The position numbers and the translations under genes are program-made. Of a DNA stretch of 34,205 bases, positions 1 through 34,205 are shown one piece after another. The DNA is from Methanospirillum stamsii (lineage in GTDB: Archaea; Halobacteriota; Methanomicrobia; Methanomicrobiales; Methanospirillaceae), in the NCBI RefSeq assembly GCF_003173335.1, contig NZ_QGMZ01000020.1, forward strand, positions 1 to 34,205, written 5' to 3'. The first letter of the stretch is position 1. Each line of letters opens with the position of its first letter. The notes under the pieces were generated by a model, which worked only from the letters and a program-made list of their open reading frames with translations, had not been told where the DNA came from and searched no databases.

Positions 1-254
1 ATTACTTTATCAATGAGAAGAACTAAGGTTCGTTACCGGCAGGTGGGGGGCCGAGGTATCAATTGACTGGATCAGGCACTCGAAAAGGGTATTTTCATGA
101 AACAAAACAAATTCCGGATGAAGGTAGATAATTGTACCGATTTTATCTATTGTAGCATAATTGGTTATTATGTTCCTGTCCATGGACTGAAAAGTAATTT
201 CCTAACCGGAAATTCAGTCAAAAAGACTCAGGAAAATACATGGCCGGAGACATT
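1..254 (+). repeat. Leader repeat, copy 1 (upstream of metallopeptidase pseudogene)
   Basis: From about position 6 this stretch matches about 2619-2867 without visible gaps at a constant offset of 2613 bp. The closest part is 85-150. It sits directly before the first copy of the surface-protein gene as its counterpart sits before the second, so the duplication unit includes the leader and promoter region. A GGAG at 246-249 serves the ATG at 255. No other gene is supported here. Confidence 0.8.
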
Positions 255-2406
255 ATGAAGAATATAACGTTAGGTTTGGTATTTTGCCTTTTTTTCATTC
301 CATTCTTCTCCGGTGCAGTCGTTTCAGCAGATATCATTGGGGATACCATGGGGATGAGTAGTCTGGATTACCATTTTTATGAGGATATTCGGAGTGCGGA
401 TTTAATCGTTCAGGGAATCCTGTTTGATCAAAAATCTATTATAAATAACTCTTCCCCACTACCAATTCAGACAGAAGGAAAAATATATATCAAAAAGATA
501 TTGAAACAAAGTAATACTTCCAATATCACAGAAGGAATGACGATCGAAGAATATGTATTTGGGGGAACTGTCGATAATAAAACAACTTGTGCTGGAAATA
601 TTTGTCCCATACCTGTGCCTGATGAAACATTTGAAGGGATATATTTCCTAGGAAATTGGGATCCATGGGGAAAAGGGCGATATTATAAATTCAAATCAAG
701 TTCGCGCTCTATTGATGAAATTATACCTGCAATCGCGAATGCCGAAAAGGGGTTACCGATAAAATTATTGGATATGTCAATTGCTGCGCAGGATGAGAGA
801 GAACGGCAAAAAAAAGGAATTGTATCAACAACTGCTGTTCCTGAAATCACCAATATTACTCCAAGTATTGGATCAGGAGGAACAAATACCAAGTTAACAA
901 TAAATGGTACAGGTTTTGGAGAAAAACAATCCCCATATTCGAATGCAGATGTAATTTTCTTTTCTGGGCATGATGATAATTATCTTGAATATTATGCTTC
1001 CGGAAGGCAGGAACCTAATTATAATCCAAATGAAATTATTAATTGGACAGATACCAGGATTGAGGTGAACGTACCATCAGGTTTATTATTAATAGAGAAA
1101 GAATATGTCCCCTTTCCAACTAGTAGCGGTTATATTTATGTAAGAACAGATGAAGAAGAGTCCAGTGAAAAATACCCTTTCTCCGTTCCCTTTTCATTTG
1201 GGCGAAGAAAATGGAACTCGAATACTATCTCTTATGTTGTGAATGCTGATAATAATTCAGATTTTCTCAACGCTATTAATGCAGCAGCAGATTCATGGAA
1301 TGCCATTGCTCCCACCAATTTTTTTTTAACTTTTCCGGAAACTCTTCATTGACCTCATATGGTGAAGATGGAATTAATTTAATATATTTTTTCCCATTTG
1401 AAGAAGGGGATGTTTTAGGAACCACATATATACATGATGATCAAATTGACCATCATATCATTGAGGTAGACACAGTGATCAATTCAAGTCTAGATTGGAG
1501 CGCTACCTCAACTAATCCTCCTATAAATAATTTACAGGCGTTAATGCTCCATGAATTCGGTCACTGGTTAAACCTCCGGGACCTCTATGGGGATTTGGAT
1601 ACTCCGTATAAAAGTGACATTTCACCGGTACAAAAAGTCATGTTTTATGAAAAAAGAACATCTCTTGGAAACTGGAACCTCGTCACTCTTTCTGATCCCG
1701 ACAAGGCCGGATTATCCTGGATATATGATCACCCTGCTCCGGTAATAAATGCCATTTACCCGGCAACCGGAGAGAATTCTGCTTCAATTTCGGTAAACAT
1801 CACCGGATCAAACTACATGAGCATGACAGACTCTGACCTTTCGGTCACCCTTTCAAAATCAGGCCAGTCAAGTATCAATGCAAACTCCGTTCTTCTCATC
1901 TCCTCATCCCGGGTTTCCTGTACCCTGCCGATAACCGGTGCAGAACCAGGCCAGTGGGATGTCACTCTTCAACATCATGACGGGAAGACGGTAACTCTCA
2001 CAAACAGATTTACGATACTTAATCAGCCAGTCGTTACCGGTATCACTCCGAATTCCGGGGAGAACACCGGACCGGTGAACATAACAACCCTATCAGGCAG
2101 TAACTTCTCATCAGGTGCAACCGTAGCCCTCACGAAAACCGGACAAACAACGATTAATGCAACAAATGTATCCGTTATCTCATCATCACTCCTCCATCAG
2201 AGGTAACCGGAATTACCCCGGCTAGTGGACTAAACAACGGAACCGTGAGCATCACAAGCCTATCCGGAACCCTGTTTGAAAAAGGTGCAACGGTCAGACT
2301 GAAAATCCCGAAAACAATCCTCTTTTCCCTTTCCTACCCCACCGGATTCCGGAACCTGTTTTTGATTTATAAATTTATCAATGTTAGAACCGGAGAAGAA
2401 AGATGA
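255..2406 (+). pseudogene. Secreted metallopeptidase/TIG-repeat protein, degenerate copy 1
   Basis: This is a broken paralogue of the gene at 2868-8548. ATG 255 is preferred over ATG 240 because GGAG lies 5 bases upstream and translation begins with a clean signal peptide (MKNITLGLVFCLFFIPFFSG). An N-terminal domain of about 190 residues and an IPT/TIG domain (about 840-1080) follow. The first frame ends at 1352, just after a T9 run (1319-1327). The next frame carries the metallopeptidase motif HEFGHWLNLRD (from 1550), a Met-turn-like KVMFY (about 1637) and one and a half TIG repeats, and stops at 2206. A third frame holds a TIG fragment to TGA 2404-2406. Relative to copy 2, a deletion near 2190 joins two repeats and everything beyond the last TIG fragment is missing. 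The T9 tract could be a sequencing error, but the truncation is independent of it. Confidence 0.85.
1319..1327 (+). other. T9 homopolymer at the frameshift of copy 1
   Basis: The metallopeptidase frame is restored if this tract has 10 or 7 T instead of 9. Alignment with copy 2 places the break exactly here: NAIAPTN upstream in one frame, NFSGNSS downstream in the other. Confidence 0.8.
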
Positions 2407-2618
2407 TAATTTGTCCGGATATACTATATCCAGGCAAAAAAGAAAACAAACACCTTGAGTATGTCCGGATAACGAATACAATAAATACAGCAAAATTTAC
2501 TTCTGATTGATTAAAGGTTAAAGAAATTTGATGATATTAATGCCTGGGTTATCTTATTCATAAATCATATGAAATATACATGTTTCGATTTATCTTCCAT
2601 TTTTGGGTTGTTTATTGA
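2407..2618. other. Intergenic, AT-rich, no gene seen
   Basis: This lies between the truncated end of copy 1 and the leader of copy 2. It shows no convincing reading frame, hairpin or RNA gene, and no match to the region downstream of copy 2. It may include junction sequence left by the truncation. Confidence 0.4.
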
Positions 2619-2867
2619 TTTATCAATGAGAAGATACAAGTATGATTACCGGCAGGTGGGGAGCTGGGATATTATTTGACTGGACCAGGCACACGAAAAG
2701 GGTATTTTCATGAAACAAAACAAATTCCGGATGAAGGTAAATAATTGTACCGATTTTATCTCTCGTAACATTGTTGGTTATTATGTCTCTCTCCATGGAC
2801 TGAAAAATAATTTCCTGCCCGGAAGTTCTGTCAGAAAGACCCGGGAAAATACATGTCCGGAGGCATT
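2619..2867 (+). repeat. Leader repeat, copy 2 (upstream of large surface protein)
   Basis: This is the counterpart of about 6-254 at an offset of 2613 bp. GGAGG (about 2859-2863) lies 4-5 bases before ATG 2868 and is a better ribosome binding site than anything before ATG 2853, so it fixes the start. Within 2710-2871 the two copies differ at 19 positions spread evenly over all three phases of the small open frame, so the leader does not look protein-coding. Confidence 0.8.
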
Positions 2868-3417
2868 ATGAAGAATATAACGTTAGGTTTACTATTTTTC
2901 CTTATTATCATTCTGTTTATCCCCTACATAGAAGCTTCGCAAATTTCTTTTGGAGATAAGATGGGGATGAGTGATTTAGATTACCAATTTTATGAGGATA
3001 TTCGAAGGGCCGATTTAATCGTTCAGGGAACCTTGTATGATGGAAAATCGCTTATCATTAATGGATCTACTATTCCTGTACAGACTGAAGGTAAGATATA
3101 TATTAAGGAGATTCTGAAACAGAATAACAATTCCAATATTACAGAGGGAATGATAATTGACGAATATCAATTTGGGGGAACCATTAATAATGAAACAACC
3201 TGTTATAATGAAATTTGTCCAAGACCAAAACCCGATGATTCATTTGAAGGTATCTATTTCCTGAATAATTGGGATTTATCTGGAAAAGGAAGATATTATA
3301 AGTTCAAAAATAGCATACGTTCTATCGATGAACTTAAAACAGCAATCGATAAAGCTGAAAAGGGGTTACCGATAGAATTAATGGATATGTCATATGCAGC
3401 ACAATATGAGCGAGAGC

Positions 3418-3427
3418 AAAAAAAAAA
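3418..3427 (+). other. A10 homopolymer at the frameshift of copy 2
   Basis: Copy 1 has A8 at the equivalent place (808-815) and stays in frame. Here A10 leads to TAA at 3435-3437, while 11 or 8 A would join the N-terminal frame to the remaining frame. Downstream the correct frame is open without a stop from the tract through 3677 and resembles copy 1 residue by residue. Confidence 0.85.
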
Positions 3428-4337
3428 GGAATTTTAACAACAACATCAGTTCCTGAAATCACAATTATTACCCCAAATGAAGGTTCAGCAGGAACAAAGA
3501 CACAATTAACCATATTAGGGACGAATTTTGGAAATAAAAGTTCAAATTATTCTACAGCAGACATTGCTTTTTATTCTGGATATAATAAGGAGTATCCGGA
3601 TTATTTTGCTTCCGGAAGACAGAACACAGATTATAATAAAAATGAGATAATTAACTGGACAGACACCCGGATTGAGGTGAATGTACCATTCGGTTATTTA
3701 AAAGAAAATTGGGAGGATAAACCTTTTCCAGTTAGTAGTGGATATATCTATGTAAGAACAGATGAAAACCAAATAAGTGAGAAATATCCTTTTACTGTCC
3801 CTTTTTCATTTGCACGAGAAAAATGGAACTCAAATAATATCTCTTATTTTGTGAATGCTAATATTAACACTGATTTTCTCAACGCGATAAATGCGGCAGC
3901 AGATTCATGGAATGCCGTTGTTCCTTCAAAGTTTCATCTACATTATAATGGAGTTAGTACAAAAACAGAAAAAGAAAATGATGGAGTCAGTCTTATTTAT
4001 TTTGGTCCTTTAACAGATGGCCAATTTGCCTCATCAGTAACATATCAGGGTACTGATCAACAAATCATAGAAGCTGACATAATAATAAACTCAACTCAGA
4101 ATTGGAGCGCCACCACTGCAAATGAAACCACAGCAAACTTACAGTCTGTAATGCTCCATGAATTCGGACATTGGTTACATCTCCGGGATCTCTGTGGAAA
4201 TCTAAATAGTCCTTATCCAAATGATATTCATTCAATAAACAAAGTTATGTATTATTCAAGAGATCCTACTCTTGAAAACTGGAACCTCATCACCCTTTCA
4301 GATCCCGACAAGGCCGGACTATCCTGGATATATGATC

Positions 4338-5755
4338 ATCCTGCTCCGGTAATAGACGCCATTTACCCGGCAACCGGAGAGAATTCTGCTTCAATTTCGG
4401 TAAACATCACCGGATCAAATTACATGAGCATGACAGACTCGGACCTTACGGTCACCCTTTCAAAATCAGGCCAGTCAAGTATCAATGCAAACTCCGTTCT
4501 TCTCATCTCCTCATCCCGGGTCTCCTGTACTCTGCCGATTACCGGTGCAGAACCCGGCCAGTGGAATATTACTCTTCAAAATCATGACGGGAAGACGGTA
4601 ACTCTCACAAACGGATTTACGATACTTAATCAGCCAGTCGTTACCGGTATCACTCCGAATTCTGGGGAGAACACCGGACCGGTGAACATAACAACCCTAT
4701 CAGGTAGTAACTTCTCATCAGGTGCAACCGTATCCCTCACGAAAACCGGACAAACAACGATTAATGCAACAAATGTATCCGTTATCTCATCATCACTCAT
4801 CACCTGCACGCTACCTATCACCGGAGCAGAACCCGGACCCTGGAATGTGACGGTTACTAACACGGACGGTCAGAATGGAACACTCATAAACGGATTTACC
4901 ATCACCGCTCCTCCACCAGAGGTAACCGGAATAATCCCGAGCTCCGGGGAAAACACCGGCCCAGTACCCATTACAAACCTCTCCGGCAGTAACTTCCTGC
5001 CAAATTCAATCGTAGTCCTCACGAAAACCGGACTAACACCAATTAGTGCAACAAATGTATCCGTTATCTCATCATCACTCATCACCTGCACGTTACCTAT
5101 CACCGGAGCAGAACCCGGAGCATGGAATATAACCGTAACAAATACAGATGGACAGAACGGAACGCTCATAAACGGATTTACCATCACCGCTCCTCCACCG
5201 GAGGTAACCGGAATAATCCCGAGTTCCGGGGAAAACACCGGCCCAGTACCCATTACAAACCTCTCCGGGAGATATTTCACATCAGGTGCAACGGTAGCTC
5301 TCACGAAACCTGGACAAACAACAATAAACGCAATCGATGTATCGGTTGTATACCCCTCACTCATCACCTGCACCCTGCCGATCACCGGTGCAGAACCCGG
5401 ATACTGGAATATAACCGTGACAAACCAGGATGGGCAGAACGGAACTCTTACAGATGGATTTTTTATTAATACGCCCAGTCTTCTCACCGTTACCGGAATT
5501 ACCCCGGCTAGTGGACTAAACACCGGAACGGTGAGCATCACAAGCCTCTCCGGAACCCTGTTTGAAAATGGTGCAGCGGTCAGATTGACAAGACCCGGAC
5601 AATCCGATATTATTGCAACCTCTGTCCAGGTCCTATCTTCCTCTCAGATAACCTGCCAGCTTCCACTCTCCGGAAAATCGGCAGGCCAGTGGAATGTCAT
5701 GGTAACTAACCCGGATGGAGGCTCCGGTACACTCACAAACGGATTTACCATCACC
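4338..5755 (+). repeat. Five tandem IPT/TIG-coding repeats, period about 282-285 bp
   Basis: The motif VTGI.P.SGENTG recurs at about 4640, 4922 and 5204 (282 bp apart), with a related unit starting at 5489 (285 bp later) and a more divergent first unit at about 4340. Each encodes about 94 residues ending in NGFTI-type strands. Long runs are near identical between units, as expected for unequal crossing-over or gene conversion. Confidence 0.85.
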
Positions 5756-8552
5756 GCTCCAAATCCAGGCAACACACCACTCACCATCAATCCGTCATTG
5801 ATGAATACTTTTGATGGTCAGTACCTCTCTACCCAAGGATACGGATGGTGTGACTTTGGAGGAAAGGATAATTCATACTTTAAGATAACAAAAGGCGGAA
5901 CCGTGGATAATCCCAAAGAATTCCATCTTCTCAAAAGTTTCACAACAAAGGCACAATTCGGTATTCTCATCCAGGCATCAAATGTCACTATAAACGGAAT
6001 TGATCTTTCAACCTCACCAAATGCTGACCAGCGACCGGTAAACACCATCACCAATACCTATGCTCCGCTCATTAAGGCAGAAACCGGGGCAGCAGGGATC
6101 AAGGTAACGTCCGGGTATAGTAACGTCAAACTGGTAAATGTGAATGTTCAGGCAGAAAATGTACCGGCCCTTCATATAGTCGATTCAAATGTGGAGATCA
6201 TCGGAACCAATAACCCGAACCCCTGGCTGAAAACCTACACCGGCTGTGGAATAAATGATAACTGGGGGACACAGCTTACCGGTAAACTAAAATCAGGATA
6301 TGGCCTTGGAATACTTCAACAAGCCCAATCCAGAAGTCCGGTTCTTACCATTACCGGATCAAATGGAAAAGGAGTAAACGTAACCGGACCGTTCAGTGGA
6401 ATTGAAATGAGTGGCAGCACTGCTTCACTTACCCTGAATGGAAACAGGATTCATATAGATGGTTCCGGGACAGAAAGCGGGACTGGATCAAACAGAAATA
6501 GTGGCATTACCGCATGGAGTGGCAGTCATATTGTGGGATCCATGACCGAATCATCGATAACCGGTCAAGAATACGGAGTGTATGGACAGGGAGGAGCAAC
6601 ATGTAGCCTGACATGTCCGGGATGCACCATTGATCCGGTCGTAATAACCAGTATGATTCGCTCATCAGATAGTGAACAGACCCGGCCAATCGGCTCATCA
6701 ATAACCGGGGGAATTCATGGAATCTACCTTACCGGTACCACTTCCACCTCGGGGACAGGAGAAGTAATAATTGATAACATAACGGTCCAGGGAAAAACAG
6801 GATATGGAATTAAATTAGACCAGGCCAGCGGTTATAATGTAACAATAACAAGTCCTGCAGGAATTCTGGGAGGACAGGGAAAAATCGGAACTACAGAAAG
6901 CTCAAGTAACCTGATTAATTCAGGCGGGATTACCATCACAACCGGAACACAGGGACCATATCCGGTCATGATATCTCTTGATGGCATATCAGGACCTGAT
7001 CCATTCAATCTCCGGATAATCAACGAATCCGGAGATATTACCTATGACATTACCAGATGGGACACTATGCCCGAAGGTGTAACTTATAATCCGGATACCC
7101 GGGTTCTATCATTCGAATCTCCCAGATTGGAAATGTACACCGCTGAAAAGTACGAATCCGGACAAACCAGAATCAGTGTCACCGGAATAAAGCCCGAAAG
7201 TGGCAGGGCCGGAACTACTGTCAGGATTTACAACCTCTCCGGGATATTTGATACCGGGGCAGCCAATAGCCGGGTAACCCTGTCTGGATCGAAAGAAAAC
7301 CTCTACCTCACTGACCTTCTTGTTGAATCTGAAAACCATATAACAGGAGACCTCACCATCCCGTCACAAACCCGGACCGGCCCCTGGCAGGTAATTGTAC
7401 AGCAGGATGACAGCACCAGCACTGAAAATGTCACATTCACCGTTTTGCCTGCTGAATATTTTATCAATGCCACTGTTACAACGGGAGGAACAATAGATCC
7501 ATCCGGAACAGTCCGGACACTGTCCGGATCAAACCAGACATTTGTAATGACGCCCGACTCGCAATATCAAATCTACGACATAATCTCGGACAATTTCAGC
7601 CTTGGACCAGTACAAAATTACACATTCGTAAACATAACGGCAAACCATACAATCAATGCTCAATTCAAACCCATTGGCCTCACACCGGTAATATCAGGAG
7701 TCTCTCCTGAATCTGCCACTCAGGGAAGTACCATCACCCTGCATATATCAGGTCAGAATTTCTTTGGAGGTGAACAGGTAGATCTCACGAAAAATGGCTC
7801 CGTATACCTGACGAAAGTTGCAATCATCAGGAATGATAAGTTGATAGTTCCAAATCTGGATTTGAAAACCGTTACAACCGGAGTGTACAATCTCTCTGTC
7901 ACGAACCTGACAACCGGTCTTTCCGGGCGTAAAAACGATGCTTTGACAATAATCCCATCTCATCAAAAATTTTACACAATCACCACGATATCGGATAAAT
8001 ACGGGAGAATCATTCCTTCAGGTCCGGTGAAAGCCAGGGCAGGGACCAATAAAGTATTTTTATTCCTGGTGTTGCCGGGTGCTGAAATAGAAAGTATTAC
8101 CGTGGATGGGACACCGGTGACTCTTGAGAATGGAAACACGTATACATTTTACCATATCATGTCAAATCACGTTTTAAAACTGAATACAAAATATATCCTG
8201 GAGAAAGTTTCTGCTCACTTTACCACAGACAAAGAATCCGGCTCTGTCCCTTTTACTATTCATTTCACCGATACATCAACAGGATCACCCACAAAATGGC
8301 TTTGGTTTTTTGGTGATGGAAAAATTTCAACTCTACAAAATCCCATCCATACCTATGTTCGTCCGGGAAAATACACCGTAAGACTCATTGTGCAAAATCA
8401 ATACTCCACTGATATGATTATTAAGAAGAATATTATCCATTCTACCGGAAATCGGAACCCATCTACAATTCAAAAAACAGATGAAGATCTTTCTTTTGAA
8501 TTATATCCGATATTAAATCGAATAAATTTCACTAATCCCTGGAAATAATTAC

Positions 8553-8572
8553 TTTTTTGAGACAATTTTTTT
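8553..8572 (+). terminator. T-rich terminator after the large surface protein gene
   Basis: T6 (8553-8558) and T7 (8566-8572) lie within 25 bp of the stop codon. Archaeal termination depends mainly on such T runs. Confidence 0.5.
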
Positions 8573-9265
8573 CTCGCAAATTTTATTATCCAATTCAAAC
8601 CTCCTTAACAAATGGAATATCATATGTTTTTATTCAAGTAACAATGAACACTTGCGTAATCACCGATACCATAGCTTTTTAGCACTGGCATACCTCTGAA
8701 TTAGGATATTTGAATTATATGGGTGATGATTCGGACTGTAAAGAATTCATATTCAATTTAGGTGTAAATGAGTTTTTCCGGACTATTCTAATGAGATAAT
8801 CTGTTCTTGTTATCACCTTAAAAAACTGGTCCTCTATTTTTTGATAGATCACTTAAAAAAATTCATTCCGGCGCCAATTGAGCATGCATGCATCCAATAT
8901 TTAAAAAAATTTAAGAAATTTATTAACTAATCACAGTCCGCATTTACGTGGGTTGGTTGTTTCTCACCAATGCACTTAAAACAGGGGATCCGGATTACTA
9001 CCTTATCTTGTATCAACTCAGTATTGAGTAATAATGGTGACCCCATGAGAAAATGAATAATATGGTTTAATCATCGAAAGAAGGTCAATTAGGTGAGATT
9101 TATCAAAAGGGTAATTCTATGGTAAAAATTGTCGATATTTTCATGAATTAAGTGAAAATTGGACGTATTCAGAAACCTATTCGTATGGTTTTATAGGTCT
9201 GGCTAAGTGATATGGTAATATGTCCGGATTTCAATGAATTATTACTATCAGGAAGCTCACCTGTA
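8573..9265. other. Intergenic region of about 690 bp, no convincing gene
   Basis: This is AT-rich sequence with only very short open frames (for example 26 codons from about 8720) that lack ribosome binding sites or recognisable products. No tRNA, hairpin array or inverted repeat pair was recognised. It separates the surface-protein region from the redox cluster. Confidence 0.4.
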
Positions 9266-9670
9266 TCAAAGAACGCAGTCCTTACAGTCCTGCTTTCCAC
9301 AGGGAATATTATCAATCTTCCATTTCAGTGCCCAGGTTTTTATTGTCCGAATAATCTCAATCAGGTCAAGACCACTTTCTGTCAGGGTATATTCACATTT
9401 TACCGGAAATGAAGAGGTATCAATCGTTTTGGAGACAATTTTTTCGTCTTCCAATTCCTTAAGCCGCTCAGAAAGGATCTTCGGGGTGATACCTTCAAGA
9501 CTATCTTTTAATTCAGAGAACCTGCGGGTATAATTTTCTCCCTTGTATAACTCAAGGATTATCAGGAGAGTCCATTTCTTCGCCAGGTATTGAACTGTCA
9601 GGTTGACGGTACAGTTAGCTTGCACAGTATACTTTCTGATACTCACAACTATTAATAACTTGATATACAT
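9266..9670 (-). CDS. HxlR-family winged-helix regulator with cysteine-rich C-terminus
   Basis: The protein is about 134 residues. The HxlR core is clear: a cysteine-containing entry (NCTVNLTVQYLAKKWT), LLIILELYKG, RRFSELKDSLEGITPKILSERLKELEDE and a wing near CEYTLTESG. HxlR proteins are small DNA-binding regulators often controlled by thiol or electrophile chemistry at a cysteine before the winged helix. The C-terminus, CGKQDCKDCVL, adds three closely spaced cysteines. Start ATG 9670 is chosen because a TATA-like stretch on this strand (about 9690-9697) lies about 25 bases upstream, which fits a leaderless mRNA. ATG 9712 and GTG 9646 are alternatives. It is divergent from hcp and shares the control region, so regulation of hcp and of itself is the likely role (inference). 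Confidence 0.85.
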   Translation of the reverse strand: MYIKLLIVVSIRKYTVQANCTVNLTVQYLAKKWTLLIILELYKGENYTRRFSELKDSLEGITPKILSERLKELEDEKIVSKTIDTSSFPVKCEYTLTESGLDLIEIIRTIKTWALKWKIDNIPCGKQDCKDCVL

Positions 9671-9697
9671 AGGATATCGTGTATACTTTCTATATTC
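9626..9697. promoter_or_regulatory. Shared HxlR/hcp control region with repeated GTATACTTTCT element
   Basis: GTATACTTTCT occurs at 9627 and again at 9681, 54 bp apart. The first is part of the inverted repeat AGTAT-N8-ATACT (9626-9643). The second is followed by ATATTC and lies just before the hcp start. A TATA-like TTGATATACATAG (about 9659-9671) sits between them on the hcp strand. The layout suits a dimeric winged-helix protein binding two sites. Binding is inferred. Confidence 0.5.
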
Positions 9698-9710
9698 GAG
9701 GATGATGACC

Positions 9711-11327
9711 ATGTTCTGTTATCAATGTGAAGAAACAGCCCGGGGAACCGGTTGCACGGTAAAAGGTGTCTGCGGGAAAGAGGATCATACCGCAGGAGTA
9801 CAGGATGTTCTTCTCTATATCTGCAAAGGAATCTCAATCCGAAATTTAGCCGCTATGGAAAAAGGAGCCGGAAACAAAGACGCCGGGGCACTCATCACAG
9901 ATGCCCTGTTTGCCACCCTGACCAATACTAACTTTGATGACAAGCGGCTCAGGGAGATGATCAACCAGGCGATTGCAATAAGGGACTCTCTCCCGAAGTC
10001 CGGAGATAATGAGCCTGATGCATGCACCTGGACGCCAAAAAGCGATGCTGATATCGAAGCGAAGGCAAAGGAGATTGCAGACCTTGCAAATGTGAACGAT
10101 GATGTTCATTCCCTTCGGGCTATGCTGGTCTTTGGCCTGAAAGGACTTGCAGCCTACTACCATCATGCTGAGACCCTTGGCTATACTGATGAAGAAATTG
10201 TAATATTCATGCAGAAGGGGCTTGCTTCCACCATCCAGGACCTTCCGGCTGATAAAATGACCGCCCTGGTCCTTGAATGCGGGTCGGTCGGGGTGAAAGT
10301 TCTTGCCCTGCTTGATTCTGCAAACACAAAGACGTATGGAAGTCCGGAGATAACCTCAGTAAAAACAACCGTGGGAACAAACCCTGGTATTCTTATCACC
10401 GGTCATGACCTTCGGGACCTTGATCAGCTCCTGGAGCAGTCAAAGGATAGTGGTGTTGATATCTACACTCATGGAGAGATGCTCCCGGCAAATGCCTACC
10501 CGGAACTGAAGAAATACTCTCACCTTGTCGGGAATTATGGTTCATCCTGGTGGCATCAGAAAGAGGACTTCGAGAAGTTCAATGGCCCGATAGTAGTGAC
10601 AACAAATTGTATCGTCCCGCCAAAGGACTCGTACAAAGACAAGATCTACACCACCGGACCTGCAGGGTATCCGGGAGTAAAGCACATTGCAAAATCGGCG
10701 AACGGAACAAAAGACTTCTCAAAGGTCATCGAACATGCAAAAACCTGCCCGCCACCGCTCGACCCCGGAACCAACGGTCGTGATCTGATAACCGGCTGTG
10801 CTCATGATGCAGTACTCGCGATTGCCGGCACAGTCATCGAAGCGGTCAAAAAAGGAGATATCAGGCGGTTCATCGTGATGGCCGGATGTGACGGTCGCCG
10901 TGGCGAACGGAAATATTATACAGAATTTGCAAAGGCTCTTCCAAAAGACACCGTAATCCTCACCGCCGGATGTGCCAAGTACCGGTATAATTACCTGGAC
11001 CTTGGAACCATCGGAGGAATCCCCCGGGTGATTGATGCCGGACAGTGTAATGACTGTTATTCGCTGGTTGTCATCGCACAGGCTCTTGCAGAAGCATTCG
11101 GTGTTGGAATCAACGAACTGCCGGTTTCGTACAACATCGCCTGGTATGAACAGAAGGCAGTACTGGTCCTGCTTGCCCTCCTTTCACTCGGTGTTAAAAA
11201 CATCACCCTTGGCCCGAAACTTCCCGGGTTTGTCTCTCCGGGAGTGCTGAAGGTTCTGGTCGATACCTTTAACATCGGAAACATCAGCACGGTTGAAGAA
11301 GACATTGAGCGGATGGTTCCCGCCTGA
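9711..11327 (+). CDS. hcp: Hybrid cluster protein (Hcp; hydroxylamine/NO reductase)
   Basis: This is a 538-residue protein of the Hcp/prismane family. The N-terminal cluster ligands are C3, C6, C15 and C21 (MFCYQCEETARGTGC...GVC). Ligand motifs for the hybrid Fe-S-O cluster appear in order: GHDL, HGEMLPA, TTNCIVPP, MAGCDG (persulfide cysteine), TAGCAKYRYN, GQCNDCYS and WYEQKA. All expected ligands are present, so it should be functional. Known Hcps reduce NO to N2O, and hydroxylamine in vitro, in the cytoplasm of anaerobes. The length fits the two-helical-bundle form rather than the short class. ATG 9711 is chosen because GAGG (9698-9701) lies 9 bases upstream and family members begin MFCYQCEE. 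The frame is open upstream to 9603, but that part has no family match. A regulator is encoded divergently and redox proteins follow downstream. Confidence 0.96.
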   Translation: MFCYQCEETARGTGCTVKGVCGKEDHTAGVQDVLLYICKGISIRNLAAMEKGAGNKDAGALITDALFATLTNTNFDDKRLREMINQAIAIRDSLPKSGDNEPDACTWTPKSDADIEAKAKEIADLANVNDDVHSLRAMLVFGLKGLAAYYHHAETLGYTDEEIVIFMQKGLASTIQDLPADKMTALVLECGSVGVKVLALLDSANTKTYGSPEITSVKTTVGTNPGILITGHDLRDLDQLLEQSKDSGVDIYTHGEMLPANAYPELKKYSHLVGNYGSSWWHQKEDFEKFNGPIVVTTNCIVPPKDSYKDKIYTTGPAGYPGVKHIAKSANGTKDFSKVIEHAKTCPPPLDPGTNGRDLITGCAHDAVLAIAGTVIEAVKKGDIRRFIVMAGCDGRRGERKYYTEFAKALPKDTVILTAGCAKYRYNYLDLGTIGGIPRVIDAGQCNDCYSLVVIAQALAEAFGVGINELPVSYNIAWYEQKAVLVLLALLSLGVKNITLGPKLPGFVSPGVLKVLVDTFNIGNISTVEEDIERMVPA

Positions 11328-11374
11328 ATACTTTATACAGCCATAACATAGCCTCTCCTCGTATGGTGATACAA

Positions 11375-11755
11375 ATGGAATTCAATGCCGAAACACTTAA
11401 AAAAACTGAAAACCCCGGGAAAAAGCGGGATGAACTCAGGGCGAAAGTCATCAGTCTTAAAGATCTGGTAGATTACCAGGACGGTACGGTTGCGAGCCGG
11501 ATGATTGTCAATACGAAAGCTGGTTCACTCACGCTCTTCTCCTTTGACGAGGACGAAGGACTTTCTGAGCACACCGCTCCTTTTGATGCGGTAGTGACCA
11601 TCCTTGACGGGGAATGTGAGGTCTGGATTTCAGGAGTAACACACCAGATGAAAGAAGGAGACACCATTATCTTTCCGGCAGGAGTTCCCCATGCTCTGAG
11701 TGCTGTTACCCGGTTTAAGATGTCCCTGACGATGATCCGGGAGAAAGAGTCATGA
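11375..11755 (+). CDS. Small single-domain cupin
   Basis: This is a 126-residue cytoplasmic beta-barrel protein. The cupin core covers residues about 50-115: a first motif with GLSEHTAPFDAVVTILDGE and a second GDTIIFPAGVPHAL, giving two probable metal-ligand histidines and a glutamate-like position. The substrate cannot be told from the sequence. Such cupins often bind a metal or small molecule in stress or sugar metabolism. ATG 11375 is preferred over ATG 11363 because GGTGAT (11365-11370) is an archaeal ribosome binding site at the right distance. A TATA-like CTTTATA after the hcp stop (about 11331-11338) could give this gene its own promoter. Its stop overlaps the next start (ATGA), so it is translationally coupled to the CxxC protein. 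Confidence 0.85.
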   Translation: MEFNAETLKKTENPGKKRDELRAKVISLKDLVDYQDGTVASRMIVNTKAGSLTLFSFDEDEGLSEHTAPFDAVVTILDGECEVWISGVTHQMKEGDTIIFPAGVPHALSAVTRFKMSLTMIREKES

Positions 11756-12036
11756 GCGATGAGAAGGACGGGGTCTACTGCAAGGTCTGCGGGGGTATCA
11801 TCCCGCAGGATACAAAGATTGGTTGTATTGAGGTCAATGGAAAGCCTACCGGGATTAATCAGCTTGATTTTATCCTGGATGAGGTCAGAGCCCTCCACCT
11901 GCATAGTGACCGGGATATTAAATCTGAACTCTTAACACGGGCGAAGGTTCTCAATTATATCCCCACAAAGATGACAGATATGTATACTGATGCCCTGTTT
12001 TGTGTCTATAATGAACGGTATAAACAGAAGGAATGA
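11752..12036 (+). CDS. Small CxxC protein of unknown function
   Basis: This is a 94-residue soluble protein. It begins with a single zinc-knuckle or redox-type motif (YCKVCGGIIP, residues about 9-18). A conserved-looking stretch follows (KIGCIEVNGKPTGINQLDF) and then a helical C-terminus rich in charged and aromatic residues (NYIPTKMTDMYTDALF). Only one CxxC pair plus one further cysteine are present, too few for a classical ferredoxin. The start overlaps the cupin stop by 4 bases and rubredoxin follows after 5 bases, so the three are almost certainly co-expressed. I cannot assign a family. A thiol-redox or metal-binding partner of Hcp or rubredoxin is a guess from context only. Confidence 0.75.
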   Translation: MSDEKDGVYCKVCGGIIPQDTKIGCIEVNGKPTGINQLDFILDEVRALHLHSDRDIKSELLTRAKVLNYIPTKMTDMYTDALFCVYNERYKQKE

Positions 12037-12041
12037 TATAA

Positions 12042-12203
12042 ATGGACTCATATGAATGCACAATCTGCGGATATGTATATGATCCGGCAAAGGGTGACGA
12101 AAAGGCCGGCATTCCTCCCGGAACCTCATTCGATGACCTTCCGGACGACTGGCTCTGCCCGTTATGTCAGGAAGGAAAGGAAGTGTTTGAGATCGTCTCC
12201 TGA
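12042..12203 (+). CDS. Rubredoxin
   Basis: This is a 53-residue rubredoxin of standard length. Both iron-binding knuckles are intact: [12 protein letters not shown] (C6, C9) and LCPLCQ (C39, C42). The usual middle [15 protein letters not shown] also matches. Rubredoxins carry one electron on a mononuclear Fe(Cys)4 site in the cytoplasm, typically to oxygen- or NO-detoxifying enzymes in anaerobes. It lies 5 bases after the CxxC protein and in the same direction as hcp, which suggests it supplies electrons to Hcp or a flavodiiron partner (inference). A T6 run soon after the stop (12214-12219) may end the transcript. Confidence 0.95.
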
Positions 12204-12213
12204 CCATACTCTC

Positions 12214-12219
12214 TTTTTT
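12214..12219 (+). terminator. T6 run after rubredoxin
   Basis: A T6 run lies 10 bases after the rubredoxin stop. It is a weak archaeal terminator candidate and may be read through into the HD gene. Confidence 0.3.
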
Positions 12220-12245
12220 GATCTTGAAAAGTTTGGGGGATCACC

Positions 12246-12740
12246 ATGATTCATGCAATTATGAGGGATATGATCCGATATTTTGAGGGTGATGTGAAAC
12301 GGATCAATCATGCTCTCAAGGTCTTCTGTTTTGCCTCGCTTATCTCGAAAGAGTCAGGAACTGATGAGCGGGAAGACCTGATCGTTGGTATTACTGCACT
12401 CCTGCATGATATTGGAATAAAAGAGGCTGAACGAAAGTTTCAGTCTTCATCCGGAAAATACCAGGAACAGGAAGGCCCGTTGGTTGCCAGGGAAATTTTA
12501 GTTAGGTATGACCTGGATGATACGATTATTGACCGGGTCTGTTTCATAATCGGCAATCATCATTCCTATTCAAAAATTGATGGCAATGACTTTCAGATCC
12601 TGGTGGAAGCAGATTTTCTTGTGAATATCTTTGAAGATTTGGTCCGGGATGACTCGGTCAGGAATATCAGGGATAAGATATTCAGAACCGAATCCGGAAT
12701 CCGGTTACTGGAAGGGATGTACCCGTTAAAATCCCCCTGA
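12246..12740 (+). CDS. HD-domain phosphohydrolase-like protein
   Basis: This is a 164-residue soluble protein of the HD superfamily. The metal ligands are visible as H22 (INHALKVF), H54-D55 (LLHDIG), H105/H106 (GNHHSY) and D123 (EADFLVN), so an active metal-dependent phosphohydrolase is plausible. The substrate is unknown; the family acts on nucleotides, (p)ppGpp and other phosphate compounds. ATG 12246 follows a purine-rich GGGGGATC at 12235-12242. It is 42 bases after rubredoxin and may be the last gene of the redox cluster or a separate unit. The next gene starts about 200 bp further on. Confidence 0.85.
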   Translation: MIHAIMRDMIRYFEGDVKRINHALKVFCFASLISKESGTDEREDLIVGITALLHDIGIKEAERKFQSSSGKYQEQEGPLVAREILVRYDLDDTIIDRVCFIIGNHHSYSKIDGNDFQILVEADFLVNIFEDLVRDDSVRNIRDKIFRTESGIRLLEGMYPLKSP

Positions 12741-12912
12741 TTTATTATCCTCTTTTCTCAATAATCTGTCCGGTTTCAGGGTATAAAACGGGGCAGGATT
12801 TTTGTATGTCTCCGCATTTTATCCGCAGAAAAATACCGATAACCATTATTACACGAATTTTTCCGTTTCCTTCTCTGCCGTGCTATACTGTCTCTATGCT
12901 CAATCCAACGAT

Positions 12913-12946
12913 GTATCTAAATAGTATTGTATTAGTACAATATTGT
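12913..12946 (+). promoter_or_regulatory. padR promoter with palindromic operator
   Basis: A TATA-like TATCTAAATA (12913-12922) lies about 26 bases before the padR ATG, which predicts a leaderless mRNA. Directly after it, half-sites AGTATTGTA (12923-12931) and TACAATATT (12936-12944) form an imperfect palindrome with a 4-bp centre, matching at 8 of 9 positions. A dimer bound here would block RNA polymerase, the classic archaeal repressor arrangement. Confidence 0.65.
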
Positions 12947-13507
12947 ATGAGCTCGATCTCGAACATGGAGACGGCCCTCCTGGGGCTTCTCTCTGAAAGA
13001 CCGATGTATCCGTATGAGATTGAAAAGAATGTATGGGAACATGACATGCGGTACTGGACCGAGATCTCACTCTCATCTATCTACAAAGTTCTGGAAAAAC
13101 TTGAAAAGAAACTCCTCGTAGACGTGAACCTGACCGTCACTGATACCAACAAGGTCAAGAAGATCTATTCCATCACCGAAAAAGGAAAAAAGGAACTCAA
13201 AGAGAGGATCGTTGAGATCATGTCTGAACTGGAGGTCAGTATTCACCAGATTGATCTGGCTCTTGCAAATCTCAGCATTCTGACGACGGAAGAGGTGAAC
13301 GAAGTCCTGGGCAAATATCTGAAGTCAATTGATGAACGTATTACCTGCTACAAGGAATTGGAGAAGTATCTTCTTGAACACGAATGTGCGGTAGGAAATC
13401 TTGCCCTGTCAAAGAGGAGGCAGTTTCTCATGAAGGCAGAACGGGAATGGGTTATCAGTTTTCTTGATGAGTTCAATACAGAGAGCGGAGAGGAATCAAA
13501 TGAGTGA
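12947..13507 (+). CDS. PadR-family transcriptional repressor
   Basis: This is a 186-residue protein. The N-terminal winged helix is typical of PadR: ETALLGLLSERPMYPYEIEK, then SLSSIYKVLEKLEKKLLV, then a wing KKIYSITEKGKKEL. A long helical C-terminal dimerisation domain follows (about residues 90-186), as in PadR subfamily 2 and LmrR-like drug regulators. ATG 12947 is chosen over the upstream ATG 12806 because the family match starts there and the TATA-like box fits a leaderless message. The gene overlaps the start of the UvrA-like gene by 8 bases. Together with the downstream exporter, the context says it senses a toxic ligand and represses this operon (inference). Confidence 0.9.
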   Translation: MSSISNMETALLGLLSERPMYPYEIEKNVWEHDMRYWTEISLSSIYKVLEKLEKKLLVDVNLTVTDTNKVKKIYSITEKGKKELKERIVEIMSELEVSIHQIDLALANLSILTTEEVNEVLGKYLKSIDERITCYKELEKYLLEHECAVGNLALSKRRQFLMKAEREWVISFLDEFNTESGEESNE

Positions 13508-15779
13508 GGACATAAAGCTCTCCGGTGTCAGGGTTCACAACCTGAAAAATATCTCGGTCTCTATCCCGAAGAACCAGATTGTGGTCTTTACCGGAGTATC
13601 CGGAAGCGGGAAATCCTCTCTCGTGTTCGATACCATCGGCCTTGAGGCACGGCGGCAGCTTATTGAGACCTTCAGCACTTTTGAACGCTCTATGCTCCCG
13701 AAGATAACCCGGCCGGACGTGGATGAGATTGTAAATCTCTCGCCGGTCATCGTCATCGATCAGAAGAGACCAGGCCAGACAATCCGGTCCACGGTCGGAA
13801 CCATGACCGAACTCTACACCTACCTTCGTCTCCTCTATTCCCGGTGCGGAGAGCCGTTCATCGGAGGATCAAACCTCTTTTCGTTCAACAATGCAGAAGG
13901 AATGTGCCCTGAATGCAGTGGTCTTGGACAATTGATGGTCATCGATGAGAATAAGGTGTTTGATTTTTCAAAAAGCGTTGCAGGGGGAGCCATTCTGCAT
14001 CCCCAGTACAAAAAGGGTGGGTACTACTGGTCGTCGCTGATGAAATCAGAACTCTTTGATCCTCATTGTCCAGTGGGAGAACTCTCCGAGAAGGGACGAT
14101 ATAATCTGATGCATCATCCCCAGACGACTATCCTGGGTGAACGGTTTGGGGAGAAGTACCAGGCACAATATGAAGGAGTACTGAGCAGACTGAAAAAGAC
14201 CTATATCAACAAAGAAGAGAATTCTGATGCATATACCCAGTTCTTCAGGTATGAGATCTGTCCCTCCTGTCATGGTTCACGGCTGAATGAGCAGGCACGT
14301 TCGGTCAGAGTTGCTGGAAGAACAATCCCTGAACTGATTTACCTGGAGATGCCTGATCTCCTCTCCTGGCTTGATACCCTTGATCACCCGCATGCAGTTC
14401 CGATTGCCCGAAAGATGGGACTCATCATCCAGTATCTTATCGATATCGGCGTCGGATACCTTACTCTTCACCGACCGGTGGCAACCCTCTCCGGTGGTGA
14501 GGCACAGCGGGTCAAGATTGCCAAACAACTTGACTGTACATTGGTAAATCTCGTCTATATCCTTGATGAACCAAGCATCGGACTTCATCCCCGTGATATC
14601 CGGAACCTGACCCGGATACTGACCGAACTTCGGGACCGGAAGAATACCATCCTTGTCGTGGAGCATGACCCTGAAGTTATTCTCTCATCTGACCACCTGG
14701 TCGATATCGGGCCAGGAGCAGGAATCCACGGGGGTCAGATAACATATAGCGGCCCGGTTAGCGGGATTCATACTTCAGGAACCAAGACGGCAGATTACCT
14801 GAACCGTCGGGCGGAAATGGCACCCGTAAGAAGGCAGCCAAATGGTGAATTCAGAATTGAGAATGCTATCCTTCATAACCTGAAAACCGTCTCGGTCTCT
14901 ATCCCGAAAGGAGTCCTGGTCTGTGTGACCGGAGTTGCCGGGAGTGGGAAAAGTTCCCTCATTCACGGAGTATTCTGCAAAGAACACCCTGATGCAGTCG
15001 TCATTGATCAGTCAGCAGTCGGACGGAGTTCACGGTCTAATCCGGTGACATACCTGGGAATCTTTGACCAGATAAGGAAAGAGTTTGCCCGGGCAACCGG
15101 CACCGAACCATCTCTCTTCAGCTTCAATTCGAAAGGTGCCTGTCCGAAATGCAAGGGGCTTGGAATCCTGAAGATGGACATGCATTTCCTTGATGATGTC
15201 GTGATGGTCTGTGATGAATGTAGCGGCCTTCGGTACCGTCCGGATGTGCTTGCTCTCCGGTATAAGGGAAAAACGATTTCCGAAATACTAAATGAAACCG
15301 TTGGTGAAGCGATTGATTTCTTTGAGACTCCGGAGATCAGGAGAAAACTTTCAGTCCTCAAATCGGTCGGTCTTGATTACCTCCGGCTGGGCCAGTCGCT
15401 CAGTTCACTCTCCGGAGGCGAAGCACAGCGGTTAAAACTTGCAACCGAGCTTCATAAGAAGGGGAATATCTACGTGATGGATGAACCGACAACCGGGCTT
15501 CATATGGCTGATACCGAGCGGCTGCTTGGAATCATCCATGGTCTTGTGGACACCGGGAATTCGGTCATCGTGATAGAACATAACCTGGACGTTATCTGCC
15601 AGGCAGATTATATCATTGATATGGGTCCGGAAGGGGGAAGCAGCGGAGGGGAGGTAGTGGCTAGCGGCACTCCGGAGGAGATCATGGCGAATACAGAATC
15701 AGTAACCGGCCGGTTCCTGAGCGAGATATTTGGCACGAATCAGGTGCAGAATTGCAGGGTTAAGGTGACGTATGAGTAA
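13500..15779 (+). CDS. UvrA2/DrrC-like ABC ATPase lacking the UvrB-binding domain
   Basis: This is a 759-residue excinuclease-A-like protein. It has two complete ABC modules: Walker A GVSGSGKSS (32-40) and GVAGSGKSS (about 478), signatures LSGGEAQR (about 330 and 637) and Walker B ILDEPSIGLHP and VMDEPTTGLH. Zinc-finger halves are present in both modules (CPECSGLG with CPSCHGSR, and CPKCKGLG with CDECSGLR). Between RLLYSRCGEP and LFSFNNAEGMCPEC only a few residues remain where true UvrA carries the UvrB-binding insert. It is therefore shorter than the usual UvrA of about 940 residues and cannot load UvrB in the normal way. This form matches UvrA2/DrrC proteins linked to resistance against DNA-binding antibiotics. 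The start ATG 13500 has AGAGG upstream and overlaps padR. The stop overlaps the exporter ATPase. Confidence 0.92.
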   Translation: MSEDIKLSGVRVHNLKNISVSIPKNQIVVFTGVSGSGKSSLVFDTIGLEARRQLIETFSTFERSMLPKITRPDVDEIVNLSPVIVIDQKRPGQTIRSTVGTMTELYTYLRLLYSRCGEPFIGGSNLFSFNNAEGMCPECSGLGQLMVIDENKVFDFSKSVAGGAILHPQYKKGGYYWSSLMKSELFDPHCPVGELSEKGRYNLMHHPQTTILGERFGEKYQAQYEGVLSRLKKTYINKEENSDAYTQFFRYEICPSCHGSRLNEQARSVRVAGRTIPELIYLEMPDLLSWLDTLDHPHAVPIARKMGLIIQYLIDIGVGYLTLHRPVATLSGGEAQRVKIAKQLDCTLVNLVYILDEPSIGLHPRDIRNLTRILTELRDRKNTILVVEHDPEVILSSDHLVDIGPGAGIHGGQITYSGPVSGIHTSGTKTADYLNRRAEMAPVRRQPNGEFRIENAILHNLKTVSVSIPKGVLVCVTGVAGSGKSSLIHGVFCKEHPDAVVIDQSAVGRSSRSNPVTYLGIFDQIRKEFARATGTEPSLFSFNSKGACPKCKGLGILKMDMHFLDDVVMVCDECSGLRYRPDVLALRYKGKTISEILNETVGEAIDFFETPEIRRKLSVLKSVGLDYLRLGQSLSSLSGGEAQRLKLATELHKKGNIYVMDEPTTGLHMADTERLLGIIHGLVDTGNSVIVIEHNLDVICQADYIIDMGPEGGSSGGEVVASGTPEEIMANTESVTGRFLSEIFGTNQVQNCRVKVTYE

Positions 15780-16713
15780 TTCAGTAATACTGGATGTATC
15801 CAATTTTTCATATGCGTATGGTGATGTACAGGCGGTAAATAATGTCTCATTCACGGTAAAGAGAGGGGAATTCTTCTCTTTTCTCGGGCCAAACGGTGCC
15901 GGAAAGACGACGGTGATAAATACCCTTATCACACTTCTTCCGATGCAAAAAGGAACGGTCACCGTTGCAGGATATGATCTCCGAACTGACCGGGTCAAAG
16001 TCAGGGAGTCTATCGGGATTGTATTCCAGCAGATAACGCTTGACAAGGACATGACGGTCAGGGAAACACTTGACTTTCACGGGGATATCTACCAGATGAA
16101 CCGGGATAATAAGATGAAGCGGATTTCAGAGCTTCTGGCCCTGGTGGAGCTTGAGGAGAAGGCCGATGCACTTGTCAGCACCCTGTCCGGCGGAATGAAA
16201 CGCAGACTTGAGATCGCCCGTGGTCTGATGACACGGCCGCAGATTCTCTTTCTTGATGAACCGACCATCGGACTTGATCCTCAGACGAGACAGAAGACCT
16301 GGGAGTATCTCAGAATGGTAAACCAGGAAGGAACCACCATTTTCATGACGACCCATTACATGGATGAGGCAGATATCCTCTCCGATTCGATTGCACTCAT
16401 CGATCATGGAGAGATCATAAAGAGGGGGACCCCGGATGAACTCAAATCCGGCCTTGGAAAAGATATCATCTATCTTGAAACCAGTGATAACAACTCCGTA
16501 TCTACCCGGATTCGTGAGATCCCCGGGATAACTGGGATTCAGCCCTGTGACGGGAAGCTGCTCATCTTCTCCGGAAACGACGGGGCATTGGTGCTTCCCG
16601 GTATCATCAGGGCTGCGGATGAACAGGGTATCACCGTGAGGTCGGTCAGTCTGAAAAAACCTACGATGGATGATGTCTTCATGCACTACACCGGAACGGA
16701 GATCCGGGACTAA
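15772..16713 (+). CDS. ABC exporter ATP-binding protein (DrrA-like)
   Basis: This is a 313-residue cytoplasmic ATPase. Walker A GPNGAGKTT lies at 39-47, the Q-loop near IVFQQITLD, the signature LSGGMKRR near 139, Walker B ILFLDEPTIGLDP near 160 and the switch histidine in MTTHYMDEAD. The C-terminal 80 residues form the DUF4162-type extension usual for DrrA-class drug and polysaccharide exporters. The start overlaps the UvrA-like stop by 8 bases and has AGGTGA 4 bases upstream, so it is translationally coupled. It should pair with the permease that follows. The substrate is not visible; the operon suggests a DNA-interacting or membrane-active compound. Confidence 0.94.
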   Translation: MSNSVILDVSNFSYAYGDVQAVNNVSFTVKRGEFFSFLGPNGAGKTTVINTLITLLPMQKGTVTVAGYDLRTDRVKVRESIGIVFQQITLDKDMTVRETLDFHGDIYQMNRDNKMKRISELLALVELEEKADALVSTLSGGMKRRLEIARGLMTRPQILFLDEPTIGLDPQTRQKTWEYLRMVNQEGTTIFMTTHYMDEADILSDSIALIDHGEIIKRGTPDELKSGLGKDIIYLETSDNNSVSTRIREIPGITGIQPCDGKLLIFSGNDGALVLPGIIRAADEQGITVRSVSLKKPTMDDVFMHYTGTEIRD

Positions 16714-16724
16714 AGGTGAACTAT

Positions 16725-17561
16725 ATGGTTTTTGGATTTATAGCGGTATTCAAACGGGATATTCGAAGGTACGTCAGATTCAAGGATCAACTCTTCACCT
16801 CGATGCTTCATCCCATCCTCTGGCTTGCTCTCTTCGGTCTTGGGATGGCAGGAAATTTTGAACGTATTCTCGGTGGTGGTTCTGCACCGGCAGGGATGAT
16901 ATCCTATGATTACCTGACCTTCATGTGTCCGGGGATGATTGCTGCAACCGTCCTCTTTGCTAACCTGTACGGGGGATTTTCAGTGCTCTTTGACAAGAAT
17001 TGGGGGATCTTACGGGAGATCATGGCAAGTCCGATGCCAAGGCGGGATCTGATCATCGGGATATCTCTCTCCTCTGTCACGAAGTCACTGATTCAGACGG
17101 TTATCATCATCGTCTTTGGAATAGTCCTTGGTGTGACCTTCTTTTCCGGAGAGACCGGTATTGGGATTCTTATCTCACTGATTGGAATGGTCCTCTTTGT
17201 TGCTGTCTTTTCAGCAGCAGTGCTCTGTATATCACTCTATGTTGCATTTAAAACATCATCACCGGAAGGGTACCAGGGAGTCACGACGATCCTCTCCATG
17301 CCAGTGTTCTTTGCGTCAAATGCTCTCTATCCATCGGCCGGACTTCCTTCGGTCCTGCAGGAGATTGCTCTTATAAATCCGTTGACCCATCTTTCCAATG
17401 GTCTTCGATACTTCTCGATGGGCGATCATTTCAGTGCTCTCGGGCTGGAATTTCTCTTCAGCAGCACCGAGATTCTGATATCGTTCATCTATCTTCTGGT
17501 ATTTGCACTGGTGACGTTCTATTTCGCTCTCCGGGCAGTTGAGCAGTCGGTTATTACCTGA
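16725..17561 (+). CDS. ABC-2 type permease (DrrB-like)
   Basis: This is a 278-residue integral membrane protein with about six hydrophobic segments. The ABC-2 permease signature is near the C-terminus (PSVLQEIALINPLTHLSNGL). ATG 16725 is chosen over GTG 16716 because AAGGTGA (about 16713-16719) is an ideal ribosome binding site for it. It lies 11 bases after the ATPase stop and completes the padR-uvrA2-drrA-drrB arrangement. No clear terminator follows, and the next gene starts 137 bp downstream. Confidence 0.92.
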   Translation: MVFGFIAVFKRDIRRYVRFKDQLFTSMLHPILWLALFGLGMAGNFERILGGGSAPAGMISYDYLTFMCPGMIAATVLFANLYGGFSVLFDKNWGILREIMASPMPRRDLIIGISLSSVTKSLIQTVIIIVFGIVLGVTFFSGETGIGILISLIGMVLFVAVFSAAVLCISLYVAFKTSSPEGYQGVTTILSMPVFFASNALYPSAGLPSVLQEIALINPLTHLSNGLRYFSMGDHFSALGLEFLFSSTEILISFIYLLVFALVTFYFALRAVEQSVIT

Positions 17562-17698
17562 ACCCTGCTTAACTCATTTCAGAGTCTCTTCACTGATGAG
17601 TTCAGAATCATTCTGACCGAAATACAGAAAAAAATTGAATAACATATACTCCTGATAGTAACATACATCCATGCCGGACATGAAGGATTATTAATAAG

Positions 17699-18868
17699 AT
17701 GATACCTGACAATCTTCTCTCTCAAATTTCTCTTGGTGAAGACAGTAATCATCAGTTCAAACAAAATATCACCAATGCAGATTCCTTGGCATCTGAGATG
17801 GCAGCATTTGCAAATGCTGACGGAGGTGTCATCTACATCGGGGTCAGCGATGATGGTTCAATTCCCGGGCTCTGTTTTTCAGATGTTACCCGGATAAATC
17901 AGATAATCAGCAATGCAGCCTCCCAGCATATTAAAAGTCCTTTGACGGTAAAAACAGAGAATATCCCTGTCGGCAATAACCGGATAGTCATCGCTCTTAC
18001 TATTCCCAAAGGGCAGGATAAACCATATTTTGATAGAAATGGAGTTATCTGGTTTAAGACTGGTGCAGACAAGCGAAAGATCAATTCACGAGAAGAACTC
18101 TGCCGTCTTTTTCAGAGTGTTGATAGATTCCATGCTGATGAGCTCCCCACCAAGACAGGAATTGATAAACTAGACAAACTCCGATTCCGGGATTTTCTTC
18201 AAAAAACCTTTGATATTCCCCTTCCGGAAGATCCTGATGAACTCCGGATACTACTCCAGAATATGAACCTTGCAACCGAAGAAGGTGTGCTTAATCTTGC
18301 AGGAGTCCTCCTCTTCACCGAACACCCGGAATGGATAAAACCCCAGTTTATTGTAAAGTCGGTAAGATACCCCGGAAATACCATTCATGTCAGTGAATAC
18401 ATCGATACTGAAGACTTTTCCGGCCCGCTCAAGAGGATTTTTGACGATGCAATGGCCTTTATTATGCGCAATCTTCATAAGATTCAGGCTGGAAGAGGTG
18501 TTAATACTCCGGGAATACCTGAAATCCCTCCCGTTGTGTTTGAAGAACTATTGGTGAATGCTCTTGTGCACCGGGATTATCTGATAAGTGCCCCTATCCG
18601 GATTTTTATCTTTGACAACCGGATTGAGATAATCAGTCCTGGCAACCTCCCGAATAATCTCACCGTTGAGAAGATCCGTAAAGGGAACTCAAACATCAGA
18701 AACCCGGTTCTGGTCTCATTTATTGCGAAAGGACTACTCCCCTACCGTGGTCTTGGTTCAGGTATCAGGAGAGCAGTTGAGATATGGTCAGATATCGATC
18801 TCATAGATGATCGGGAAGGATGCCTTTTCACCGCTGTTATTTATAGAAAAGAAATAATTGCAGGTTAA
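17699..18868 (+). CDS. AlbA_2/Schlafen-type ATP-binding protein
   Basis: This is a 389-residue soluble protein of the COG2865 type. Residues about 10-120 form the AlbA_2 (Schlafen-like) domain, with HQFKQNITN, the MAAFANADGGVIYIGVSDDG core and a basic KTGADKRKI loop. Residues about 270-380 resemble the GHKL-like HATPase_c_4 domain, with FEELLVNALVHRDY and the glycine-rich YRGLGSGIRRAVE. The common C-terminal winged helix is absent. Family members are annotated as ATP-binding or transcriptional regulators, and some act in phage or tRNA-directed defence, but no direct function is proven here. It converges with the Cache lipoprotein gene and has no operon partner. Confidence 0.85.
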   Translation: MIPDNLLSQISLGEDSNHQFKQNITNADSLASEMAAFANADGGVIYIGVSDDGSIPGLCFSDVTRINQIISNAASQHIKSPLTVKTENIPVGNNRIVIALTIPKGQDKPYFDRNGVIWFKTGADKRKINSREELCRLFQSVDRFHADELPTKTGIDKLDKLRFRDFLQKTFDIPLPEDPDELRILLQNMNLATEEGVLNLAGVLLFTEHPEWIKPQFIVKSVRYPGNTIHVSEYIDTEDFSGPLKRIFDDAMAFIMRNLHKIQAGRGVNTPGIPEIPPVVFEELLVNALVHRDYLISAPIRIFIFDNRIEIISPGNLPNNLTVEKIRKGNSNIRNPVLVSFIAKGLLPYRGLGSGIRRAVEIWSDIDLIDDREGCLFTAVIYRKEIIAG

Positions 18869-18874
18869 ATTAAA

Positions 18875-18886
18875 AAACCGCGGTTT
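18875..18886. terminator. Perfect 12-bp palindrome between convergent genes
   Basis: AAACCGCGGTTT is followed by A7 and preceded by an A run, so each strand has a GC core with flanking T or A. It sits 6 bp after one stop and 7 bp before the opposing stop. A bidirectional terminator is likely, though the zero-length loop limits hairpin formation. Confidence 0.4.
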
Positions 18887-18893
18887 AAAAAAA

Positions 18894-20573
18894 TTATTGA
18901 AAATTTGTCCCGGTGTATATCCCGGACCCCACAAACCAGTCATTACCTGCCGGGAGTATATAACAGAGTTTAAGTTCATTTTCTCCGGTATCCGGATTAT
19001 AATAAACTACATAGACAAACCCGCCTCCCTGTTTTACTGCATCAATCTCCTGGTAAATGATATGTGCTCCATACTGGTCGGTATAGTCCATCCGGGTTGT
19101 GCCGATTAACTCCGGCTGGAACGGAAGTGCAAGGGTTGTTCCGTTATAATCATAGGCAAAGATATACTCTCCCCCGTTTGCATAGGGCTGATCCAGGTTA
19201 TTAAAATCATCGAGTGCCTGTTCTTTTCCAACCTTTTCTGCATGGCTGACTGCCTGTTTTACCCGGGCAACCAGGACGTTTATCTCTTCAGGATCTAATT
19301 CTGCCTCAATCCAGGGAAGATAAATTCCGGAGCCGATAAACCAGTCGTCATCTACTGGTTTTACAAAAACCAGTTTCAGTTGGTACTGATAGTCGTTATT
19401 CGGGTTTGGATATACATAATAGAGGTAATCTCCGCCCCGTTGTGCTGCACCCTTAATTCCGGAAAAGATGGATAATCCGTTTATGTCGGTGAGATCCATT
19501 CGGTTCTTTCCAACAATGCCCTGTTGATAGGGAAGGGCCAGAGTGGTTCCATCGTTTGCGTATCCAAAGATGTACAGATCTTCTTTCACGAATGGTCCGG
19601 AGAGGTTGTTAAAAACATCACATGCCTCTTGCTTTCCGGTAGACTTTGCAAATACTGTTGCATCCTCAACAAATGTAGTCAACCCGGCAATGCTGGCATT
19701 GACATCTCCGGTTTGTTCATTAGGAGTACCGGATTCATCAGCAGATCCATTGATATCCCGCACAACGCCGATTCTCCATTCCTGGTTATCAAGAGTAAGG
19801 GTGTTCCACACAGCCTGTCTTTCTGTCTGTTTGTTCCAGAACCGGTTCCAGAATGAATATTCAATCGTTCCCTCCGGGTTGTCAATCACGGCCCGGGAAA
19901 CATTTCTCATCTCCGGAGTGTCGTACAGGGGGTCTGTCAGGACATTTTTACCGGTTTCGACCTCGCTCGTTTCGTAAACGGTTACTCCGTCCGTCTGCAG
20001 GATAAAGACCTCGTATCCGGTCTGCTCGGTAAACGGTGAGATTATCGGATGGAAAAATTCCTCAGGACGGATGGTAACATCGGTATATCCAAGGTATTCC
20101 TCACCGGAAAAAATAGGATAACTGATGGATATCCCGTAAAATCCTTCTTCGAGATAGAAGATATTACTGACTACCGGACTTTGCTTTTCTGTTGCAAACA
20201 TTGTCTCATTCTGGTATGAGAGGTCGGTTCCGATAAGACTGGCATACTGCTCCGGAGCGGCTGTCGTAACCACGTTCTCCGGAGAGATTATCAGGGATGA
20301 ATGGCTGTAGGTTATGTTATCAAGTTTTAAAGAAAGGGCCCTCGCAGCTTCATCTCCGGATGTTCCTGTGCTGACCAGAGCATCTGCACTCAGACGGTTT
20401 TCTTCACGAACCTCGTTTAGCATCTGCAAGATCTGTTCTGTTATGGTGTCAAGAGCAGGTTTCATCTCATCTGGTGAAGGTTTGTCAAAAAGCGATTCGT
20501 TAGTCAATTCTTCTCCACATCCCGGGTAGAAAAGAAACATTATTAGTATCAGCAGGATACACCTGGTATTCAT
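18894..20573 (-). CDS. Extracellular Cache-domain lipoprotein
   Basis: This is a 559-residue protein. The N-terminus is a lipoprotein signal (MNTRCILLILIMF... with PGC as lipobox), so it should be anchored outside the membrane through that cysteine. A long helix and a dCache-like sensor domain follow (about residues 35-300, with GFYGISISYPIF and GYEVFILQTDG). Two tandem single-Cache repeats come next (about 310-430 and 435-555), each with TTLALP, RMD.TD and a closing DW[FL][IV]GSGIY. No kinase, receiver or chemoreceptor output is attached, so it can only bind ligand and hand it, or the signal, to a partner. ATG 20573 gives the clean signal peptide; ATG 20606 is in frame and possible. The neighbouring histidine kinase is divergent. 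Confidence 0.85.
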   Translation of the reverse strand: MNTRCILLILIMFLFYPGCGEELTNESLFDKPSPDEMKPALDTITEQILQMLNEVREENRLSADALVSTGTSGDEAARALSLKLDNITYSHSSLIISPENVVTTAAPEQYASLIGTDLSYQNETMFATEKQSPVVSNIFYLEEGFYGISISYPIFSGEEYLGYTDVTIRPEEFFHPIISPFTEQTGYEVFILQTDGVTVYETSEVETGKNVLTDPLYDTPEMRNVSRAVIDNPEGTIEYSFWNRFWNKQTERQAVWNTLTLDNQEWRIGVVRDINGSADESGTPNEQTGDVNASIAGLTTFVEDATVFAKSTGKQEACDVFNNLSGPFVKEDLYIFGYANDGTTLALPYQQGIVGKNRMDLTDINGLSIFSGIKGAAQRGGDYLYYVYPNPNNDYQYQLKLVFVKPVDDDWFIGSGIYLPWIEAELDPEEINVLVARVKQAVSHAEKVGKEQALDDFNNLDQPYANGGEYIFAYDYNGTTLALPFQPELIGTTRMDYTDQYGAHIIYQEIDAVKQGGGFVYVVYYNPDTGENELKLCYILPAGNDWFVGSGIYTGTNFQ

Positions 20574-21041
20574 AATTACGCATTTTTTTGTGAATGCAAT
20601 AAACATGTCGGTTAACGGGTATGAATGACAAAATCATCAAACAGAATAACAGTATGGCAGCTGGTTCCCATTTCACTGATGGGATATTCACATAGAGAGA
20701 ATGTTGGAACCCGTACAACATCGGGGAATAATACCAGTTTTGGTTTGATGTACGTATCTCCCCGTTACTACAAGGAATTGACAGAGTTCTCATTTGGCTG
20801 GATTATTGTGAAATCTCACTTGGTGTATAATACAACCCGGCATTCTGATGGCATGCCGAAAAATATGAATAATATATTTTTGTAGGATCCAGTTTTATCT
20901 AAAAAAAATTTAAAAGAAATTCAGGGGAATTAGGATTTTATAAATAATTTGATATATTCTATACCTAAATTAAAAATAAAAACATATATTAATTAGATAT
21001 CAGAACAAAAATGAAGCTATAAATGGGTATTGCAAATATTA
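20574..21041. other. Divergent intergenic region, about 470 bp
   Basis: Only open frames without family resemblance are seen (for example 20625-20885 on the plus strand and 20500-20793 on the minus strand), and neither has a ribosome binding site. From about 20880 the sequence becomes very AT-rich, with TATA-like stretches (for example near 20983) that probably serve the histidine kinase. Confidence 0.4.
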
Positions 21042-22979
21042 ATGCCAGGAAAAAAACATGAATCCGGGAGTAAACCAGAGGATTACCCCTCCTACCGTAC
21101 CAGATTGTTCCTTGTAATTACCCTGATCTTTTTCATCTTTATTGTCCTGATTTCCTGGACTCTCTATGTTTTTTCCATCAACCAGGTCATTACTGAATTT
21201 AATAATTCCCGGCAGCAGGCAGAAAAGACTTTTATTTCATCGGCAATTCTGACAGAATACGGAATTGAAACCTTTGATGCCCAATACGATTTTCTTCTTC
21301 AGGACAGGATGTTATCCTTTATTGAGGCTTACGAAGATAACCGGCATGACCCTTCTTTAATTAACCTCACCTCTCTTAAAAAAAATATCTCTTCCGGAGT
21401 ACCAGGCGAGATAGAACTATTCATGATTAATAAAAGCGGGGTAGTTGAGTTTACGACATATGAACGGGATCAAAATATGGATTTCAGCCAGTTTCCAGAC
21501 TTTTTCTCCTCTCTTACTCTGTTTCTCCAGGGAGATAAGTTCAAATCAGATCCCTGGATCCGGGATTTTTATGACCCGAAATTATACTGGAAATATGGAT
21601 ACCATCCGACTTCTGACCATACATATATCCTGGAACTCGGGCTTCGAAATGAAAATTATTCCCTGATGCATAATCAGATGCTCTCCTCCCTGAAGGATAT
21701 CATCGAAGATGCCATGAATATCCCGAATATTGTTCATTTAGAGGTATATGATAAAGCGTATCGCAAACAGACGTTCTGGACAAAGAATATTACCCTGTCT
21801 CTCCCTTCGGTTACCGGCGTTTTAACCAGGGAAGAGTTGACAAACCTGTTAAATCAGACGTTTGAATCCAAAAAATCATTTGTTATTGAAAACCCTCAGA
21901 AAAACCAGGTAATCTCATTCCAGTATGTTGATCTCTCTTCGGTTAGGTCCCTGTCAGGATCAGAGCGAAGTTTTGTTGGAATTCTTGTTTTTAGCAAGGA
22001 AAAAATAGAAGAAATAATCTTGTATTACAAGATCGGGTTTATTATCATCACAATCATTTCACTGGTGTTAGGGTTGGTAATTGCCCAGTATCTTTCACGA
22101 TATATCTCACGACCTATTACCATGATGACCGAAGATATCGGGATTATCGCCTCTTCTTCACTTTCCCATTCAGTCCGGGGTACTGGCATTCGTGAAACAG
22201 AGATGCTCCGGCACAGTATCAATCGGATGGTTGCCAGCATCAGTGAATACATCGCAGAAATTGAGACACAAAAAAAATCTCTTGAACATGAATTGTTCCT
22301 TCGGGAGAACGCAGAAAAATCTCTTGCCAGTGCAAATAAAAAGCTGACCCAGCTCTCACAGATAACACGACATGATGTTTTAAACCAGGTTACCTCTCTC
22401 CAGTTATATCTTGGATTAATTCCGGAACTTGAAGAGAAATCCGAAATTTCTGTATATGCAGAACGGGCATTAAATGTTGTAAAGAAAATCACCATGCTCC
22501 TCTCATTTACCTACGATTATGAAAAAATCGAGGAAGATGGGACCATATGGCAGAATATCGGAGAAATTCTGGATCAAAATCAGATTGAGTTCTCCGGCAG
22601 GATCACAATAACTCATACTTGTCAAAACCTGGAGATCAAGACCGACCGGCTCATAAAAAAAGTGTTCTACAATCTTATTGATAACACCATCCGGCATGGA
22701 GAAACCGCAGATACTGTTTGGGTATCCTTTGAAGAGAATGAGTCAGGTTCACTTATCTACCAGGACAATGGGTTTGGAATCCCTGAAGATGAGAAGGAAA
22801 AGATATTCAGTCGTGGTTATGGAAAAGGGACCGGAATCGGGATGGCTTTTATCAGGGAAGTTCTGGAGTCCAATGATATGCAGATCATCGAGAACGGAAC
22901 TTGGGGGGAGGGGGTCAGATTTGAGATAATCATTCCAAAGGACCGGTACAGGATTATTCAAAGAATGAGTGAAAATTGA
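21042..22979 (+). CDS. Membrane sensor histidine kinase
   Basis: This is a 645-residue protein. A transmembrane segment (about 18-42) is followed by an extracellular sensor region of about 285 residues and a second membrane segment (about 327-350). A HAMP-type linker (SRYISRPITMMTEDIG) and a coiled coil come next. The phosphoacceptor box is TRHDVLNQ with H near residue 444, of the type common in methanogen kinases. The ATPase domain has the N-box YNLIDNTIRHG (about 541), the G1 box DNGFGIP and the G2 box GKGTGIGMAF. All catalytic boxes are intact. ATG 21042 is chosen over TTG 21030. No cognate response regulator is adjacent; the stand-alone receiver at 26386-26916 is a candidate partner. Confidence 0.92.
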   Translation: MPGKKHESGSKPEDYPSYRTRLFLVITLIFFIFIVLISWTLYVFSINQVITEFNNSRQQAEKTFISSAILTEYGIETFDAQYDFLLQDRMLSFIEAYEDNRHDPSLINLTSLKKNISSGVPGEIELFMINKSGVVEFTTYERDQNMDFSQFPDFFSSLTLFLQGDKFKSDPWIRDFYDPKLYWKYGYHPTSDHTYILELGLRNENYSLMHNQMLSSLKDIIEDAMNIPNIVHLEVYDKAYRKQTFWTKNITLSLPSVTGVLTREELTNLLNQTFESKKSFVIENPQKNQVISFQYVDLSSVRSLSGSERSFVGILVFSKEKIEEIILYYKIGFIIITIISLVLGLVIAQYLSRYISRPITMMTEDIGIIASSSLSHSVRGTGIRETEMLRHSINRMVASISEYIAEIETQKKSLEHELFLRENAEKSLASANKKLTQLSQITRHDVLNQVTSLQLYLGLIPELEEKSEISVYAERALNVVKKITMLLSFTYDYEKIEEDGTIWQNIGEILDQNQIEFSGRITITHTCQNLEIKTDRLIKKVFYNLIDNTIRHGETADTVWVSFEENESGSLIYQDNGFGIPEDEKEKIFSRGYGKGTGIGMAFIREVLESNDMQIIENGTWGEGVRFEIIIPKDRYRIIQRMSEN

Positions 22980-23223
22980 ATAAATCTCTGTTTACTGCAT
23001 CTTTTTTGCCGTAACATACGGTTCCTGGAATTCTCTCCTGAATCATGCCACATATCTCGTCATATCTGCCTGTTATATTATTCGTAATCCCTGAGTTTGG
23101 AAACGATTCTGCCAAGTCCACACAGGTTTCAAAGACCGGGAAATACCTGTCGCACATTGCCTTTTCAGACTCGTAAAAGTCTTTTGTTGCAGGAAGCATG
23201 TGACCGGGGAGGAACAGGAACAT
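22954..23223 (-). pseudogene. Unassigned minus-strand reading frame, possible gene remnant
   Basis: This is an 89-codon frame. It begins MFLFLPGHMLPATKDFYESE and its codon choice looks like its neighbours. The frame is open upstream to a stop near 23280, so the homologous part may start before the ATG. Its end overlaps the end of the histidine kinase gene by 26 bases. I do not recognise a family. It may be the C-terminal remnant of a gene lost between the kinase and the truncated channel, or a chance frame. Confidence 0.3.
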
Positions 23224-23348
23224 ATATGTGAATATCCATCCGGAAGGGTCATTATTCCTTCCAAAAGGGCCTCTTACCCATCAGTATCATCGGAAAGGAG
23301 TCATTGACATAATTTTCTTCTCAAAAAAAGATAAACACCCTGATAAGA

Positions 23349-23555
23349 TTGGATTCAGATACATCGCTGAGGAACAGAATCTTTGATGTAATCGATGATA
23401 CCTACCATGAATCCAAACCGGATCGGGGTTTTGATTTTCTCATAATACTTCTTATTTTATTAAATGTAACCCTCATTTTCCTGGAATCATGCACGGCAGT
23501 CTATGAACAATTCCGTGAAATCGCCAGTTTCATAGAAATTATTACGGTTGCCTAA
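23349..23555 (+). pseudogene. Ion-channel N-terminal fragment
   Basis: A 68-residue frame starts at TTG 23349. It has a charged N-terminus (FDVIDDTYHESKPDRGFD) and then one hydrophobic segment (FLIILLILLNVTLIFLES), followed by a loop and FIEIITVA before the stop. This resembles the cytoplasmic lead-in, S1 and start of S2 of voltage-gated-type ion channels, where the sequence would continue as S2 with FTIEY. None of the three downstream frames continues the match, so everything after S2, including the pore, is missing. It is probably a deletion remnant. The family call rests on pattern resemblance only. Confidence 0.5.
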
Positions 23556-23608
23556 GCACGTCCTTTTTTACCGTCAATCTTATATTCTCCTTTAAATCAC
23601 TGGATAAT

Positions 23609-23619
23609 CATATAAATAC
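23609..23619 (+). promoter_or_regulatory. TATA-like box of the chemoreceptor/cheW transcript
   Basis: CATATAAATAC lies about 90 bp before ATG 23706 in an otherwise gene-free stretch. It would give a 5' leader of about 65 nt, with GGGGAA (about 23695) as ribosome binding site. Confidence 0.45.
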
Positions 23620-23705
23620 TTATTTTGATTGATTAACAACGAGCATCTCCATAAATAGCATCATGGTTCAATTAGAGCCTCACACATTTTGATTGGGGAA
23701 ATTGT

Positions 23706-25814
23706 ATGAAATGGCTAGATGATATCTCTATCAGCCTGAAACTGATTTTTTCGTTTCTTGCTGTTGTAATCATTATGGTTCTGGTCGGAGTAATGGGGTA
23801 TTCCGGGGTCGTGACTACTAATCAGTATCTAAATCAGATGTATGATGATCAACTTATTCCAACCGATATTCTGGAATCAATGCAGTCTGATCTCTGGCAT
23901 CTCCGGGGAAACCCCCCCGGCTTACTTTTTATCCCGGAGACCCGGGAGAATAGCAGGGCTGAAATTGCAGAACTGATAAAAAAAATAGATTCGAGCCTCT
24001 CCGCCTATGAAAGTTATATTATTTCTGAAGAAGAACAAACAATCTATGATAAGGCTGTTGTTGCCTGGGGAAATTACAAAACAGCTTTAGCTGATTTCGA
24101 TACCCTTGTTCATGCTGATGATACAAAAGCTGGAACAATTGCACTTACTACCGGAGGGTTGGTAAAAGAGAGAAAAGCATTCTCCGGAGCTATTGATGAG
24201 TTGGTTGAAAAAGACCGACAGGATGCTGAGGCACTCAAATCTGAAGGAGCAGAGACTGTTTCAAATCTCACTCTTACTTTGGTAATCTGCATTCTTATTG
24301 GGGCGATCTTTGCAATAGCAATGGGAATACTACTCAGCCGGAGTATTACCGGACCACTTGCAAAGGCAGTATTTGGTATGACCGAAATGAGCACCGGTCA
24401 TCTTGGTTTACGTCTTAAGATGGACCGGAAAGACGAAATTGGTACCTTGTCAAAAGCAATGGATAAATGGTCAGATGATCTGCAATTTGTTATTTTGGGA
24501 GGGATGAAGCAGATAGCATCCGGGGATCTCTCATTAACGATTCCTCCCCGGGATGATAAAGATGAGATAGCACCGGCATTCAATCATTTGATTAATGCAA
24601 TCAAGGGCATTACCGGAGAAGTAGAATATCTTATATCCGAAGCACAGGAAGGAAAACTTAAAACCCGGAGTGATGCTACCCGGTTTACCGGAGCGTACCA
24701 GGATATTGTCATTGGTATCAATAATATGCTTGATGCCATAACAACTCCGCTCAATGAAGCACTCCGGGTTGCTGAACTCTTCTCTCACGCAAAATTTTCT
24801 GCCCGGTTTGATGAAAATGTCATAGTCAAAGGCGACCTGATAGCTCTTAAGGATGGCCTGAACACCATCGGTTCAGAACTCTCACTTGCAATATCCGATA
24901 TTTCTGAACAAGTAGGACATCTTTCTGCCTCTTCAGAAGAAGCAGCTGCAAGTGTTGAAGAGTTAACCGCTGGTGCAGCGTCTGTTGCCCAGAGTTCATC
25001 GGTTGTCAGCACCAACGCTGAAAACAGTCTGCATTCTGTTCAGCAGGTACTGGTTGCCATGGAAGAGTTATCATCTTCTGTAACTGTCATCGCATCAAAG
25101 GTTGAAGCGGTAAACAAACTCTCATTAGGTGCGAAGGATACCACATCCCTGGGCGTAAAGCAGGCTGCAGTAGCAGAAAGTGGCATCACTGCGATAAATG
25201 GTGCGGTAAGCGATGTCGGTAAGATAATATCCGAGATACGTGACCAGATGAATGAGATCAATAAAATCGTTGTAATAATCAGTGATATCGCAGATCAGAC
25301 CAATCTCCTTGCCTTAAACGCTGCAATAGAAGCTGCACGTGCAGGAGAAGCAGGATTAGGCTTTGCCGTCGTGGCTGATGAAGTAAAGACCCTTGCCCAG
25401 GAATCACAAGGGTCGGCCGAGAATATTGCTAAGATCATCACCTCACTTCAACACCAGTCTGACCGGGCTGCATCGGCAATGAACCTTGCAACCACCGAGG
25501 TGGCAAAAGGATCTGTTGCAATCACCGATACGATAGAATTTTTCCATACTATTGCATCGCAGGTGGAAGAAATTTCACATAACATGGGTGAAGTGGCCGG
25601 ATTATCCGAAGAAGAAGCCGCAGTTGTGGAGGAAATTACAGCAAGTGTCACTGAAGTTAAGGATATGTCCTCTGAAACAGCAAGGGAAGCCGTGGGATCT
25701 GCTGCAGCAACAGAAGAATCTTCGGCTGCTCTCAACCAGGTATCCGGAATCATCAATGATTTATCCCTTGTTGCAGCCAGGATCAATGAATCAGTATCCC
25801 GACTGAACGGGTAG
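23706..25814 (+). CDS. Methyl-accepting chemotaxis protein, membrane-bound, poly-HAMP
   Basis: This is a 702-residue chemoreceptor. Membrane segments lie at about 12-34 and 188-211. They enclose a periplasm-side domain of about 150 residues that looks like a four-helix bundle (4HB type). HAMP ([19 protein letters not shown]) is followed by two more HAMP-like units ([16 protein letters not shown] and [13 protein letters not shown]). The cytoplasmic signalling coiled coil has the hairpin tip [18 protein letters not shown] near 535-551. At the tip the usual arginine of [11 protein letters not shown] is leucine (L551). The C-terminus is rich in glutamate and alanine, as expected for methylation helices. 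cheW follows 28 bases after the stop, so the two are probably one operon. CheA is not in the window. Confidence 0.94.
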
Positions 25815-25842
25815 ATTTCTGAATAGAGAGGTGAATTATACC

Positions 25843-26397
25843 ATGAATTCAGATGCGACCGGGGTCTCTCCCGGAACCTTAACACACAGTTTACAAACCC
25901 ATAGCCGGCTGAAACAGGCCAAAAAGATAGAAAATGACATGCAGTTTGTGGAATTCATACTCGGTCATGATTACTTTGCAATCAATCTGTTTCACACGAG
26001 GGAAGTTATTTCTCCTCCTGAAATAACTCCTCTTCCAAATACGCCCGATTATATCCGGGGAATAATTGATCTTCGAGGATCAGTTACAACGATCATCGAT
26101 TTGAAAAAACTGATGAATCTGAGCGATGAAAATGGCATGAAAAACCGTTCCCGGATTATAATCCTTGACAATACCCAATTACAAAAACCTGTTGGTATTC
26201 TTGTAGATGATGTCGCATCAGTGAGTACCTATCAATCGACTGAAATTGACAGAACATCAACTGATAGTCAACAAAACTCAAGGAATATTCTGGGAGTAAT
26301 TCGAAAGATGCAAAAAAACGGGGATAATGAGAGTCAAAAACTTATTCTCTGGCTGGATATTAAGGCAATACGTGACTCGATTGAGTCATATCTCTGA
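25843..26397 (+). CDS. cheW: CheW chemotaxis coupling protein
   Basis: This is a 184-residue protein with a CheW domain. Landmarks are FVEFILGHDYFAINL, the REVISPPEITPLPNTPDYI segment, GIIDLRGSVTTIIDLK and the closing LILWLDIKAIRDS. CheW bridges chemoreceptors to the CheA kinase at the cytoplasmic array. A 33-residue polar N-terminal extension precedes the domain. ATG 25843 is preferred over GTG 25831 because GAGAGGTGA (25826-25834) lies 8 bases upstream. Its position directly behind the receptor points to a dedicated receptor-CheW pair. The 3' end overlaps the opposing receiver gene by 12 bases. Confidence 0.93.
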   Translation: MNSDATGVSPGTLTHSLQTHSRLKQAKKIENDMQFVEFILGHDYFAINLFHTREVISPPEITPLPNTPDYIRGIIDLRGSVTTIIDLKKLMNLSDENGMKNRSRIIILDNTQLQKPVGILVDDVASVSTYQSTEIDRTSTDSQQNSRNILGVIRKMQKNGDNESQKLILWLDIKAIRDSIESYL

Positions 26398-26916
26398 AAT
26401 AAGTTCCTTCCCTAAAAAATCATTTTTTGGAATAATGTCAGTTACTTTTGTAATCATTTTATAAATATTATCTATCTGTCTCTTAAAGGATCCGGATTTT
26501 TGAATAAAAAAAAGATTATTATCAATGGAACTCTGAATTATTTCTTTATCATACTTTTTTCTGTCAATACAATTATCCGTCATGAAAAGTGGAGATATGG
26601 CGTTATTAAATCTCATTACTTCAGAGAGATTATAACTTGAAAAAATGGCAAAAGGGGTTTTAATCTCCTGTTTTCTAAGCGATATAAAAAAATCAACCCC
26701 GTTGATATCCGGCATATCATAATCTGAAAGGATGAGGTCATATCGGTTCTTTATAATAAGCGGATGAGCAATTTCAGGAGAATCGCAGGTTTGAACAGTA
26801 ATGTACTTATCTCTCTCAAGAGTGGTTTTGATGATATCTAGCATTGTCAGGGAATCATCAACATACAGGAGGTTTACCGGAGATATATCTAATTTTTCCT
26901 TATTTTGATGATCCAT
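26386..26916 (-). CDS. Stand-alone response-regulator receiver protein
   Basis: This is a 176-residue protein. Residues about 14-135 form a receiver domain: the acidic pair is D20-D21 in LLYVDDS, the phosphoacceptor is D65 in LILSDYDMP and the switch serine is in FAIFSSY. The C-terminal 40-60 residues are lysine-rich and helical, with no recognised output domain, so it may work by protein contact like CheY or as a phosphotransfer element. ATG 26916 is chosen because the receiver begins about 14 residues later; ATG 27039 adds 41 residues without homology. A TATA-like TTTATAATT (about 26955-26965) lies upstream on this strand. It converges on cheW and is divergent from the HTH-PAS regulator, suggesting the pathway it serves. 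Confidence 0.85.
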   Translation of the reverse strand: MDHQNKEKLDISPVNLLYVDDSLTMLDIIKTTLERDKYITVQTCDSPEIAHPLIIKNRYDLILSDYDMPDINGVDFFISLRKQEIKTPFAIFSSYNLSEVMRFNNAISPLFMTDNCIDRKKYDKEIIQSSIDNNLFFIQKSGSFKRQIDNIYKMITKVTDIIPKNDFLGKELISEI

Positions 26917-27020
26917 GCAGGGCATTGTCCTAGTTACGTTATCCTCTCCAGAAATTATAAACCTGGTTATTGATGAGCAATAAGGATACATTAATAAGTG
27001 AAAATTGAAGTTAATAAAAT

Positions 27021-27971
27021 ATGACTCCGGATGCGACAAATACCATCATAAAATATTTAAAAACTCAGGAAAAACCCCTGTCAATATCAGAAATTTCCCG
27101 TGAGATAGGAATATCCCGGACTACTCTGTCACGATATCTGGATCAAATGCATTTCTCCGGACAGGTATCTTTGTTTGAGATTGGAAAAGCGAAAAAGTAC
27201 CTGCTTACCTCTGAATTACCTGCTAATTCCCTATGTAACATCTCTTCAAATCTCATTGTCATTTTGGACAACAATTTTCGTATCTTGTTCGTGAACAAAT
27301 CAACTCTTCAGTTCTGTAAGGTAACTCTTGACCAGGTTATTGGAAAACGGATTGATGTCCTTCATCTTGACCTTTTTTTATCGGTAAATATCGTAAATCT
27401 TCTAAAAAATTATCAGGGGGATGATTTGAAATATTTCTCCTGTGAAGGTTATCTGGAAAACCAGTATAAATACTACGAGTTAATCTTATCAAAGGGGAAG
27501 ATAGTAAACTATCATTCAACGATCTCCATTGTGGTAAAAGACATTACCGAAAAGAAGCAACTTGAAGATAAACTCCAATTCCTTGCAGCTATTGTTACCT
27601 ATTCTGAAGATGCAATCATCGCCTTGGATAAAAACCTGAAAATATGTGTCTGGAACAAAGGATCAGAACGGTTATTTGGCTATCCTGCAGAGGAAGTTAT
27701 AGGAAAACCGATAACTATTATACATCCACCCGGATACACTGAAGTCATTTCACTCCATGACCGGGTTATGAGGGGGGAGCAGATAAATCAATATGAGTGC
27801 TCAAGAAAACGTAAAGATGGGACGCTAATTGATATCTCTCTCAGTGTATCACTGGTGTATGGCCTTTCCGGCGATGTCATTGGTACTGCTGCTATTTATC
27901 GTGATATCTCCGGAAGAAAACGAATGGAAAAAGAAATTGCTAAATTACATCACCAGCTAGAGGTAAATTAA
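27021..27971 (+). CDS. HTH-PAS-PAS one-component sensor regulator
   Basis: This is a 316-residue soluble protein. Residues 1-65 form a winged helix-turn-helix (LSISEISREIGISRTTLSRYL). Two PAS domains follow: about 72-180 (NLIVILDNNFRILFVNKS) and about 190-310 (DAIIALDKNLKICVWNKGSERLFGYPAEEVIGKPI, ending in a PAC-type IGTAAIYRDISGRK). No kinase or receiver is present, so it should bind a small molecule or cofactor through PAS and act directly on DNA. No ribosome binding site precedes ATG 27021; a TATA-like ACATTAATAAG near 26988-26998 would give an almost leaderless message. The target genes are unknown; the divergent receiver gene is an obvious candidate. Confidence 0.87.
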   Translation: MTPDATNTIIKYLKTQEKPLSISEISREIGISRTTLSRYLDQMHFSGQVSLFEIGKAKKYLLTSELPANSLCNISSNLIVILDNNFRILFVNKSTLQFCKVTLDQVIGKRIDVLHLDLFLSVNIVNLLKNYQGDDLKYFSCEGYLENQYKYYELILSKGKIVNYHSTISIVVKDITEKKQLEDKLQFLAAIVTYSEDAIIALDKNLKICVWNKGSERLFGYPAEEVIGKPITIIHPPGYTEVISLHDRVMRGEQINQYECSRKRKDGTLIDISLSVSLVYGLSGDVIGTAAIYRDISGRKRMEKEIAKLHHQLEVN

Positions 27972-28047
27972 TACCTCTCAATGCCCTCAAAATCTGTGTA
28001 TATTTCTCTCCAGTTGAATAATTAACAAAAACCTTAGAATATTTCTC

Positions 28048-28071
28048 TTTTTTTAGAAAATCTCTTTTTTT
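28048..28071 (+). terminator. Paired T7 runs after the HTH-PAS gene
   Basis: CTCTTTTTTTAG occurs twice in tandem, with T7 at 28048-28054 and 28065-28071. It lies about 80 bp after the HTH-PAS stop and before the next gene, a good archaeal T-rich terminator. Confidence 0.5.
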
Positions 28072-28147
28072 AGTTTTATTTTCGGTTCGTTTTTTGGACA
28101 CCATTATCTATAAAAAGTTTCAGGAGAATGAACTTGTGGGGGAAGAA

Positions 28148-31100
28148 ATGACAGCACATGATTATGCAGACTTATTATCACAAGCAGACTGCGACACCGT
28201 TCGGAAACTGATTCAGGTTTTGCCGGTACCAACCCTGGTTATCCGGAACAATACGATTGAATATGGAAACCAGGCATTTAAAACACTGTTTCACCTTGAT
28301 GGGGATGATTCCGGAAGAGATCCTGTAACTCTTTTCTCTCCGGAACAGGAAGATAATACCTCTGCCGCAACTACCTTGTCATCTCTTATGAGGCAGGTAT
28401 CGCCGGACAATACCGTTTCACGGGATCTCATTGCTATAAAATCTGACAAGGCTCTTTTTCCGGTACGAATAACCCTTGTTCCGGTGACCTGGAACAAAGA
28501 AGATTCGTTCCTGATGACAATTCTGGATATCTCTAAAGAAGTAGCGAATACCAAAAAAATTGAGGCATTCACCGATGAAGTTGCATGGTATCGGTCAATC
28601 CTTGATGCAGTCCAGTTCCCGATACACGTAACCGATCTTGATATGAACTGGACATTCATGAACAAGGCCTTTGAAGCAGTTCTCTTAAAGAACAAGGTTA
28701 TAAAAGACCGTGAATCAGCATTAGGCCTTCCCTGTCACACGGCCAATGCAACAATATGCCGGACAGAAGGTTGTGGTATCCATCAGCTCCGGACAAAGGG
28801 GATCACGGAGAGTTATTTCGAGTGGCAGGGAATGAACGGCAAACAGGTCACAAAAGAGGTTGTCAATGCAAAAGGTGAGACAATCGGGTATGTTGAGACG
28901 GTGCAGGACCTTACCGATATTCTCTCAGTCCAGGAATATACCAAACGGGAAGTTGACCGGATTGATGAGAACCTGAAGAGACTGGCAGAAGGTAACCTGG
29001 AATTCAATCTGAAGATCAATGAACCGGACCAGTACACAAAAGCTGAGTATGAGGCATTTAAAAAGATGAATGAACGGCTTTTGATGGTACATGACAGTTA
29101 TGGGGCAGTAATCGCCGATATTAAAACAGTGACCGAAGCTCTGGTAAAAGGAGATCTTAATGTCCGTGCAGATGTCTTAAAACACCAGGGAGATAATCGA
29201 AAGGTCATAGAAGGGCTGAATGCCACTGTGGATGCCATGGCAGACAAGGTGGCCTGGTATCGTTCCATCCTTGATGCGGTCCAATTCCCGATTCATGTAA
29301 CCGACCTTGATATGAACTGGACATTCATGAACAAGGCCTTTGAAGCAGTTCTCTTAAAGAACAAGGTAATTAAAGATCGTGAATCCGCAATGGGTCTTCC
29401 CTGCCACACGGCTAATGCAACAATATGCCGGACAGAAGGCTGTGGTATCCACCAGCTCCGGACAAAAGGAGTTACGGAGAGTTATTTTGAGTGGCAGGGA
29501 ATGAACGGCAAACAGGTCACAAAAGAGGTGGTCAATGCAAAAGGAGAGACAATCGGGTATGTTGAGACGGTGCAGGACCTTACCGACCAGTTGAACCAGA
29601 TAGCATATTACCAGTCAATTCTGGATGCTGTTCCGTTTCCCATTCATGTCATGGACATGGATATGAGATGGACATTCCTGAACAAAGCATTTGAAAAACT
29701 ACTCATTGATAACAGGGTAATCAAAGACCGCGAATCAGCGTATGGTCTTCCCTGTCATACTGCTAATGCCAATATCTGTAAAACAAACAAGTGTGGTATC
29801 ACCCAGCTCAAAACCACCGGAGAGAATGAGACATACTTTGACTGGATGGGTTCATCCTGTAAGCAGACGACCGCACTTGTCCTAGACGGCCAGGGAAACA
29901 GTGTCGGGTATGTTGAAACGGTGCAGGACCTCACCGAACAACTCTCTCTTATTGCCTTTTTAAAAGCCGAGGTTGACCGGTTATCTGCCAACATAGAAAA
30001 ACTCAGCGAGGGTGATTTTACCCTGAATATGGAGATTACCCGGGCGGATGTTCATGCAAAGGAAGCGGAAGAGATGTTTAAGGTGATTAATGGAAATGTG
30101 GATAAATTACTCATAAACCTTGAAAATTTAACCGCTGATGCGATTCACCTCTCTGAAAAGGCAGTTCTCGGGGAATTATCAACCCGGATAGATCTTGAGA
30201 GGTACCATGGCGAATTCCAAAAAGTAATGAAAGGAATTAATGAGACCCTTGATAGTGTCATGGAACCGGCCAATGAGGCTATGCGGCTTTGTACCAGTTA
30301 TGCCAATTACAATTTTAAGGACCGGTTTAATATGGCTGTTCATGCCGAAGGTGACTGGATTGCATTAAAGAACGCTCTGAACAGCATTGGTGTTCAGGTA
30401 TCAGCCGCTGTCAATCTCATTATTCAGCAGGTAAATGACCTGTCGATCAATGTAGAACAGTCCAATGCAACGGTCGAAGAGGTATCTGCCGGAGCACAGC
30501 AGATTGCAATAAACGCGAATAAAGTCAGTCAGAATGCAGAGAACGGGGGTGAAGGAATCCGGCAGGTCCTCCGTGCCATGGAAGATCTGAACGAGACGGT
30601 GGCGGCTGTTTCCCGAAAGACTGAAGCTGTATCCGGGTCTTCGAATCAGGCTAATACGTTTGCCCGTGAAGGTATTGACCTTGCAGAAAAGTCTGAACAT
30701 GCAATGGATGAGATTACCCAGTCAACAGAAGAAGTGAACCTGATTGTTACCGACATTAATCATGAGATGGATGAGATAGGAAAGATTGTCCACCTTATCT
30801 CTGATATCGCAAACCAGACAAATCTGCTTGCCCTGAATGCGGCTATTGAAGCAGCACGAGCCGGAGAGGCAGGACGAGGGTTTGCAGTTGTTGCAGCAGA
30901 GGTAAAATCACTTGCGCAGGATTCGAGGAGGTCTGCCGAGAATATTACCGGAATGATAGGAAAGCTTCAGAATAAGACAAAAAAAGCAACCGAAGCGATG
31001 AAACTCTCTTCTACTGCAGTAAAAGAAGGAGGAGATTCCTTACAGCAGACGGTCCGGGCATTTACTGAAATTGCAGATACCATCGAGGGGATTAACAACA

Positions 31101-31333
31101 ATATTGTCGAGGTAGCTTCAGCATCTGAGGAGCAGGCTGCTTCAGTTGAAGAGGTTACGGCAAGTATCCAGGAGGTTTCGAATATGATTGAGAGTACCGC
31201 TCATGAAGCCGGAGATTCTGCAGCAGCAACCGAGGAAGCTACTGCCTCTCTGGAGGAGATAAGTAAACTTATGGCATCAGTTGTAACAATTGTTGATAGT
31301 GTGTCCCATGAAATGAAGAAATTTACCGTTTAA
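28148..31333 (+). CDS. Cytoplasmic chemoreceptor with PAS array (soluble MCP)
   Basis: This is a 1061-residue protein with no membrane segment, so a cytoplasmic receptor. An N-terminal PAS-like domain (about 15-135) is followed by PAS A (28586-28918), a HAMP-like linker ([25 protein letters not shown]), PAS B (29255-29587), PAS C (about 29605-29940) and more HAMP-like units ([20 protein letters not shown]). The MCP signalling domain has the canonical tip [25 protein letters not shown] and C all carry a PCH...C....C pattern (C-x7-C-x4-C), which may bind metal or a redox cofactor (inference). ATG 28148 is chosen because GGGGGAAG lies 5 bases upstream; TTG 28094 is in frame but less likely. No CheA or CheW is adjacent downstream. 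Confidence 0.92.
28586..28918 (+). repeat. PAS-coding direct repeat, copy A
   Basis: This is nearly identical to 29255-29587 at a constant offset of 669 bp, with scattered, mostly silent differences and no indels. It encodes a PAS domain with the C-x7-C-x4-C pattern. Confidence 0.9.
29255..29587 (+). repeat. PAS-coding direct repeat, copy B
   Basis: This is the partner of 28586-28918. A third, more diverged PAS copy with the same cysteine spacing follows at about 29605-29940. Confidence 0.9.
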
Positions 31334-31344
31334 TAACGGGACAC

Positions 31345-31352
31345 TTTTTTTT
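31345..31352 (+). terminator. T8 run after the soluble chemoreceptor
   Basis: A T8 run starts 12 bases after the MCP stop and ends just before the opposing DUF2079 stop. It is a likely terminator for the plus strand. Confidence 0.5.
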
Positions 31353-31354
31353 AA

Positions 31355-32821
31355 TTATCCTGCAGTAGTTATTTGTATTCGTTCAGCCAGTTCTGACTGT
31401 ATTTTGCTGCTTTTTTTATTGACAAAAAGGTAGACATTGTCTCCGGTAATCACCGGTAGGAAATGCTCTTCAATTTTTATCGCATCATCATTGAAGTCAG
31501 CAGCCCGGTTAGGAAAGGTGCCGTCGATAAGAATAATATCTGCCTGTTCCTGGTAATCTGCCCATATCCGGCTATGAGTGGTGACATATGGCAGAAGATT
31601 ATATTGTGTGGATACGGATGCATCCTCCGGAATTATTGATAAGACCTGGATTAAAAACTCACGATGCTCATTCATGGCCGTTTCATCGATGTCACTGTTT
31701 ATTCTTATCGTTGTCGCTGCAGGTGAGTAGATAAACGAACAGATAAGGGTGCTGATAAGGATCATAGATAAAAGAGGCATCATTATCTTTTTTCCGGACT
31801 TTTCTTCCCGGATTTTTATCCGGTCCAATCCCCGGATGGTGGCGATGAAGAGAACTGGGATTACCAGTGCTGAATACTGGTAAAAAACGCTATAATAATA
31901 CGGACTTTGTGAGAGAAGGATTTCAAGGAACGAGGGGATTGAAATTGCCATAATCTCCGGAGCCAGAAGGGGGATAAAAAGAAGCGGGATAAATGTCATC
32001 AAGAGGTATATTATCCGGTTTTCATTATACGTCGCCAGGTTTCCTGCCGGATTTAAGTATTGTGTTATCTGTCCGGATATGAGATTTCCATCCGGAGCAA
32101 AGGCTGGCCTGATAATAAACAGAAAAGTAGCCAGAATGACCACTGCCAAAGCTGAAAGGGCAATATATTGCCACCTGTCCGACCATTCTCCTCCCCTGGT
32201 CCGGTATAATCCGACAATTCCGATCATACCAATGATTACGGCAACATCTTCTTTGACAAACAGGGAGAGAAGCCCAAAAAGAAGCATTGCATCTTTCCGG
32301 CCTGTAACAAAACTCCAGAGTGTCAGACCGAGAAGCAGGGGAAGAAATGCTACTTCATGAAAATCATAGATATTGACTCCATGCAGGGATGGATATAGTA
32401 AATACGTGAGTGCAATCAGGATTCCTGCTTTTTTTCCAAGGATCTCCCGTCCACACAGGTATATTGGAATAGCTCCAAAGCCGAGAAGAACTGACTGGGC
32501 GATGAGAAGGACATGTGGTCCGGGAGAGATGGCGTATCCTGGCAGGAGGGTGAACAGGATAGGGGAAAAATGTACCCCAAAGTGTGATGCATTCTCCAGC
32601 GAGTTAGTAAAGAGTTCTCCGTGGGTAATCGTATTTAGAAATGCCTGGTGAAATATCACCAGGTCGAATTCAAGTTGAAATGCATTGAACCGGAAAAGGG
32701 AGAGATATGAGAAGAAGGCAGCATAAATAATAATTGATATTCCAACGATGCCGTCATAGATATCCGGCTTTCTCAGGGTGCAAATGAAATTTTTAATCGT
32801 TGTTATGTGATATTTTATCAT
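31355..32821 (-). CDS. DUF2079 multi-spanning membrane protein
   Basis: This is a 488-residue integral membrane protein with about ten hydrophobic segments. Landmarks of DUF2079 are visible: the first luminal loop with EFDLVIFHQAF and ASHFGVHFSPILF, and HGVNIYDFHEVAF near residue 155. The family resembles GT-C-fold glycosyltransferases that use lipid-linked sugars, with conserved acidic residues in the outer loops. Transferase activity is inferred, not shown. The C-terminal 120 residues form a soluble, outward-facing domain with SVSTQYNLLPYVTTHSRIW. A TATA-like TGATAAAAA about 25 bases before the ATG suggests a leaderless or short-leader message. It stands alone, facing the chemoreceptor gene tail to tail. 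Confidence 0.88.
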   Translation of the reverse strand: MIKYHITTIKNFICTLRKPDIYDGIVGISIIIYAAFFSYLSLFRFNAFQLEFDLVIFHQAFLNTITHGELFTNSLENASHFGVHFSPILFTLLPGYAISPGPHVLLIAQSVLLGFGAIPIYLCGREILGKKAGILIALTYLLYPSLHGVNIYDFHEVAFLPLLLGLTLWSFVTGRKDAMLLFGLLSLFVKEDVAVIIGMIGIVGLYRTRGGEWSDRWQYIALSALAVVILATFLFIIRPAFAPDGNLISGQITQYLNPAGNLATYNENRIIYLLMTFIPLLFIPLLAPEIMAISIPSFLEILLSQSPYYYSVFYQYSALVIPVLFIATIRGLDRIKIREEKSGKKIMMPLLSMILISTLICSFIYSPAATTIRINSDIDETAMNEHREFLIQVLSIIPEDASVSTQYNLLPYVTTHSRIWADYQEQADIILIDGTFPNRAADFNDDAIKIEEHFLPVITGDNVYLFVNKKSSKIQSELAERIQITTAG

Positions 32822-32885
32822 AATGTCCGGGGTTTTTATCAGAAAAGGTTTGATTCTCCCGGATATGAATGTATCACTTTAGTCT

Positions 32886-32900
32886 CTCAAAAAGAGAAAA
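32886..32900 (-). terminator. T-rich stretch after the META-domain gene
   Basis: Read on the minus strand this is CTTTTCTCTTTTTGAG, just beyond the META-gene stop. The stop itself lies in the perfect palindrome GAGTTAACTC (32907-32916). Together they form a plausible weak terminator. Confidence 0.35.
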
Positions 32901-32909
32901 GAAGGAGAG

Positions 32910-33494
32910 TTAACTCCCCTGAGGGACAGCAGTCTCACTGTATGGAACTTTCTGGTAAACCAGGGTGTTTCCGGCATCATCCATAATAGATAATTCTTCG
33001 TTGACATTCACGAGATAACTGGTTGCCATCTGAAGAATCTGGATGTAGGTTTTTTCAGTCTCATTCTTGTCCTCACAATACATCCTGGTCGATATCAACG
33101 GACTGATAGTGATACCCTTTCCTTCTGGAAGCTCTGCTCCGGTCAGGGTAAACATCCCTGAATATGAGTTGCATCCTGAGTTTCCGGATATATTCCCGGA
33201 TTCTTCAAATACCACTGTAATATCAGGACTTATGGTCTGAACTTGTGCTGTGCCATTTTGCTCAGACATCAGTTTCAGGTACCATGTCCCGGAAAGGGAA
33301 GGATCGAAAGCCGGGGCTTTTGGAAGGGTTTTTTCTGCTACTTTTTCTTCTGTTATCTCCGGAACCGGTTCAGTAGTGGCAATGGTCTCTGTCTGTTCAA
33401 CAACTGGAATTCTTTCTTCTGGCTGACTTGTACATCCGGCCATCAGGGAAAGGGCAATGAGAAGTACAATCAACGCTACCGAGTATCTTTTCAT
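32910..33494 (-). CDS. META-domain (HslJ-like) lipoprotein
   Basis: This is a 194-residue protein. The signal peptide ends in a lipobox (LMAGC), so it is a membrane-anchored extracellular lipoprotein. A Thr/Glu/Pro-rich linker (about 22-65) follows, then one META domain: LSGTWYLKLM, the core GNSGCNSYSGMFTL, ISPLISTRMYCED and a closing LSIMDDAGNTLVYQK. The two conserved cysteines of the domain are present. META domains occur in HslJ-type heat-shock or drug-resistance-related envelope proteins, but their molecular role is unclear. ATG 33494 is the only sensible start and no strong ribosome binding site is seen. Upstream is a gene-free stretch and then the transposase. Confidence 0.88.
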   Translation of the reverse strand: MKRYSVALIVLLIALSLMAGCTSQPEERIPVVEQTETIATTEPVPEITEEKVAEKTLPKAPAFDPSLSGTWYLKLMSEQNGTAQVQTISPDITVVFEESGNISGNSGCNSYSGMFTLTGAELPEGKGITISPLISTRMYCEDKNETEKTYIQILQMATSYLVNVNEELSIMDDAGNTLVYQKVPYSETAVPQGS

Positions 33495-33756
33495 TCGATA
33501 TATTTTGGGGTTCAGTCTTGAATAATATTACTGAAATATCTTCATCAAAGTGAGTTTTTGCCAAACAATGATTTGATAGTTGCTATGATGGTGATATCAA
33601 CAGTATCTCCGAATGAACGACTAAGTTGAGAAAGTATAGGCTTAAACTATGTCTCATGAAGAGGTTTTGGTGTTTGATTACTATCGACAATTGTCTGATA
33701 TTTGTCGACCTACACTCCCATGTATCTGTTCCATGAAAGTGGCTACCATTCCTATT
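33495..33756. other. Intergenic stretch between META gene and transposase
   Basis: This holds the META gene promoter region and probably the downstream end of the insertion sequence. A perfect GACAATTGTC palindrome lies near 33687-33696, with TTGTCGA repeated shortly after. Terminal inverted repeats cannot be confirmed because the other end of the element is outside the window. Confidence 0.35.
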
Positions 33757-34205
33757 TCATGGCTCGTGATATCGAGCATTTGCCAATTCATAGATTTCAA
33801 GTAGAAATTGTTTGAACGGAGCTTCCTCCTTATAAAGCGCAGTCCACAAAAGTTGTAAAACTTGTTCATATGCAAAAAAGAAGTATCGAATTTTCATATC
33901 TTTAGATTTTGATGAGATTCTCGCTTCATCTTGAACCCTAAATCCTGTTTCTATTCTCCATCGTCGTTTGTATGATGGAATAATCGTATCGAGGTTTATT
34001 TCCTCCTGATTGGTAGCAAATGCCCAATCAAAAGATTTTTGTGACTTTTTATCTAATATTTGCTTCAAAAGGGCAAGGGTTGTCTCCCCCTTGATGACTG
34101 TCATATCTTTGTTTAATTTAAAGCAGTAGGTGATTTTCTTTTTTTCTGATTCTTTTAACGATTCAAGTTCTTTTTTGATTTTAGAGTCTTTCTTAACAAA
34201 TATTA
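33757..34205 (-). CDS. IS4-type transposase, C-terminal part (runs off window)
   Basis: The frame is open from the right edge to the stop at 33757, giving at least 148 residues of the C-terminus. The first ATG within the window (34104) is internal. The IS4-type Y-R-E-K signature is visible in YKRRWRIETGFRVQDEARI, with the catalytic glutamate in RIETGF, followed by the hydrophobic FFFAYEQVLQLLWTALY. It belongs to a DDE transposase that moves its element by cut and paste. Whether the element is complete cannot be judged, because its 5' part lies beyond the window. It marks this edge as a site of insertion. Confidence 0.85.
   Translation of the reverse strand, partial: IFVKKDSKIKKELESLKESEKKKITYCFKLNKDMTVIKGETTLALLKQILDKKSQKSFDWAFATNQEEINLDTIIPSYKRRWRIETGFRVQDEARISSKSKDMKIRYFFFAYEQVLQLLWTALYKEEAPFKQFLLEIYELANARYHEP

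Follow-up and report, generated by a model that had tools for sequence, protein, structure and literature searches.

A probable species-specific tandem array of large secreted matrixin-type metalloprotease genes in Methanospirillum stamsii, likely shaped by birth-and-death and recombination between units

Silent-cassette antigenic variation is exemplified by Neisseria pilE/pilS, and homopolymer phase-variable surface genes occur in bacteria. Among the metzincins, aspartate is known as a zinc ligand in some members. In methanogens of the Methanomicrobiales and Methanococcales, segmental gene conversion has been described between the paralogues mtrA-1 and mtrA-2 (PMC4632066), and most archaeal MMPs are inferred to have been acquired by relatively recent transfer (PMC12587646). 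A literature search of partial coverage returned, among the titles listed, no described phase or cassette variation in Methanospirillum. Here we compare these systems with a locus of M. stamsii.

The window, the whole stretch of 34,205 nucleotides that was analysed, is the entire contig C13 of a 3.74-Mb assembly with 89 contigs. Two units occupy its first 8.5 kb, gamma (1-2406) and delta (2613-8548). The original prediction of a tandem duplication that includes the leader, at an offset of 2613 bp, is borne out: positions 1-2194 align with 2614-4801 at 79% identity over 2.2 kb (BLAST E reported as 0.0), and the alignment takes in about 250 bp 5' of the start codon. The predicted duplication is thus real, but a count of two copies was too low, as the proposed genome search for further partial copies uncovered an alpha remnant and beta on contig C18 (L043), which brings the total to at least four. 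The features of the array and its surroundings are as follows, in window coordinates unless L043 is named.

1 to 254, + strand: gamma leader, cut at the contig end; 86% identity to the delta leader and 87% to that of beta, JC distance 0.15
97 to 258, + strand: 53-codon frame within the gamma leader, reaching into the gene start (ATGA); free of stops in all three leaders, dN/dS 0.7-1.06
255 to 2206, + strand: gamma gene (ORFs 240-1352 and 1295-2206), with signal peptide, N-terminal domain, IPT, matrixin-like domain and TIG
1319 to 1327, + strand: T9 tract at the gamma frameshift
1691 to 2193, + strand: gamma 3' TIG module, 96% identity to delta and beta; identity breakpoint at about 1661-1694
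2194 to 2406, + strand: truncation junction and unit tail of gamma, common to beta; about 2347-2406 also in alpha
2407 to 2612, + strand: spacer between gamma and delta, almost the same in sequence as the one that separates alpha and beta on C18
2613 to 2867, + strand: delta leader, 95.5% identity to the beta leader
2868 to 3437, + strand: delta frame 1, signal peptide and N-terminal domain; ATG at 2868, or 2853
3410 to 8548, + strand: delta frame 2, IPT, matrixin-like domain, TIG repeats, middle region and C-terminal PKD
3418 to 3427, + strand: A10 tract joining the two delta frames; of about 23 A10+ tracts found in the genome, no other links two long same-strand frames
3821 to 4183, + strand: Pfam matrixin (M10) match in delta, E 1.5e-4, just under the curated cut-off, which beta passes
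4157 to 4189, + strand: zinc-binding motif HEFGHWLHLRD, of which H, E, G, H and W are invariant in 17 relatives
4301 to 5760, + strand: delta TIG-repeat region, with a 282-bp period array at 4664-5445
8231 to 8407, + strand: delta C-terminal PKD domain (Pfam)
9223: left edge of synteny with five congeners
L043, 2785 to 3155: alpha remnant, without its 5' part
L043, 3369 to 7494: beta, split by a 1.76-kb insertion sequence

Because window base 1 is a contig end, the gamma leader is cut by the assembly and not by biology. Contig C18 ends inside a unit tail and C13 starts inside a unit leader, so a single array is likely; judged from the layout of the units, the simplest and likely order would be alpha-beta-gamma-delta, in which beta and gamma flank a gap in the assembly. 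The sequence of tail, spacer and leader shows 94% identity between C13 and C18, and it has no other occurrence in the genome beyond the units on these two contigs. The left flank of C18 was sought in the congener G010, so as to place the C18-C13 junction by synteny, and gave generic matches only. Window positions 1-9200, leaders included, returned no Rfam match. The 53-codon open frame of the leader is unconvincing as a conserved peptide, its dN/dS of about 0.7-1.1 indicating that it is probably not a constrained protein.

On the right of the array, homology between the window and five congeners (G010, G001, G003, G004 and G008) begins only at 9223-9282, just before an hcp gene; hence, none of the five has the array at the syntenic site. 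M. hungatei carries a single intact homologue, at another site. Relatives were found in two of 12 Methanospirillum genomes, in 11 of the 61 in the family sample and in scattered bacteria and archaea, and none were found in the viral contigs searched. One genome from another genus of the family (G076) has six protease-domain matches on several contigs, and family expansion may have occurred there too. Farther along the window, positions 28580-28917 and 29249-29586 form a 338-bp direct repeat of 92% identity inside a 1079-aa ORF (28094-31333), a recent duplication within what is possibly a gene of chemoreceptor type.

All units code for a secreted metalloprotease of the matrixin type. An N-terminal domain of about 180 aa is followed by IPT, matrixin, TIG repeats, a middle region and PKD (Pfam); the middle region of delta has no Pfam match, and the gamma gene matches TIG and, weakly, M10. 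These may be surface proteins, as had been proposed; a signal-peptide-like N-terminus, read by eye, is present, but no C-terminal anchor was recognised. A matrixin profile comparison with a PDB MMP gave an E of 2.8e-12, and Foldseek matched the AF2 model (pLDDT 79) to MMPs and karilysin at E about 1e-7, with TM 0.6-0.7 depending on the target. By profile and predicted fold, the assignment of the catalytic domain to the matrixins holds, and protease activity is predicted. Like other matrixins (MEROPS M10, Pfam PF00413; karilysin, vertebrate MMPs), the units combine this fold with HExxH and a downstream Met (KVM) in the Met-turn position, a residue conserved in 17 relatives. Unlike them, they carry the 180-aa domain and an IPT domain ahead of the protease and a long TIG/PKD C-terminus, and the motif HExGHWxxLxD replaces HExxHxxGxxH, with no Gly and, at the third ligand position, with Asp instead of the His of classical MMPs. 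In the congener G004 (L051 = G004:C6:90000-104000), positions 5919-8800 encode three tandem small secreted proteins that correspond to the N-terminal domain alone.

The copies are homologous, as the alignment proposed at the outset confirmed, but not uniformly so: when gamma and delta are compared, the leaders are 86% identical, the protease cassettes (255-1690) 72% and the TIG modules 96%. Synonymous divergence follows the same mosaic. Among units, dS is 0.67-1.31 in the N-terminal domain (95% CI from 0.47) and 0.21-1.21 in the protease domain. The TIG module gives 0.06-0.10, with 0.18 as the upper 95% CI limit, and its confidence intervals do not overlap with those of the N-terminal domain. 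The leaders are separated by JC distances of 0.05-0.15, and synonymous divergence drops about tenfold at both cassette edges. Segments of low dS thus adjoin segments of high dS, the pattern by which concerted evolution of tandem paralogues is recognised. At gamma 1661, a max-chi analysis finds a break in identity (permutation p=2e-4). Beta groups with delta in the cassette, yet its truncation junction is that of gamma, and alpha is a small mosaic, delta-like for about 40 bases and gamma-like from there on. Triplet max-descent permutation tests, which took in all informative sites, reached significance for some orders, but uneven site density dominates their signal; as these tests mix site density with recombination, the evidence relied on here is the dS contrast, together with the breakpoint and the junction that beta and gamma have in common.

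The neighbouring hcp gene provides a scale for these values: its dS is 0.39 against G010, the nearest relative, and 1.4-2.0 against other congeners. Judged by the 0.39, the flanks appear to have become alike later than the split from G010, whereas the cassettes diverged for the most part before it; only the protease domain of beta and delta (dS 0.21) departs from this. Cassette dN/dS of 0.14-0.39 suggests that the cassettes were working proteins under purifying selection for most of their divergence.

We therefore regard the locus as probably a tandem array confined to this species, in which a gene for a large, secreted metalloprotease of the matrixin type occurs at least four times and which has evolved by birth-and-death together with recombination between units. 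The repeated leader and TIG-module DNA would let units pair, and unequal crossing-over or gene conversion, which are indistinguishable here, would make and remove units and homogenise both flanks. The AT-rich protease cassette between the flanks would retain old differences, and most units have decayed since then. The array resembles mtrA-1/mtrA-2 (PMC4632066) in that neighbouring methanogen paralogues have one segment homogenised and another differing; however, the mtrA copies are intact and lie in a core operon, whereas the array copies are mostly broken and their homogenised parts flank the catalytic cassette. Given that documented precedent within the Methanomicrobiales, gene conversion by itself does not set a methanogen apart.

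Base composition changes at the same edge of the cassette. In delta, GC steps from 0.335 to 0.495 at 4279 (support 4253-4306, + strand), at the end of the protease domain and adjoining the identity breakpoint, and the M. hungatei homologue steps from 0.334 to 0.489 at its nucleotide 1501, likewise at the end of the protease domain. GC3 is 0.17-0.33 in the cassette, 0.43-0.52 in TIG and 0.37-0.58 in neighbouring genes. These values suggest that an AT-rich protease cassette has been joined as a module to a host-like TIG tail, and the coincidence of the identity and GC steps supports recombination in the flanks around that cassette, which is perhaps foreign in origin. A possible though less likely alternative takes the differing cassettes not for old paralogues kept in place but for AT-rich protease modules that were each imported horizontally and recombined into a TIG gene native to the genome. 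The GC step at the cassette edge in both delta and the M. hungatei homologue would fit such imports, as would cassette GC3 below that of TIG and neighbouring genes, cassette divergence that mostly exceeds sister-species divergence, the patchy distribution of the family and the prevalence of relatively recent gain inferred for archaeal MMPs (PMC12587646). However, no donor sequence above about 41% identity was found, the leader 5' of the cassette is likewise rather AT-rich, and the domain order shared by several methanogens fits vertical descent with loss.

The lesions of the copies bear on the birth-and-death part of the preferred explanation. The assembly holds no intact copy, and delta is the sole near-complete one. 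Alpha has a 5' deletion. In beta, the lesions are a frameshift at an A-tract, the loss of 2 bp within the TIG module and an insertion sequence of 1.76 kb (L043 4446-6207), which encodes a DDE transposase of 530 aa (Pfam) and has CCTCACCT ends and a TTAAAA target duplication. Gamma, predicted to have decayed, is indeed both truncated, at the junction it has in common with beta, and frameshifted at its T9 tract. These lesions (insertion sequence, 2-bp deletion, frameshift, 5' deletion) are unrelated and therefore fit decay. Delta, previously read as one ORF of about 1890 residues, consists instead of two frames, 2868-3437 and 3410-8548, which meet at the A10 tract in the single break in about 1890 codons. 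Against birth-and-death, this lone lesion lies in a homopolymer and is compatible with a functional switch or with faulty assembly as well.

The first of these, that delta is phase-variable, with slippage at A10 (3418-3427) switching the full-length protein or RNA polymerase slippage giving some of it, we consider unlikely. The sole break does fall exactly in the A10 tract, no other of the roughly 23 A10+ tracts joins two long same-strand frames, and an A-tract is present at the matching place in three copies (A8, in frame, in gamma; A10 in delta and A8 in beta, both out of frame). The arrangement is like that of bacterial homopolymer phase-variable surface genes, in which a mononucleotide tract in the 5' portion decides the frame of a gene for a secreted protein. 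Nevertheless, loss-of-function mutations and assembly errors commonly arise in homopolymers, and the other copies are broken by other means. Also improbable is the second, that the frameshift is a sequencing or assembly error and the delta gene intact: a lone homopolymer-length discrepancy in an otherwise open gene of 1.9k codons would be consistent with it, but no other A10+ tract found in the genome breaks a long frame, and hence there is no sign of systematic homopolymer error.

Gene-conversion-based surface variation, in which truncated units would donate cassettes to a delta expression site via the leader and TIG flanks, is very doubtful. Recombination between units is retained from the original prediction, but not the donor and expression-site system. 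As in silent-cassette variation, conserved flanks enclose a variable cassette and several partial copies adjoin one long copy, and the cassettes were formerly under purifying selection. However, a run test detected no conversion tract within the cassette (255-1690; gamma-delta p=0.95, gamma-beta p=0.41), and exchange was detected in the flanks only; the beta-delta run in this interval (p=0.013) may reflect only the general closeness of beta and delta. Where silent donors would accompany an intact expressed copy, delta itself is frameshifted, the putative donors bear an insertion sequence, frameshifts and a 5' deletion, and the readable cassettes number only three. The array thus departs from silent-cassette variation in having a variable part without mosaic tracts and no intact expressed copy, in a comparison that covered one genome per species. 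Least probable of all is a cassette-exchange system that would combine both kinds of variation, with AT-rich cassettes swapping between the leader and TIG flanks and the poly-A tract toggling the full-length copy.

If the A10 tract or the cassettes were to vary between cells, this would be a rare instance of programmed variation of a methanogen extracellular protein. Apart from that, the locus is a clear case of tandem copies of a large secreted-protein gene recombining in a methanogen, in which the boundaries of identity and of composition coincide at the edge of the catalytic module.
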